Program-made: the position numbers and the translations under genes
DNA from: Chloroflexota bacterium
Lineage (GTDB): Bacteria > Chloroflexota > Anaerolineae > Anaerolineales > Villigracilaceae
Reading direction: 5' to 3'
Assembly: GCA_016223135.1 (NCBI GenBank)
Contig: JACRPQ010000004.1
Location: forward strand, 434,001 to 498,000
DNA: 64,000 nt
Shown here: positions 1 to 64,000 of the stretch, one piece after another
Layout of the letters: the number at the start of each line of letters is the position of its first letter
Position numbering within the stretch: position 1 is the first letter of the stretch
The notes under the pieces: generated by a model
The model's database searches: none
Told to the model about the DNA's origin: nothing
What the model saw: only the letters and a program-made list of their open reading frames with translations

Positions 1-714
1 TTTCTCGCCGCTGTCCTTTTGCTGACGCTCACTTTCCTGCGCCGTAAATCGCCCGCTGCCTTTCGCAAAATCGAGGCATACGAACGCCTCAACCGCGCCA
101 TCGGTCTTTCGGTGGAAAGCGGCACGCGCCTGCACATTTCCATCGGACGCGGCAATCTCTTCACAGCACGCGGCGGCTCGGCGCTGGCGGGACTTGCCAT
201 GCTGCGCCGCCTCACTGAACGGACCTCCCTCAGCGACCAGCCGCCCATCGTCACTTCCGGCGATGCCTCGCTGGCAATCCTCTCGCAAGACACCTTGCAG
301 TCCGGCTACCGCGCCGCACGCGCGGAAGACCAATTCCGCCTCACCTCTGGACGTTTGACCGGGCTCACCCCATTTGCCTTCGCCGCAGGGACGCTTCCCA
401 TCATCCGTGATGAAGGCGTCTCCGCCAACGTCATCATTGGCGAACTGGGCGCCGAAGCCGGACTCCTTACCGACGCCGCCGAGCGCAAAAACGCCGACCT
501 GATTGCCGCCAGCGATAACCTCACGGCGCAATCCGTCCTCTATGCCGCCTCGCAAGCCCCTCTCATCGGCGAAGAACTCTTTGCTGCCGGCGCCTACATC
601 GGCGCGGGCGCTTCGCACGAAGCAAGCCTGCAAACCCAGGATATCCTGCGCTGGCTGGTCATCCTTGCCATTTTGGGCGGGGCTGTTTTGAAATTTTTGG
701 GAGTAGGTTTCTGA
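1..714 (+). CDS. DUF6754-like membrane protein, 5' end missing
   Basis: The reading frame is open to the window edge, so the start lies upstream; about 237 residues are visible. A hydrophobic segment sits at the visible N-terminus and a second (ending AILGGAVLKFLGVGF) at the very C-terminus, with a soluble alpha/beta-looking region between them. The pattern matches Chloroflexota proteins annotated DUF6754, whose function is unknown. The stop overlaps the next start by one base (TGATG), so the first two genes are translationally coupled. Family assignment is from memory of the sequence style and is moderate; the coding call is firm. Confidence 0.75.
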   Translation, partial: FLAAVLLLTLTFLRRKSPAAFRKIEAYERLNRAIGLSVESGTRLHISIGRGNLFTARGGSALAGLAMLRRLTERTSLSDQPPIVTSGDASLAILSQDTLQSGYRAARAEDQFRLTSGRLTGLTPFAFAAGTLPIIRDEGVSANVIIGELGAEAGLLTDAAERKNADLIAASDNLTAQSVLYAASQAPLIGEELFAAGAYIGAGASHEASLQTQDILRWLVILAILGGAVLKFLGVGF

Positions 715-1337
715 TGATGCGAGTTCTGACCGCCGCCCTTGCCATTGCATCCGGCATCATCGTTTTGCTTGGTTACTTCCTCCGCCAGGCGTTCCCTCTG
801 TTCGAACAACTGCGCCTTCTGCTCACCGATTGGGCAGTGGTCATTGCCGCCGCCGCAGTGCTGGTGGGCATCCTCAACCTCGTCTCTGTGCAAATGGAAA
901 AACTGCGCAACCGCCAACCGGGCGGACTCTACGGCGCGCTTCTGGTCTTTGCCCTGGTGATTACATTCGGGCTGGGATTGGTCTTTGGAACAGACCATCC
1001 CTTCCTGCGCGCCGCCATGGATGCCGTCATCGTGCCGGTCGAAGCCTCCCTGCTGGCAATTCTTGCCGTCACCCTCGTCTATGCCAGCATCCGCCTCCTG
1101 CGCCGCCGCGCCGACCTGATGAGCGTCATCTTCCTGCTTGCCATGCTCCTCTTTCTGATTGCCGCCATGCCGAAGCCCTTCGGTCCCATCCCGCTGGTGG
1201 ATCAACTCATCCTTGACTTGACCGGCATCCTCTCCACCGCCGGCGCGCGCGGACTGCTCATTGGCGTGGCGCTGGGAACCCTCCTGACCGGCTTGCGCGT
1301 CCTCTTTGGCATGGATCGTCCGTATGGGGGGAACTAA
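714..1337 (+). CDS. Polytopic membrane protein, unknown function
   Basis: A 207-residue protein with about five or six hydrophobic segments separated by short basic loops (for example LRNRQ and RLLRRR). No catalytic motif is visible. It starts inside the stop of the preceding gene, and its own stop (TAA) overlaps the next region by one or two bases, so it belongs to the same operon as the zinc-ribbon and MutL-like genes. It is likely an integral membrane partner of the neighbouring proteins. Function is unknown. Confidence 0.8.
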   Translation: MMRVLTAALAIASGIIVLLGYFLRQAFPLFEQLRLLLTDWAVVIAAAAVLVGILNLVSVQMEKLRNRQPGGLYGALLVFALVITFGLGLVFGTDHPFLRAAMDAVIVPVEASLLAILAVTLVYASIRLLRRRADLMSVIFLLAMLLFLIAAMPKPFGPIPLVDQLILDLTGILSTAGARGLLIGVALGTLLTGLRVLFGMDRPYGGN

Positions 1338-4021
1338 TGGCTGAGATTCGCTGTCCCAACTGCGGCAAAGAAAATCCCGATTTTCTGGATTTCTGCCAAT
1401 TTTGCCAAACACCCCTCGCCTCAGAGGTGATTCACATCGGCGAAGAGCCGACCAAGAAAAAAACCGACGAACTCGAACAAATCCTCCCCGACTGGCTGAA
1501 AGAAATCCGTCAGCAGGGAGTTGAAGAGGCGGCAAACGAAACCCTTCGTCCGCAGAGCAAGCCCAAGGTCACGGAAGAACCGCCCGACCTTCTGGCGGGA
1601 CTCATGTCGCAAGCCGACTCCGACGAAGAGGAACTTCCCGACTGGCTGGCGGACATCGCCCCCGCTCCCAAAAAAGAAGAGACCCCTCCGCCTCCACCCC
1701 AAAAAGAAGAACCCTCCAGCTTTTTCGCCCAATTCCGCGAACCCGAAGCACAACCGCCTGCCAAACCACAGCCGCCTGAAGAAGAAACGCCGTGGAGCGG
1801 GCTGGTTGAACCTGCCGGCGGCGAATTGACGGACTGGTTCGGTCAGGAAGAACCATCGGCTGCGCCTTTCCCCCAGGAAACGGGCGCGCCCGCCGAAGAT
1901 TGGATGAAAGACCTTTCGGCGTTCGCGACAGAGCCTCCGTCCGCACAACAGCCCGAAGACCTGAGTTGGCTCCGCGACTTGGAAGCCACCTCCAAAGCGA
2001 CCGAAGAACCTGCCGCCCCCAAACCCGAAGCCGCCTTGCCTCCCTCCGCTTCGGAGGAAGACCTCGACTGGCTCACCCGCTTGGGCGCCGCTTCTGCGCC
2101 TGCCTTTGAAGAACCCGCCTCCGTCTCGCCCTCCGCCGAAGAAGACCTGAGTTGGCTCGACAAACTGGGCGGTGTTACCCTCCCCGAAGAACCCGCACCT
2201 GCTCAGCCTGCCGGCGAAGAAGACCTGAGTTGGCTCGACAAACTGGGCGGCGTTACCCTCCCCGAAGAACCCGCACCTGCTCAGCCTGCCGGCGAAGAAG
2301 ACCTGAGTTGGCTCGACAAACTGGGCGGCGTTACCCTTCCCAAAGAACCCGCACCCGCTCAACCTGCCGCCGAAGACCTTGACTGGCTCAAAGGCATCAG
2401 CGCCACCAAAGAACCTCCCACCGAACCTCTTCCTTCCCAGCCTGCCTCGCTCGAAGAAGACCTGGACTGGCTGAAAGACCTCGGCATCACGGCTGCCCCG
2501 CCCTCTGAATCCGCCGCGCCTGCCTTCGCTGATACTGGCGAATTACAGCCAAAAGAACCGCCCGCCTCTCCCAAGCCCTTCCAAACCGCACCCCTTAGCG
2601 AATTCCTCGGCGACGAAGCCCTGCGTGACACTACTCCCGACTGGCTCAAAGAAGCGCTGGAAGAACCGTCCATGCCGACCAGTGCGGCTTCACTGGACTG
2701 GTTCGCAGAACAGGCGAAACCTTCAAAGGAAACGCCTCCGACTCCGCCACAGCCCTTCGATCAAACTCAGGGCAAGCCTTCCGCCTCCACCCCAGCCTTC
2801 GACTTCCCTGCAGGCGACTCCGCAACGCAAGACTTGGATGCCCTCTTCAACGTCGAAATGCCCGACTGGTTGAAAGGCGAACCCGAAAAACCTGAAGCCC
2901 CTCAAGCCGAAGCCGCCTCCCTCCCGCCCTTCAGTGAGGGAGAAGAAAGCCTCGCTCCAGTCGAATTGCCCTCCTGGGTGCAAGCCATGCGCCCGGTCGA
3001 TTCCGCCATCAGCGGGACGGCGGCAAGCGTGGACATGGTCACCGAGCAGGATGGACCGTTGGCGGGCTTTCGCGGCGTCATCCCGCTTGTGCCTGTCGGC
3101 TCGTCCCTCCGCCCGAAAGCCTTTTCCCTGAAACTGCAGGCAAGCGAGGAACAACAAGCCGCCGCTGAATTGCTTGAACAAATGATTGCATTAGAAACCG
3201 CTGCCCTGTCCTTGAAACCGGCGGCAGTGATTTCCTCTCAGCGTGTGCTTCGCTGGGCGCTCTCTGCCATCTTCCTGCTGGTGTTGAGCGCCGTTCTCTG
3301 GCTGGGACTGCAAACCATGCCCGTCCATCCCTCCTCCCGCCTCTCCGACATCATCGCCAGCCTGCCCGAAGCCCCGGCTGTACTGGTGGTGGTGGACTAT
3401 GAACCCGCTTTCGCCGGCGAACTGGAAGCCTCAGCGGGACCTCTGCTCGATCAACTGGCGCTCTCGAAACACTCCACCTTCGACTTCATCGCCACTTCGC
3501 CGAACGGCAGCGGGCTGGTGGAACGGTTGATGCTGCATACCAACCTGAGCAAACCGTTCCCGGCCGGCTTGGGCTACCGGGCAGGGGAACAGTATTTCAA
3601 CCTCGGCTTCCTGCCCGGCGGGGCGGCTGGCGCGGCTGGTTTTGTGGGCGATCCGCAAAAACTCTCCCGCTATGCTGTCATTGCCATCCTCACCGATAAT
3701 GTAGAAACAAGCCGCACATGGATCGAACAACTGGAAGCCGCCGGCGCTGAAATCGCCGCCAAACCGCTGATTATCGTCTCCAGTGCGCAGGCGGCGCCCG
3801 TGCTTCAGCCGTATGCCGCTTCGGGGCAGGCAAACCTGGTTGTTAATGGGTTATACGATGCGGCAAAGTACGAAGCGTTGAATGTCTCCCGCCCGGGCTT
3901 GGCGCGCGCCTATTGGGACGCCCTCGGCTTCGGGCTGATGATGGCTGTGGCTGCAATTGTCATCGGCGGCGCATGGAATCTGTACCTGCGCTTCCGCGCC
4001 GGACGCGCTGAAACGGAATAA
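1337..4021 (+). CDS. Zinc-ribbon protein with repeated D-W-L motifs and a membrane-anchored C-terminal domain
   Basis: 894 residues. The N-terminus carries a zinc ribbon with Cys at about positions 6, 9, 20 and 23 (CPNC...CQFC). It is followed by about 550 residues of acidic, proline-rich, probably disordered sequence. At least twelve short amphipathic motifs of the form [LP/DL]-[DS]-W-L-x-x-[IL] punctuate this linker. One transmembrane segment (about residues 635-655) is followed by a roughly 200-residue extracytoplasmic domain and a final hydrophobic segment. Three tandem 26-residue repeats lie in the linker. The ribbon plus regularly spaced Trp motifs suggests a cytoplasmic multivalent docking arm anchored in the membrane; this is inference. 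The segment PFDQTQGKP at about 2755-2780 looks like an inserted short palindrome. Confidence 0.85.
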   Translation: MAEIRCPNCGKENPDFLDFCQFCQTPLASEVIHIGEEPTKKKTDELEQILPDWLKEIRQQGVEEAANETLRPQSKPKVTEEPPDLLAGLMSQADSDEEELPDWLADIAPAPKKEETPPPPPQKEEPSSFFAQFREPEAQPPAKPQPPEEETPWSGLVEPAGGELTDWFGQEEPSAAPFPQETGAPAEDWMKDLSAFATEPPSAQQPEDLSWLRDLEATSKATEEPAAPKPEAALPPSASEEDLDWLTRLGAASAPAFEEPASVSPSAEEDLSWLDKLGGVTLPEEPAPAQPAGEEDLSWLDKLGGVTLPEEPAPAQPAGEEDLSWLDKLGGVTLPKEPAPAQPAAEDLDWLKGISATKEPPTEPLPSQPASLEEDLDWLKDLGITAAPPSESAAPAFADTGELQPKEPPASPKPFQTAPLSEFLGDEALRDTTPDWLKEALEEPSMPTSAASLDWFAEQAKPSKETPPTPPQPFDQTQGKPSASTPAFDFPAGDSATQDLDALFNVEMPDWLKGEPEKPEAPQAEAASLPPFSEGEESLAPVELPSWVQAMRPVDSAISGTAASVDMVTEQDGPLAGFRGVIPLVPVGSSLRPKAFSLKLQASEEQQAAAELLEQMIALETAALSLKPAAVISSQRVLRWALSAIFLLVLSAVLWLGLQTMPVHPSSRLSDIIASLPEAPAVLVVVDYEPAFAGELEASAGPLLDQLALSKHSTFDFIATSPNGSGLVERLMLHTNLSKPFPAGLGYRAGEQYFNLGFLPGGAAGAAGFVGDPQKLSRYAVIAILTDNVETSRTWIEQLEAAGAEIAAKPLIIVSSAQAAPVLQPYAASGQANLVVNGLYDAAKYEALNVSRPGLARAYWDALGFGLMMAVAAIVIGGAWNLYLRFRAGRAETE
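2141..2374 (+). repeat. Three tandem 78-bp coding repeats
   Basis: Copies begin at 2141, 2219 and 2297, giving an exact 78-bp (26-codon) period inside the zinc-ribbon gene. The copies are nearly identical at the DNA level, which indicates recent in-frame expansion. Each encodes one DLSWL motif and a Pro/Ala/Glu spacer. Copy number probably varies between strains and could be miscounted by short-read assembly. Confidence 0.9.
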
Positions 4022-4029
4022 GGTTGACC

Positions 4030-4689
4030 ATGCCGCTCATCGAATTCGTTTCTGCCATCGTTGGATTTGTCCTTACGCTGATGGTGTTCAGTTATCTCAT
4101 CGGCGATACTCCCCTGTTCCGTATTGCCGTTTATCTGTTCATCGGCGTCGCCTCAGGGTATGCCGCGGCGGTCATTGTCAATGACGTGTTACTTGCCCGC
4201 CTCCAGTCGCTGCCGCTGGGCGATCCTGCCCTGTTGGTCATCGGGTTGATTCCCTTCCTGTTGGCGATTACTCTGCTGGCAAAACTCTTTCCGCGCGTTG
4301 CGTGGCTTGGAAATTTTGCAATGGCAGTGCTGGTGGGGGTGGGGGCGGCGACCGCCCTCGCTGGTGCGTTGACCGGCACTCTGATTCCCCAGGCTGAGGC
4401 GGCGGTGGATGCGGTTGATCCGCGCTCGCTGACAGGTCTGGCGGGCGGCGGCGTCATGCTGATAGGAACCGCCGGCACGTTGGCGTACTTCCATTTTGGC
4501 GCAAAGCGCGCGGCAGATGGGACCGTCAAACGCAATGCAGCGGTGGAAGCGCTGGCTTGGGTTGGGCGGCTTTTCATCGCTGTGACGCTTGGCGTGGTGT
4601 TTGCCGGCGTATATACCGCCGCGCTGACGGCGTTGATTGAACGCCTGAATTCGCTTATGCTCTTCATCAAATCCATCCTGGGTCTCTAA
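4030..4689 (+). CDS. Polytopic membrane protein, unknown function
   Basis: About 219 residues with roughly six hydrophobic segments rich in Ala, Val, Gly and Leu, and no recognisable catalytic motif. The ATG at 4030 is preferred over a TTG two codons earlier. The gene lies 8 bases after the zinc-ribbon gene and 3 bases before the MutL-like gene, so it is in the same operon. It may form a membrane complex with the DUF6754-like and zinc-ribbon proteins; function is unknown. Confidence 0.8.
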   Translation: MPLIEFVSAIVGFVLTLMVFSYLIGDTPLFRIAVYLFIGVASGYAAAVIVNDVLLARLQSLPLGDPALLVIGLIPFLLAITLLAKLFPRVAWLGNFAMAVLVGVGAATALAGALTGTLIPQAEAAVDAVDPRSLTGLAGGGVMLIGTAGTLAYFHFGAKRAADGTVKRNAAVEALAWVGRLFIAVTLGVVFAGVYTAALTALIERLNSLMLFIKSILGL

Positions 4690-4692
4690 CGT

Positions 4693-6444
4693 ATGCCGAC
4701 ATCACTCGTCCAAACCGAATCCGTTCTCGCCATCGAGGTTGGCACAGCGGTGACCCGCGCCGTCCTGTTCGACGTCGTCGAGGGACAATACCGTTTTATT
4801 GCGGTGGGCAAGGCGCCGTCCACTGCCGAGGTGCCATTCAAAGATATTGGCATTGGCGTGCGCGAAGCGATTACTGCTTTACAGGAGATTACCGGCGGTC
4901 AACTGCTGGGGCAGGGTAACAACCTGATTACCCCCTCCCAGCCCGACGGTTCCGGCGTGGATGCGGTAGTGGCAGTCATCTCCACGGGTCCCGTTTTGCG
5001 GACGGTGATTGTGGGGCTGCTGTCGGATGTCTCGGTACAGAGCGCGCGCCGCCTGGCGGAGACGACGTATGCGCGCGTGGTGGAGGCGCTCGATCTCTCC
5101 GACCACCGCAAAGCGGATCAGCAATTGGACGCAGTCATCCGCGCCCGCCCGGACCTGGTGATTTTGACCGGCGGCACAGACGGCGGCGCCTCCCGCGCCA
5201 TGCTCAAAACGCTGGAAGCGATTGGGCTGGCGTGTTACCTCATGCCTGCCGAAAAACGCCCGATGGTGCTGTATGCTGGCAATGAACACCTTGCCGGAGA
5301 AGTCCATGAATTGCTGGACGCTCATGCAGGGGCGTTGAAGGTCAGTCCAAACGTGCGCCCCTCGCTCGAGGTGGAGCATTTGGACCCTGCCAGCAGTGAA
5401 CTTGCCTCGCTGGTGGTGAACCTGCGCCGGCGGCAGTTGAAGGGTGTGGAAGAGTTGAACGCTTTGACAGGCGGAATGATGCTGCCCACCTCCTATGCTC
5501 AGGGGCGGATGGTGCGCTTTCTCAGCCGTCAGTACGAGTCAACGCGCGGGGTGTTGAGCGTGAACATCGGCGCGTCGGCGGCTTCGGTGGCGGCGGGGTT
5601 CAACGGCGAAGTCGTGCTGCGGACGTATCCGCAGTTTGGCTTGGGCGAAAATCTCTCCGGCTTGCTTCAGCACACCGATATTGAAGGCATCCTGCGCTGG
5701 CTGGCGCTGGATATTGACCCGAACGCCATCCGCGAGTATTTGTATCAAAAATCGCTCTACCCCGGCACGCTGCCCGCCACCAGCGACGACCATGCCATTG
5801 CACAGGCGATTGCGCGGCAAGCATTGTATCTGGCGGTGCGGGCGGCACGCAGAGACTTTCCGAATGACGGGCGGGCAGCGCGGGATGTTTTGCCGCCGCT
5901 GGATTTAATCATTGCCGGGGGCGGCGCGGTGGGGGAAGGGCTTTCGCTGGGGCAAAGCCTGCTCCTGCTTTTGGATGCGATCCAACCGGTAGGTATCCTG
6001 CCGATGTTGGTGGATCAAAACAATCTTTTGCCGCTGTTGGGCGTCGCCGCCTCGCGTAATCACTTCCTGCCGGTGCAGGTCATGGATTCGGGCGCGTTTA
6101 TTGGTTTGGGGACGATCATCTCGGTAATCGCTTCTGCGAATTACGGTGAGCCCATTCTGCGCGTCAAGATGACGTACAGTGATGGAACGGACGCGCGCCT
6201 GGATGTGAAGTTTGGCGGGCTGGAGATTCTGCCCCTGCCAAGCGGGCAGAGTGCACGTCTCAGCCTGCAGCCGCTTCAAAAAGCAGATGCAGGCTTGGGT
6301 CCGGGAAGAAGCGGGACGGTCACCGTCACGGGCGGGGCGATGGGCGTCGTCATTGACGCGCGCGGGCGTCCGCTCAAATTCCCGTCTGATGCGGTGCGCC
6401 GGCGCGAGTTAATCAAAAAATGGCAGTACACGGTGGGAGGCTGA
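4693..6444 (+). CDS. Glutamate mutase MutL-like ASKHA-fold ATPase
   Basis: 583 residues. The N-terminus has a phosphate-1 type motif of the actin/Hsp70/sugar-kinase fold (AIEVGTAVTRAVLFD, about residues 13-27). Further glycine-rich nucleotide-binding turns follow, including LTGG at about residue 158 and IAGGGAVGEG at about 410. Overall it matches the MutL/GlmL family, which is named for its link to coenzyme B12-dependent glutamate mutase. No mutase S or E subunit is visible here; instead the gene lies between membrane-protein genes and a beta-rich protein. The original MutL role therefore may not apply; family assignment is good, cellular role open. Confidence 0.8.
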   Translation: MPTSLVQTESVLAIEVGTAVTRAVLFDVVEGQYRFIAVGKAPSTAEVPFKDIGIGVREAITALQEITGGQLLGQGNNLITPSQPDGSGVDAVVAVISTGPVLRTVIVGLLSDVSVQSARRLAETTYARVVEALDLSDHRKADQQLDAVIRARPDLVILTGGTDGGASRAMLKTLEAIGLACYLMPAEKRPMVLYAGNEHLAGEVHELLDAHAGALKVSPNVRPSLEVEHLDPASSELASLVVNLRRRQLKGVEELNALTGGMMLPTSYAQGRMVRFLSRQYESTRGVLSVNIGASAASVAAGFNGEVVLRTYPQFGLGENLSGLLQHTDIEGILRWLALDIDPNAIREYLYQKSLYPGTLPATSDDHAIAQAIARQALYLAVRAARRDFPNDGRAARDVLPPLDLIIAGGGAVGEGLSLGQSLLLLLDAIQPVGILPMLVDQNNLLPLLGVAASRNHFLPVQVMDSGAFIGLGTIISVIASANYGEPILRVKMTYSDGTDARLDVKFGGLEILPLPSGQSARLSLQPLQKADAGLGPGRSGTVTVTGGAMGVVIDARGRPLKFPSDAVRRRELIKKWQYTVGG

Positions 6445-7500
6445 ATGCTGGCGCCGGTCTTGCATGTTTTACCTGTAACGACAATCGTTCGTGAACGCCT
6501 TCTGCCCGCAGCAGGGAAGGTGAATGTTTCGGTGAATCAACGAGTCAACCCGACGGATGTGGTGGCGGAGGCATCTTTTTCCCGCGAGCATCTCCTGCTG
6601 GATGTGGCGCGCACGTTTGGCGTATCCCCTCAGGCTGCGGATACGATGATCAAGGTGCAGGCGGGCGACGTGCTCAAGCAGGGCGCGGTGATCGCCGAAA
6701 ATGGCGGCTTTTTCTCTCGTTCGATTAAAGCGCCGCGCGCCGGACGGGTAGCGGCGGCTGGCAGCGGACAGGTGCTGATGGAAGTGGGTGACGCGCGCAT
6801 CGAACTGCGCGCCGGTCTGCCGGGGATGGTGGTGCGGGTGATTCCGGAACGCGGTGTTGTCATCCGCACAGTGGGGGCGTTGATTCAGGGAACGTGGGGC
6901 AACGGGCGCGTGGATCACGGTTTGATGACCAGCCTGATCGAACGCCCGGATGACATTCTCACCCCCGACCGCCTGGATGTGAGCCTGCGCGGTTCGGTGA
7001 TATTGGGCGGGTATGTGGGCGACGCCGCCACGCTGCGCGCCGCCGCAGAATTGCCGGTGCGCGGGTTGATTGTTTCGAGCCTGCACTTTTCCCTCCTGCC
7101 CTCTGCTGTGCAAATGCGTTTTCCCATCCTTGTGTTGGATGGTTTCGGCATGATGCCGATGAATTCCGCCGCCTTTGAACTGCTCCGCACGCACGACAAG
7201 AATGCGGTAACGGTGAACGCCGAGTTCCCCGACCGTTACGGCGGCGGGCGTCCGGAAGTGATTATTCCCAAAGATGTGGTGAATGAACCCGACGAACCCG
7301 AAGATTACGTCCCCTTTGCGGTGGGACAAAAGGTGAGGATGCGCCGGGCGCCCCATGCGGGAATGATCGGCTCCATTGCCGCCCTGCCTGCCGGTTTGAG
7401 CAAACTTCCCAGCGGGCTGCGCGCCCCGGCGGCGGAAGTGAGACTGGAAAACGGCGATACTCTGCTTGTGCCTTTGGTTAATCTCGAAGTTGTGGGATAA
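6445..7500 (+). CDS. Conserved beta-rich protein downstream of the MutL-like gene, unknown function
   Basis: 351 residues, starting at the base after the MutL-like stop. A region around residues 70-125 (GGFFSRSIKAPRAGRV ... VLMEVG) resembles biotinyl/lipoyl-like or hybrid-motif beta sandwiches. The C-terminal 65 residues (VGQKVRMRRAPHAGMIGSIA ... LVPLVNLEVVG) look like a KOW/SH3-type barrel. No transmembrane segment is evident. Tight coupling suggests that it acts with the MutL-like ATPase. These domain likenesses are from pattern reading only. Confidence 0.75.
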   Translation: MLAPVLHVLPVTTIVRERLLPAAGKVNVSVNQRVNPTDVVAEASFSREHLLLDVARTFGVSPQAADTMIKVQAGDVLKQGAVIAENGGFFSRSIKAPRAGRVAAAGSGQVLMEVGDARIELRAGLPGMVVRVIPERGVVIRTVGALIQGTWGNGRVDHGLMTSLIERPDDILTPDRLDVSLRGSVILGGYVGDAATLRAAAELPVRGLIVSSLHFSLLPSAVQMRFPILVLDGFGMMPMNSAAFELLRTHDKNAVTVNAEFPDRYGGGRPEVIIPKDVVNEPDEPEDYVPFAVGQKVRMRRAPHAGMIGSIAALPAGLSKLPSGLRAPAAEVRLENGDTLLVPLVNLEVVG

Positions 7501-7532
7501 TCGGCGCAACGCACTGAAGAGGAGAATGCTCC

Positions 7533-8078
7533 ATGACAATGAATGACTTCGACCCGATTGACGATGCCTTTGAGGACGAAGAGGAAGCCCCGGAAGAATC
7601 CAGCAACCGTACCTTCCTGTTTGTGGCGGGAGGGTTAGGCGTTCTTATCCTGGCGGCGCTGCTTTGTGTGGTTGGTTATGTGTTCATCACCGCCAATTCG
7701 AACCGGGCAAACGAAGCGGCGGCGCAAACGCAGGCTGCCTTGCAGGAGGTGACCATCGAAGCGGCGTTGACGCAGACCTCCGTTGTTCAGGCGCAGACGC
7801 AGGCGGCGGCGACCGCGACACTGCCTCCTACCAATACTCCGGTCATTGCCGAAGCGACCGCCACTCCTACCGAGACGCCCAACCCCGCCACTGCCACTGT
7901 CGGCGCGGCGTTTACGCAGATTGCCGTTTCCACACAGACAATTATTCCCACTTCCACTGCCCTGCCCAACACCGGCTTTGCCGATGAGGTGGGCTTGCCT
8001 GTCGTGTTTTTCATGGCGCTGGCGCTGGTGGTGGTTATTCTGCTGACGAGGAGATTGAGGTCGGCAGCGGCGCGCTAG
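7533..8078 (+). CDS. Threonine-rich surface protein with C-terminal LPNTG sorting-like signal
   Basis: 181 residues. A transmembrane segment at about residues 27-50 follows an acidic cytoplasmic N-terminus. It is followed by a Thr/Ala/Gln-rich stalk (NTPVIAEATATPTETPNP), then LPNTG at about residue 147, a hydrophobic stretch and the basic tail RRLRSAAAR. That ending is the layout of sortase substrates. A good ribosome-binding site (AAGAGGAG at 7517-7524) precedes the ATG. It is the last gene of the operon, ahead of a strong terminator. Having an N-terminal membrane anchor and a C-terminal sorting signal together is unusual. Confidence 0.8.
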   Translation: MTMNDFDPIDDAFEDEEEAPEESSNRTFLFVAGGLGVLILAALLCVVGYVFITANSNRANEAAAQTQAALQEVTIEAALTQTSVVQAQTQAAATATLPPTNTPVIAEATATPTETPNPATATVGAAFTQIAVSTQTIIPTSTALPNTGFADEVGLPVVFFMALALVVVILLTRRLRSAAAR

Positions 8079-8149
8079 TGAAAGAACCGCCCCGAAGTTT
8101 TTTCAAGCAAATCACAGGGCAAAAAACAACCTTCGAGATGTTTTTTCTG

Positions 8150-8182
8150 GGACGGCGGTTTGAACCGCCGTCCTGATTTTTT
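8150..8182 (+). terminator. Rho-independent terminator ending the first operon
   Basis: A 9-11 bp GC-rich stem (GGACGGCGG pairing with CCGCCGTCC) spans 8150-8173 and is followed by a T-rich tract. It closes the plus-strand operon that starts before the window. Its T tract runs into the stop codon of the convergent HAD gene. Confidence 0.85.
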
Positions 8183-8849
8183 ATTCCCTCAGTAACACAT
8201 CCGCCAGTTGCGGCGTACTGTTCAGGATCAAGTCTGCGCCTTTGCGCCTTAATTCGGGTTCCTCGCCGAAGCCGCACAATACACCCACCGTCTGCGCGCC
8301 GGCCGATTTGCCCGCCCGCATGTCCACGGTGGTATCGCCAATCATCAGACATTCCTGCGGCTGGACGCCCATCCTTTGTGCGGCGAGCAAAATCGGGTCC
8401 GGGTAGGGCTTGGTGTGCGCTGCCGATTGACCGCTGATGACCGCGTCGAAATACTTCACGAGGTCGAACTGCTCCAAAAAGCGCATCGTCCCCTTTTCAT
8501 CCCGTGCGCTGACCACTGCCATCGGATAACGCCCCTTGAGCCGCCGCAGCATTTCATCCACGCCGGGGATTATCCAAAGCGTTTTCGAGGAAGGTCTGCG
8601 GTGACGCGACATCCAGTCGATGAGCGCGGCGATTTCGTCATCCAGCCCGATGGTATCGGTGAGACCGAGCAGGGCGTTGCCCGGCGCCTCCAGCCACATC
8701 ACGAAGCGGCGGGCGGCGTGTTGGGGGTCTTTGAACAGGAAAGGGGGGAAGAAGCGCTTCACTTTATGGACGTACACGTCGTCTGTATCGCTCAACGTGC
8801 CGTCCACGTCGAAGCACAGGGCTTTGATGCGGGGAATGTCGAGGGTCAT
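8181..8849 (-). CDS. HAD-superfamily phosphatase (Gph/PGP type)
   Basis: 222 residues from the ATG at 8849; a longer upstream frame lacks plausible coding character. HAD motif I is CFDVDGTLSDTDD near residue 12, motif II is VVSARDEKG, motif III includes the Lys of HTKPYPDP, and motif IV is MIGDTTVDMRAGKSAGAQ. A helical cap lies between motifs I and II. It probably hydrolyses a small phosphorylated metabolite such as phosphoglycolate; the substrate cannot be read from sequence. It diverges from the GAF histidine kinase gene. Confidence 0.88.
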   Translation of the reverse strand: MTLDIPRIKALCFDVDGTLSDTDDVYVHKVKRFFPPFLFKDPQHAARRFVMWLEAPGNALLGLTDTIGLDDEIAALIDWMSRHRRPSSKTLWIIPGVDEMLRRLKGRYPMAVVSARDEKGTMRFLEQFDLVKYFDAVISGQSAAHTKPYPDPILLAAQRMGVQPQECLMIGDTTVDMRAGKSAGAQTVGVLCGFGEEPELRRKGADLILNSTPQLADVLLRE

Positions 8850-8864
8850 GCGCCCAATTGTACC

Positions 8865-8896
8865 TTGACTATGAGCGCGGCAGGTTGTGCTATACT
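8865..8896 (+). promoter_or_regulatory. Candidate promoter of the GAF/PAS histidine kinase
   Basis: TTGACT (8865-8870) and TATACT (8891-8896) are separated by 20 bp. A TGC just upstream of the -10 makes it an extended -10, which can tolerate long spacing. The predicted start lies only about 10 nt before the ATG at 8914, so the message would be almost leaderless. Confidence 0.5.
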
Positions 8897-8913
8897 TTGA
8901 ACATTGCAAATTC

Positions 8914-11010
8914 ATGACACTTTCTGAGAACCCCGATCGTACACGCGCATTACTAGAACTGCTCTTCCACGTCAGCCGTGAGCTTGCCACTGCTCTCGAT
9001 CTGCGGACGGTGCTTCAACGTGTGTTGTATGGCGCACTGCAAAACGTGGGCGGCGAGCGCTGCAGCATTGTGGTGCTGGACGATTCCGGCAAGGCGGTGG
9101 ATGCCACCATTGTATATGGCTCCGAGGTTCACGAGCATACCACCCAGCAGATGCGCGAAACGATGGAGCGCGGGCTGGCGGGCTGGGTCATTCAGAACCG
9201 CAAGGGCGTTTACATTCCCGATACTGCCAAAGACGCGCGCTGGCTGATGCGTCCCGACGACACCGACCGCATTGGCTCCAAGTCGGCGATTTGTGTTCCT
9301 CTGCTGGCGCGTGAAAAATTGGTGGGGGTGCTGACGCTGGTTCATACCACGCCCAATGCCTTTTCCATTGAACAATTTGACCTGATGCAAGCCATCGCCG
9401 ACCAGGCAGGCATTGCCGTGTTGAACGCGCGCTTATATACCGAAAGCCAGCGTCAGGCGCGGGTGATGACGGCGCTGGCGGAAGGCGCCGCTGCCATGAA
9501 CGCCTCCCTGCGCATGGACGAGGTGTATCAGCGCATCCTCATCCAAACCATGCAGGCGCTGCAGGTGGAGACGGTGGCTCTGGGTATAGTAGAAGACGAT
9601 AAAATCGTCTTTCGCGCGGCGGCAGGAAGGAACGAGAGCGCCATTCGCGGCAAGTCCATTCCGTTGGACAGGGGCGTCGTTGGCACAGTCACGCGCGAGG
9701 GGCGAGGGGTGGTGGTCGCAGACGTCAGACTGGAAGAAAATTTCGACGAGGCAGACCGCCTGGAGGGAGTCGAGATGCGGGCGATGGTCATCGCCCCCAT
9801 CCAAACCCAGGGACGCGTCATCGGCATTCTCGAAGCCATCAATCCGCTGGCTGGGGCGTTCGATCCCGACGCTCTGCTGGTGATGACCGGCATCGGCGGG
9901 CTGGCGGGGACGTCCATTCAGAACGCGCAGTTGTTCGAGCGTTTGCAAGCCGCGCATAAGCGTTACCGTGACCTGTTCGAGGAGAGTATTGATCCCATTG
10001 TCATTACCGATTGGGAGGGGCGCATCCTCGAAGCGAACCGTCAGGCAAGCCTGCTCAGCGGCTACACCCGCGAGGAATTGCAGACGATGAGCATTGACCA
10101 ATTGCACGAGGTCCATTGGAGCAAGACGGGCATGGAGTTCGAACTGTTGCGCGGCGATCGCATGATTTCGTATGAGTCCACGCTGCATAAGAGCGATGAG
10201 ACGCATATCCCCGCGGAGGTGCATGCCCGCCGCGTGGAATTTGACTCGACCGATTCCATTCAGTGGATTTTGCGCGACATTACGGAACGCAAGGAATTGG
10301 ACAACCTGCGCGAAGACCTGACCTCGATGATTTATCACGACCTGCGCTCGCCGCTGGCAAACATCATCTCCAGCCTGGATGTGATTGCCACGCTGGTGCC
10401 GGAAGAAGAACGCGCGACGGTTCTTTCCATTCTGAAAATTGCTGAGAACTCCACCGACCGCATCCAACGCCTGATCAGTTCCCTGCTCGATGTCAGCCGT
10501 CTGGAATCGGGGCAACCCGTTGCCGATCAAACGGCGGTGGATACGCTGGCGCTGGTGCGCAAAACGCTGGAGGATGTGGAGCCTGCCCTGCGAGGGCGCA
10601 AGCAGACTCTTGTTGAAAAACTGCCCGAGGCGCTCCCGCCGATTTGGGTGGATGAGGACATGGCGCGGCGGGTGTTGATCAATCTGATCGAAAACTCCAG
10701 CAAGTATTCGCCCTCCGAAAGTACAGTGGAAGTGGGCGCGCGCGCGGAGGGTGAGTGGGTGCATTTCTGGGTCAAAGACCAGGGCTCCGGCATTCCGCCC
10801 TCCGAACAGGATCACATTTTCGACAAGTTCACGCGCATCCGCGGCAAGGGCAAAATCGGCGGGTTGGGAATCGGGCTTGCCTTCTGCCGCCTGGCTGTGC
10901 AGGGACACGGCGGGCGCATCTGGGTGGAGAGCGACACCGGCAAAGGTTCCACCTTCCACTTTACTTTCCCGGTGGCAACGGAAGAACAACAGGCTTCGAA
11001 CGTAGAATAG
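8914..11010 (+). CDS. GAF-GAF-PAS sensor histidine kinase, no transmembrane segment
   Basis: About 698 residues from the ATG at 8914; a GTG at 8887 is an alternative start. Order: GAF at about 20-165, GAF at about 185-335, PAS at about 345-455 (DPIVITDWEGRILEAN), HisKA with the H-box IYHDLRSPLANIIS, and HATPase_c with an N-box (NLIENSSKYS) and glycine-rich boxes (DQGSGI, GGLGIGLAF). It is a cytosolic sensor that autophosphorylates on the H-box His. No response regulator is adjacent, so it is an orphan kinase. It ends before the AT-rich RHS island. Confidence 0.9.
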   Translation: MTLSENPDRTRALLELLFHVSRELATALDLRTVLQRVLYGALQNVGGERCSIVVLDDSGKAVDATIVYGSEVHEHTTQQMRETMERGLAGWVIQNRKGVYIPDTAKDARWLMRPDDTDRIGSKSAICVPLLAREKLVGVLTLVHTTPNAFSIEQFDLMQAIADQAGIAVLNARLYTESQRQARVMTALAEGAAAMNASLRMDEVYQRILIQTMQALQVETVALGIVEDDKIVFRAAAGRNESAIRGKSIPLDRGVVGTVTREGRGVVVADVRLEENFDEADRLEGVEMRAMVIAPIQTQGRVIGILEAINPLAGAFDPDALLVMTGIGGLAGTSIQNAQLFERLQAAHKRYRDLFEESIDPIVITDWEGRILEANRQASLLSGYTREELQTMSIDQLHEVHWSKTGMEFELLRGDRMISYESTLHKSDETHIPAEVHARRVEFDSTDSIQWILRDITERKELDNLREDLTSMIYHDLRSPLANIISSLDVIATLVPEEERATVLSILKIAENSTDRIQRLISSLLDVSRLESGQPVADQTAVDTLALVRKTLEDVEPALRGRKQTLVEKLPEALPPIWVDEDMARRVLINLIENSSKYSPSESTVEVGARAEGEWVHFWVKDQGSGIPPSEQDHIFDKFTRIRGKGKIGGLGIGLAFCRLAVQGHGGRIWVESDTGKGSTFHFTFPVATEEQQASNVE

Positions 11011-11072
11011 GAATTGTTTGCCTTTTGTACGGCGGCTCGACACTGAAACTGGATGTTACCGTTGAGGCGGGC

Positions 11073-11739
11073 TTATCCCTCCTGCGCCCCGCCAGGAACG
11101 ATGGTATCCGCCTGCGCGAACCTGTCCAAGGACGGGTCATACCATCTGGCGTTGTAGAACATCAAGCCGAAGCCTTCGGTGACGCCTGCCGTGGCGGGGT
11201 CGTCCATGTACGAATATTGCCCGGTGTAGGTGTGTTTTGTCAGTTCGTAGGCGGGGGTGGTGGAGAGGGACGCGGTCCATGCGTAGCGGACTTCACCCTC
11301 GCGTAGCACCCCCGAAGTGTAACGAAGGGGGCAGGGTTTGTCCCACAGGGATGCTTCGCAATATCTCATCTCAGAGACCTTCGCGCCGTCCGCGTCCGTC
11401 GTGAAAGACGTCGCCCCCAAATGATCGCCGAGCAAATACTCAACAGACATTGACTGTGGGATGGTGTACTTGCGCATTGCGATGCGAGTCGCTCCCGCGA
11501 AATAATACTTGGTGACTTGGGAACCTGTCAATTCGTAGTGCGTGCCGACAAGATAGGTCGTCGTTCCATTGATCGTGGACCTCACACGCGCTCCACTGCC
11601 ATCGTAGAGGAACGATGCAGCGAGTGAAAGTCCCGTCACGCTGACCAGTTGGTTCTCTGCATTGTAATTCAAGGTATAGGTCTGCCCGCCGATGACACGC
11701 GTGGTTTGGCTGCCGTTCTGATCATATATATGACAGCGT
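11073..11739 (-). pseudogene. RHS core fragment 1 (truncated, no tip)
   Basis: About 220 codons of RHS-repeat core (SFLYDGSGARVRS, GTTTYLVG, GDHLGATSFTTDADG, YNARWYDPSLDRFAQADT). It ends at GGAQEG and a stop, before the usual DPxG end of the core, so no toxin tip is present. It starts abruptly, one codon after the lipoprotein stop at 11740. At the RY/GEVR position it carries a small insertion of about 20 codons that recurs in other fragments. It is a remnant used or left by recombination, not a full RHS gene. Confidence 0.8.
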
Positions 11740-13020
11740 TTATCTTGCTAGGTCAAACTTGTAAATCCTGCTAAAAAATACCCCCCACAAATTGCCATCA
11801 TTGTCTTCAACAATAGGACTGCTCTCACTTGAAAGCAAGCACCATTCTCCCTTTGAAAAATTTAGTCGTACTAATCCTGGCCCCGAAAACCAGAAACTCT
11901 TGTCTGTAGCTTGATATACAAAGGATGGGTGTTGCCAAGAAAATTGTTGATGCGGAGAAACATAATCATTTACAAACACAGAGGAACGAATGATTCTGAA
12001 AAATATGGGCGGTTCCGACGAGAAATCAAGCCAGCCTATGTCGCTAATCCATAATTTTCCTTCACGATCAAAATATAATGCTCTAGTATCGATTTCGTTG
12101 TTGAGCATGTTGTCAGTTTTGTCATATTGCTGATAGAGTTCTTGGAAAGATTTAGTTTGCTTTGTATCAGCATCGAAGACATAAAGTTTTCCATCATCGG
12201 CAAGGAACCACAAATTCCCATTTGGGGCCATCTCAAGATTGGAAATCATTTTAACCGGTACTGGGTATTCTTCAACTATTTCTTCTGTAGCAGAAGAGAA
12301 GGCAAGAATGCCGGCCCCTTCCCCTTTTACAGCCAACCATAACATCCCCTGCTGATCAATTGCTATATCAGTTATGCCTGAATACTTTCCGTTATCCATT
12401 AGAAGCGGATTGTCAACAAACGAAAATATATCGGTCTTGGGATCATAATGACTCAGTAGAGACAAAGCCTCCTTAACTTCAAGACCTTTTAGTATCGTGT
12501 ATCCCCAAAGGATTCCATCTGGTGAAACAAATAGATCTAATGGATACGCATTCTTTCCATCTATTTGATTGTACAGCAATAGTTTGTTGGTCTCAGTTTC
12601 GTACCGATAGACACCTCTATCCTCGCTATCGCCGGTAGAAAACCAAATCGCATTTCTGTCATCTAGTGCTTGATATACAAGACTCCGAGCGCTCCTCTGA
12701 TGAATGTCTGCATAAGGTAACGCATTAGGCAAAACAAACTCTTCTGTCCATTCAGGAGGAGGTATAACCACGCGTGGAGAAACATCGAACGGTGCGGACT
12801 TTTGGGTGCCGACAGGATAGGCTAGATTAACCGGTGGTGAGGCGCACTCATTCGATGATAATTTGATTACTTCCGTGGCATTTGAAACCGTAGCAACCTC
12901 GTTATTATTTTCGACGAAAGGCTGTATCACTGTTGGACGAGAAACGTTGCGTTGAATTGGCAATATTGCGCACGCACTTATTGCCATAACCATAAATATA
13001 TAGACAGTACTTTTAGGCAT
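11740..13020 (-). CDS. Lipoprotein with beta-propeller (Vgb/two-component-propeller-like) repeats
   Basis: 426 residues from the ATG at 13020, which has a GAGG ribosome-binding site at 13029-13032. A type II signal peptide ends in the lipobox ISA|C near residue 17. After a low-complexity linker there are about six repeats with the propeller style NLWFLADDGKLYVFD, LWISDIGW and GNLWGVFFSRIYKFD. An upstream ATG at 13026 overlaps the stop of the preceding RHS-tip frame (TGATG). The gene is AT-rich. By position, directly after an RHS tip, it is a candidate immunity or accessory protein at the outer face of the membrane; this is inference. Confidence 0.8.
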   Translation of the reverse strand: MPKSTVYIFMVMAISACAILPIQRNVSRPTVIQPFVENNNEVATVSNATEVIKLSSNECASPPVNLAYPVGTQKSAPFDVSPRVVIPPPEWTEEFVLPNALPYADIHQRSARSLVYQALDDRNAIWFSTGDSEDRGVYRYETETNKLLLYNQIDGKNAYPLDLFVSPDGILWGYTILKGLEVKEALSLLSHYDPKTDIFSFVDNPLLMDNGKYSGITDIAIDQQGMLWLAVKGEGAGILAFSSATEEIVEEYPVPVKMISNLEMAPNGNLWFLADDGKLYVFDADTKQTKSFQELYQQYDKTDNMLNNEIDTRALYFDREGKLWISDIGWLDFSSEPPIFFRIIRSSVFVNDYVSPHQQFSWQHPSFVYQATDKSFWFSGPGLVRLNFSKGEWCLLSSESSPIVEDNDGNLWGVFFSRIYKFDLAR

Positions 13021-13025
13021 GCTCA

Positions 13026-13745
13026 TCACCTCGTCAAAAAATTATAAATTTCATGTTGAATCGGACTATCATAAGGGATGGATAAATGACTTCCCGGAAC
13101 CACAAAGTTGGTCTTATAGTTGGGAAAAGTAGATAGCTCAGGTACGTAAACAGACAAGGTAGTTGTGTCGCCACTTGGTGAAGGCGGATCGATTACTAGA
13201 ACATCGCCGGGTTGATTCTTAACTATATTTTCCAATATTTTCGTCTGTTTCTCTGTATCATATGGAGAGCTTGCTCAAAATCTAGGATCAACGACAACTG
13301 TCGAATCAAATATATCGCCCGCTCCTTGCTCATTTGCAATGTCATTGGCAATAATCGCTAAATCCCCGCCAGCGCTATAACCGACAATGTGTACTTCGCC
13401 ATTCATCGCCACGCCGATTACTGAGTCAGTTCGTAGGCGGGGATGGTGGAGAGTCCTGCCGTCCACCACGAACGGACTTCGCCCTCGCGTAGCACCCCCG
13501 AAGTGTAACGAAGGGGGCAGGGTTTGTCTCTCAACTCTGAGACGACATTCCCGTTGGCATCGGTCATGAGACTGGTGGAGCCGAGGCTTGCCCTGAGCGA
13601 CGACAAAGGATGGACGTCAAAGCGGTGAGTTGAGTTTGTCGAAACCACGTGATAGAGTGTACCATTGACTCACACATCGTCCCGATGTTCTTCGGGATTG
13701 TTCCGCGTCACTGTGTCGCCAGCAGGATATTTTAGTGACAGTCTC
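13026..13745 (-). pseudogene. RHS core fragment 2 with lipase-like C-terminal tip, frameshifted and with in-frame TGA
   Basis: The RHS core part (GSTSLMTDANGNVVSELR ... WWTAGLSTIPAYELTQ) runs from about 13660 to 13418 and then leaves frame. The tip continues in another frame: EVHIVGYSAGGDLAII with a GxSxG nucleophile elbow (13366-13383), then VVVDPRF, an in-frame TGA at 13275-13277, and 82 further in-frame codons ending NFLTR at 13026. The hydrolase motif suggests a lipase or esterase-type toxin. The tip's end overlaps the lipoprotein start. The core/tip frame break and the stop argue for decay. Confidence 0.65.
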
Positions 13746-13787
13746 ATAAATATTACGCCACCAAATGAGACCAAACAACCCTGCTTT

Positions 13788-14102
13788 CTATTTTGTGATT
13801 AATGAGAGTAGCCTCATGCCAAAATACCAGTACTCAATGAGAAGGATTGAAAACGCATGAAGGAGAATGTTCGCCCAGACAGATTGAAATTTGGGTTTAG
13901 ATTTAAGTAACCAGAAAAGCAAGCCTAAGCCGCAAAGCAAAGACATTATCCCGGTTAGCCTTATTATCAGAAGTATCTGATATGAAAACAGTACGTTTAA
14001 ATTAGCGATGTAAGAGACTAAATAAAGAAGCAGTAGAAATGCTAAATTCGTGATGCCTATTACGACCGCAGTTCTATGCGATTCCGATAAATCAGGTTTC
14101 AT
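13788..14102 (-). CDS. Small three-helix membrane protein (candidate immunity protein)
   Basis: 104 residues from the ATG at 14102, with about three transmembrane helices (VVIGITNLAFLLLLYLVSYI, LIIRLTGIMSLLCGLGLLF, ANILLHAFSILLIEYWYF). It is AT-rich and unrelated to its neighbours. It directly follows the RHS tip at 14202-14645, the place where RHS immunity genes sit. Membrane immunity proteins usually guard against pore-forming or membrane-acting toxins. There is no homology to confirm this. Confidence 0.6.
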   Translation of the reverse strand: MKPDLSESHRTAVVIGITNLAFLLLLYLVSYIANLNVLFSYQILLIIRLTGIMSLLCGLGLLFWLLKSKPKFQSVWANILLHAFSILLIEYWYFGMRLLSLITK

Positions 14103-14201
14103 TGTTGCAATCTCCAAAAGTCGGTTATGGCATAAAAGGCTGAATGTATGGGACGATCGTGTCATTGTACTGAAGATATAACTATTATACCTTCCTGACC
14201 C

Positions 14202-14817
14202 TCAATTGCTATATAGGCGCCTTCCATCCATCTGATTGAAGATTACAATTGTCAAATCACTACTACCATTTCCCAAAGCGTCATTTCCGACATCCCTGAA
14301 GTAACTGGAGACTGTTTGTAAATCTGCATATTGAGATTGAGTGAGATCATTGGCTATTCCGTTGGCAACAAAATCAGATGCAATTATAAGGACAGCAACC
14401 GCTAATCCACCCGGCGCGGCAAGATCCTCGTTGATATTATCCGAGATTCAAATCAACTCATTAGGAGTCAAAGTTAAAGTCACGATATCTGGAATCCCAT
14501 TCAATGTTATGACGCCGCTGCTACTTGAATTTCCGCCGCTAATAGTAATTGGAAAGGTAGGGAATGGGCTGTCACAATCTTGTCCCTGATAGTCGCATTC
14601 ATCATCAATCGGTGAACCACGTCGGCGCGGTGTTGACGTAGGCATAGCGGTCCAGTCCCTGCGCCCCGCCAGGGATGATAGTATCCGCCTGTGCGAACCT
14701 GTCTGGCAACGGATCGTAGTAGCCTGACTGGTAGAAATACAGCCCCGACTTCGTTTGCTCGCGCTGGCAGTAAGCTGCTACTGAGTCAATTGCTAGGCAG
14801 GGGGAAGACAGAATAAT
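14202..14817 (-). pseudogene. RHS core fragment 3 with frameshifted tip and in-frame TGA
   Basis: Core residues LYFYQSGYYDPLPDRFAQAD and LDRYAYVNTAPTWFTD run to a TGA just where DPSG is expected. The tip goes on in a shifted frame (DDECDYQGQDCDSPFP ... TLTPNELI), meets an in-frame TGA at 14448-14450, and continues without a stop for 81 more codons (ISDNINEDLAAPGG ... QMDGRRLYSN) to 14202. The composition is uniform across the stop. No toxin family is recognised. It starts directly after the stop of the lipoprotein at 14818. Confidence 0.6.
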
Positions 14818-16128
14818 CTATTGCCTGAGTGGATCAAACCAGCCATAAACATCCGCAATCCAACCTGTTTCCTTGTTTGGTAGTTCTATACGCCACCAGT
14901 AATATCCATCAGATTCAATTGGACCATCAAGCACTTTAATTTTGTCATTCTCGTTCAATTTTAGAATTATCTGTGCAGAAAGAGATGCGGTTTGGCGAAC
15001 ATTAAGATTGGCGCCAGCGGCAGTTATTAAATATTCGCGCCCGACTTCAAGCGATGGAACTGGAGAAACTGCAAGAAATAGGGGAAAACCCTCTTGTCCT
15101 TCCCAAATTTGGCGGACGTCAAAATCGATGACGCTTACCCTAAAAACCCCCCAATTTCTTAAAGTCGCTGCATCGCCTATATAGTTCTTTCCAATAAAAA
15201 TAATACTATTGTCTTTTAACCATAGTGGGTTTGACTTGCACATTTGCGCATTGATAGAGATTGGTTCTATTGAATTCTCAAAGATATCAAAAACATAAAG
15301 ACCTCCACATTTTTGAGGAGAAGAGAAAACAAGTTTTTTTCCATCGGGCGACCAAGAAAACTGAGAAACAGCAACCTGCATTTCAAAGGTCTGCTTGCGA
15401 TTACTCCCATTGGCATCCATTATCCATAAATAACCCGGCGATGCCCTGTCCTCCCGATAGATAAAAGCTATTTGTTTCCCATCTGGTGACCAGACTGGGT
15501 TGCTTTCCAATCCAGAAGTATGAGTAAGCTTTTGAAAGCTACCATCAGATAATTTCAAATTGACGATATCGGCATTTTCTGCATCTTCAACATATGTTAT
15601 GTAATTTTCATTTGGAGACCACACAACATCGATTGCAGGGATAATGAAACTCGATAAGCGTTTCAACTTGCCTGTATATATGTTGATAAGGAAAAGATTC
15701 GACACATCCGAAATATCTTTATAAGCAGAATAAACAAGCTGCTGGCCTTCGGGTGACCAAGATATTGAGTTGCAAAACAGAGCATCCAAGTCGGCTTCGG
15801 AATTTAACTTTTGATTGTTTCCTAGCAAAACAACCTTACAATTAGAAGTGGCGTCAGAATTTACGCCAGCAAGTAATAATGCTATTTTATTAGGAGGTAG
15901 TTCGGCAAAATTATCGGCTTCTGTTGAAGTAGGAGTTATTGATAATGGTGAAGATAAGGGCAAAATGCTTTCTGGCGTATTTGATAGATGCTTTGTTAAC
16001 GTTGAAATAGGTGTAAGCAAAACAGTTGGTTCGTTTGTCTTTTTCATAACACTCGAACAACCTGTAAAAAAGAACAGAAAGGTCACTATTACCGATGTAA
16101 AACAGATTTGTAAGGAGTTTAGTCTCAT
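14818..16128 (-). CDS. TolB-like beta-propeller lipoprotein with C-terminal SH3b domain
   Basis: 436 residues from the ATG at 16128. The signal peptide ends at a lipobox (FFTG|C). Residues from about 85 to 350 hold PD40/TolB-type repeats, each with WSPDG or a close variant (SISWSPEGQQLVYSA, NPVWSPDGKQIAFIY, QFSWSPDGKKLVFSS). The last 80 residues form a bacterial SH3-like domain (AGANLNVRQTASLSAQII ... WWRIELPNKETGWIA). It probably sits on the cell surface and may bind wall peptide or protein. It follows RHS fragment 4 by 27 bases, repeating the tip-then-propeller-lipoprotein layout. Confidence 0.82.
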   Translation of the reverse strand: MRLNSLQICFTSVIVTFLFFFTGCSSVMKKTNEPTVLLTPISTLTKHLSNTPESILPLSSPLSITPTSTEADNFAELPPNKIALLLAGVNSDATSNCKVVLLGNNQKLNSEADLDALFCNSISWSPEGQQLVYSAYKDISDVSNLFLINIYTGKLKRLSSFIIPAIDVVWSPNENYITYVEDAENADIVNLKLSDGSFQKLTHTSGLESNPVWSPDGKQIAFIYREDRASPGYLWIMDANGSNRKQTFEMQVAVSQFSWSPDGKKLVFSSPQKCGGLYVFDIFENSIEPISINAQMCKSNPLWLKDNSIIFIGKNYIGDAATLRNWGVFRVSVIDFDVRQIWEGQEGFPLFLAVSPVPSLEVGREYLITAAGANLNVRQTASLSAQIILKLNENDKIKVLDGPIESDGYYWWRIELPNKETGWIADVYGWFDPLRQ

Positions 16129-16155
16129 AGTATTTTCCAATCTAAATCATCCTAT

Positions 16156-16596
16156 TTATCTTGCGTTTTGCTCAAGAGCGATGTCACCAGATAGATTGCC
16201 ATTCCCAATAAGAATTGAAGAAACATTTGTATGAAACAACTGAGATGTAAAAGTGTTTTGAGCGATAGATGTGGCAAGATTAACATTTACAGCCGTTGCA
16301 CTCCCGCCAGGGATGATGATAATATCCGCCTGCGCGAACCTGCCCGGGGACGGGTCGTAGTAGCCTGACTGGTAGAAATACAGCCCCGACTCCGCTTGCT
16401 TGCGCTGGCGGTGAACTGCTACTGAGTCAGTTCGTAGGCGGGGGGGCGAGAGTCGTGCCGTCCACCACAAACGGACTTCGCCCCAGGGGTTGTAACGTAG
16501 TTTGGAAGTCTTCGCGCCGTTGGCGCCGGTGGTGATAGACGTTGACTCCAAATGGTCGCCGAGCAGGTGTTCCATCGTCATGTTCTGCGGGATGAT
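16156..16596 (-). pseudogene. RHS core fragment 4 with a short tip
   Basis: The core is recognisable (EHLLGDHLESTSITTGANG, KLRYNPWGEVRLWWTA, SGLYFYQSGYYDPSPGRFAQAD). This copy keeps the undisturbed RYNPWGEVR sequence that other copies have interrupted. A stretch in the middle (RLRTDSVAVHRQRKQ) is out of the usual frame. After GGS the tip is only about 45 residues (NVNLATSIAQNTFTSQLF ... ALEQNAR). It begins at the stop of the 89-residue membrane protein, and the propeller lipoprotein follows. Probably non-functional. Confidence 0.65.
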
Positions 16597-16866
16597 CTAT
16601 CCTGCAAGCTTAGACTTAATAGTTTCAATCTTTTTATCAAGCAATCTTTTAGTCCAGACCAAAACAAGAAAAACAACCAAGGCAGTAAAGTTTATTGTAT
16701 TGGTGGATGCATCCCATTCAAATTTCTTATTTTTTAGGCAGATAATTATCCAAGCAAGCCCTGTCAGAGGTCCGTACAAGAATGAAAAAGAAAGAGCTAT
16801 CGCATGCAAAATTTTTATAGCAATGAGTGATTGTAATTGCTCTATTAATTCGCTCTTATTCTCCAT
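16597..16866 (-). CDS. Small two-helix membrane protein (candidate immunity protein)
   Basis: 89 residues from the ATG at 16866, which has a GGAG site about 10 bases upstream (16877-16880). Two transmembrane helices (about residues 18-42 and 57-77) are flanked by charged ends (MENKSELIEQ and RLLDKKIETIKSKL). It lies 38 bases after the RHS tip ending at 16905, the usual immunity position. The longer upstream frame overlaps the tip and is not likely translated. Function is inferred from position only. Confidence 0.6.
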   Translation of the reverse strand: MENKSELIEQLQSLIAIKILHAIALSFSFLYGPLTGLAWIIICLKNKKFEWDASTNTINFTALVVFLVLVWTKRLLDKKIETIKSKLAG

Positions 16867-16904
16867 AGGTTTATATCTCCAATTTAATATGTGAATTCCC
16901 AGAA

Positions 16905-17929
16905 CTATGGAGTTTGGAGTATGAGGGAATCCAGATGAGAAGAGAAGAATTGAGGCATAGGAACCGTTGGTGAAGAATTTACATAGCTCACTTGTAGCGA
17001 CCATTTTAATCTTAAGTGACCGTTGTTCAAATATAAGATGGCACTTAATCCCCATGTTGCTTGTCCAATAACTGGAATCCATGCAGGTTTAGTCACAAAT
17101 TGTATAATGGCCCCAACAATTATTTGGACAACATCCATATTCTCACTGGTATTAAGAGTGGAGTAAGGTTGAGGTGATCCGTATGTCACAACACAAAATG
17201 TACCAGTGTCAACGAGATATCCTTGACTATAGTCATACTGAGGCTGCGACCAGTAGGGCAGAACACTATATATTGTTCTTCCGCCGTATTCTAGTGAACT
17301 CGTATGAATGGGCAGTCCGTTCCGCTCTAATATATAGGGTCTCTTGCCCTGATATTCATACAAGTCATACCCCGCGTCACTTTTAAAGCAGAACGTACCA
17401 GTATCGTAAAAGATAAATGTACCTTCTCCTAAAAATGATGTTGGCGCATGTAAATCGTCCCCAATCTCAGTGACGAGCAATATTGACCAAAACAACTTGT
17501 CCTTTTGCCAAGCATTCAAGAATTTCTCCTAATTATTGCCATAATTATTCTTCAAGCATTTTTTTTTGTTTCATCCGCACTAAAATGCCCGCTGGGATCG
17601 GTAAATCGCGTCGGCGCGGTGTTGACATCGGCATACCGATCCAGCCCCTGCACCCCGCCAGGGACGATGGTGTCCGCCTGCGTGAAGCGTCCCAGCGACG
17701 GGTCGTACCATCTTGCGTTGTAATCCATCAAGCTGAATCCCTCCACCCCGCTGGTGGACGGGTCGTCCATGTAGGATCTTTGTCCTGTGAAGGTGTAATC
17801 CGCCAGTTTATACGCAGGCGTGGTGGATTGACCCGCTGTCCAGGAATAGCGAATCTCTCCCCACGGCTTGTCCCTACGGGATGCTTCGCGATAGGTGAAT
17901 GAGGTGACAAACTGTCCGCCAGGAATCAT
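16905..17929 (-). pseudogene. RHS core fragment 5 with tip, poly-A frameshift and in-frame TAG
   Basis: The core ends normally (LDRYADVNTAPTRFTDPSGHFSADETK) and then hits a run of nine A's (about 17560-17570). A one-base slip there restores KKCLKNNYGNN, a TAG, then EKFLNAWQKDKL and a further 200 codons ending SLILQTP at 16905. The 204-residue tip has no recognised family; it contains an internal hydrophobic region (VVQIIVGAIIQFVTKPAWIP). The core also holds a small insertion (REASRRDK) before PWGEIRY. One frameshift plus one nonsense codon indicates a dead tip. Confidence 0.65.
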
Positions 17930-17936
17930 TAACTAA

Positions 17937-18941
17937 TTAATCCGGCAAATCAACTATATAAAGTATGTTCTGCCTGTCTGGATTTTGTAACCCGATATAA
18001 GCAAAAGCTATAGATTTTCCATTAGGTGAAAAATCAAAGGTTGCCAACCCGTTCACAATTCTAGTTACAGTCAGATTTTCTGGCATATCCAAGTTGCTGA
18101 CAAGCCAGACCCCTTCTACGCCTTTATATTCTCCTGAAAATGCCAGAACGCTACCATCTGGCGACCATTTTAGTTCGGCGGGGTGAATTACATTGAGAGG
18201 AAGTTCTTCCGTGATTTTTGAACTGGGGTAATATAAATACAGTTGCCAAGGATAATCTATTTGATTTTCAGTTTGATACCAATGTTTTATTGGGTCACCA
18301 CTCCCAGGGTATGGTTTTGTCGCAAAGAATGCGACTAGATTTTCTTTTGACCACGCGGGAAAATCCGCGCGGAGGAATTCCGGCGTAATACTATTCACTT
18401 TATTATCATTGAGTAAGTATAGTTCTGATTTTATCAAAGGGCTTTGAACATCAACAAGAAGCAACTCGTTCATATCTGGGGAATATGAAAATCTGTCTAG
18501 CGATATATCGCTAGATGTTTTAATAAAAATATCTGACTCTGATGATGTTACAACATCTACGCTCTTGATTGATATAGAACTGAGATCTGGGATTTCAAAT
18601 ATATACCCAGCATGTTGATTTGGGAGTAGTTGTAAGTCTCTGATTATATATGATTTGCACTCATCACCAAATGGTAAAGGCAATTGTTGCAATTGTCTTG
18701 TCTTCAGATCAAATATATTTATCGATTGTTGGCTACACATTCTTTGATTTTCAAATAAACTACCTTTGTCAATATTAACAACCAATGCCGTTTCACCCGC
18801 CCAGGCAATACCTCTATATTTTCCTTCGCGCAATTGACTTATTTCTTTTGCAGGTAAATCATTGCTTAAATCAACAAAACCAGATTTACAGCTTATCAAC
18901 ACTATACTTACCATGCCCAAAACAAGACTTTTTTTCCACAT
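17937..18941 (-). CDS. TolB-like beta-propeller lipoprotein
   Basis: 334 residues from the ATG at 18941. A basic-hydrophobic signal ends at the lipobox LIS|C (residue 18). The mature part shows PD40-type blades (RFSYSPDMNELLLVD, ELKWSPDGSVLAFSG, TFDFSPNGKSIAFAY). It follows the RHS tip ending at 18953 by 11 bases and abuts the next RHS fragment. It is the third propeller lipoprotein of the array and is not closely similar to the other two beyond blade style. Role as immunity, decoy or accessory factor is inferred. Confidence 0.8.
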   Translation of the reverse strand: MWKKSLVLGMVSIVLISCKSGFVDLSNDLPAKEISQLREGKYRGIAWAGETALVVNIDKGSLFENQRMCSQQSINIFDLKTRQLQQLPLPFGDECKSYIIRDLQLLPNQHAGYIFEIPDLSSISIKSVDVVTSSESDIFIKTSSDISLDRFSYSPDMNELLLVDVQSPLIKSELYLLNDNKVNSITPEFLRADFPAWSKENLVAFFATKPYPGSGDPIKHWYQTENQIDYPWQLYLYYPSSKITEELPLNVIHPAELKWSPDGSVLAFSGEYKGVEGVWLVSNLDMPENLTVTRIVNGLATFDFSPNGKSIAFAYIGLQNPDRQNILYIVDLPD

Positions 18942-18952
18942 ATACAAAATTC

Positions 18953-20040
18953 CTATGGAATTGGGATGTAAAATGGATTGGGGTTGGCGGCTGACCATAG
19001 ATATAGCGCCGCAGGATACCCAAATTGACTCATACAGTTCAAATATGGCCCGGATGTTCTTGGGTCAGTGACCTGATTCAGTCCAAACCCCGATACAGCA
19101 GGATTGACCGAAAGTGGGCTTAATCGATATGCGATGGCTTGGCTTCTGTAAGTGTCTGCGCCCCACTTAAAAACATCGAAGTATATTTGATCAAGTTGAT
19201 TTGAGTTATTGTATGCACTCTGTGTACTCTGTAGACTCCATGCATAATCTACTCCATACTGTTCTGCTTCAAGGCGCAACACTATTAATTCGTTTCCGGT
19301 TACACCAAGTGCTTTTGCTTCAAAGAACATTGCCCATCCTTGCCCGCCACCACCATAGGCTTCTTTACCTTGGTATAGTAGCCAGCCATCATTTATTGCC
19401 TGTAATACAGCCGCATCCATTACTTCAGTTGTACTGCCTTCTTGGGCAAAGCTTGGGTCATTAGCCATAAAATCAATTGCGCTTCCCATATCCGCAAACC
19501 AATCTTCAAGTTCAAGATTGCTTGTGCTACCAAACTCGGCTAACCATCGCCTTCTCTCTTCTCAACCCAATTTTTCGAAATCTTTGAGGGTCTTAGCAGT
19601 GGAATAGTCACGAACACACCCCATGCCCATTTCACAATCTACGCCATGACCAGAAGGGTCAGTAAATAGAATAGGGCTATTGTTAGCGTAAGCAAACCGA
19701 TCCCATGCTTGGACGCCTTGCGTTTGGGTCGGGACGATGGTGTCTGCCTGCGTGAAGCGTCCCGGCGACGGGTCGTATCCCCTCCACTTCGTTACGGGGA
19801 CGCTGCGCAGCCAGCAGGCATTGTAGAAGTACAGCCCCAGGCAGGTCTCGTTGCGCTGAGTGGTGAACTGGTAGGGGGTGTAGGTCATGTCGCTGGTGTA
19901 AAGCGTCTTGTCCTTGCGATGCACCCCCGTAGCAAAGCGAAGGGGGCAGGGTTTGTCTCTCAACTCTGAGACGATATTCCCGTTGGCATCGGTCATGAGG
20001 CTGGTGGTGCCAAGGCTTGTGCTAAGCATGGTCGAAAGGA
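18953..20040 (-). pseudogene. RHS core fragment 6 with 180-residue tip and in-frame TGA
   Basis: The core (GTTSLMTDANGNIVSELR, LYFYNACW, YDPSPGRFTQADT, FAYANNSPILFTDPSGHG) runs into a tip (VDCEMGMGCVRDYSTAKT). A TGA at 19562-19564 follows LKDFEKLG. The same frame continues without another stop (EERRRWLAEFGSTSNLELED ... PNPFYIPIP) to 18953, and there is no frameshift. This is the cleanest of the interrupted tips: one base change would restore it. Two small insertions are present, one after SELR and one (LRSVPVTKWRG) before YDPSPGR. No toxin family is recognised. Confidence 0.7.
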
Positions 20041-20173
20041 TGATTGGGAGCCTTACGCAATGAAAACAGGTGTCTGTTGATGTTCTATACCATCGTCTCC
20101 TGTTTGAAACTCAGAGAAATCGCCATACCGATCTGAAAAAACTCCCGATTTTATTTACACAATTTTTGACATA
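20041..20173. other. AT-rich spacer inside the RHS island
   Basis: No reading frame or clear RHS similarity was seen. It separates RHS fragment 6 from the 144-residue gene. The edge at about 20011-20040 holds one of the short TGAGC/TCGAAGG-like palindromic words. Confidence 0.4.
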
Positions 20174-20608
20174 CTACTGTCCAGTATCGAAATATGGATC
20201 AAGTATTTGATTCCCCTTTTGATTTCGAATTTGATCTAGAAATCTTTCAATTTCGATATAAACATCTCTATGGATATCCTTCCTGTTCTCCAACGATAGT
20301 ACTTGTGCATAGCTTTCCTGTAGACCGAGATTACCAATAACGGCAAGTGTTTCTCGCATTAAATTGACTGAACCCTTACTGGTCCAGTTCAACTCCTTTA
20401 ATAAGCTTGAAACATATTTGTCCACTTTAGTTTTTATACCATCATCAAGACAAGTATAAGTGTGCCATTGTCTGTCAGCTAATTCCCACAAAGCATCCAC
20501 CACATTAACAGCATCCATTTTGGGAGCAGCGTCTAATAACTTTAGAAAATATTGTTGGAGTTCTTCTGGGCTAAGATAATCTGGCAAGTTTTGAGGGCTA
20601 ATATTCAT
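20174..20608 (-). CDS. Orphan AT-rich helical protein
   Basis: 144 residues from the ATG at 20608, which lies right after the TAA of the preceding gene (TAATATG), so translation is coupled. A longer upstream frame would overlap that gene and is less likely. Mostly alpha-helical and charged (YLSPEELQQYFLKLLDAAPK, RETLAVIGNLGLQ), with no transmembrane segment or known motif. Its place between RHS fragments suggests toxin tip, immunity or cargo, but nothing in it decides this. Confidence 0.6.
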   Translation of the reverse strand: MNISPQNLPDYLSPEELQQYFLKLLDAAPKMDAVNVVDALWELADRQWHTYTCLDDGIKTKVDKYVSSLLKELNWTSKGSVNLMRETLAVIGNLGLQESYAQVLSLENRKDIHRDVYIEIERFLDQIRNQKGNQILDPYFDTGQ

Positions 20609-20609
20609 A

Positions 20610-20906
20610 TTACTTGAAATCGGTGTTCCAGGCATTTTCAATTTCGGCGATTGCATGTCTTTGTCGTTGTATTTGAGCCTTAATTTCCTGATGACAAGCC
20701 GGACAAGATGCCTTCTTACCCATATCCTCTAATTCGGCAATGACTTCCATAATCCTTAATCTTCCACGTCTAGCTCGTTCCAAGCTGCCAAAGGGTACGC
20801 CAAGAGCAGACATATAATATTCATTGTCGCACATTTCAGCGATAGAATTTATACGTTCAACAAAGCACTCTGCTGGTTTTTGGGTGTGTGCAGCATTTTC
20901 GATCAT
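20610..20906 (-). CDS. Small orphan protein with a CPACH motif
   Basis: 98 residues, helical and charged, with a CPACH motif at about residues 68-72 that could be half a metal site. It is coupled to the 144-residue protein downstream. AT-rich like the rest of the island. It starts just after RHS fragment 7, so it may encode or replace an RHS tip or be its partner. No family recognised. Confidence 0.55.
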   Translation of the reverse strand: MIENAAHTQKPAECFVERINSIAEMCDNEYYMSALGVPFGSLERARRGRLRIMEVIAELEDMGKKASCPACHQEIKAQIQRQRHAIAEIENAWNTDFK

Positions 20907-20940
20907 GTCATTTCAACCAATCTCCATATCATAGGGTTTC

Positions 20941-21135
20941 TTTGATTTGGAACAACATGATGCAGGGATGCAGGATTGTAAAAATACAACCCAGGGATGT
21001 CTCGTTGCGTTGAGCGGTGAACTGTAGGATGTGTAGGTCATGTCACTGGAGGAACGCATCTCGCCTCAAGGTTTATATTACAACTCAGAGACACCGCCGC
21101 TGGCAATCAGGCATATATTCCTTTCCTAATCAAAC
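20941..21135 (-). pseudogene. RHS core fragment 7 (degenerate)
   Basis: Conceptual translation on the minus strand gives pieces of the core (GEMRSSSDMTYTSY, RNETSLGL) in more than one frame, matching fragment 6 (TSDMTYTPYQFTTQRNETCLGLYF). Frameshifts and a stop are present. No start codon or tip. It is the remaining homology block between two cargo segments. Confidence 0.6.
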
Positions 21136-21552
21136 CTATTCCTCTCTCACGTCTCCCCAGTCAATTACCTTCATGTCATTAATGACAATATTGTCAATCT
21201 TGAAGGTCAGCCATCTGTTCTCACCAAAACAGTCCAGAACAACTCTATATCCTTCTTTCGTACCTTTTCCTCCAAGAACAGTGTCAGCCAAGTTGGTGCA
21301 TCGCTTCCCTCGATGTACATTCATCCAATCGTCAAGACGAGGCTCCAAACTTGGGTCAATCATTTCATAAGCAGCAGGATCATTATTCCTAAGTGAAACT
21401 GCAAACGCAATGGCTAGGTCAGACGCAGTTCTACAACAATGTATTAACAAATAATCTTGAACGAGCGGTGAATTTGGCGCCCAAGCCACTAAACCATAGA
21501 CCAGCACAAATACAATTAATAAAAGTATTGGAAGCATTTTCCTAAAATTCAT
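21136..21552 (-). CDS. Membrane-anchored orphan protein
   Basis: 138 residues from the ATG at 21552. One N-terminal hydrophobic segment (MLPILLLIVFVLVYGLVAW) is followed by an extracytoplasmic domain of about 105 residues with three Cys. Moderately AT-rich. It lies between RHS fragments 8 and 7. It could be an immunity protein of a lost tip; no family is recognised. The domain has an alpha+beta look, ending FKIDNIVINDMKVIDWGD. Confidence 0.6.
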   Translation of the reverse strand: MNFRKMLPILLLIVFVLVYGLVAWAPNSPLVQDYLLIHCCRTASDLAIAFAVSLRNNDPAAYEMIDPSLEPRLDDWMNVHRGKRCTNLADTVLGGKGTKEGYRVVLDCFGENRWLTFKIDNIVINDMKVIDWGDVREE

Positions 21553-21639
21553 ATTTGTACCCAATCTATATTCATTTAAGTGCTGTCAAGTCTCAGAGTT
21601 ACTTGGAATTGAATCATTTTGTAATCATACTGGCTATGG

Positions 21640-22019
21640 CATATTTACATATTGAATCACACTTGTTCTACTTTTCTGCATGGCGATGCGAGTCACTCCG
21701 GCTAAACCTGCACTGAGCGTAAGCGAAGTGCGATACTTGGTCATGACGCCATTGTCCACCTGATAATGCACTGTAACCCTTCGATAAACTCAGGGCGGGT
21801 TCTGTATGTTATTATACCCTCCACGACGGCTTTGACTTGCTTGCCGTTGCCGCCGTAGAGGAAGGAAACGTTCGCCACCCCGCTCACGGAGACGAGGCGG
21901 TTTCCCCACAGGGGCGCTACACAGTCGGTGTCGTAGGTGGATGTCAGGTGTTGAAGGGCTCTTGCGGCAATCGTTTGCAGGTGTCCGCCTTGTTGAGTCC
22001 CTCTGACTGCTGTCAATAA
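21640..22019 (-). pseudogene. RHS core fragment 8 (degenerate, upstream end of the array)
   Basis: Typical RHS strings are present (NRLVSVSGVANVSFLYGGNG, VKAVVEGIITY, and in another frame TKYR...AGVTRIAM). They are broken by small insertions at about 21700-21730 and 21777-21800 that contain TGAGC / TCGAAGG words. It has the core's earlier part only. This is the 5'-most RHS remnant on the minus strand. Confidence 0.65.
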
Positions 22020-22023
22020 ACCA

Positions 22024-22051
22024 GGAAGCCGCCCAAAACTGGACGGCTTCC
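22024..22051 (-). terminator. Stable hairpin closing a tiny minus-strand transcription unit
   Basis: On the minus strand an 11-bp stem (GGAAGCCGTCC with GGGCGGCTTCC, one G-U pair) has a loop of AGTTTT. It is followed by TGGTTTATTG, so the T tract is imperfect. It lies about 25 bases after the stop of the 15-18 codon frame at 22076-22132. Confidence 0.55.
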
Positions 22052-22075
22052 GTGGCGCGCTGCGGCTTCCTTCGC

Positions 22076-22132
22076 TTACTTGAGGAGGGATGCCGCAGCG
22101 CTGGGTTTGTAACTACTATCCATTGGGGACAT
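22076..22132 (-). CDS. Candidate micropeptide of 15-18 residues
   Basis: Minus-strand frame MSPMDSSYKPSAAASLLK. A very strong purine ribosome-binding site (AAGGAGGAGGTG) abuts the first ATG (22130-22132) and lies about 11 bases from the second ATG (22121-22123). A consensus promoter is upstream and a hairpin downstream, so the whole unit is about 160 nt. A CCTCCTC stretch at the end of the frame can pair with the GAGGAGG site, so translation could be self-limiting. It could equally be a small RNA. No known peptide family is recognised. Confidence 0.45.
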   Translation of the reverse strand: MSPMDSSYKPSAAASLLK

Positions 22133-22190
22133 CACCTCCTCCTTTCTAAAGGATGGCTGTGATTTGTTGGTTCCCCTGAACAATGACGGT

Positions 22191-22219
22191 AGTATGGCAC
22201 ACTTCAAATCGGATGTCAA
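22191..22219 (-). promoter_or_regulatory. Near-consensus sigma-70 promoter on the minus strand
   Basis: Read on the minus strand: TTGACA (22214-22219), 17-bp spacer, CATACT (22191-22196), with TGC just before the -10 (extended -10). It is one of the best promoter matches in the window, and the only near thing it could drive is the micropeptide unit and then the RHS array. Confidence 0.7.
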
Positions 22220-22379
22220 TAGGCATAAAACGGCTCTAACCGAAATGTAATTTTTATCCCGCCGCCTGCGCGCCTGTAATCGCGTAATTTGCGCTCTCCA
22301 GCGCAAAAATTGATACTTTTTGAGAGACTTCGCCAGTCCCGCAAGGCTATGCTGTGTAAAATTTCTTGTGGAGGCAGCC

Positions 22380-23975
22380 ATGAAAACCAACCCCAACCGT
22401 TTCTGGTTCATCGTCATTCTGCTGGGCTGGATGTTCGATTTCCTCTTTTGGGAAAAGCCCGGCGTGGGGATTAACTTTTTCCTCTACGTCAGCCTGTGTC
22501 TTGGCGCGGGCATTTACCTGCTCAAGATGGACGGGCTGCGCCTCGCGCCCCGCTCCAGCCTGCTCCTGCTCCCCATTGCCTTTCTCTCCGCTGTGACCTT
22601 CATCCGCCAGGAACCGCTGACAACGTTCCTCTCCATCGCCCTTACCCTCTTCCTGATGGGCGTCTTTGCCATCGTCTATCGCGGCGGGCAGTGGCTGAAC
22701 TTTAGCCTGCTCGACTACCTGTTCGGATACCTGCGTCTCTTCGGTAGCATGCTTGTGCGTCCGATTGGATTCGGCTTGGAGATGAGGAAGGAACAGCCGT
22801 CCCTGAGTCAGAAGCGAAGCGGCCGGCTCTGGGCGGTGATAAGAGGCATCGTCATTGCGCTGCCGGTCGTCGCCGTCTTTGCGTCCCTGCTTTCCTCCGC
22901 AGACCTCGTTTTCGAGGAGCGCATCAATGCGTTCCTTGAATTATTCAACATCGAAAACCTGCCCGAATACATCTTCCGGCTTGTTTATATCCTCGTCGCC
23001 GCCTATGCTCTGGCAGGCACGTACCTGCACGCCGCACAAAAATCGGATGCGCCGTTGAGTGAAAAACCGCTTGTGCCTGCATTCCTCGGCTTTACCGAGG
23101 CGGCAATTGTGCTGGGGAGCGTGGCAGTGTTGTTCGCTTTGTTTGTAATCGTCCAGTTCCAATATTTCTTCGGCGGGCAGGCGAATATTGCTGTGGAAGG
23201 CTATACCTATTCCGAATATGCCCGCCGCGGGTTCGGCGAATTGACGGCGGTGGCGTTCTTCAGTTTGCTTCTTTTGTTGGGATTGGGAGCCATCACAAAA
23301 CGCGAGAACGAGGTTCAGCGAAAGATTTTTTCAGGGCTGGGAGTTGGGCTGGTCGCATTGGTAATTGTCATGCTGGTGTCGGCGTTTCAGCGGCTGACGC
23401 TGTATGAGTTTGCCTACGGCTTCTCCCGCCTGCGGACATATACCCACGTCTTTCTGATTTGGCTGGGGCTGCTGTTGATAGCGATTGCCTTGCTGGAGGC
23501 ATTTCACCGCGAGCGCGCCATCGCTTTAACCATGCTGCTGGCGGCGCTGGGGTTTGTCGTTTCGCTCAGTGTGCTGAACGTGGATGCGTTCATCGTGCGG
23601 CAGAACATCCAGCGGGAGGCGCAGGGCGGAGGCATTGCCGCGCAAGATCGCGCCGAACTGGATGCCCGATACTTTTTGAGCCTTTCCGACGATGCTGTGC
23701 CAGCCATGGCGGATGCGTTTTTAGACCCCTCTTTGCCCGCCGCAGTGCGGGAGAAAGTGGGCGCGGTGTTGGTTTGTATGCGTTATGAACGCGAACTCGA
23801 TTGGCAGGCGATTCCGTGGCAAGCCTTCCACCTCTCCCGCCATGCCGCAGACGCCAGCCTGCGGGAGATGGAAACGACTCTGCAACCCTATGAATTGATC
23901 AAAGAGGATAGAGGGGTATTTGTGAAGACGCCAAGCGGCGGGCAGTTCGACTGTTGGGGATATTCCCCCGATTAG
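22380..23975 (+). CDS. DUF4173/DUF4153-type multi-pass membrane protein
   Basis: 531 residues from the ATG at 22380 (GGAGG site 7 bases upstream). About eleven transmembrane helices make up the first 400 residues. A soluble C-terminal region follows with the family pattern NVDAFIVRQNIQR ... LDARYFLSLSDDAVPAMADA. Family function is unknown; members are often near regulators of cell-surface or spore functions. A monocistronic layout is suggested by the terminator at 23994. Start choice avoids an upstream frame that overlaps the divergent micropeptide region. Confidence 0.82.
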   Translation: MKTNPNRFWFIVILLGWMFDFLFWEKPGVGINFFLYVSLCLGAGIYLLKMDGLRLAPRSSLLLLPIAFLSAVTFIRQEPLTTFLSIALTLFLMGVFAIVYRGGQWLNFSLLDYLFGYLRLFGSMLVRPIGFGLEMRKEQPSLSQKRSGRLWAVIRGIVIALPVVAVFASLLSSADLVFEERINAFLELFNIENLPEYIFRLVYILVAAYALAGTYLHAAQKSDAPLSEKPLVPAFLGFTEAAIVLGSVAVLFALFVIVQFQYFFGGQANIAVEGYTYSEYARRGFGELTAVAFFSLLLLLGLGAITKRENEVQRKIFSGLGVGLVALVIVMLVSAFQRLTLYEFAYGFSRLRTYTHVFLIWLGLLLIAIALLEAFHRERAIALTMLLAALGFVVSLSVLNVDAFIVRQNIQREAQGGGIAAQDRAELDARYFLSLSDDAVPAMADAFLDPSLPAAVREKVGAVLVCMRYERELDWQAIPWQAFHLSRHAADASLREMETTLQPYELIKEDRGVFVKTPSGGQFDCWGYSPD

Positions 23976-23993
23976 TTGCCTGTTGAAGACAGG

Positions 23994-24036
23994 AAGAACA
24001 TCCCGCTCATCTGCGATGCCGGGATGTTCTTTTTAT
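23994..24036 (+). terminator. Rho-independent terminator between convergent genes
   Basis: A 10-bp stem (GAACATCCCG at 23996-24005 with CGGGATGTTC at 24020-24029) with a 14-nt loop is followed by TTTTTATT. It ends the DUF4173 gene. AA/TT flanks extend the stem, and it may also slow minus-strand transcription. Confidence 0.8.
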
Positions 24037-24401
24037 TGTGGAGGCTTAAGACGGGCAGTCAGGTCGCGCAGCTGCACGAAGGAGATGGGTTTGATCATGA
24101 CAAAGTCCACCATCTCGCTATAGGCTTCGCCCATGCGCGCATCGGCGGTGGTGATGATGATAAGGGTCTTTTCGAAGCGGGTGTCCTTTTTCAGGATGTC
24201 GGTCAGTATCTGCCCGCCGGAGATGTGAGGCAGGTGCATATCCAGCAGGATGAGATAAGGCGGCTCGCCGTACAGCAGACGCTCCTGTGCCTTTTTGCCG
24301 TCGGAGGCGTGTTCCACCGTGAAGCCCACGCCGCGCAGTGCCTCGGCGAAGATGTCTGCAAGGTCCAAATCATCTTCGATGATTAATGCCAGTTCGTTCA
24401 T
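24033..24401 (-). CDS. Single-domain response regulator (CheY-like receiver)
   Basis: 122 residues, receiver domain only. The acidic pocket is EDD near residues 9-11, the phospho-acceptor is Asp54 (LILLDMHLP), the Thr/Ser switch is in IITTAD, and Lys is in MIKPIS near residue 103. No output domain, so it must signal by protein contact or in a phosphorelay. It lies 31 bases after the histidine kinase stop, in the same operon, and is the likely partner of that kinase. Confidence 0.9.
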   Translation of the reverse strand: MNELALIIEDDLDLADIFAEALRGVGFTVEHASDGKKAQERLLYGEPPYLILLDMHLPHISGGQILTDILKKDTRFEKTLIIITTADARMGEAYSEMVDFVMIKPISFVQLRDLTARLKPPQ

Positions 24402-24432
24402 GATTGCTTCTCTCCTCTTTGCGGCTCAATTT

Positions 24433-26127
24433 CTATGGCGGGGTGACCAGCGGCAGGGTGACGGTAAAGACGCTTCCCTGTCCCACTTCGCTTGCCGCTT
24501 TGATTTCGCCGTTCATCAAGTTTACCAGTTGTTTGACGATGGCAAGTCCCAGCCCAACGCCGCTGTGGGTGCGCGTGGTGCCCTCCTCCACCTGGCGGAA
24601 GGAGTCGAAGATGTGAGGCAGTTCGGAGCGAGGGATACCGCGCCCGGTGTCGGTCACTTCGATGCCCCATTTGCGAAATTCGGGGAGATGAAAAAGGCGG
24701 ATGCGGATTTCTCCCTGGTCGGTGAATTTGATGGCATTGGTGACGAGGTTGACGAGAATTTGTTCCAGGCGGGGACCATCGCCGATGATGGTTTCGGGGA
24801 GGCTGTCGTCCATTTCGCTGGTGATGCGCAGCTTTTTTTCGGCGGCGGTTTTATCGAGCAGGTTGTGAATCTGTTCGAGCAGTTCGGAGGGACGAACGGG
24901 TCCCATGTGAATGGTCAATTTGCCGGCTTCCATTTGCGCCTGGTCGAGCAGGTCGTTGATGAGCCCTAGCAGGCGGCGGGTGTTGCTGATGATGCGATTC
25001 GCCATGTTGACCTGCTTTTCGTTCATGGGACCATACACCTCTTCACGGAACATTTCGGCGTAGCCCAAAATGGCGTTGAGGGGGGTGCGCAGTTCATGCG
25101 AGACGATGGCAACGAAGGAACTCTTGAGTCTTTCCACCTCGGCTTCGCGGGTGAAGTCGCGGAAGACGGTGACAGTGCCAAGGTTGATGTTGCCCTCCTC
25201 CCGAAAGTCATAAACCTGTGCGGCGCTGACGGAGAGAGTCTTGTTTCCCCATTCGATACGGAAACTGAGGGGCTGGGTGTCGTGTTCGATCATGGCGTAG
25301 AGCAGTCCGCGGCTGCGCGCCGAGAGTTTGGGATGTTCGATGAGTTCGCGGAAGTTGCGGTTGACAATCAATTCCACCGGCAGGTCGAGCAGGCTGCGAA
25401 TGGCAGGGTTGACGAGGATGGCATTCCAGTTGCGGTCGAAGACGATGACGCCATCGGCGATGGAGTTGAGGATTGCCTGATTGCGTCCCGCTTCGAGGCG
25501 CTCGCGCGCCAGCGATTCTGCCAGAGCCTGAGTGCGTTGGTAAACGACTTGGTCGAGATTGGCGTTGATGACGCGCAGTTCATGCAGCGCTGATTCGAGG
25601 CTGCGGGCAGAGAGCCAGGAGACCAACGCCAGCAGGAAGAAACCGATGATGGCGAAAATGTTGACCGGCTGTTGAATGGAGAGCGCCAGTCCGGCAATGA
25701 TGCCGCTGCCCAGCAGGGCAAAGAGAAAACTCGCTTCGGGCAGTAAAATCAGGCTGGAGATGGCGATGGGGATGGTAAAGAGGAAGATGGAGCGCCCATT
25801 AGATAGTTGCGCTGGGGTGTCCATAGAGGTGAATACCAAGGTTAGCAATAGGAGATAGAGCAAAGATGCCCAGCGCCCAGAGAGCCTGCGGTTAATTTGA
25901 TAAATACCATAGCAGCCCAATGCCGCAACGAATGCGCCTCCCGCTAATACTACTGTTTCGAAGTTTGCCAGTTGATTAGCGAGGATGTTGCTGATTCCGA
26001 TTGCAAGAAAGCCCACCACTGCACCGGCAATGTTGCCAACCAGAATGATGTTGAGCAGCCGCCGCCGGCGGGCGTCGTCGGGGTCGGGGACTGAGACGTT
26101 AAGGATGGTATCCCAAAAGCGGTTCAT
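24433..26127 (-). CDS. Membrane-bound PAS sensor histidine kinase
   Basis: 564 residues. About six hydrophobic segments make up residues 20-190, followed by a short coiled linker. A PAS domain (about 210-320, ADGVIVFDRNWNAILVN) precedes HisKA with H-box VSHELRTPLNAILGY and HATPase_c with N-box NLVTNAIKFTD and G-boxes DTGRGI and GVGLGLAIV. The ATG is 3 bases from the stop of the diterpene cyclase gene, so it is transcribed with that cluster. It may sense membrane or metabolite state for the diterpenoid genes, or may simply be co-transcribed. Confidence 0.9.
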   Translation of the reverse strand: MNRFWDTILNVSVPDPDDARRRRLLNIILVGNIAGAVVGFLAIGISNILANQLANFETVVLAGGAFVAALGCYGIYQINRRLSGRWASLLYLLLLTLVFTSMDTPAQLSNGRSIFLFTIPIAISSLILLPEASFLFALLGSGIIAGLALSIQQPVNIFAIIGFFLLALVSWLSARSLESALHELRVINANLDQVVYQRTQALAESLARERLEAGRNQAILNSIADGVIVFDRNWNAILVNPAIRSLLDLPVELIVNRNFRELIEHPKLSARSRGLLYAMIEHDTQPLSFRIEWGNKTLSVSAAQVYDFREEGNINLGTVTVFRDFTREAEVERLKSSFVAIVSHELRTPLNAILGYAEMFREEVYGPMNEKQVNMANRIISNTRRLLGLINDLLDQAQMEAGKLTIHMGPVRPSELLEQIHNLLDKTAAEKKLRITSEMDDSLPETIIGDGPRLEQILVNLVTNAIKFTDQGEIRIRLFHLPEFRKWGIEVTDTGRGIPRSELPHIFDSFRQVEEGTTRTHSGVGLGLAIVKQLVNLMNGEIKAASEVGQGSVFTVTLPLVTPP

Positions 26128-26130
26128 GGT

Positions 26131-27603
26131 TTATCCCGTGAGCGCCAGGGCGCTGATGACGGCAGAGCGCACGACGAGGGTGGGGCTGTAAAGGCATTTC
26201 CCAATCCAGAGCGGAGGGTAGGGAAGGTCGAGATTTTCTTTGAGCCAGCGTGCGCCGTTGAGCAGTGCGCTTCGAGGCACACGGCCGGCTTTTTGATCCC
26301 ACACCCAAAGCGCCTGAAGGGCATAGGCGGTCTCTTCGGCGGTGGGGAGGTAGGCGCCCCAAGCGCCGCTGCGGTTCTGGGTTTTGAGAATCCATTCGAC
26401 CGATTCAGCAACCAGTTCGTTTTCTACGCCGGCGCAGGCGATGATGGCGTGGGCGGTAGCATAGTAGGGCGAGGCGTGCCATTTATCTGCCCAGAAAGGG
26501 AATTGTCGGTCGCGGCTGCGGTGCAGAAAGCCCAGCACTTTTTGCACGGAGGCGTTGTTTCGTCCAAAGCCTGCGTGAAGAAAAGCATCAAGAATATGAA
26601 TATTGGTGCTGATGGAGGGGTTCGCTTCCAGATCAAAACAACGGAAGTGATCTTCCTCTTCGTATGCTAAAACACTGGCGAGGTCTTTTTCGATACCAAA
26701 ACGCAGAAGGGCGTTGTAGGTAACGACAGTGTCGTCGCTGTCTTTGACGGAATAAGCAGTGGAAAACGCGACGCCGCGCTTGGGTTCCCAAGTGTTGGAG
26801 AGAAATTCAAGGTGTGATTTGAGCTTTTCTGTGTAATTCAACCCCGGAATCAAGCTCAGATTCCAGAGCGCCCAGGCGGTTTCAAACACGTCGAAGGGGG
26901 CGACGTTGGGCATGCCGCCGTCGGGGTTGATGACCTTTCGCAGGTAGTTTAGGGCAGGCGGGTCGCCGGGGCGGATGTAGGCGGCAAAGTAGGCGGTGGC
27001 GGATGGGCTGGTGCCTACCGAGCCGTTGCTCTCTTGCAGGTTTTCGATGTCGAGCATGTGTTGACCGTCGCTGCCTGCCATTTCGGCAGAGAATGCCATA
27101 GTGACGCAGCGGTTGATGGTTTTGCCCTGCAGGTAAGCGAGTTTTTTGGCGCGCATTTGGGAAAGCCGCCCGAGGATGCGATCGCGCTGGTTTTTGATGA
27201 GACCCAGTCTTTCGGCTTCCTCTGCCAGGACGGGAGCGATCATTTCAAAGCCGACGGTGGCTCCGTTTGGGTCTGCTTGCAGCCCCGTTGTGGCATTTCC
27301 TACAATTTGCTCAAGGGCAAGTCTGCCCTTTTCAATTTGCGCCTTGTCGTGTTCGCGGCGTCCGTGGTAGGTGAGGGCGATCATGGCGGCGAGGGTGGAG
27401 AGGACGCGGTCGTGGTAGTAGAGCGGCGCAGGCGCGCCCCATGAGCCGTCGGGCAGTTGGTTTTCAGCCAGCCAGCAGAGCGAGTGGTTGCTGATTTCCG
27501 GTTCAATCTCGCCCAGCCGCGCCGCCCAGGCGGTGTCGTAGGCGGTGCTTGCCATGTGACCAGGTCCAAGTTCTTCGAGGAGTTGGGTGATGAGGTTTGT
27601 CAT
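26131..27603 (-). CDS. Class II diterpene cyclase (Rv3377c / kolavenyl-diphosphate synthase type)
   Basis: 490 residues. The family signature STAYDTAWAARL (residues 19-30) is followed by LPDGSWG (50-56) and the general-acid motif DSDD at residues 288-291 (VKDSDDTVVTYNALL). DxDD enzymes protonate geranylgeranyl diphosphate and cyclise it to a bicyclic diphosphate while keeping the diphosphate group. Length is close to the M. tuberculosis enzyme (about 500). There is no DDxxD class I motif. It overlaps the next enzyme gene upstream by 4 bases (ATGA), so the two are translationally coupled. The exact product (halimadienyl, kolavenyl or labdanyl type) cannot be read. Confidence 0.88.
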   Translation of the reverse strand: MTNLITQLLEELGPGHMASTAYDTAWAARLGEIEPEISNHSLCWLAENQLPDGSWGAPAPLYYHDRVLSTLAAMIALTYHGRREHDKAQIEKGRLALEQIVGNATTGLQADPNGATVGFEMIAPVLAEEAERLGLIKNQRDRILGRLSQMRAKKLAYLQGKTINRCVTMAFSAEMAGSDGQHMLDIENLQESNGSVGTSPSATAYFAAYIRPGDPPALNYLRKVINPDGGMPNVAPFDVFETAWALWNLSLIPGLNYTEKLKSHLEFLSNTWEPKRGVAFSTAYSVKDSDDTVVTYNALLRFGIEKDLASVLAYEEEDHFRCFDLEANPSISTNIHILDAFLHAGFGRNNASVQKVLGFLHRSRDRQFPFWADKWHASPYYATAHAIIACAGVENELVAESVEWILKTQNRSGAWGAYLPTAEETAYALQALWVWDQKAGRVPRSALLNGARWLKENLDLPYPPLWIGKCLYSPTLVVRSAVISALALTG

Positions 27604-28508
27604 GATGCGTTTTCGATGTCAGGGAACCACAGGTTGGATTTGAGTTTGCCGACGCCGAGGGCATGGTCGCGGCGGGCGCGGTAGTATGTTCTCAGCCAGT
27701 CGAGTTCTTCAGCGGATAATTGGGTGTAATCGGGCTCGGGGATGCGCCGCAGGTAGAGATGGTCGTAGAGGATGCTCCGCAGTTGACGCTCGGTCATGTA
27801 GGGGGATGGGCTGACGGAGAAGTACAGGTCTTCTTCGCCGTTGGAGAGCAGAGGCATGTCGAAGACGCTGAATTTGTCGAAGCCGATGAACAGGCTGACG
27901 GGGGGCAGGTCTTCGCCGTAGTAGGCGCGGATGAGGGCATTTTTGTCGGGGATGGAATTGTAGGCGAGATAATGTTCCACAGAGAGACGGGCAATGGTCT
28001 CGGCGGCATCGTCGGCGAAGACGCCGAAGTAAAGGTTATGGGCGGTGTTGCGCTGGGTGGCTTCCATGACTTCGTAGAGCGCGCCCAGCACATACTCGAA
28101 GGGTGTGTCTTTCAATACGTCGTAGTAGTCGCCATAGAAGCGGACGCGGACGTTGTATTGCTCGAAGAAGTCGCGGTAGGCGCGGTCGGTGGTGGTGCGG
28201 ACGAGCCCATCCATGCCGACGCGTTTGGTGTATTCATCGCCGCGCCGCATGAGTTCGCGCCCAAAGACCGGGGCAAGCAGGGTGTGGATGCCGTGGTCGA
28301 ACAGCATGGCGCAGAGGTGGACGTGGTTTTGGATGGAGACGTCGAGGTAGGCGGAGAAGAAGTCGCCGCTGATTTTGTCGGCGTGTTCGAGGACGAACCA
28401 GCGCCGCGTGCCGTTGACGGGGAAGGCGACCACTTTTTGCCCGCTGGCTTGCACGAGCGCAGCGACCTCTTTGGCAGGGAGTTCGAGGAAGCGCTCGAGG
28501 GGAATCAT
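27600..28508 (-). CDS. Rv3378c-type diterpene synthase (tuberculosinol / kolavelool synthase family)
   Basis: 302 residues from the ATG at 28508 (Rv3378c is about 296). It has a cis-prenyltransferase fold with strong matches, as I recall them, to Rv3378c: NGTRRWF near residue 32, FDHGIHTLLAPVF, YFGVFADDAAETIARLS, FIGFDKFSVFDMPLLS, YMTERQLRSILYDHLYLR. These enzymes act on the bicyclic diphosphate made by the DxDD cyclase, adding water or adenosine. The Asp usual before GxRRW is Asn32 here. It overlaps both the methyltransferase stop (ATGA) and the cyclase start (ATGA). This pair is rare outside pathogenic mycobacteria and a few others such as Herpetosiphon. Confidence 0.88.
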   Translation of the reverse strand: MIPLERFLELPAKEVAALVQASGQKVVAFPVNGTRRWFVLEHADKISGDFFSAYLDVSIQNHVHLCAMLFDHGIHTLLAPVFGRELMRRGDEYTKRVGMDGLVRTTTDRAYRDFFEQYNVRVRFYGDYYDVLKDTPFEYVLGALYEVMEATQRNTAHNLYFGVFADDAAETIARLSVEHYLAYNSIPDKNALIRAYYGEDLPPVSLFIGFDKFSVFDMPLLSNGEEDLYFSVSPSPYMTERQLRSILYDHLYLRRIPEPDYTQLSAEELDWLRTYYRARRDHALGVGKLKSNLWFPDIENAS

Positions 28509-29092
28509 CGGCTCCTCGTCAGGCGAGGCAGGAATCGGGGAGTCCGACGCGCGTAGTCCGCGTAGCCGGGCAGGGTGCGGGTGAGCAGGTCCTCTTCCTG
28601 ACGGGCGGCGCGGGTGAAGTCCCAAATTGTGTAAAGGAGCGCCGCAAGAGTGGGGATGGATGGGTTGATGAGAAAAAGTCCGCTTGCGATGCCAAAAAAA
28701 GAGGTGATGACAGGATGACGCATGAGTTTGTAGGGACCCGTATCTATGACCTGATGCCCCGGCTGGACCTCGACGCGCTCGGCGTAGTAGTGCTGCAGGT
28801 GTGTGCGCGCCCAGATGTGCAGGGCAAAGGCGATAAGAATCAAAAATGCCCCCGCAAGTTGGGGAATTAGTCCCCACGGGGAGGCAGTGCGGTAACTCAA
28901 AATGGGGAGCAGGGTGGGCTGCAGGATGAGGAGGGCGGCAAGCAGAAAGATGAAAAGGGTGAAATCCCAAGCGCGCCCGGAGCCGCTTGCCTGCCGCTGT
29001 TTGTCGTAGCGGCGGATGAGAAGGAAATCCACGCTGTAGAAGAGAAGAATGGCGAGAAGGGTAGCAGCCGATTGGATGAGACCGGTCAGCAT
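28505..29092 (-). CDS. Membrane methyltransferase, isoprenylcysteine-carboxyl-methyltransferase-like
   Basis: 195 residues from the ATG at 29092. About five transmembrane helices, then the ICMT/PEMT family motif VIDTGPYKLMRHPVITSFF (SAM-binding) and the C-terminal EEDLLTRTLPGYADYARRTPRFLP. The family methylates lipid-like or isoprenoid substrates at the membrane. In this operon the likely substrate is the diterpene alcohol or a related product, giving a methyl ether; in Herpetosiphon aurantiacus a methyltransferase next to the homologous pair makes O-methylkolavelool. The substrate here is inferred from context. Confidence 0.82.
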   Translation of the reverse strand: MLTGLIQSAATLLAILLFYSVDFLLIRRYDKQRQASGSGRAWDFTLFIFLLAALLILQPTLLPILSYRTASPWGLIPQLAGAFLILIAFALHIWARTHLQHYYAERVEVQPGHQVIDTGPYKLMRHPVITSFFGIASGLFLINPSIPTLAALLYTIWDFTRAARQEEDLLTRTLPGYADYARRTPRFLPRLTRSR

Positions 29093-29099
29093 ATCCCTC

Positions 29100-30137
29100 T
29101 CACTCTTTGGACGCCACACGCTTCGTGGCGCGCGGCAACAGTCTTGCCATGCTGATCATGGCGTGGTTGGTGTCTTCGAGATGGAAACCGAGGCGGCGTT
29201 TGACATCGTAGGCGCCGCTGCCGAAACGGACGAGGCGCACTTTATGCTCGAAGGCTTCCTGCAAGGCGGCGTAGAGCAGGAGGAAGTAGCCGCCGGGGAC
29301 ATCGTCCTCCAGCCCGAGGGAGGAGGTGAGTTGGAATTTGTTGTCGCGCAACACTGCGCCGCAGCCAACGAGTTTGCCGTCCTTGCGCAGTTCGAGCCAG
29401 GTGCCGTCGGTGAGAGAGAAATTTTCGAGCAGGTTGCGGGTCCATGGGTTGGGAGCCGAACCGTGCCAGATGGAAACGTTGTGAATGAGTTTGAGTGCGG
29501 CATCCACATCGGGGACGGTTCTATGCCGCTGGAGTTCGATGCCGTTTTCTGAGGTCTCTTTGAGCGTGCGTTTGTAGTGCTGGCGGTCTTTTTTGTTGCC
29601 GGCTTCGAGGTACTCCTCGAAACTATCCCAAACAATAGGCATATACGTGCCGGGTTCGGAGATGGTGATGGGTTCGTAACCGGGGGGCCAGGACTTATAA
29701 CGGAGTTGTTCGGTGAGCAGGTAGTCGAAGATGAGGAAGGAACAGCGCTGCCTTTTGAATTCCTCCTGCGCGGCGATTGCCAGCGCCGCAAGCGCTTCGT
29801 CCCGTTTGGGTTCGCCGGGCAGCAACAGCGCGGATGTATCTGCCATGGGCGAACGACAAACCAGCAGAGGTTTGTGCTTCAAGATGGATGCCATGAATTC
29901 ACGGGCGACCTTGGGCAGGGGCAGCGGTTCGTTCTTGACCCGGAACAGCGCCGCGGCAGCGATGGGCGTTTTCCCCTCCCAGGCAATCAGGTAAGTAGGT
30001 GGGCAGTCTTTCATGACGCGCTCGCCGAAGGTGTACCATTGATGGCTTTGAAAGCCGCGCTCTGCGGCGATTTGATTCCACGTTTCGGCGTCAATTTCGG
30101 CGATGCTTTTGTATTTTGTTATTTCCAGTGTGCTCAT
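29100..30137 (-). CDS. GNAT/BioF2-FemAB-like acyltransferase
   Basis: 345 residues. The two-lobed GNAT layout is visible, with the BioF2/Acetyltransf_6 region around residues 150-300 (NKKDRQHYKRTLKE, WLELRKDGKLVGCGAVLRD, YFLLLYAALQEAFEHKVRLV). FemAB-type enzymes move aminoacyl or acyl groups to peptidoglycan or lipids. It is the first gene of the minus-strand operon and stops 7 bases before the methyltransferase start. It could act in envelope maintenance or decorate the diterpenoid product; sequence does not decide. Confidence 0.8.
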   Translation of the reverse strand: MSTLEITKYKSIAEIDAETWNQIAAERGFQSHQWYTFGERVMKDCPPTYLIAWEGKTPIAAAALFRVKNEPLPLPKVAREFMASILKHKPLLVCRSPMADTSALLLPGEPKRDEALAALAIAAQEEFKRQRCSFLIFDYLLTEQLRYKSWPPGYEPITISEPGTYMPIVWDSFEEYLEAGNKKDRQHYKRTLKETSENGIELQRHRTVPDVDAALKLIHNVSIWHGSAPNPWTRNLLENFSLTDGTWLELRKDGKLVGCGAVLRDNKFQLTSSLGLEDDVPGGYFLLLYAALQEAFEHKVRLVRFGSGAYDVKRRLGFHLEDTNHAMISMARLLPRATKRVASKE

Positions 30138-30216
30138 GGATGTTCCGTTTCAATTGTACAGTTTGTCCAAAAAACAAATCGGCTTTTTAATGTCCACTTT
30201 GCAAAAATGAAAGCTG

Positions 30217-30426
30217 TTGCATGGGTTTCATGATTACCATGAGGCTGATGGAAACCATTATACCTTCCGCTTGAAACCCGGCTATGACCTTTTCGAGTCA
30301 ATTCGGGCGTTCGGACATGGAAAGAATATCGAGGCAGGCTGTGTGTTGAGCAACAGGGGCAGCGGCAGGGCAGATACGGCAGTGGTTTTGCTAGATTACT
30401 TGGGAAAAGTACAATTTAGCCGCTGA
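30217..30426 (+). pseudogene. Truncated PPC/DUF296-like domain
   Basis: The frame (YTFRLKPGYDLFESIRAFGH ... IEAGCVLSNRGSGRADTAV) matches the first half of the PPC/DUF296 DNA-binding-like domain, which normally runs about 130 residues. Only about 55 residues of it are present. The only start is a TTG at 30217, and neighbouring bases in another frame look like the lost N-terminus. It is probably a remnant. Confidence 0.5.
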
Positions 30427-30467
30427 AATCCGTTTTATCTGCGTTCATTTGCAGTTGATTTGAGTTT

Positions 30468-31277
30468 TCAGATACGCCAGCGTTTTTGCAGCGCCGTCAG
30501 AAATTCTTCCTCGTTGCGCACCGTTTCTTTGAATCCCAACCGTTTGCCCAAGCGGGTCAACTGCGGCGGTTCCACGTAGGTGGTTGCCAAAATTTCCTCC
30601 TGCCCCAGCACATCGTTCGCCTTTCCATCGAGCAGCACCTGTCCCTGTGACATGACGATGACGCGCTCGAAGTTTTCGGCGCAGAAATCCATGTCATGGG
30701 TGATGGTAAGGATGGTTTTTCCGCGTTCGCGCAAAACCCGAATGACGTTGGCAATGCGCTCTATAGTCGCGGCGTCCTGCCCGGTGGTGGGTTCGTCAAA
30801 GATGACGATGGGGGTATCCATAGCGATGACCGAAGCGATGGCGACCATCTTCCGCCAGGTGGGGGAGAGATCGTAAGGATTCGTCTCACGCTTTTGCAGC
30901 AAGTCGGTCATTTCCAGCGCTTCGCTCACCAGCGCTTCGACTCGTTCCTTTGGATACCCCAAATTTTTCGGTCCAAACGCAACCTCCATGTGGACATCCC
31001 GCGAGAAGAGTTGTTCATCGGGATTCTGAAAGACATACCCCACGCGGGCGGCAAGTTTGGCGGTGGAATAGCGGCGCGTGTCCCAATAGCCGATTCGGAC
31101 TTCGCCGGAAGTTGGCTGCAGCAACCCGTTGAGATGACGTGCAAGGGTGGTCTTCCCTGCGCCGTTCTGCCCAATGATGGCGACCTGTTCACCCGACTCA
31201 ATGGTGAGCGAAATGCCGCGCAGCGCTTGTACGCCGGAGGGGTAGGTGAAATGGAGGTCCTTGATCTCGATCCTCAT
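30468..31277 (-). CDS. ECF transporter ATPase with degenerate signature motif
   Basis: 269 residues from the ATG at 31277, which overlaps the upstream ATPase stop (ATGA). Walker A GQNGAGKTT (residues 36-44), Q-loop Gln84 (VFQNPDEQLFS) and Walker B VIFDEP (158-163) are intact. The ABC signature, expected as LSGGQ, is LSPTWRK at about 137-143, so the catalytic signature is degenerate. Together with the second ATPase it would form a heterodimer with one weak site. It energises uptake by the EcfT/S pair. The C-terminal region (about 210-269) is family-like. Confidence 0.9.
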   Translation of the reverse strand: MRIEIKDLHFTYPSGVQALRGISLTIESGEQVAIIGQNGAGKTTLARHLNGLLQPTSGEVRIGYWDTRRYSTAKLAARVGYVFQNPDEQLFSRDVHMEVAFGPKNLGYPKERVEALVSEALEMTDLLQKRETNPYDLSPTWRKMVAIASVIAMDTPIVIFDEPTTGQDAATIERIANVIRVLRERGKTILTITHDMDFCAENFERVIVMSQGQVLLDGKANDVLGQEEILATTYVEPPQLTRLGKRLGFKETVRNEEEFLTALQKRWRI

Positions 31278-32152
31278 TTCGACTCGCATCTTCTTTTGGG
31301 AGAGGCGTTGGGGGTAAGGGCAAATCCCTCCGCCGCCTCCTCCAGCGTGACGGGCAACTGCTCCTGCCTCCACAATCCCAATTCTCTCGCCTTCCGCGCT
31401 GCGGACGTGTAGCGCGAAATGCCGAAGCCCTTATCGAGCAAAAGGTCAGATGTCAACACTTCGCGCGGTGTGCCGTCGAGAATAATCTTTCCTTCGTGCA
31501 GGGCAACAACGCGATCGGCAAAGCGGGCAATCCATTCCACTTTATGTTCTGCCAGCACAACGGTCATCCCCTGTTCCGCCATTGTGCGAATGACGCCGAA
31601 GACTTCGCGCGCGCCGATGGGATCAAGCTGCGAGGTCGGCTCGTCGAGGACGAGCACTTTGGGCTGCATGACCAGGATCGAGGTCAGGGCGACGCGCTGC
31701 TGCTGCCCGCCGGAAAGGGAATAGGGGGAACGGTCTGCTAAATCCGAAATGCCGGTCAGCCTCATCGCCTCTTCCACGCGGACCTTCATCTCATCGCGCG
31801 GGACCCCGATATTTTCCAAGCCGAAAGCGATTTCCTCGAAGACCGTGTACTTGGCGCCGCTAATCTGGTTGAACGGGTTTTGAAACACCAGTCCCACGTT
31901 CAGCACCCACTCGTGCAGATGCGATTTACTCGCATCCATGCCGGCGACCTCCACGCTGCCGGTCAGTTCGCCTTTGAAGAAATGAGGAACGAATCCCGCC
32001 AGGGTGTAACATAATGTGGATTTGCCTGCGCCGTTCCGACCGATGATCGCCACGAACTCGCCCTCCTTCACCCGCAGGTTGACGTTTTGCAAGGCGGGTG
32101 TTTCAGTGAGCGGGTATTTGTAGGTGACGTTATGCAAATTTACGATAGCCAT
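31274..32152 (-). CDS. ECF transporter ATPase with canonical motifs
   Basis: 292 residues. Walker A GRNGAGKST, Q-loop FQNPFNQI, signature SLSGGQQQRVAL, Walker B VLVLDEPTSQLD and H-loop VVLAEHKVEW are all intact. It pairs with the ATPase encoded downstream, whose signature is degenerate. It overlaps the EcfT gene end by 13 bases. A C-terminal tail of about 45 residues (ARKARELGLWRQEQLPVTLE) is longer than the nucleotide-binding core needs. Confidence 0.92.
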   Translation of the reverse strand: MAIVNLHNVTYKYPLTETPALQNVNLRVKEGEFVAIIGRNGAGKSTLCYTLAGFVPHFFKGELTGSVEVAGMDASKSHLHEWVLNVGLVFQNPFNQISGAKYTVFEEIAFGLENIGVPRDEMKVRVEEAMRLTGISDLADRSPYSLSGGQQQRVALTSILVMQPKVLVLDEPTSQLDPIGAREVFGVIRTMAEQGMTVVLAEHKVEWIARFADRVVALHEGKIILDGTPREVLTSDLLLDKGFGISRYTSAARKARELGLWRQEQLPVTLEEAAEGFALTPNASPKRRCESK

Positions 32153-32913
32153 ATTCGAGCCGCCAGGGAAAGGAGGGTGAAAATTACCAGCGTCCAGCGA
32201 ATGAGGCGATCCGCACGGGTGTCGGGGACCTCGTAGAGGAAGGTTTTTGCACGGGGAGATGTGAAACCGCGCGCCTCGATGGCAATGGCGCGTTCCTCCA
32301 CTTCCACCAGTGAGCCAAATACCAGCGGACCCACCAGCGGGACGATGGCGCGTACTCTTTTGAGAAAGGTGCTTTCTGTGTCCAAGCCGCGCGAGCGCTG
32401 TGCGGAGAGAATGGTCTGCGCTTTTGCCTGCATTTGCGGCAGGATTTGAAGTGTGGAAATAATCACGTAAGCAAGTTGAGGCGGCAGCCCGCGGCGAGTC
32501 AGGTCAGCCATCAGTTTGCTGGGGTGCGTGGTGAGCAGCAAAATGGCGAAAGAAGAAACCATGACGAAGACACGCGAAACGGTTAGGAAAGCAGCTCGCA
32601 CGTTTTCCCTGGCGACATCGAACCTGCCCACTTGGATGAGTATCGTCTCGCCGCCGGGCAGAAAGACGCTTTGCATGACGAACATGAACAAAATGGCTGG
32701 TAGTATCAATTTGAGCAGGACGGTGCGGTATTGTCTTTGTACCTTTCCAATGAACCCTGTCAACAGAACAAGCACAGCGAGCGCAGGCGCCATGTCAGGC
32801 ACAGACAGGAAGGCTGAGATAATCATTGCAAACACAAAAGTGAGTTTTGTCAGCGGGTTGAGCCTGTGCAAGGGACTGTCTATGGGAACAAAGAAGGAGC
32901 GATTGAGACTCAT
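32140..32913 (-). CDS. ECF transporter transmembrane subunit EcfT
   Basis: 257 residues from the ATG at 32913. About five to six transmembrane helices, with the conserved coupling helices of the family: ILPQMQAKAQTILSAQRSRG (the A-R-G coupling motif) and a second near SLVEVEERAIAIEARGF. It links the ATPases to the substrate-binding S subunit. A terminator-like hairpin separates it from the S-subunit gene upstream on the same strand, so the two may be expressed at different levels. Confidence 0.9.
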   Translation of the reverse strand: MSLNRSFFVPIDSPLHRLNPLTKLTFVFAMIISAFLSVPDMAPALAVLVLLTGFIGKVQRQYRTVLLKLILPAILFMFVMQSVFLPGGETILIQVGRFDVARENVRAAFLTVSRVFVMVSSFAILLLTTHPSKLMADLTRRGLPPQLAYVIISTLQILPQMQAKAQTILSAQRSRGLDTESTFLKRVRAIVPLVGPLVFGSLVEVEERAIAIEARGFTSPRAKTFLYEVPDTRADRLIRWTLVIFTLLSLAARIWLS

Positions 32914-32929
32914 GAGTGTGTATCTTACC

Positions 32930-32968
32930 CGAAAATAAAAAAGCGGGAGGAGAGTAATCTCCTCCCGC
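32930..32968 (-). terminator. Intrinsic terminator between ECF S and T genes
   Basis: An 11-bp stem, GCGGGAGGAGA (32943-32953) with TCTCCTCCCGC (32958-32968) and a GTAA/TTAC loop, is followed on the minus strand by a run of T's (A's at 32930-32942). It sits within an otherwise cotranscribed operon, so it likely lowers readthrough from S to EcfT-A-A. Confidence 0.8.
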
Positions 32969-32980
32969 GCCTGAAGTTTA

Positions 32981-33748
32981 TTATCCGCTTGTAATGCTCG
33001 GCAGCACATAAATGCCAAACAGGATGAGCAGCGCCACGACCACCAGCGCAATGATCAATTGCACCTGCTGTTGACCTTTCTCCACTGCCGCATTTTCGCC
33101 GCGCGGGAAGCGGGTGAGATAGCGTGCCGAGAGACCATCGAGGATGGCAAATGCCAGCAGGCTTGTTGCGATTTTGTCGACCGGTTCGGCGATGAAATTG
33201 GTGGTCAGTACAGCCGTCATCAGGCTCCTGCCGGTTTCAAGCAGGAAGGCGGTGATGATGGATGAACCGCTGGCGGAGATGCCGCCAAAGATGAGGATGC
33301 TGATGGGCGTGCCAACGATGGTCGCTGCAACGGCGATGATGAAGCCGGTCACCACCACCTTCCACCAGTTCTTGAAATAACCGATGTTTGCCATCACGCC
33401 TGCGGTTGCGCCAATGACGGCAGCGACCGGAAACCAGGGGAACCAACCCGGGTCGAGAATGATGCCGGCGATGATGTTGGAGAGGGCGCCGGTCAGCGCG
33501 CCAGCCCAGGGTCCGCAAATGACACCGACCAGCACCGTACCGATGCTATCCAGATAGACGGGGAGTTTCAGCACCAGCACGATCTGCCCAATCGTCAGGT
33601 TGATGGCGATTGCCACTGGGATAAGCACCCAGGTCATGGTGGTGAACTCCTTCTGCATGCGGCCGGTGAGATACGCCCACACGAACAGCAGAACCATGAT
33701 CGCCAGCACAACGATGAAATAGACCACGTTTTGAGTGATGACTTCCAT
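32981..33748 (-). CDS. ECF transporter substrate-binding (S) component
   Basis: 255 residues from the ATG at 33748 (AAGGAG site upstream). Seven or so transmembrane helices, with the S-component style region YLDSIGTVLVGVICGPWAGALTG and the glycine-rich helix ASGSSIITAFLLETG. The substrate is not evident from sequence, but the upstream nucleoside hydrolase and ribokinase point to a nucleoside or ribose-containing compound. It is the only S gene here; the downstream EcfT and ATPases complete the complex. Confidence 0.85.
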   Translation of the reverse strand: MEVITQNVVYFIVVLAIMVLLFVWAYLTGRMQKEFTTMTWVLIPVAIAINLTIGQIVLVLKLPVYLDSIGTVLVGVICGPWAGALTGALSNIIAGIILDPGWFPWFPVAAVIGATAGVMANIGYFKNWWKVVVTGFIIAVAATIVGTPISILIFGGISASGSSIITAFLLETGRSLMTAVLTTNFIAEPVDKIATSLLAFAILDGLSARYLTRFPRGENAAVEKGQQQVQLIIALVVVALLILFGIYVLPSITSG

Positions 33749-33775
33749 TTTTTTCTCCTTTCCAAGGTTTAGAAA

Positions 33776-33845
33776 TTGCAACACCGCTGAAGCGGTGTTG
33801 TTGCATGTGTCCAGACTTCCGAAGTCCTCAAGACTTCGGAAGTCT
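33776..33845. repeat. Two hairpins between nucleoside hydrolase and ECF S genes
   Basis: CAACACCGC ... GCGGTGTTG (about 33779-33800) forms one stem. A 14-bp perfect inverted repeat with a 5-nt loop (33813-33826 and 33832-33845, AGACTTCCGAAGTC) forms the second and covers the last codons and stop of the nucleoside hydrolase. The second resembles the palindrome found inside prmA (AGAC...GTCT arms), which suggests a shared mobile or REP-like family. Confidence 0.7.
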
Positions 33846-34793
33846 ATTCGGAAGGCTGTTTGAAAGCCTCTCCATCCGCTCCAAGAACAACTCGATGAAA
33901 TCCCTCGCTCGCACGCCCAGCGCCACTCGCATATTGGCGGGCTTCTTCTGGTAGTTATAAAAATCGGCGAAAGTCTTGCCCATCGAAACGCCGCCCGAAA
34001 TATCCACGTCCACCGGCAGGTTCTGATAATCGCACAGTTCGGGGGCAAAGGTCAATGCCAACGCAAGCGGGTCATTGATGATGCAGCCCTGAATGCCCTG
34101 CCACGCATCGTGATACTCCATATAAAAATCTGTCGCTTCTTTTATGAACTTTGTAATTGGCGATTTGATCTTCAACAAGCGTTCCACGTCCGAAGCCATC
34201 AGAGCGCATTGATACGTCACATCCAGCGGCACGAGCGTGGCTGGGATGCCGGCATGGAAGACAATGTGCGCGGCGTGCGGGTCAACATACGTATTGAATT
34301 CGGCGAGGGCGGTCGTGTTGCCTTCATGGCGGATGGCGCCGCCCATGATGATGATTTCCTTGAGCGCTTTCGCAAACTTCGGCTCTTTGCGAATCGCCAG
34401 CGCGACGTTTGTCAGCGGACCGATTGCCACCAGCGTAATTTCGCCGGGATTCGATAATACCTTCTCGATGAGAAAATCGCTTCCATGCTGACCGATGGGC
34501 TGGATGCGCGGTTCCGGGAGTTTTGCGTAGCCCAAGCCTGTGTTCCCGTGCGTTTCCGGCGCGAGCAGGGATGGCTGTACCAACGGCAGTTCGCATCCCC
34601 TCGCCAGCGGGATATGAGTCGCCCCCGCCAGTTCCAGAATGGACAGCCCGTTTCGCACGGCTTGTTCAAGCGAGCAGTTGCCGTGCACCACGCTCAAGCC
34701 TTCGAGCGAGAGTTCGGGCGAGGCGAGCGCCAGCAGGATGGCGAGGGCGTCGTCAATGCCGGGGTCGGTGTCAATCAGGATTCGTTTGGGCAT
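33828..34793 (-). CDS. Nucleoside hydrolase (IUNH family)
   Basis: 321 residues from the ATG at 34793. The N-terminal calcium-site motif DTDPGIDDA is at residues 8-16. Other family strings are LVAIGPLTNVALA, IIMGGAIRHEGNTTALAEFN and a C-terminal catalytic-site region (CIINDPLALA). It releases the base from ribonucleosides, giving ribose, which the adjacent ribokinase can phosphorylate. It starts 8 bases after the ribokinase stop. The last codons lie in a palindrome, so its C-terminus may have been altered. Confidence 0.9.
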   Translation of the reverse strand: MPKRILIDTDPGIDDALAILLALASPELSLEGLSVVHGNCSLEQAVRNGLSILELAGATHIPLARGCELPLVQPSLLAPETHGNTGLGYAKLPEPRIQPIGQHGSDFLIEKVLSNPGEITLVAIGPLTNVALAIRKEPKFAKALKEIIIMGGAIRHEGNTTALAEFNTYVDPHAAHIVFHAGIPATLVPLDVTYQCALMASDVERLLKIKSPITKFIKEATDFYMEYHDAWQGIQGCIINDPLALALTFAPELCDYQNLPVDVDISGGVSMGKTFADFYNYQKKPANMRVALGVRARDFIELFLERMERLSNSLPNRLPKS

Positions 34794-34801
34794 AAGGTTG
34801 G

Positions 34802-35773
34802 TTATTGGTAATTGGTACCTGATGTTATGAATTTTTCCACTTCTTCTTTTGCCGGCAGGGAGGGCTGCGCACCGAATTTGGTGCAAGCCAGCGCCCCGCA
34901 GGCGCAGCCGTAACGGACGGCTTCCTCGATGTGTTCCGCGTAGGATTCACCCTCTGTAGCGTCAACAGGCGTTAGAGAACGTTTGCTGCGCTCAAGTAAT
35001 TTCACTGCAAACCCGCCAATGAAGGCGTCGCCGGCGGCGGTGGTGTCCACCACGTCAACCTTGAACGTCTCTACGTGTGTACTTGTGGACGTGTCCACGA
35101 ACAACGCTCCCTTGCTTCCCAGCGTGACAATCACATTTTGTGCGCCGTGTTCGAGCAATTTCCTCGCCGCCGCCTCCGTTGAGGGGATGTCGCGCATGTC
35201 CATGCCTGTGAGCAGGCTAAGCTCGGTCTCATTGGGGATGATGAAATCTGCCAGAGCGATGAGGTCATTAGGAAGAGGGCGGGCGGGGGCGGGGTTGAGC
35301 AGGACATACACGCCGTTTTGCCGGGCAAGTTGGGCGGCGCGGAGAACTGTCGGGGTGGGGATTTCCAGTTGGAGCAGGAGCAGGTCGAAGGTCGAGAAAG
35401 AAGCGTGTTCCACATCCGCAGGGGAGACTTTGCCGTTCGCGCCCGGCGAGAGGACGATGCTGTTCTGTCCGTCCGCATCCACTACGATGATGGCGGTTCC
35501 GGTCGAGGCGTCGTCGCGCTGGACGAGGCTCGAATCCACATGGTTGGTTTGGAGGTTGTCGAGGAGGAAATTACCGAAATTATCGCGCCCCACACGCCCA
35601 AGCATGGAGGTGCGCGCCCCCAACCGCGCCGCAGCGACGGCTTGATTGGCGCCCTTGCCGCCGGGAATGACCTGCAAATCGCCGCCGCTGATGGTCTCGC
35701 CCGGCTGTGGGAAACGCGGCGCACGCACAACAAGATCGGCATTGAGCGAACCGACCACAAGGATGCTGGCCAT
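34802..35773 (-). CDS. rbsK: Ribokinase
   Basis: 323 residues from the ATG at 35773; an ATG at 35791 is a possible alternative. PfkB-family motifs: N-terminal GSLNADLVVRAPRFPQPGET, PGGKGANQAVAAARLG, and the C-terminal catalytic motif DTTAAGDAFIGGFAV. It phosphorylates ribose at O5. It is the first gene of the nucleoside hydrolase/ECF operon, which fits nucleoside uptake, cleavage and ribose use. Confidence 0.9.
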   Translation of the reverse strand: MASILVVGSLNADLVVRAPRFPQPGETISGGDLQVIPGGKGANQAVAAARLGARTSMLGRVGRDNFGNFLLDNLQTNHVDSSLVQRDDASTGTAIIVVDADGQNSIVLSPGANGKVSPADVEHASFSTFDLLLLQLEIPTPTVLRAAQLARQNGVYVLLNPAPARPLPNDLIALADFIIPNETELSLLTGMDMRDIPSTEAAARKLLEHGAQNVIVTLGSKGALFVDTSTSTHVETFKVDVVDTTAAGDAFIGGFAVKLLERSKRSLTPVDATEGESYAEHIEEAVRYGCACGALACTKFGAQPSLPAKEEVEKFITSGTNYQ

Positions 35774-35837
35774 ATTTTGATTGTACTCCATCTGAATGAA
35801 TGGGCTGAGCGGTGGTTGCCTGCCCCAAAATCCTCCC

Positions 35838-35896
35838 TTGACAGTTCCTTTTCCGCATTCTAAAATAATGAATACTTGAGCAATTATTCAAATATA
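35838..35896 (+). promoter_or_regulatory. Promoter and ArsR-type operator of the metal-efflux operon
   Basis: TTGACA (35838-35843), 17-bp spacer, TAAAAT (35861-35866) form a near-consensus promoter. Directly downstream lies an imperfect palindrome around TTGAGCAATTATTCAA (35875-35890) with AATA/TATT flanks, in the style of SmtB/CzrA 12-2-12 sites. Bound repressor would block transcription initiation; metal release would open efflux. Confidence 0.72.
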
Positions 35897-35900
35897 GACC

Positions 35901-36191
35901 ATGCTCCTTCAAAAGCCCACCTCCACCCGCCTCGCCGACCTGTTCAGCGCCCTGAGCGACCCGACCCGCCTGCGCATCATCTCCGCCCTGTTGGATGGGG
36001 AGATGAACGTGGGCGAAATCGCCGCCCGCCTCGGCATGACCGAATCGGCAGTCTCGCATCAACTGCGCGGACTGCGCCAGATGCGCCTCGTCCGCAGCCG
36101 CAAGGAGGGCAGGCAGGTCTTTTACGCGCTCGACGACGACCATGTATCCAAACTCTATTTGCTGGGTCTTGACCATGTGGAGCATGGCTGA
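35901..36191 (+). CDS. ArsR/SmtB-family transcriptional repressor
   Basis: 96 residues with a winged-helix domain. The N-terminus LADLFSALSDPTRLRIISAL and the recognition helix MTESAVSHQLRGLRQMRLVRSRKEGR are typical, and the C-terminal helix carries DDDHVSKLYLLGLDHVEH, with Asp and His residues able to form the alpha5 metal site of the SmtB/CzrA class. No CxC arsenic site is present. It probably senses Zn, Co or a similar divalent metal and represses itself and the downstream cation exporter. Confidence 0.9.
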   Translation: MLLQKPTSTRLADLFSALSDPTRLRIISALLDGEMNVGEIAARLGMTESAVSHQLRGLRQMRLVRSRKEGRQVFYALDDDHVSKLYLLGLDHVEHG

Positions 36192-36275
36192 AAGAAAATC
36201 GGGCACAAAGGGACACGAAGGAAAATCTTGCTTGATTCTTTCTTTGCGTTCTTCGTGCCTTTGCGGTGAAAAACT

Positions 36276-37238
36276 ATGACACAACCTCACACCCATTCCC
36301 ATTTGCGTGAAGCCGCGCGCCAGTCCACCCGGCGGCTTTCCCTTTCGCTCGTCCTGACCCTTGCCTTTGTCTTCATCGAGGCGGCGGCGGGGATTTTCTC
36401 CAACAGCCTCGCCCTGCTGACTGACGCGGCGCACAACCTGACCGACGTCATCGCGCTCGCCCTCAGTTGGTTTGCCATCCGCATCACGGCGCGTCCCGCC
36501 AACGAGCGCAAGACCTACGGTTATCACCGCGTGGGGATTCTAGTTGCCCTCATCAACTCCACCACCCTGGTCATCATCGCGCTGGGCATCTTCTACGAAG
36601 CGTGGCGGCGTTTTATCGCCCCGCCCGAAGTGCAGTCGGGGGTGCTCATCGGCGTCGGGTTGATTGCCGTGGTCATCAACATCGTCACCGCCATGCTCGT
36701 TCACAAGGGCAGCGACTCCGACCTCAACCTGCGCTCGGCGTTCGTCCACCTCATGGGCGACGTGCTTTCCACCATCGGCGCGGTCGCCGCGGGCGTTGCC
36801 ATCTATTTCACAGGCGCCAACTGGCTCGACCCTCTCGTCAGCGTGTTGATTGGTGTCCTCATCCTTTACAACGCCTGGGGCATCCTGCGCGAGGCGTTGG
36901 ACATCCTGCTCGAAGCCAAACCGCGCGACATCAACTCGGCGAAACTGGTTGAAGACATGCTCGAAATCGAAGGCGTGCTGGGCGTTCACGATTTGCACAT
37001 CTGGAGCATCACCCAAAACCTGCGCACCATGTCCGCGCACATCCTCACGCACAACATGAGCATCGGCGAAGGGGCGGGTATCCAGCGTCAGGTCAGCGAG
37101 ATGGTTTCCCGCCGCTACAACATTGCGCACGCCACCCTGCAATTGGAATGTGTGGACTGCCTGCCCGATTCGATGTACTGCGATCTGTGCGCTCCATCTG
37201 CGGATGTGGAATACGCCTCACGCCCCGCCGACGCCTGA
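36276..37238 (+). CDS. Cation diffusion facilitator (Zn/Co/Cd efflux)
   Basis: 320 residues. Six transmembrane helices, with the metal-site motif in helix II (LLTDAAHNLTDVI, HxxxD) and a matching one in helix V (HLMGDVLSTIG), as in ZitB/CzcD types. A His-rich N-terminus (TQPHTHSHLRE) and a C-terminal cytoplasmic domain with HDLHIWSI and a Cys-rich end (CVDCLPDSMYCDLC) can bind metal. It exchanges divalent cations for protons. It lies 84 bases after the ArsR gene and is most likely under its control. Confidence 0.93.
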   Translation: MTQPHTHSHLREAARQSTRRLSLSLVLTLAFVFIEAAAGIFSNSLALLTDAAHNLTDVIALALSWFAIRITARPANERKTYGYHRVGILVALINSTTLVIIALGIFYEAWRRFIAPPEVQSGVLIGVGLIAVVINIVTAMLVHKGSDSDLNLRSAFVHLMGDVLSTIGAVAAGVAIYFTGANWLDPLVSVLIGVLILYNAWGILREALDILLEAKPRDINSAKLVEDMLEIEGVLGVHDLHIWSITQNLRTMSAHILTHNMSIGEGAGIQRQVSEMVSRRYNIAHATLQLECVDCLPDSMYCDLCAPSADVEYASRPADA

Positions 37239-37276
37239 TTCTGCTCCCCCAACCTTTCCCCATCCCTGAACCTTTC

Positions 37277-37744
37277 ATGGTAAAAATCATCCTTCTGAAA
37301 ATCTGGCGGCTGTTCCCGGCATGGGTGCAGACCGCCGCCTCCCGCCTCATCCGCCCGTTGTTTCAGGTTTTTGCCGCGGCAGTAATTTTCGACGCAGAAA
37401 AAAGGATACTGCTGGTCAAAACCACCTATAATCGCTTTCACCCTTGGGGACTTCCCGGCGGCAGTCTGGAATACGGCGAAACAGTGGAAGAATCCCTTTG
37501 CAGGGAGATTTGGGAGGAGACAAGCTTGCAGATCGAGATAGACCGCCTGCTCATCGTAAAAACATGGGCGCCCGATCGTGTGGGTTTTTACTATCTGTGC
37601 AGAATTACAGGCGGCGCATTCCAGCCCAGCGATGAGGTCTCCGAACTGGGATACTTCCATCCTGAAGACCTGCCCGATGTCCGCACGGAGGATATCGAAT
37701 TGATCAAACGAATCTACGAAGAGGTTGTGTATGAACTGGCTTGA
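37277..37744 (+). CDS. NUDIX hydrolase
   Basis: 155 residues from the ATG at 37277. The NUDIX box is close to consensus (GGSLEYGETVEESLCREIWEE, residues about 59-79), with Thr in place of the Gly that normally follows EE. Substrate is not predictable. A longer frame starts inside the cation exporter gene and is unlikely. It overlaps the start of prmA by 14 bases, so the two are coupled. Confidence 0.85.
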   Translation: MVKIILLKIWRLFPAWVQTAASRLIRPLFQVFAAAVIFDAEKRILLVKTTYNRFHPWGLPGGSLEYGETVEESLCREIWEETSLQIEIDRLLIVKTWAPDRVGFYYLCRITGGAFQPSDEVSELGYFHPEDLPDVRTEDIELIKRIYEEVVYELA

Positions 37745-38660
37745 AGTTTCTTTGACGGTGGACGGCGAACTCGCCGAAGCCGTAGCGGATGTGCTGGCGC
37801 GTTTTGCCCCCAACGGCGTGATGACGGAACAGGGCGTAACCTACAACGACGCCGAAGATGCCGGCACGCCCGTCGGTCCAGTCACAGTGCGGGCGTATCT
37901 GGAAGTGAATGACCAATTGGAAGAGACGCGCCAAAAACTCGAAGAAGCGCTTTTTTATTTGGGGATGATCCGTCCCTTGCCTGCCCCAGCCTATCGCCAA
38001 ATTGCAGATCAAAACTGGATGGAAGCCTGGAAAGGACACTACAAGCCGATTCCCATCGGGCGGCGGCTCCTTATCCTCCCCGCTTGGATGGAATCGCCCG
38101 ACCCAAGCCGCATCGCCATCAAAATTGATCCCGGTATGGCGTTTGGCACGGGAACGCACCCGACGACGCAGTTGTGTTTGGAGTTGATGGAGGGAAGTAT
38201 AGAGACCCTAAAGGTCTCTGAGACCTTTAGGGTCTTTGATGCAATTGATGTTGGATGCGGTTCCGGGATACTCTCGATTGCGGCGTTAAAACTTGGCGCA
38301 AGAAAAGTTTTGGGCGTGGATATTGACGAGGAATCGGTAAAGAACTCGCGAGAAAACGCAGAGACGAATGGCATTGGGGATGAGTTGGTTTTGGGGGTGG
38401 GGTCGGTGCAGGAGATTCTCGATGGGAAATTTGCGTTCAAGTCCGCGCCGCTGGTGGTGGCGAACATCCTTGCGCCGGTCATCGTGCGTCTCTTCGATGC
38501 AGGGTTGGCGGAGTTGGTCGAGCCGGGCGGCGCGCTCATCTTGAGCGGGATTCTGCAAGAGCAGGAGAAAAGCGTCATTGAGGCGGGACAGGCAAAAGGT
38601 CTAAAAATGACCGAGCATCGTCAAATAGGGGATTGGGTGGCGCTGACGATGAGTCGCTGA
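37731..38660 (+). CDS. prmA: Ribosomal protein L11 methyltransferase
   Basis: 309 residues from the ATG at 37731. Class I SAM methyltransferase: an N-terminal substrate domain (about 1-100), then DPGMAFGTGTHPTTQLCLELM and the SAM-binding motif DVGCGSGILSIAALKLGA, and the NxxxxP-like motif VVANILAPVIV. It trimethylates ribosomal protein uL11. A 33-bp palindrome (38203-38235) is inserted in frame between the LELM helix and the SAM motif, giving ETLKVSETFRV; family members are normally shorter there. Confidence 0.92.
   Translation: MNWLEVSLTVDGELAEAVADVLARFAPNGVMTEQGVTYNDAEDAGTPVGPVTVRAYLEVNDQLEETRQKLEEALFYLGMIRPLPAPAYRQIADQNWMEAWKGHYKPIPIGRRLLILPAWMESPDPSRIAIKIDPGMAFGTGTHPTTQLCLELMEGSIETLKVSETFRVFDAIDVGCGSGILSIAALKLGARKVLGVDIDEESVKNSRENAETNGIGDELVLGVGSVQEILDGKFAFKSAPLVVANILAPVIVRLFDAGLAELVEPGGALILSGILQEQEKSVIEAGQAKGLKMTEHRQIGDWVALTMSR
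38203..38235 (+). repeat. 33-bp perfect palindrome inside prmA
   Basis: Arms AGACCCTAAAGGTCT and AGACCTTTAGGGTCT are perfectly complementary over 15 bp with a 3-nt loop. Length 33 is a multiple of three, and it adds eleven codons to prmA without breaking the frame. Looks like a REP/MITE-style element or its footprint. Confidence 0.85.
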
Positions 38661-38798
38661 AGGCAGTCGAAATTTTGTGCCTGTCCAAGTGTCTTTTTCT
38701 GTAAAGCCGAGAATGGAAGCCGGGCTGAAAGCCTGCGCTTGGATGAGCAGAGTTTTTTAATTCCGACAGCCGAATTTCTGTGCTATTATTCAAGCGAC

Positions 38799-39293
38799 AT
38801 GGATCGCCGAAAACTTATCCTGTATCTGCTCCTGAATGTCTTCGTCTCAGCCTGTGTGACGGGCGGCATCCTGTTCTGGTACGATCGAAATTACCGTTCG
38901 GCAAGCCTTTCTCCCGTACAGCCTGCCCTGCCTGCCGCCAGTCAAAGCGGCGCCCCCGCTTCATCCTTTGATCCAAACAAGGATATCCCTGTGGAGATTG
39001 TCAGCATTGTCGGTGCGGGAACGCTGGACGCCGAGTGGGTGGTCGTCCGCAATGCGGGCAGCGAAGCAGTCAACCTCTCGAGCTGGCAGTTGAGAGACAG
39101 CGACCGGAATGTGTTCGTCTTCCCAAACCTTACCCTCAACCCCAATGGGGCAGTACAAGTCCATACGATTTCAGGAACGAACACTGTGATTGACTTATAC
39201 TGGGGTCTGAATAATCCGGTTTGGGAATCGGGCGAGGAGGCGCAGCTGCTCGATCCGAATGGAAATGTGCGAGCCGTGTATCAGGTTCCGTGA
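38799..39293 (+). CDS. Membrane-anchored lamin-tail domain protein
   Basis: 164 residues from the ATG at 38799. An N-terminal transmembrane anchor (about 7-28) and a Pro/Ser-rich spacer precede a lamin-tail (LTD) immunoglobulin-like domain (VEIVSIVGAGTLDAEWVVVR, NLSSWQLRDSDRNVFVFPNL, ESGEEAQLLDPNGNVRAVY). LTD proteins in bacteria are extracytoplasmic and poorly understood. It ends 25 bases before the dnaX start. Confidence 0.82.
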   Translation: MDRRKLILYLLLNVFVSACVTGGILFWYDRNYRSASLSPVQPALPAASQSGAPASSFDPNKDIPVEIVSIVGAGTLDAEWVVVRNAGSEAVNLSSWQLRDSDRNVFVFPNLTLNPNGAVQVHTISGTNTVIDLYWGLNNPVWESGEEAQLLDPNGNVRAVYQVP

Positions 39294-39318
39294 TTCTGCT
39301 TACTTACCGATTACCAAC

Positions 39319-40854
39319 ATGACCCAAGCCCTCTACCGAAAATACCGCCCTCAATCGTGGGATGCCGTCGTCGGACAAGACCACGTCGTCACCACGCTCC
39401 GCAATGCCATCGCGGCAGACCGCGTTGCGCATGCGTATCTCTTCGCAGGGTCGCGCGGGACGGGCAAGACCACGTTGGCGCGTCTCCTGGCGAAGGCAGT
39501 CAACTGCACGAATCCCGATCCTGCCAAACGACCCGACAACGAGTGTGAACACTGCAAAGCCGTCAACGAAAATCGCTTTCTCGACTTGATTGAGATTGAC
39601 GCGGCGTCCAACACCAGCGTGGATGATGTCCGCGATTTGCGGGATAAAATCAACTTTGCTCCCACGCAGGGCAGATACAAAATCTACATCATTGACGAAG
39701 TCCACATGCTTTCGACGGCTGCGTTCAATGCGTTGCTTAAAACGCTCGAAGAGCCGCCGCCGCATGCCATCTTCGTTCTAGCCACGACCGAGATTCACAA
39801 AATCCCCGCCACGGTGCTTTCACGCTGTCAGCGTCACGAATTCCGCCGTGTGCCGGTGGGTGAGATCGTCGCCAACCTCAAGCACATCGTCCAAGCCGAG
39901 AACATTCAAGCCGATGACGATGCGCTCATTCAAATTGCGCGCCAGTCTGCAGGCGGAATGCGCGACGCCATTTCCCTGCTCGATCAACTCGCCTCAACAG
40001 GCGAAAAGATTACGCTTGCCCTCGCGCAAACCGTGCTTGGCACCGCCACCAGTCAAACCGTGCTGGAAGTCGTTTCTTCCATCAACGATCACGATCCTGC
40101 GCACGGGCTCGAAACGATTCACAAAGCCCTCGATGCAGGCGCCGATCCGCGCTCGCTGGCGCGGCAAATTGTCGAGTACCTGCGCGGGCTGATGCTCATT
40201 CAAATGGGCAATGGGGATCAAGTCGAAGCCACGTCGGATGTCAAAAAGCAAATGCAGGCGCACGCGAAATCTTTTACAACCAGCGATGTTTTGCGGATGA
40301 TGAAAATCTTCAACAATGCCGCTGTGGATTTGCGCGGCGGCTGGCAGCCCTCTTTGAGTTTGGAACTTGCATTGGCGGAAGCGCTCGACGTTCCCTCGGA
40401 ATCGCCGCAACCCGCCGCGCCGATTCAACCCAAGCCGAAGCCTGTCTCCGCTCCCAGAACCGAGACTCAGCCTAAAGCGGAGTCCGAAGCGCCGCGTCCT
40501 GTGGAAAAGTCTGTCCTCAGCGCGGGCGATGTCATCAAAGCGTGGAAGCCGATGTCCGCCACGCTGCCGAAATCGCAGGCGAATCTTTCGGCGTTGATGA
40601 ACTCGGTGCGGATGATTGACGTGCAGGGCGACACGCTCATCCTTGGGTTGGCGAGCGATGTGCTGGTCTCGAAACTCGACAAGCCCGATCAAATCGAAGC
40701 GATCCAGAAATTGATCAAAGAGCATTTCGGTGTGGACGTGTCCATCCGCTGTGTGGTGACGAATGCCAAAGGTAAAATCCCGCCAAACGTGGCGCAGGAC
40801 GGCATGGTGGCAACCGCCATCCAACACGGCGGGGAGATTGTGGATATGGAATAG
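39319..40854 (+). CDS. dnaX: DNA polymerase III subunit gamma/tau
   Basis: 511 residues from the ATG at 39319 (MTQALYRKYRPQSWDAVVGQ). Walker A GSRGTGKTT, zinc-binding Cys set within CTNPDP ... NECEHC, Walker B IIDEVHML, and the arginine-finger motif LSRCQRHEFR. A Pro/Lys-rich linker and C-terminal domain follow (about 360-511). It is the clamp-loader ATPase. No clear slippery sequence for gamma production was found by eye. It is followed by ybaB and recR in the usual bacterial order. Confidence 0.95.
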   Translation: MTQALYRKYRPQSWDAVVGQDHVVTTLRNAIAADRVAHAYLFAGSRGTGKTTLARLLAKAVNCTNPDPAKRPDNECEHCKAVNENRFLDLIEIDAASNTSVDDVRDLRDKINFAPTQGRYKIYIIDEVHMLSTAAFNALLKTLEEPPPHAIFVLATTEIHKIPATVLSRCQRHEFRRVPVGEIVANLKHIVQAENIQADDDALIQIARQSAGGMRDAISLLDQLASTGEKITLALAQTVLGTATSQTVLEVVSSINDHDPAHGLETIHKALDAGADPRSLARQIVEYLRGLMLIQMGNGDQVEATSDVKKQMQAHAKSFTTSDVLRMMKIFNNAAVDLRGGWQPSLSLELALAEALDVPSESPQPAAPIQPKPKPVSAPRTETQPKAESEAPRPVEKSVLSAGDVIKAWKPMSATLPKSQANLSALMNSVRMIDVQGDTLILGLASDVLVSKLDKPDQIEAIQKLIKEHFGVDVSIRCVVTNAKGKIPPNVAQDGMVATAIQHGGEIVDME

Positions 40855-40855
40855 T

Positions 40856-40952
40856 CTGATAGCCTGATAGCCTATGGGTTACAGGATAATGACTGGCGAC
40901 TATCAGACTAACGACTATTTGACTAGCAACTATTAGACTGTTGACTATTAGA
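40856..40952. repeat. Degenerate tandem word repeat between dnaX and ybaB
   Basis: The word GACTAT(T/C)(A/T)GACTA and variants occurs about five to six times, spaced 15-18 bp. It ends just before the ybaB ribosome-binding site. Similar gene-gap word repeats occur at 41295-41355 (GTCAAACGTC words), 55590-55637 (ACTGATC words) and 58698-58760 (ACTG(A/T)TCACTG words). Confidence 0.75.
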
Positions 40953-40967
40953 CCAGGAGGCTAATGT

Positions 40968-41294
40968 ATGGCTAAAGGATTCAATAAGATGCCACAAATG
41001 GGCGGCGGTGGAATGATGCAGCAACTGCAGCGCCTGCAAAAGCAAATGGAAGAAGCACAGGCGAAACTCGCCGAGGAAACCGTCACGGCTACGGCGGGCG
41101 GCGGCGCGATCAAGGTTGTGATGACGGGCGACCAGGTCTGCAAGTCCGTAGAGATCAACCCCGATCTGTTGAAAGATGCGGACGCCGAAATGCTGCAGGA
41201 CTTGGTTTTGTCTGCGGTGAATATGGCGCTTGATCAATCGCGCGAACTCCAGCAAAGGCTGATGGGTCCGCTGGGGGGTGGGTTGCCGTTTTAG
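40968..41294 (+). CDS. YbaB/EbfC nucleoid-associated protein
   Basis: 108 residues. Family pattern: a Met/Gln-rich helix (MMQQLQRLQKQMEEAQAKLA) then VTATAGGGAIKVVMTGDQ and a C-terminal helix ending in the conserved MGPLGGGLPF tail. It binds DNA as a dimer. It sits between dnaX and recR as in most bacteria. A strong site (AGGAGG) precedes the start. Confidence 0.95.
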   Translation: MAKGFNKMPQMGGGGMMQQLQRLQKQMEEAQAKLAEETVTATAGGGAIKVVMTGDQVCKSVEINPDLLKDADAEMLQDLVLSAVNMALDQSRELQQRLMGPLGGGLPF

Positions 41295-41363
41295 TCAAAC
41301 GTCAAATGTCATAGGTCAAACGTCGCATGACGTTCGACTTTCGACCTTTGGCTTTGGACACTT

Positions 41364-41966
41364 ATGTTATTACCCGAATCCATTCAATCCCTTATCAACG
41401 CCCTCGAGCGTTTGCCCGGCATCGGACCCAAATCCGCTTCGCGGCTGGCGTTCTATCTTTTGCGTGCCTCCGATGACGTCGCGGATGACTTGGCGCTTGC
41501 GTTGGCGAACCTCAAGAAAAACACGGCGTTTTGTCAGGAATGTTTCAACATCACCGAAGCAGGACACGAACGGTGTGAGATTTGTGAATCTACGCGGCGG
41601 GATGGAAGTGTCATCTGTGTTGTGGAGGAGGCGCTGGACGTGTTGGCGTTGGAGCGCACAGGCGGCTTTCATGGCAAGTATCACGTTTTACAGGGAGTCT
41701 TGTCGCCTATCGAGGGCATTGGTCCTGACGATTTAAAAATCAAGCAATTGATTATGCGCGTGGCGAAAGGGGGGGTGCAGGAGGTGATCCTTGCGACCAA
41801 TCCAAGTATGGAGGGAGATGCCACAGCCTTGTATCTGCGTCAACAGTTGGAGCCGCTGGGAGTGCGCGTAACGCGTCTCGCGCGTGGTCTGCCCATGGGC
41901 GGCGATTTGGAATATGCCGATCAAAACACATTACTCAGAGCCTTATCTGGGCGGCATGAGATGTAA
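41364..41966 (+). CDS. recR: Recombination protein RecR
   Basis: 200 residues. A helix-hairpin-helix (LERLPGIGPKSASRLAFYLL) at the N-terminus, a Cys4-type zinc finger (CQECFNITEAGHERCEIC), and a Toprim domain (VVEEALDVLALERTGGF) with the C-terminal LARGLPMGGDLEYAD signature. It acts with RecF and RecO in loading RecA on gapped DNA. Standard length. Confidence 0.96.
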   Translation: MLLPESIQSLINALERLPGIGPKSASRLAFYLLRASDDVADDLALALANLKKNTAFCQECFNITEAGHERCEICESTRRDGSVICVVEEALDVLALERTGGFHGKYHVLQGVLSPIEGIGPDDLKIKQLIMRVAKGGVQEVILATNPSMEGDATALYLRQQLEPLGVRVTRLARGLPMGGDLEYADQNTLLRALSGRHEM

Positions 41967-42226
41967 AATGGTTGCCCTTTTCTGGCGAGTGGAGGTTGGA
42001 TGCCGGTGCGGCTGATCGAGTTACAAAATTTTTTGATGACGGTGAACCTCCCGCGTGCGTTTCATTGGGGAGTATGGTCAATTGAGAGGCAGGGAAGATG
42101 CGTCATCTTGTGCGCATCACCCAAGCCGGTCGCTTATGGAAGGATAAGCCCATGTGGCATTTGCGTTGATTGATTGTACAGCTCGTAGGGGAAAGAAATT
42201 TTAAGGTTTAATTGTCTGATGACCTA

Positions 42227-42254
42227 TTGACAAAGTAAGAGAAAAGCATATAAT
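42227..42254 (+). promoter_or_regulatory. rRNA operon promoter P1
   Basis: TTGACA (42227-42232), 16-bp spacer, TATAAT (42249-42254). Perfect consensus hexamers; about 290 bases upstream of the 16S. An A-rich stretch between the boxes. Confidence 0.85.
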
Positions 42255-42363
42255 CAACGTTCGCCAGTACGTTATAACGATCTCGTCCCCCTGACAGATC
42301 ATTGAAAACCAAATAGCGTCTCTAGTCAGAGACACAAGCCTGTTGGTTTGGCAGTCTGACGAG

Positions 42364-42398
42364 CCGATGTCCGAAGATGTGAGACGTCGGTGTTTTTG
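42364..42398 (+). terminator. Hairpin between the two rRNA promoters
   Basis: CCGATGTC (42364-42371) pairs with GACGTCGG (42383-42390) and is followed by TGTTTTTG. It looks like a weak terminator or antitermination signal in the leader transcript from P1. It could separate P1 transcripts from the P2-driven rRNA. Confidence 0.5.
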
Positions 42399-42409
42399 TC
42401 TGTAATGCC

Positions 42410-42438
42410 TTGACAGGCGAAGGCGGTACGGGTAAAAT
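42410..42438 (+). promoter_or_regulatory. rRNA operon promoter P2
   Basis: TTGACA (42410-42415), 17-bp spacer, TAAAAT (42433-42438), about 110 bases before the 16S. Together with P1 it forms the tandem arrangement common for rRNA operons. The rest of 41967-42546 holds no convincing gene (a 57-codon ATG frame from 42000 has no support). Confidence 0.8.
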
Positions 42439-42546
42439 CCGTGCGCTTTGCTACCAGAACCTTAACAACTGAACAGTGATAGGAAGCAACAACTCTGTCG
42501 ATCCAGTAAAAAATCCGTAAACAACCACTCGCAAGAGTGAAAAATT

Positions 42547-43790
<1,244 letters not shown>

Positions 43791-43915
43791 CTAGAGTTCT
43801 CGAGCGATCTTCCTCACGAGAGATCTGCTCCACTCATTTCTATGTGCCTTACGGTGATGAGGCGCTGGGCGCAGAGGAGGAGTTTCCTGTCACTGTTCAG
43901 TTGTTGAGGTACCAC

Positions 43916-43989
<74 letters not shown>

Positions 43990-44007
43990 CTAACCCTGGT
44001 AAGTCTT

Positions 44008-44079
44008 GGGGATGTAGCTCAGTGGGAGAGCAGCGCCTTTGCAAGGCGAAGGTCGCGGGTTCAAATCCCGCCATCTCCA
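44008..44079 (+). tRNA. tRNA-Ala (TGC anticodon)
   Basis: 72 nt. Acceptor GGGGATG pairs with CATCTCC (one G-T pair), anticodon loop TTTGCAA with TGC, T-loop GGTTCAAATCC. No encoded CCA. The Ile-Ala order is the common spacer arrangement. Confidence 0.95.
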
Positions 44080-44385
44080 CTGAGCTCGTTGAAAGATTGG
44101 AGTAGAGAAGAGTTTGTTGAACAACAGGCAGACATAAAGTCCGAGAAAGCACCGCAGTCCTTGAAGGTCGTCTTACCGACCCGGCGGTGCCTGCCGGGTC
44201 GGATTGTCTCTAAAAAGTGAATATGTTGAAGGGTGACCGATGCCCTTGAAGGTTTCGAGAGCATCGTTCACCGGTCAACCGGTGAGTTTGTACCTTAAAA
44301 ACTGAATAGTAACTGACTGAATAATCCTCAAATATCTAAAGCAAGAAATATTTGTAGGCCGAAGAGTAATAAATTCTCCGCATCA
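44080..44385 (+). other. Spacer between tRNA-Ala and 23S
   Basis: No gene is seen. It holds a strong stem, CCGACCCGGC with GCCGGGTCGG (44177-44203), then ATTGTCTCT, and further short stems at about 44235-44290. These are likely rRNA processing or antitermination structures. Confidence 0.6.
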
Positions 44386-47440
<3,055 letters not shown>

Positions 47441-47502
47441 GAGAACTTATTACTCTTCCGCAAGTTCGTCAGTTGCTGTTCAGAACAACCTTGTGAATAA
47501 GT

Positions 47503-47622
47503 CTCTTGGTGATTGGAGCGGCGGGGTCACACCCGGTAACATCCCGAACCCGGCAGTTAAGCCCGTCAGCGCCGATGGTACTTGGAGGGCGACCTCCTGG
47601 GAGAGTAGGTCATTGCCAGGAG
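47503..47622 (+). rRNA. rrf: 5S rRNA
   Basis: 120 nt. Contains CCCGAACCCGGCAGTTAAGCCC, CAGCGCCGATGGTACTTGG and GGGAGAGTAGGTC; the ends CTCTTGG and CCAGGAG pair. A T-rich tract (ACTTTTTCTTT) just after may terminate the operon. Confidence 0.95.
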
Positions 47623-47673
47623 ACTTTTTCTTTAATAAATTCACGCATACTTCTCTTGCGTGTGTAAATCGTG

Positions 47674-47828
47674 TATAATATTTCTCGCATCGGCTGAGGG
47701 ACAGGGTTGTCCCATTTGTAAAAAAGGAGCGTGAAGCGCACATCTTGATCGTGGGATCATCCTGTCGTTTCTTCTATATTTTGAATTTTGCTCTCAGCCG
47801 AGAATTTTCCGCTCGGCTGATTTTTTTT
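47674..47828 (+). promoter_or_regulatory. Promoter and transcription attenuator ahead of bS21
   Basis: A consensus -10, TATAAT (47674-47679), would start the transcript near 47686. The 5' end TCGGCTGAG (47690-47698) is perfectly complementary to CTCAGCCGA (47793-47801). That same segment also pairs with CTCGGCTGA (47812-47820) to make a terminator stem followed by eight T's (47821-47828). The two pairings exclude each other. Between them GACAGG (about 47699-47704) can pair with CCTGTC (47761-47766). This is a classic attenuator layout. The -35 is poor. Confidence 0.75.
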
Positions 47829-47860
47829 GACAACTTCCATGCGGAAAGGAGGTGAGTGCT

Positions 47861-48061
47861 TTGGCATCTGTAAATCTACGCAGCGGCGAATCCCAGGACT
47901 CCCTGCTCAAACGCTTTCGCAAGAAAGTCGTCAAGAGCGGCGTATTGAGCACCGTTCGCCGCAAACGCTGGTTTGTCTCCAAGAGCGAACAGCGCCGCAT
48001 GGAAAGGAAGAAAGCAATCCGCCGCATCAAGCGGCGCGCGTTCACCAAAGAAGGTGAATAA
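47861..48061 (+). CDS. rpsU: Ribosomal protein bS21
   Basis: 66 residues from the TTG at 47861, chosen because AAGGAGG (47846-47852) is 8 bases upstream; a GTG at 47852 overlaps that site. The bS21 family is clear: [19 protein letters not shown] and a very basic tail ([17 protein letters not shown]). A small basic protein near the 3' end of 16S rRNA, involved in start-codon selection. The upstream attenuator and overlapping start signals suggest feedback control. IF-1 follows 16 bases later. Confidence 0.9.
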
Positions 48062-48077
48062 ACAAGAAAGAGGTTCT

Positions 48078-48323
48078 ATGGCAAAAGAGGAAGAAAAGAT
48101 TCGAGCAGAAGGGGTTGTGGTAGAGGCGTTGCCTGGCACGCAGTTCCGTGTGCGCCTCGATAACGGACATGAAGTGCTGGCGTACCTTTCCGGTAAAATG
48201 CGCAAGCATTACATTCGCATTTTGCTGGGCGATCGTGTGGCGATGGAAATGTCCCCCTACGATCTCACCCGCGCCCGCATCACATTCCGTCAGCGCAAGA
48301 CGACCCCTACCGCTACCGAATAA
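48078..48323 (+). CDS. infA: Translation initiation factor IF-1
   Basis: 81 residues with an OB fold. [45 protein letters not shown] and [13 protein letters not shown] are the family signature. It is 8-10 residues longer than the E. coli protein at the C-terminus (KTTPTATE). It is co-transcribed with rpsU, so the unit encodes two initiation-related proteins. Confidence 0.96.
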
Positions 48324-48344
48324 TTGCCATATCCTTGAATCGAA

Positions 48345-48375
48345 AAGGCTCCCGATTGCTCGAGAGCCTTTTTCT
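48345..48375 (+). terminator. Terminator of the rpsU-infA operon
   Basis: AAGGCTC (48345-48351) pairs with GAGCCTT (48364-48370), followed by TTTTC. It lies between infA and the convergent DHOD-like gene. Confidence 0.8.
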
Positions 48376-48394
48376 TGTTAACCGCATCGGACTT

Positions 48395-49396
48395 CTACGG
48401 CAGATCCCGGAACGACCCCAACACCTTCATGTAATTGGCACGTTCGAACGCCGCAGGTTCCTTCACGGATTTTTGACTCATGCTCCCCTGCATTTGGCGG
48501 ATGGATTCGTACTCCCGTTCCTTCATCCACGCCTCGAGGTCGTTCAACATCAGACCGACCACCTGCTCGCCATTGTGGAGCAGATTCGACGCCATCATCG
48601 CCACCTTTGCCCCTGCCATCATTGCCTTTAGCACATCCTCATGAGTGTGGACCCCGCTGGTCAGGGCAAAATCGGCATTGACTTTTCCATACAAAATAGA
48701 AATCCAGCGCAAGGGCAGGCGTAATTCCGCCGAGGTGCTCAAATCGAGGCTATGGCGGATTTCCAGTTCATCCAGGTCGAAATCGGGCTGATAGAAGCGG
48801 TTGAACAGCACCAGTCCGTTGGCGCCCGCCTCCACGAGTCGTTTGGCGAAATTCGGGAGAGCAGTGACGAACGGACTGATCTTCACTGCCAGCGGAATTT
48901 TGATGGCAGATTTGACCTCCGCCACCAGTTCCACTTGCATGTTTTCGATGTCGCTGGAGGTCATATCCAGTTCGGTGGGGATGAAATACAGGTTGAGTTC
49001 GAGCGCATCGGCGCCGGCTTCCTCAATTTTGCGGGCATAATTCGTCCACCCGCCCTTCGAGACGCCGTTCAAACTCCCAATGACTGGAATGGACAGTGCC
49101 TTTTTCAGCCCGGCGAGATGGTTCAGATACTTTTCGGGGCTGATGCCATACAGCCCGCCATCCGGCAAATAGGAGAGCGCCTCGGCAAACGACTCGCTGC
49201 CGCGATTCAAGTAGTGGTCGAGCTCCAGGCTTTCGTGGATGATTTGCTCCTCGAAGAGCGAGTACATCACAATCGCCGCGATGCCCGCCTCCTCCAGCCG
49301 CTTTGCCCGCTCGATCTTTTTTGAGAGGGGAGAGGCTGAGGCGACGAGAGGGTTCTTGAGAGGCAGACCAAGATAGGTCGTGGAAAGATCCGTCAT
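48395..49396 (-). CDS. Dihydroorotate dehydrogenase-like flavoprotein
   Basis: 333 residues, a TIM-barrel. The N-terminus [22 protein letters not shown] is the typical DHOD-like start. FMN-phosphate and barrel motifs include [46 protein letters not shown] and [19 protein letters not shown]. In this family members next to nifJ are usually not the pyrimidine enzyme but a flavin oxidoreductase. It starts 3 bases after nifJ ends and is co-transcribed with it. The redox partner is inferred. Confidence 0.9.
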
Positions 49397-49399
49397 GTC

Positions 49400-52957
<3,558 letters not shown>

Positions 52958-53107
52958 GCTTACTCCTTTGGAACGGGCTGCAATACCCGGATTTTTACGT
53001 TCGAGTAAGTGTATCCCCCGGCAAATAAAGCGTGTTAGTTAGGAATGGCTTAAATACCTGTGCCTGTTGTCATAATTTCGGATAAGAATGGTGGGATTGA
53101 CGTATCG

Positions 53108-53647
53108 TCATGCGTTTTGCGCCAGATAGGGACGCGCCAGGAACAGCGCCGCCAGCGATTTGGCGTCGGGAATCTCGCCTCGCTCCGCCCTGCGAATTGC
53201 TTCTGCCATCGGAATTTTTTCCACCGAGAGGAACTCGTCATCGTCCGCTTCCAGCGGGTTATGCTTCAAATCGGTGGCAAGGTACACTGCCATAAACTCG
53301 GTGGAGTAACCCGGCGCCAGGTAAAATTCGCCGACCTTTTGCAGTTTGCCCGCTTCCATTCCCGTCTCTTCGCGGATTTCACGCGCGGCGCATTCCTCGA
53401 ACGGTTCGTCGCCGTCGCGGGTGCCGGCGGGCAGTTCGAGCAGTTCCGTGCCGGCGGCGTGACGGTATTGACGCACGAACAGCAGGTTGCCATCCTCGTC
53501 CACAGGGATGATGACAACCGAGCCGCCGTGTTCGATAATTTCGAATTTCGTCTCACGCCCATCCGGAGTCTTGAGCCAGTCGCGGCGGATTTTGAAGGCG
53601 CGTCCCTGCAGGAGGGTTTCCGATTTGATGAATTCGAAGGTGGGCAT
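53108..53647 (-). CDS. ADP-ribose pyrophosphatase-type NUDIX hydrolase
   Basis: 179 residues from the ATG at 53647. The NUDIX box is complete (GTRDGDEPFEECAAREIREETGMEA). The LLFVRQYRHAAGTELLELPAG region before it is typical of the ADP-ribose pyrophosphatase group. It hydrolyses ADP-ribose or related nucleoside diphosphate sugars. A stem-loop (53689-53707) lies upstream. Confidence 0.92.
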   Translation of the reverse strand: MPTFEFIKSETLLQGRAFKIRRDWLKTPDGRETKFEIIEHGGSVVIIPVDEDGNLLFVRQYRHAAGTELLELPAGTRDGDEPFEECAAREIREETGMEAGKLQKVGEFYLAPGYSTEFMAVYLATDLKHNPLEADDDEFLSVEKIPMAEAIRRAERGEIPDAKSLAALFLARPYLAQNA

Positions 53648-53688
53648 GAGCAGTCCTTTGGTGGGGATGATGCGATTATAAAACAAAA

Positions 53689-53711
53689 GCCCGGGGCAAA
53701 CCCGGGCTTTT
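53689..53711. terminator. Bidirectional terminator hairpin
   Basis: GCCCGGG (53689-53695) with CCCGGGC (53701-53707), flanked by AAAA on the left and TTTT on the right. Suits the end of the LysM gene on the minus strand. Confidence 0.75.
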
Positions 53712-53741
53712 CTGTCATTTTCTGTACGGATTACCCTGGCA

Positions 53742-53767
53742 GTAACGCGACATGAATGCCGCGCTAC
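53742..53767. repeat. GCGCGACAT-type palindromic repeat
   Basis: GTAACGCGACATGAATGCCGCGCTAC is an imperfect 26-bp palindrome. A relative lies at 59095-59145 (GTAGCGCGAGATTTATCTCGCG and GGCGATATAAATGTCGCGCTGCG). Two copies in 64 kb in gene gaps point to a dispersed family. Confidence 0.65.
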
Positions 53768-53782
53768 TTTTGGGGAGGGCGA

Positions 53783-54499
53783 TTACGGGATGTTCAACGT
53801 TTGACCGGCGCTCAACGTGGCGTCCACCGAAATGCCGTTGTTTTGAGCAATGACCGACGGTTCGATGTCGCCATAATAACAGGCAACGCCATAGACGGTG
53901 TTGGTGTTGTAGGTCACGCCTACGGTGAAGGTCGCCGGGTGGTCATGCCAGGAGCGGTCGCCGGGGAAAGCGCCGCTTTGCGGGATTGTCAAAACCGTTC
54001 CCGCGGTGAGGCTGTCTGCTTGGGCAGCGCTGAGCCCGCTCAAGCGCAGCAGTTCATCCGGGTCCACGTTGAAGCGGCGGGCAATGCAATAGGGGAACTC
54101 GCCCGGTTTCAAAACGTAGGTTGCGGGTCTTGAGCCGGCAGGGACAGGGGTGGAAGTTTGCACGGCTACTACTGCTTGCGTGGCTGTTGCAGTAATAGGC
54201 AGGTTAATGATGGGAGTGGCTGTGGCGGTTGCACCCGTTACAGGAGCAGGGGTGGTGGTGGTTCCAACGCCCGGCGTGGATGTCATTACTGTTGCCATTG
54301 CAGTTTGGGTTGTAATGTTTTCCACGTCCTGCATATTCGCAGGCTGACTGGGAATGGGCGTCGAAAAGAAACTGTTCGGGTCAATCGGCGTATTGGTTGC
54401 CGCAGGCGGCGTGGAATAGGGCTGACGACAGCCAGCGATCAGAATGGCAGCCAGCAGCAGGGTGGAGGCGATCATTACGCCTCGTGAGTTTCGTGACAT
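53783..54499 (-). CDS. LysM-domain lipoprotein
   Basis: 238 residues from the ATG at 54499 (GAGGAG site upstream). Lipobox ILIAG|C at residue 24 or so. A Thr/Pro/Ala-rich linker (about 30-130) leads to two LysM-like domains (YVLKPGEFPYCIARRFNVDPDELLRLSG ... and GVACYYGDIEPSVIAQNNGI ... AGQTLNIP). It probably binds peptidoglycan or chitin-like polymer at the cell surface. It lies next to the methyltransferase cluster but shows no link to it. Confidence 0.87.
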   Translation of the reverse strand: MSRNSRGVMIASTLLLAAILIAGCRQPYSTPPAATNTPIDPNSFFSTPIPSQPANMQDVENITTQTAMATVMTSTPGVGTTTTPAPVTGATATATPIINLPITATATQAVVAVQTSTPVPAGSRPATYVLKPGEFPYCIARRFNVDPDELLRLSGLSAAQADSLTAGTVLTIPQSGAFPGDRSWHDHPATFTVGVTYNTNTVYGVACYYGDIEPSVIAQNNGISVDATLSAGQTLNIP

Positions 54500-54591
54500 G
54501 GAATTCTCCTCAACATCGAACAAAAGTTTCAGTGATGGTAGCATATCCGTCTGGAAGCGTCAAGTTTCGAGGTGGGAATTTAGAGGGATAT

Positions 54592-55590
54592 TCATCCGAA
54601 CATGCAGCGGATGTTGCGAAGCGGCGTGGAGGGGACGAGATCGCACCCTGGCCAAACCGCAGCCACGCCCGCCTCTTTCGCCCCGTGAACTGCCTCAGTG
54701 ACCTGAGCCTCATCTCCCCGCCACAAGATTCCCACCGGGTCCACATTTCCAAACAACAAGGTTTCCTGCAGCGCATCCCGCGCCGACTCCAGATTCGTCA
54801 TCTCGTCCAGCGAGACCGCCTCCGCGCCGGTCTGTGCCAGCAGAGGCAGCGCCTTGTCCATCCTCCCGCACACGGATAGCACACGCGGCTTGGGAAGTTT
54901 CTCAATCAAGTCCCTCTCCGCTGGAAAGACAAACTGCTCATACACCGACGGTCCCACAAACCCCGCCGACCCGCCCATATCGTGGATGGTAATGAAGTCC
55001 GCGCCGGCTTCGCGATAGGCTTTGCCAATCTCTGCAAGCAAAGAGGAAAGATGAAAGAGGGCATCCATTACCATCTGCGGTTCTTTCTTCATTTCTCTCA
55101 CCATGTTTGGAAGATTGCACAAATACAACAGCAACGTGTAAGGACCGGGAATTAATCCCGAAATCACAACATCCTTGCCTACATCTTCCTTTACCAACCG
55201 TATCGCTTCACAAATCAGCGGAATTCTACCAATCCCCAATTTACCAATTGCCAATTTACTATTTACCACTTCACCAATATCCCCCGTACTCCCAAATATC
55301 ACCTTCCTCACCTGCGGAAACTGCAATCTTCCATCTTCATAGAAATTCAATTTAGCCCCCAATGCCTCAGCAGGCGCGCACAAATCCAGCGGCAGCGTTG
55401 CAGACGGCATCCCCGTGGACTTGAACGTGCTTGCCGCCGCGCGAGCCATTTTTTGCGCGTCGGCATGGACTTCATGCAACTTCAGCCCCTCGCGCTCCAA
55501 TCCCTCCACTGTGACGTGAATCAACCCGCTGAAGGCGGGAGCGGCGTCAATCTTTTGACCCGACAACAGCGAGAGTATCTTTTCGCGCAT
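54592..55590 (-). CDS. UroD/MtaA-like corrinoid methyltransferase
   Basis: 332 residues, TIM-barrel. The family pattern of the MtaA/CmuA group is visible: PLDLCAPAEALGAKL, TIHDMGG, LSVCGRM (zinc Cys), and the C-terminal PGCDLVPSTPLRNI. These enzymes move methyl groups between a corrinoid protein and a thiol or other carrier. The segment VVNSKLAIGKLGIGRIP (about 55228-55272) looks like an in-frame copy of a tandem gene-gap repeat (ACCAATTT-type). It neighbours a homocysteine methyltransferase and a corrinoid activator, so the set is a methyl-transfer pathway. Confidence 0.87.
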   Translation of the reverse strand: MREKILSLLSGQKIDAAPAFSGLIHVTVEGLEREGLKLHEVHADAQKMARAAASTFKSTGMPSATLPLDLCAPAEALGAKLNFYEDGRLQFPQVRKVIFGSTGDIGEVVNSKLAIGKLGIGRIPLICEAIRLVKEDVGKDVVISGLIPGPYTLLLYLCNLPNMVREMKKEPQMVMDALFHLSSLLAEIGKAYREAGADFITIHDMGGSAGFVGPSVYEQFVFPAERDLIEKLPKPRVLSVCGRMDKALPLLAQTGAEAVSLDEMTNLESARDALQETLLFGNVDPVGILWRGDEAQVTEAVHGAKEAGVAAVWPGCDLVPSTPLRNIRCMFG

Positions 55591-55637
55591 CCCATTACCG
55601 CTTACTGATCACTGACTACTGATCACTGATCACTGCT
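55591..55637. repeat. ACTGATC tandem word repeat in a gene gap
   Basis: CTTACTGATCACTGACTACTGATCACTGATCACTG carries five copies of ACTGA(T/C). It spans the end of the homocysteine methyltransferase gene (stop at 55630) and the start region of the UroD-like gene. Confidence 0.75.
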
Positions 55638-56514
55638 TTACCGCCCTCACAATCGCCGCGATATGTTCCGGCGTATTCCCGCAGCAGCCGCCGACCACCC
55701 TCGCCCCCAACTCGATGTATTTCAACGAAAACCTCGCCATGTCTTCGGGAGTCATGTCATACACGCCCTGCTCGGTCTCGATGTCCATGTGCGGAACGCC
55801 GGCATTCGGCTTGACCCACAACGGAAAGTTCGGAACGGTCGCCGCATATTCCCTCACCACCGCTTCCATGTTCTCCAGCGTCGTTCCGCAGTTTGCGCCG
55901 ACCAGCGCCGCGCCCATCTCGGAATAGCGCTTGATGACATCCTTCGGCTTGACGCCCATCATCGTGCGCGTGCCGCGGTCATAACTAAACGAGACCACAA
56001 TGGGCAGGTCGGTGACGGAGCGCGCGCCTTCGAACGCGGCGGTTGTCTCCTCGAACGAGAACATCGTTTCGATGAGCAGGAGGTCCACGCCGCCCTCGGC
56101 GAGCGCCTTCGCCTGTTCCGCAAACGTCGCCCGCACTTCCTCCGCCTCCAGCGGACCGTAGGGTTTGATCAAAGCGCCGACCGGTCCCATCGAACCGGCG
56201 ACCAGCACATCGGTCCGTTTTGAGGCGGCTTTGCGGGCAATCTCCGCCGCGCGGATATTGACCTCAGGGGCGCGTTCCTGATATTTCGAATCCTTCATTC
56301 TCATGCGCGTCCCGCCAAAGGTGCAGGTCAGAATGATGTCTGACCCGGCTTCGACAAAGGACGAGGCGAGTTTGAAGATGGTATCGGGATCGTCAATGAC
56401 GAGGTCTTCCGGCGGCTTGCCGGGCTTCAGCCCCATCTTCTGCAAATTCGAGCCGGTTGCCCCGTCCGCAACCAGAATCTCTCCACTGTTCAATCGTTCG
56501 AGAAATTTGTTCAT
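55630..56514 (-). CDS. Homocysteine S-methyltransferase family protein
   Basis: 294 residues, TIM barrel. The family zinc Cys set is GANCG (about residue 208) and GGCCGN near residue 272-277. N-terminal ILVADGATGSNLQ is typical. It may use homocysteine or another thiol as methyl acceptor. Cluster context (corrinoid activator, UroD-like enzyme) suggests a corrinoid-dependent methyl-transfer route, but no separate corrinoid-binding protein was seen in the window. Confidence 0.9.
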   Translation of the reverse strand: MNKFLERLNSGEILVADGATGSNLQKMGLKPGKPPEDLVIDDPDTIFKLASSFVEAGSDIILTCTFGGTRMRMKDSKYQERAPEVNIRAAEIARKAASKRTDVLVAGSMGPVGALIKPYGPLEAEEVRATFAEQAKALAEGGVDLLLIETMFSFEETTAAFEGARSVTDLPIVVSFSYDRGTRTMMGVKPKDVIKRYSEMGAALVGANCGTTLENMEAVVREYAATVPNFPLWVKPNAGVPHMDIETEQGVYDMTPEDMARFSLKYIELGARVVGGCCGNTPEHIAAIVRAVKQ

Positions 56515-56572
56515 GGTTCTCCTTACCTATCCCCTGCACCCCTTCCCTTCAGGGAAGGGGATGGGGGTTGGG

Positions 56573-58702
56573 TCATTTCATAAAATTCTTCGCCATCGGG
56601 TCCGCCTTGCGGTGCGGAATCAGATGCGCGATATGCGGAAACGGCTCGCTCATGTGCGGGAAACTGGTGGCGAGCATGAACTGATTTTGAAACTCCGGGT
56701 CGGTCGGCAGTTCGAAGCGCTCCACCTTGCGCGTCACGCTGTCAATCTCATTTCGCTTCTCGATGTTCAACAGCGCAATCCGCGCTCCGTCGCCTGCCGC
56801 GTTCCCCACCGCATACACATTCTCCAGCGGGCAATCGGGGATCAAACCAATCAGCATCGCCTTCTCTTTGTCAATATAACTGCCGAAGCCGCCCGCCAGG
56901 ATGATTTTATCAGGGCTTTCCAAATTCATCCGCTTCAACAGCGTGCGCGCTGCCGTAAACAGCGCCGCCTTTGCCAATTGGATTTGTCTCACATCCTGCT
57001 GTGTAATGGGGATGTCTCTTCCGATGGACGTTTCCTCCGCCCAGGCAATGACATACTCCCAGCCCGACTCTCCCTCCCGCACCCGCTTCGTACTTAACCC
57101 TTTCTTGAACTTGCCCCGAGAATCCACAATCTCCGCCCGGAACAATTCTGCCACTGCGTCAATGATGGCGGAGCCGCAAATGCCCTTTGCCTTGCCCGTG
57201 TTCCACTCCTCCTCACCGACGATTTTATAGCGCGGCTCGAGAGTCTTCTCGTCAATCTGCACCCGCTCGATGGCGCCGGGCGCGGCGCGCATTCCGTATT
57301 CCACATGCGCCCCTTCCAGCGCCGGACCCGTCGGCGTGGACGTGCAGACCAGCCGCCGGCGGTTGCCCAGCACCAGTTCTGCGTTCGTGCCCACGTCAAT
57401 CAACAGCCAGTTCTCATCCTGCTTGTGCGGTTCCTCCGCCAGAATCATCGCGCTCGTATCCGCCCCCACAAACGACGCAATCGTCGGCAGGACATGCACA
57501 TTCCCCGCGGGGTTGATGTGGATGCCTAACTCCCGCGCCTTCACGTCAACGGAGGCATGGATGGCAGGTACGAACGGCGCCAGCCCCAAATCTTTCGGCG
57601 GCAGGTTCAACACCAAGTGATGCATGGTCGAATTACCCACAACGACCATTTCCAGCACATCTTCAACCTTCAGCCTGTCCTCCTGCCCATTTGCTATTTG
57701 CCCATTTGCTATTTGCTCATTTGCTATTTGCTCATTTGCAGATTTGCTCATTTGCTCATTTGCAGATTTGCTCATTTGCGCATTTGCCGTCTTCACCGCC
57801 TGCTTCAACAACTTATTCAGCGTTGCAATGATTGCCTTGTGCAATTTCTCCAGCCCGTCGGGATGTTCGATGGTGTACTGAATGCGCGACATGACATCCT
57901 CGCCGTACACAATCTGCGGGTTCATCTCCGATTCCGCCGCCAGCAATTCGCCCGTCCGCAAGTTGCACAGATAAAGCGCCACCGTCGTCGAGCCGATGTC
58001 CACCGCCGCGCCGTAACTATCCTCCACATACCCCGGCTGGACCTGAATCACCTCGCGGTCGTTCCATACCGAAACCGTAACCTGCCATTTCGCCTCGCGC
58101 AGAGTTTTCGAGAGCGTCCGCAGGCACTGGTAATCAATTTTCAACTCATGCCAGCGCGGAAGTTTTTCCTCCGCCCCCCGCACCAGCGCCATCGAAGTTT
58201 CCAAGCCTTTCGCCAGCCGCTCCCAATCCGCAATCGGGCGTTCGAGCGTGGGCGGACTCATCGAAACCAGATACTTGCGGATGGCTGGCTTGATTTCGAT
58301 TTGCCGCTCCCGCGCGGTCTTGCGGACAATTTGCTTGTTTCCGCGGCTCTCCTCCGGGACGTTAATCAACACATCGCCGCGAATCTTCGCCTGACAGGAG
58401 AGGCGCACCTGCCCCGCTTCCCAGCCTTTGTCTTTCAGCAGTTTCGGTCTGCGTTTGAAGTAATTCGCTTCTTCGGTAGTGACAGGGGAGAGGTGTTCGC
58501 GCTTCGACTCTATGTTGTACTTCTCGAAGCGTCCCTCTTCAATTAAGACGATGCACTTGCCGCAGGTGGCATTCTCCGCGCAAATGGACTCGATTTCCAC
58601 GCCCAATTCGCGCGCTGCCGTGCGGACGGAAGTATTCTCCTCCACTTGTCCGCGTCTGCCCGATGGCTGCAGGATGATGGTGTGCTTCTTTGTCATTGGC
58701 AA
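56573..58702 (-). CDS. Corrinoid activation protein (RACE-type, 2Fe-2S plus ASKHA/DUF4445)
   Basis: 709 residues. An N-terminal 2Fe-2S ferredoxin-like domain carries CAENATCGKC at about residues 40-49, with a further Cys in RLSCQAK near 103. Middle and C-terminal parts form the ASKHA ATPase domain (AAVDIGSTTVALYLCNL, LIDVGTNAELVLGN, CGSAIIDAV, LAGGFGSYIDKEKAMLIG). Such enzymes use ATP to return the corrinoid of methyltransferases to the Co(I) state. A low-complexity tract (NEQMSKSANEQIANEQIANG) at about 57680-57790 is an in-frame tandem repeat. It heads a methyltransferase operon. Confidence 0.9.
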   Translation of the reverse strand: MPMTKKHTIILQPSGRRGQVEENTSVRTAARELGVEIESICAENATCGKCIVLIEEGRFEKYNIESKREHLSPVTTEEANYFKRRPKLLKDKGWEAGQVRLSCQAKIRGDVLINVPEESRGNKQIVRKTARERQIEIKPAIRKYLVSMSPPTLERPIADWERLAKGLETSMALVRGAEEKLPRWHELKIDYQCLRTLSKTLREAKWQVTVSVWNDREVIQVQPGYVEDSYGAAVDIGSTTVALYLCNLRTGELLAAESEMNPQIVYGEDVMSRIQYTIEHPDGLEKLHKAIIATLNKLLKQAVKTANAQMSKSANEQMSKSANEQIANEQIANGQIANGQEDRLKVEDVLEMVVVGNSTMHHLVLNLPPKDLGLAPFVPAIHASVDVKARELGIHINPAGNVHVLPTIASFVGADTSAMILAEEPHKQDENWLLIDVGTNAELVLGNRRRLVCTSTPTGPALEGAHVEYGMRAAPGAIERVQIDEKTLEPRYKIVGEEEWNTGKAKGICGSAIIDAVAELFRAEIVDSRGKFKKGLSTKRVREGESGWEYVIAWAEETSIGRDIPITQQDVRQIQLAKAALFTAARTLLKRMNLESPDKIILAGGFGSYIDKEKAMLIGLIPDCPLENVYAVGNAAGDGARIALLNIEKRNEIDSVTRKVERFELPTDPEFQNQFMLATSFPHMSEPFPHIAHLIPHRKADPMAKNFMK

Positions 58703-58765
58703 TCACTGCTCACTGTTCACTGCTCACTGATAACTGATAACTGATAACTGTTCACTGCTCACTCC
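58698..58765. repeat. ACTG(A/T)TCACTG tandem repeat
   Basis: AATCACTGCTCACTGTTCACTGCTCACTGATAACTGATAACTG: about eight copies of a 7-8-bp word between the RACE gene and the 95-residue gene. Related to the ones at 55591 and 40856. Confidence 0.75.
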
Positions 58766-59053
58766 TCACCCCTTCCCATTTCGGCGCGGGATTTCTATCT
58801 TTGCCGCCTCCGCCTCCAGTTCAGAAAGAAGCGCCTCCGCCACTTCCTCAGGCGAGCCGTTGCGTTCAGTCCAAGCCCCGCGTTTGTATTGCGCGGCGTA
58901 ATCGGAGGTCGAGGTCAATCCCTCCACCATGGCATAGGCGTCTATCTTATCCTGAACTTTTTGCGAGAGTTGTTTTTTGACCGTGCGCCCCTCGCCTTCG
59001 ACGACAAAGGATTGCGGGATGTGCTTCCAATACGTGATGCGGTAACGAGCCAT
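58766..59053 (-). CDS. Small protein of the Virulence_fact (PF13769) type
   Basis: 95 residues from the ATG at 59053. It matches, by eye, the small family with MARYRITYWKHIPQSFVVEGEGRTV and the helix KKQLSQKVQDKIDAYAMVEGLT...DYAAQYKRGAWTE. Function is unknown despite the family name. It is first in the methyltransferase operon, which is a frequent position for this family next to corrinoid methyltransferase genes. Soluble, charged. Confidence 0.75.
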   Translation of the reverse strand: MARYRITYWKHIPQSFVVEGEGRTVKKQLSQKVQDKIDAYAMVEGLTSTSDYAAQYKRGAWTERNGSPEEVAEALLSELEAEAAKIEIPRRNGKG

Positions 59054-59264
59054 GTTGACCTTTGAATTGTATTTTTGTTGACTCACCTTACGCAGTAGCG
59101 CGAGATTTATCTCGCGTTTTCAGGCGATATAAATGTCGCGCTGCGAATAAACTGCGTAACATCAGTTCTTGATTCTACGGGAGGTTAGAGGGATGGTCAA
59201 TGAAAAAATACACACCCGCCGAAGCAGGCGCGCTTGCTGGAAAGCCGTGCTGTGGGCAGGATGA

Positions 59265-59281
59265 TTTTACAGGAATTTTAC
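59265..59281 (+). promoter_or_regulatory. Two 11-bp-spaced TTTTAC half-sites (OmpR/PhoB-like)
   Basis: TTTTAC at 59265-59270 and TTTTAC at 59276-59281 repeat with an 11-bp period, the layout of OmpR/PhoB-class response regulator sites. They lie about 70 bases upstream of the secreted-protein start. The window holds an OmpR-class regulator gene at 60487, but a link is untested. Confidence 0.35.
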
Positions 59282-59348
59282 AACGCCCTCATATCCCCGT
59301 AACCCCTGCCGCCTACACTTTGTGCTGTAACCTGAAAGGAGGTTCACC

Positions 59349-59903
59349 ATGAAAAACCTGTTCAAGAAAACTGTTTTGTTTGCGCTGGTTGCCGCACTGC
59401 TGGCGGCAAGCCTGCCTCTGATGGGTGTCTCCGCCGCGGCAGCGAGCGACGACCCGCCTCCCTCGCAAGGCGTGCCCCCCGAGCGGCTGGAGCGCCTGTG
59501 GGCGCGTCAACTGCGCCTCTATGAGCGAATCGGAAAAGGCTTTGATCACGCCGACGACTTTATCGCGCGGATTCAAACGTTGATTGACAAGGCTGCCGCC
59601 AACGGCAAAGACGTATCCGCCGTCCAAGCCGCGCTGGATGCCTTCGAGGAAGCGCTCAAGAAGGCGCATCCAATTTACGAAAGCGCCAAAGGCATCGTCA
59701 ACTCGCATCAAGGCTTTAGCGATGACGGCAAAGTGACCGACCTGGAAAAAGCCAAAGAAACCGTTCAGGCGATGGGCGAAAAGTTGAAGGAAATCAAAGA
59801 CGCCATGGGCGGCACAGGCAAAGCGCTCCGCGAAGCCATCAAAGCCTTCCGTGAAGCCAACCCGCCTCCCCAAGAGACGCCGGCGGCTTCCCCCACCGAG
59901 TAA
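59349..59903 (+). CDS. Secreted helical protein, unknown function
   Basis: 184 residues. A Sec signal peptide (MKNLFKKTVLFALVAALLAA) with cleavage near ASAAAA-like site SAAAASDDPP. The mature part is a helical bundle (about 45-165) ending with a Pro/Ala tail. A strong site (AAAGGAGG 6 bases upstream) suggests high expression. The charged, repetitive helices resemble several Chloroflexota exported proteins of no known role. Confidence 0.82.
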   Translation: MKNLFKKTVLFALVAALLAASLPLMGVSAAAASDDPPPSQGVPPERLERLWARQLRLYERIGKGFDHADDFIARIQTLIDKAAANGKDVSAVQAALDAFEEALKKAHPIYESAKGIVNSHQGFSDDGKVTDLEKAKETVQAMGEKLKEIKDAMGGTGKALREAIKAFREANPPPQETPAASPTE

Positions 59904-59916
59904 AAAACGCACCCTT

Positions 59917-59941
59917 GCCCCTCTCCCATTGGGAGAGGGGC
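59917..59941. repeat. CCCCTCTCCC/GGGAGAGGGG inverted repeat
   Basis: GCCCCTCTCCCATTGGGAGAGGGGC: 11-bp arms, loop of 3. A similar motif (CCCCTTCCC...GGGAAGGGG) is at 56540-56562. Only a short tail of T's; more a dispersed palindrome than a terminator. Confidence 0.7.
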
Positions 59942-60051
59942 ATAGCGCTTGAAGTGTGATTGTCCTATGGCGGCTGATGCTTTCACTTACACAAACGTCC
60001 AAACGGCAGTACAATCGCCTCACTGTAATACCAGATTGTGAGGAAAAAAAG

Positions 60052-60462
60052 ATGTACACAACCGAAGGTAAAAAGATTGTCTCCACCGACAAAGCGCCAA
60101 AAGCCATTGGACCATATTCGCAAGCCATTCGCACCGAAAACCTCGTCTTCACCGCCGGGCAAATTGGTTTGAACCCCGCCACCATGGAACTGGTAGAAGG
60201 CGGCATCCAGGCGCAAACCCGCCAGGCGCTGACCAACCTCAAACATGTCCTCGAAGCGGCAGACTCGGGCTTGAACTTCGTCGTCAAGACCACCGTCTTT
60301 TTGCAAAGCATGGACGATTTCGCCGCCATGAACGCCGTCTATGCCGAGTTCTTCGCGGAGAATCCGCCGGCGCGTTCCACCGTGGCAGTGGCGGCATTGC
60401 CCAAAGGCGCACTGGTCGAAATCGAGTGTGTGGCGCTTCTCTCGCCTTTCCGGGGCGACTAA
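60052..60462 (+). CDS. ridA: RidA family reactive intermediate deaminase
   Basis: 136 residues from the ATG at 60052 (GAGGAA site). RidA motifs: APKAIGPYSQAIRTENLVFTAGQIGLNP and TRQALTNLKHVLEAA, and the Arg/Glu of NPPARSTVAVAALPKGALVEIE. It hydrolyses enamine/imine intermediates from PLP enzymes. Precedes a two-component system by 24 bases. Confidence 0.93.
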   Translation: MYTTEGKKIVSTDKAPKAIGPYSQAIRTENLVFTAGQIGLNPATMELVEGGIQAQTRQALTNLKHVLEAADSGLNFVVKTTVFLQSMDDFAAMNAVYAEFFAENPPARSTVAVAALPKGALVEIECVALLSPFRGD

Positions 60463-60486
60463 CGCCCAAAGGCAGCCCTCCCCGCT

Positions 60487-61170
60487 GTGTCCAACGACCT
60501 TATTCTCATTGTGGACGATGAGCCGTCCATTCTCCAACTCTCGCGGATGTATCTCGAACGCGAGGGCTTTCGCGTGACGTCGGCGCAGGACGGTGAAGCA
60601 GCCCTCAGTGCGGTCGAACGCCTGCATCCCGCGCTGGTTGTGCTGGATGTCATGCTTCCCAAACTCGACGGCTTTGAAGTTTGCCGCCGTTTGCGCGCCT
60701 CCCAAAGCGACATCCCCATCCTCATGCTCACCGCCCGCAGTGAGGACATTGACAAAATCCTCGGGCTTGAACTGGGCGCAGACGACTACCTGACCAAACC
60801 GTTCAACCCGCGCGAACTGACGGCGCGCGTGCGAGCCATTTTACGCCGCAGCGAACGAAAAACGCCCCTCACAGCCAAGCCGATTCAAATCGGCGACCTG
60901 TTCATTGACCCCGCCCGCCGCGAAGCCCGCCTCTCTCATTCGACCCTCAACCTGCGCACCCAGGAATTCGACCTGCTCCTCACCCTGGCAGAGCATCACG
61001 GGCTGGTCCTCACCCGTGAACAGATTTTGCAAAAGGCATGGGGCTTCGACTTCTACGGGCAGACCCGCACGGTGGACGTGCATGTGGCGCACCTGCGCAA
61101 AAAACTGGAGGGCAGCTCCGTAAAAATCGAAACCGTCACCGGCGTCGGCTACAAATTGATAACCGCATGA
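60487..61170 (+). CDS. OmpR/PhoB-family response regulator
   Basis: 227 residues, GTG start. Receiver with phospho-Asp in VVLDVMLPKLDG, switch Thr in LTAR and Lys in LTKPFNPREL. C-terminal winged helix (LNLRTQEFDLLLTLAEHHGLVLTREQIL ... RTVDVHVAHLRKKLE). It acts with the adjacent histidine kinase; start codons are 19 bases apart. Confidence 0.93.
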   Translation: MSNDLILIVDDEPSILQLSRMYLEREGFRVTSAQDGEAALSAVERLHPALVVLDVMLPKLDGFEVCRRLRASQSDIPILMLTARSEDIDKILGLELGADDYLTKPFNPRELTARVRAILRRSERKTPLTAKPIQIGDLFIDPARREARLSHSTLNLRTQEFDLLLTLAEHHGLVLTREQILQKAWGFDFYGQTRTVDVHVAHLRKKLEGSSVKIETVTGVGYKLITA

Positions 61171-61189
61171 CAACCGCCTCATTGAGAAC

Positions 61190-62557
61190 ATGTTCACCTC
61201 CCTGCGTTCCCGTCTCTGGTTGAGTTACGCTTTTGTCATTGCAGTTGCGCTGGGCGTGGTGGCGTTTGTCCTGCTGGTGTATCTCATCCGCAACCCGCTT
61301 CTTACCCGCCTCACGCAGCAGCGTCTGACCACGGTGCAGGATTTGATTCTGACATCGCCGCAGAAATTCCTCAACTCCCCCAGCCGCCTCACGGAGATCG
61401 CGCAGACGAACAACGTGCGCGTGATCGTCTTCGACGCTTCCCGCAGCCTTGCGCTGGATACCAGCCCTGAAAAACCTTCGCTTCCATTTCCCCGCCGCAA
61501 TCTCTTGAACCGCGCCGCTCAAACAGTGCGGGACTCGGAAGGCGCCGCATGGCTGTACCTCTTCAGCCGTCTGCCAAACGGAGAAGTGTTGGTGGTCGCT
61601 GCACCGCGTCCGCGTGTGCCGGCGCTGGCAATTTTCACGGATGAATTTTTTGCCCCCATCCTGCAGGCGGCTGGCATGGCGCTGGCGCTCGCGCTGCTGT
61701 TGGCGTTTGCCCTCTCGCGCTGGGTGGCAGACCCGCTGCAAAGCGTGGTTGGGGCGGCGCAGAAATACCCCCTGAAAGAGATTCAACCCGTCCCGCTGCG
61801 CGGTCCGCGCGAAGTGCAGGACCTCACGCGGGCGTTCAACGCGATGGTGGCGCGCGTCCATGCCGCTCAACAATCGCAAAAAAACTTTGTCGCCAATGTC
61901 TCCCATGAACTCAAAACTCCGCTGACCTCCATTCAGGGCTTTGCCCAGGCAATCCTCGACGATACAGCCGCCACACCCGCCGCGCGCAAACAAGCCGCGC
62001 AGATTATCTACGATGAAGCGCGCCGTCTGCACCGCATGGCGCTCGACCTGCTCGACCTTGCCCGTCTCGAGGCGGGCGCCGCCGACCTGAAAATATCTCC
62101 GCTGGAGACCAGCCTGTTGCTGCACGGCATCGTGGAGAGATTCACGCCGCGGGCGCAGGCGGCAGGCATCGCCTTGCGCTTGGACGTTCCGCCTCACCTG
62201 CCCCCCCTGCTCGGAGATGGCGACCGTCTGGCGCAAGTCTTTACCAACCTGCTGGATAATGCCCTCAAATTTACACCGCCCGGCGGCGAGATTCTCATTT
62301 CGGCAAAAAAGGCTGAGGCGGAGATCGAACTCTCGGTGGCAGATACCGGCTCCGGCGTCCCAAAAGAAGCGCTGCCTCATCTGTTTGAGCGTTTCTATCA
62401 AGCCGATCCCTCCCGTGCGGGCGGCGCTCAGCGCGGCGCAGGTCTGGGGCTGGCAATCGTCAAAGAAATCATCGAAGCGCATGGTGGTACAATTGGCGTC
62501 CGCAGTCAGGAGGGGCATGGGACGACCTTCACGATCCGCCTCCCGCTGGCAAAATGA
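61190..62557 (+). CDS. Sensor histidine kinase (HAMP class)
   Basis: 455 residues. TM1 (about 8-30), extracytoplasmic loop (about 31-150), TM2 (about 160-183), HAMP (183-235), HisKA (VSHELKTPLTSIQGFAQ) and HATPase_c (NLLDNALKFTPPGGEI, DTGSGVP, GAGLGLAIVKEII). Cognate to the upstream OmpR-type regulator. The stop overlaps the start of the glycosyltransferase (ATGA), so the sensor is tied to the polysaccharide locus. Confidence 0.93.
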   Translation: MFTSLRSRLWLSYAFVIAVALGVVAFVLLVYLIRNPLLTRLTQQRLTTVQDLILTSPQKFLNSPSRLTEIAQTNNVRVIVFDASRSLALDTSPEKPSLPFPRRNLLNRAAQTVRDSEGAAWLYLFSRLPNGEVLVVAAPRPRVPALAIFTDEFFAPILQAAGMALALALLLAFALSRWVADPLQSVVGAAQKYPLKEIQPVPLRGPREVQDLTRAFNAMVARVHAAQQSQKNFVANVSHELKTPLTSIQGFAQAILDDTAATPAARKQAAQIIYDEARRLHRMALDLLDLARLEAGAADLKISPLETSLLLHGIVERFTPRAQAAGIALRLDVPPHLPPLLGDGDRLAQVFTNLLDNALKFTPPGGEILISAKKAEAEIELSVADTGSGVPKEALPHLFERFYQADPSRAGGAQRGAGLGLAIVKEIIEAHGGTIGVRSQEGHGTTFTIRLPLAK

Positions 62558-63561
62558 ACATGCCCAAAGTTTCTGTCATTGTTCCCTGCTACAATGAGCA
62601 AGCCACTATTCGTCTGCTGCTGGAGTCGATCCGGCGGCAGACTTTTCCGCTTGCCGACCTGGAAGTTATCATTGCCGACGGCATGTCCACCGACGGCACG
62701 CGGGAAGCAATTGCCGCTTTCCAAAGAGACTTCCCCGACCTCTCGCTGCGCGTGGTGGATAACCCGCTTCGGACCATCCCCTCGGGCTTGAATCGCGCCA
62801 TTGAGGCTTCGCGCGGCTCCATCCTTGTGCGCCTCGATGCCCACTCTCAGCCTTACCCCGATTACGTGGAACGCTGTGTGCAGGCGCTGGAAGAGGGGCG
62901 CGGCGACAACGTGGGCGGTGTGTGGGAGATTCGCCCCGGCGCCGCCACGTGGATTGCCCAAGTCATTGCGGCGGCGGCGGCTCACCCGCTGGGCGTCGGC
63001 GATGCCCTCTACCGTCATGCCCGCCAAGCCGCGTATGTGGATACCGTCCCCTTCGGCTCATTCAAAAGGGACTTGCTCGAACGCATCGGCTGGTTCGATG
63101 AAACCCTGCTCACAAACGAAGACTACGAATTCAATGCGCGCCTTCGCAAGGCGGGTGGTAGAATTTGGCTCGACCCGTCCATACGCTCGGTCTATTTTGC
63201 GCGCGCCACCCTGAAGGAACTGGCGCACCAATACTGGCGTTATGGATATTGGAAATGGCGTATGCTTCGGCGTTACCCCGATACCATACGATGGAGGCAG
63301 GCTCTGCCTCCGTTGTTTGTCTCCAGCCTGATTGCGCTGGCGCTCTTTTCCCCTTGGATGCCGTTTTCGGCATCCGTGCTGGCGGTGGAACTGCTGGCAT
63401 ATTTTTTGGTCATGCTTATGGCGGGGGCGCACTCTGCAGTGCGGCGAGGGAACTTCTCTTTGCTGATTGGCTTACCCCTTGTTATTCCTGTCATGCACCT
63501 CTCATGGGGAAGCGGTTTTTTGTGGAGTATCCTTAGGTCAGGTATGAAGCGGAATGGCTGA
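62554..63561 (+). CDS. Family 2 glycosyltransferase
   Basis: 335 residues. GT-A fold: SVIVPCYNEQATIRLLLESI, DGMSTDGTREAIAAF and VRLDAHSQPYPDYVE (DxD-like DAH), then NEDYEFNARLRKAGG (ED acceptor motif). Two or three transmembrane helices at the C-terminus (LFVSSLIALALFSPWMPFSA ... LLIGLPLVIPVMHLSW). It probably builds surface polysaccharide. Overlaps the neighbouring genes on both sides. Confidence 0.92.
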   Translation: MNMPKVSVIVPCYNEQATIRLLLESIRRQTFPLADLEVIIADGMSTDGTREAIAAFQRDFPDLSLRVVDNPLRTIPSGLNRAIEASRGSILVRLDAHSQPYPDYVERCVQALEEGRGDNVGGVWEIRPGAATWIAQVIAAAAAHPLGVGDALYRHARQAAYVDTVPFGSFKRDLLERIGWFDETLLTNEDYEFNARLRKAGGRIWLDPSIRSVYFARATLKELAHQYWRYGYWKWRMLRRYPDTIRWRQALPPLFVSSLIALALFSPWMPFSASVLAVELLAYFLVMLMAGAHSAVRRGNFSLLIGLPLVIPVMHLSWGSGFLWSILRSGMKRNG

Positions 63562-64000
63562 AAACATCCGAACCACCCCTTTGCGTCTGCGTCCCAACGA
63601 GCATCGCATGATTCTCTTTGTTGGCGATCTCATCATGGCGTTCGCCTCGGTCTTTGCATCCATCGAGACGTGGAGAAGGTACAACATCACTGTTGAGGTT
63701 GCCAGGCTGGTCGAGCGGGGCATTGCATTGAGGCGGGCGCAGCAGCTTGTTGAAGAATTCTTTGTCATCAACGTTCCCTTTTGGTTTTATCTTTTGCCCA
63801 TTGCCTGGACCATCCTGCTTGTGGAGTTATATGAGCCGCACATTGCCGGCAGCACCCGCAAAACGCTGCGCGGCATTGCCGTCGCCGCTTTCATCGGTTT
63901 GATTGCGTTTTCCCTGCTCTTTGTCACCAAGCAGGATACCAATCTGCCGCGCGTGGGCGTCGGCTCTTTTCTCTTCTTCGCTTCGCTCCTGACCCTGGGC
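63554..64000 (+). CDS. Membrane N-terminus of a polyprenyl-phosphate sugar transferase (partial)
   Basis: First 149 residues visible; the gene continues past the window. Three or four hydrophobic segments (MILFVGDLIMAFASVFASI, WFYLLPIAWTILLVELYE, GIAVAAFIGLIAFSLLFV). This is the layout of undecaprenyl-phosphate glycosyl-1-phosphate transferases of the WbaP type. The start overlaps the glycosyltransferase by 8 bases, so it is co-translated. Confidence 0.7.
   Translation, partial: MAENIRTTPLRLRPNEHRMILFVGDLIMAFASVFASIETWRRYNITVEVARLVERGIALRRAQQLVEEFFVINVPFWFYLLPIAWTILLVELYEPHIAGSTRKTLRGIAVAAFIGLIAFSLLFVTKQDTNLPRVGVGSFLFFASLLTLG

Follow-up and report, generated by a model that had tools for sequence, protein, structure and literature searches.

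The window (the whole 64,000-nucleotide stretch of Chloroflexota DNA analysed here) carries on its minus strand the genes for an ICMT-like methyltransferase, an Rv3378c homologue and a class II cyclase, which follow one another with 4-bp ATGA overlaps, as the initial annotation had reported. A FemAB/GNAT gene occupies the upstream end of the same operon, and a histidine kinase gene and a receiver gene its downstream end, with 3 bp between the cyclase stop and the kinase start. The features are as follows:

29100..30137, minus strand: FemAB-like / GNAT (Acetyltransf_6) protein of 345 aa, encoded first in the operon (Pfam PF13480, E 7e-5; FemAB_like, E 1e-3)
28505..29092, minus strand: ICMT-family membrane methyltransferase, 195 aa (PF04140; PDB 4a2n)
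28505..28508, minus strand: ATGA overlap of the methyltransferase and synthase genes (sequence)
27600..28508, minus strand: predicted Rv3378c-type diterpene synthase/transferase of cis-prenyltransferase fold, 302 aa (PDB Rv3378c; Foldseek)
27600..27603, minus strand: ATGA overlap of the synthase and cyclase genes (sequence)
26131..27603, minus strand: class II diterpene cyclase with a DSDD motif, Rv3377c subfamily, 490 aa (PDB 6vpt)
24433..26127, minus strand: histidine kinase with a six-helix membrane sensor, PAS, HisKA and HATPase domains, 564 aa (Pfam)
24033..24401, minus strand: receiver-only response regulator, 122 aa (PF00072, E 2e-12)

The source assembly has 3.82 Mb (completeness 98.4%, contamination 0.5%), the contig measures 1.06 Mb, and in the synthase and cyclase trees the nearest relatives of the window are Anaerolineales bins. 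The gene order is not a product of chance, since the same order is found in tens of Anaerolineae genomes.

Searched against the PDB with phmmer, the 302-aa protein had Rv3378c as its sole match (3wqk, 245 bits, E 1e-71, residues 5-296), a full-length homology with 42% identity. Its AlphaFold model (pLDDT 76) matched 3wqk in Foldseek with E 1.8e-28 and a TM of 0.80, and the best matches of the model were all Rv3378c, with UppS-type enzymes coming after them. Could it be an ordinary undecaprenyl synthase, the outcome that the initial annotation had named as speaking against its reading? Rv3378c is the best match by sequence and by fold, no Pfam family is matched, Prenyltransf (PF01255) included, the catalytic Asp of the first motif is replaced by Asn, and the genome has its own UppS on another contig; we rejected this candidate. 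Furthermore, the active-site residues Y51, Y90, R37 and R38 of Rv3378c are conserved as Y54, Y93, R35 and R36 in the window, and in 89, 91, 92 and 92 of the 93 family members, respectively; Y51F and Y51F/Y90F are, from the entry titles, the mutants of PDB 3wqn and 4kt8. By sequence and predicted fold, the protein is thus an Rv3378c-type diterpene synthase.

The replaced residue, N32 in the window, lies at the site of Rv3378c D34, the cis-prenyltransferase catalytic Asp position. Asn occupies this site in 18/18 members of alignment A1, which came from an unbiased search and is the fair sample; the 79/93 obtained over the whole family is biased upward, because the contig pattern scan contained Asn. 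The residue is Gly in the Herpetosiphon kolavelool synthase and Asp in mycobacteria. Asp34 could therefore not be retained as a strict hallmark of the family, for which it is dispensable since other members carry Asn or Gly. As the window synthase has Asn, its choice of acceptor may differ, and the change on the mycobacterial branch, where specificity may have shifted, provides a lead on this choice.

The cyclase matched PDB 6vpt with 448 bits (E 3e-133) and is 46.7% identical to Rv3377c, 34% to PtmT2 and 27.6% to Haur_2145. The DxDD motif announced in the initial annotation is D-S-D-D, within SVKDSDDTV; the equivalents of D295 (the central Asp), Tyr479 and Trp380 are kept, and position 475 is Gly. 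In the tree, the clade of the window cyclase includes Rv3377c, and the Herpetosiphon enzyme lies in a different one. According to PMC9814783, the Rv3377c subfamily comprises 126 terrabacterial members, 44% of them with Rv3378c equivalents; Y479 with mostly Gly at 475 characterizes this subfamily, which is assigned mainly to halimanes, on the understanding that sequence cannot reliably predict the skeleton made by a class II cyclase. With its 46.7% identity to Rv3377c, its Tyr479 and its Gly475, the window cyclase has a halimane as its best guess; a clerodane is less likely, because both synthases fall with Rv3377c/Rv3378c and apart from the Herpetosiphon clades. As a guess at the product, a tuberculosinol-type halimane alcohol that probably carries an O-methyl group is thus better than a Herpetosiphon-type compound.

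The membrane ICMT-like methyltransferase that had been proposed is supported by PF04140, matched with 43.3 bits for a curated cut-off of 24, by PDB 4a2n (E 2e-7), and by the GPY..RHP and EE motifs of the SAM site, invariant in 16 ICMT-like homologues. From its sequence it is an ICMT family member, and enzymes of this family could have other substrates than a diterpene alcohol. PDB, Pfam and tree evidence together agree with the original description of a Chloroflexota bacterium with an Rv3377c/Rv3378c-type pair and a membrane methyltransferase.

The tailoring genes vary among synthase loci, between methyltransferase, glycosyltransferase and sulfotransferase. Upstream of the synthase we found, in several combinations, FemAB (39 loci), ICMT-like (24), sulfotransferase (11) and GT87-like genes. 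The latter encode membrane glycosyltransferases, all 15 scanned members of which match PF09594 (best 3.7e-11); a sequence search found no PDB relative of this family. Since ICMT-like, GT87-like and sulfotransferase enzymes all suit a hydroxyl acceptor, a free diterpene alcohol is favoured as their common intermediate.

The histidine kinase and the receiver belong to the diterpenoid system as part of its conserved core. The initial annotation was right that coupling to a sensor kinase and a FemAB protein is absent from the described clusters, but the kinase and receiver, which it took for an oddity, are no such thing. Indeed, neighbourhood clustering of named GTDB-genome loci and whole-genome matches showed a fixed order of synthase, cyclase, kinase and receiver. 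At the locus L104 of Longilinea arvoryzae KOME-1, for example, FemAB, synthase, cyclase, kinase and receiver genes are found. Where the downstream flank measured 4.2 kb or more (60 loci), a cyclase gene is present in 53, a kinase gene in 54 and a receiver gene in 49, and all three are found in order and on the same strand in 47, with median gaps of 3 bp (cyclase-kinase) and -1 bp (kinase-receiver). We scored the sensor with profile A2 (threshold > 190 bits) in 152 genomes of the window's family: it is present in 50 of the 53 genomes with the synthase and in 4 of the 99 without (Fisher p 1.5e-31, a value inflated by genome relatedness; more weight belongs to the adjacency, which is conserved over many genera). 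In 47 of these 50 genomes at most 4 kb of a single contig separate sensor and synthase; in the other three, the two are on separate contigs. At the class level the synthase family was found in 43/346 genomes and 32/203 genera. Mycobacteria have the synthase pair and lack the sensor kinase. The kinase is not invariably near a cyclase, as four cases without one demonstrate.

The sensor corresponds to about residues 1-200 of the kinase, and the model of the first 209 residues is a six-helix domain (pLDDT 91). Foldseek gave no significant match for this model; when the Foldseek-ranked chains were aligned with VIA-align, AC9, AC8, P. aeruginosa ImcA and M. tuberculosis Rv1625c came on top, above unrelated rows, with Z of 8.8-10.7 over 159-186 residues, values that are only suggestive for helical domains. 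The membrane anchor of Rv1625c and the quorum sensor CqsS have a common 6TM design, and a chimera responds to the lipophilic CAI-1 (PMC4821796, PMC12414865). Because the modelled sensor resembles the 6TM domains of adenylyl cyclases, whose design is common with CqsS, a lipid-sensing role is a reasonable hypothesis, and we infer that the lipid sensed may be the diterpenoid itself.

A locus of the window's own genus (L106, contig G016:C38) bears on this point. Its synthase pair is only 47-50% identical to that of the window, whereas its FemAB, kinase and receiver are 66-73% identical. The kinase need not, therefore, be tuned to one product, and the synthase pair appears, from these identities, to move as a cassette. 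That this locus retains its kinase though the pair was swapped also fits another view, to which we give a nearly even chance: that kinase and receiver are ordinary regulators which share the operon but respond to the state of the envelope or of growth, and not to the diterpenoid. The regulator consists of a receiver only (we found neither an output domain nor a conserved target), the four synthase-negative genomes do have the sensor kinase, and structural matches of a helical bundle are weak evidence. Against this view, both the gene order and the co-occurrence persist throughout the family and the class, and the sensor model is similar to a membrane design that, in CqsS, serves a lipophilic ligand.

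The closest characterized counterpart of the window is the Rv3377c-Rv3378c pair of Mycobacterium tuberculosis: the two enzyme families are the same, the genes are adjacent, the identities are 47% and 42%, and the catalytic Tyr, Arg and Asp residues are common to both. The window differs by its Asn for D34 and by the addition of ICMT, FemAB, kinase and receiver genes. Where does the mycobacterial pair come from? A 2024 study looked beyond the mycobacteria for orthologues of Rv3376, Rv3377c and Rv3378c, reported none, and proposed a plant-associated plasmid as the source of the terpene-nucleoside genes (PMC11476799). Among the papers that we searched, none mentions Rv3378c together with Chloroflexota; the Tpn2 paper (PMC9814783), in its available text, describes neither the kinase-receiver module, nor the Anaerolineales clusters, nor the mycobacterial nesting.

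The nearest Anaerolineales sequences are those of L106 for Rv3378c (50.7%) and of L106 and L112 for Rv3377c (54.6% and 54.2%). In a second genome, G684, which we read as mycobacterium-like, the pair (synthase 70%, cyclase 76%) has dxs-, lytB- and GGPPS-like genes as neighbours. When the mycobacterial sequences (Rv3378c/Rv3377c and G684) were placed in trees with the Chloroflexota loci, their sister group was L106/L112/L138, with supports of 99/99 for the synthase, 85/85 inside a 97/94 group for the cyclase, and 100/100 inside a 100/99 group for the concatenation. The AU test rejected trees with the mycobacteria outside Chloroflexota when it was run on the synthase (p 0.0175) or on the concatenated sequences (p 0.0024); with the cyclase by itself (p 0.133) it did not. 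These p values are somewhat generous because the groups were named after a first view of a quick tree. Nesting of the mycobacterial pair inside Anaerolineales sequences is well supported by these phylogenies.

We did not retain a plasmid origin: tblastn with the synthase found no homologue on 72,556 plasmids, and the plasmid cyclase matches reach only about 30% (rhizobia) or 34% (Streptomyces), the rhizobial ones being taken as gibberellin-type enzymes after PMC9814783. Profile searches covered 396 Actinomycetota genomes and, from the order to which G684 belongs, 399; in that order the synthase homologue was found solely in G684 itself, and the remaining Actinomycetota matches form a distant Rubrobacter-type group. 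The nesting could be a sampling artefact, the mycobacterial and Anaerolineales pairs both deriving from an unsampled third group. Such an origin, which we hold possible though unlikely, accords with the limited number of profile-searched genomes, with the cyclase AU result, and with a contig pattern scan whose preference for Asn at position 32 would cause it to overlook sequences of the M. tuberculosis type; it is opposed by the agreement of the synthase, cyclase and concatenated trees, and of the best identities, on the same sister group, and by the absence of the synthase from the 72,556 plasmids.

Herpetosiphon aurantiacus is the only characterized Chloroflexota case that we found in the literature (PMC4902038), and the initial annotation had likened the window to its three-gene cluster for O-methylkolavelool, Haur_2145-2147. 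The likeness holds for activities: both encode a class II cyclase, a synthase of cis-prenyltransferase fold and a methyltransferase. It fails for descent, with identities of 24-28% (24% for the kolavelool synthase, in a clade separated from that of the window with a support of 100), and for the methyltransferase, which at the Herpetosiphon locus (L181) belongs to the soluble class I SAM enzymes, CMAS/Methyltransf_11 in Pfam, and is not homologous to ICMT. Gene order is reversed, and we do not count the window as a Herpetosiphon-type cluster. Directly upstream of the L181 genes there is a hybrid kinase with receivers, and so there is at L187, in another genome of the Herpetosiphon family; the window sensor scores only 19-20 bits with these kinases, and we do not claim that they are the same sensor. 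A pathway through kolavenyl diphosphate and kolavelool to O-methylkolavelool would use the same three activities, and the cations that lead to halimanes and clerodanes follow each other closely in a single cascade (PMC9814783), but the distance of both enzymes from the Herpetosiphon clades, with 27.6% identity to Haur_2145 versus 46.7% to Rv3377c for the cyclase, makes it improbable here.

A reaction in which adenosine or some other nucleophile receives the diterpenyl group, with the methyltransferase acting on the conjugate or on something unrelated, has in its favour that Rv3378c makes 1-tuberculosinyladenosine (PMC11476799) and nests in the family of the window enzyme, but we consider it improbable, as the methylation, glycosylation and sulfation genes suit a free alcohol and acceptor specificity may have changed between the Asn enzymes of the nearest Anaerolineales and those of mycobacteria with Asp34.

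We therefore return to the halimane alcohol. In the pathway that we propose, a housekeeping trans-prenyltransferase would supply GGPP (a GGPPS-like gene is present in the genome), which the class II cyclase would protonate via DSDD and cyclise, so that a tuberculosinyl diphosphate of halimane type results. This diphosphate would be ionised by the Rv3378c-type enzyme, and capture of the cation by water, or less likely by another acceptor, would yield a tuberculosinol-like alcohol that the membrane ICMT-like enzyme could convert to its methyl ether. The FemAB protein may attach an acyl or aminoacyl group, and the histidine kinase with its six-helix membrane sensor, together with the receiver, would be a dedicated partner of the pathway. 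Judging from the genes, a decorated bicyclic diterpenoid is a fairly probable product of this operon, which would also include a two-component system dedicated to it.

In Vibrio, cqsA and cqsS are adjacent. The CqsA/CqsS system likewise places synthase genes beside a histidine kinase with six membrane helices, and its product is lipophilic; its synthases are unrelated to those of the window, where the regulator is a separate receiver-only protein and the parallel comes from synteny and a structural model. One may speculate that the module serves diterpenoid signalling, with a lipophilic autoinducer whose head group (methyl, sugar or sulfate) depends on exchangeable tailoring enzymes and a kinase that reads it and phosphorylates the receiver, and that the mycobacteria took the pair without its sensor; we regard this full scenario as rather unlikely.

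In conclusion, the window joins Rv3377c/Rv3378c chemistry and a membrane sensor kinase in one conserved operon. The support is good for which genes the operon contains and for how they evolved; we infer the identity of the product from the enzyme families and offer the signalling role as a hypothesis. With a pair that is common among Anaerolineae and has the mycobacterial genes nested in it, the origin of the terpene-nucleoside genes becomes a testable question, and the Anaerolineae relatives allow comparisons for the choice of acceptor. The conserved sensor kinase suggests signalling or self-monitoring as a possible original role of the system, for which Longilinea arvoryzae KOME-1 is the test strain that we name.

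A histidine kinase with the same six-helix membrane sensor as that of the window is found in four genomes devoid of the synthase (loci L189, L190, L191 and L192), where neither synthase nor cyclase lies nearby and a receiver accompanies the kinase in two of the four cases. Three genomes belonging to a single genus (L193, L194 and L195) carry second copies of the sensor domain, there fused with a different kinase. In Herpetosiphon (L181), a hybrid kinase and a receiver (L181:2169-4905) are located directly upstream of the O-methylkolavelool genes.

At four homologous loci, the known tailoring genes are replaced by small membrane proteins, and those that were scanned matched no Pfam family:

L132:1122-1688, small membrane protein, directly upstream of synthase
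L134:6913-7485, small membrane protein, directly upstream of synthase
L090:7346-7954, small membrane protein, directly upstream of synthase
L140:954-1580, small membrane protein, directly upstream of synthase

In the window, a short ORF (19562-20029) resembles an RHS-repeat core fragment.

Outside Chloroflexota, an Rv3378c-type gene occurs in Legionella erythra (L134:8004-10575). The cyclase adjoining it on the opposite strand is probably broken, since it reads as two separate open frames. L147 and L148, from bins of a single study labelled Rubrobacteraceae and Pyrinomonadaceae, have identical synthases and cyclases, an identity that probably reflects a binning error. A GGDEF-EAL protein (L148:3136-4968) adjoins the Rubrobacter-type cyclase.

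Within the window's own genus, the L106 locus (genome G016) shares only 47-50% identity with the window in synthase and cyclase, versus 66-73% in FemAB, kinase and receiver. Judging from these identities, the L106 synthase-cyclase pair looks like a cassette swapped in place.
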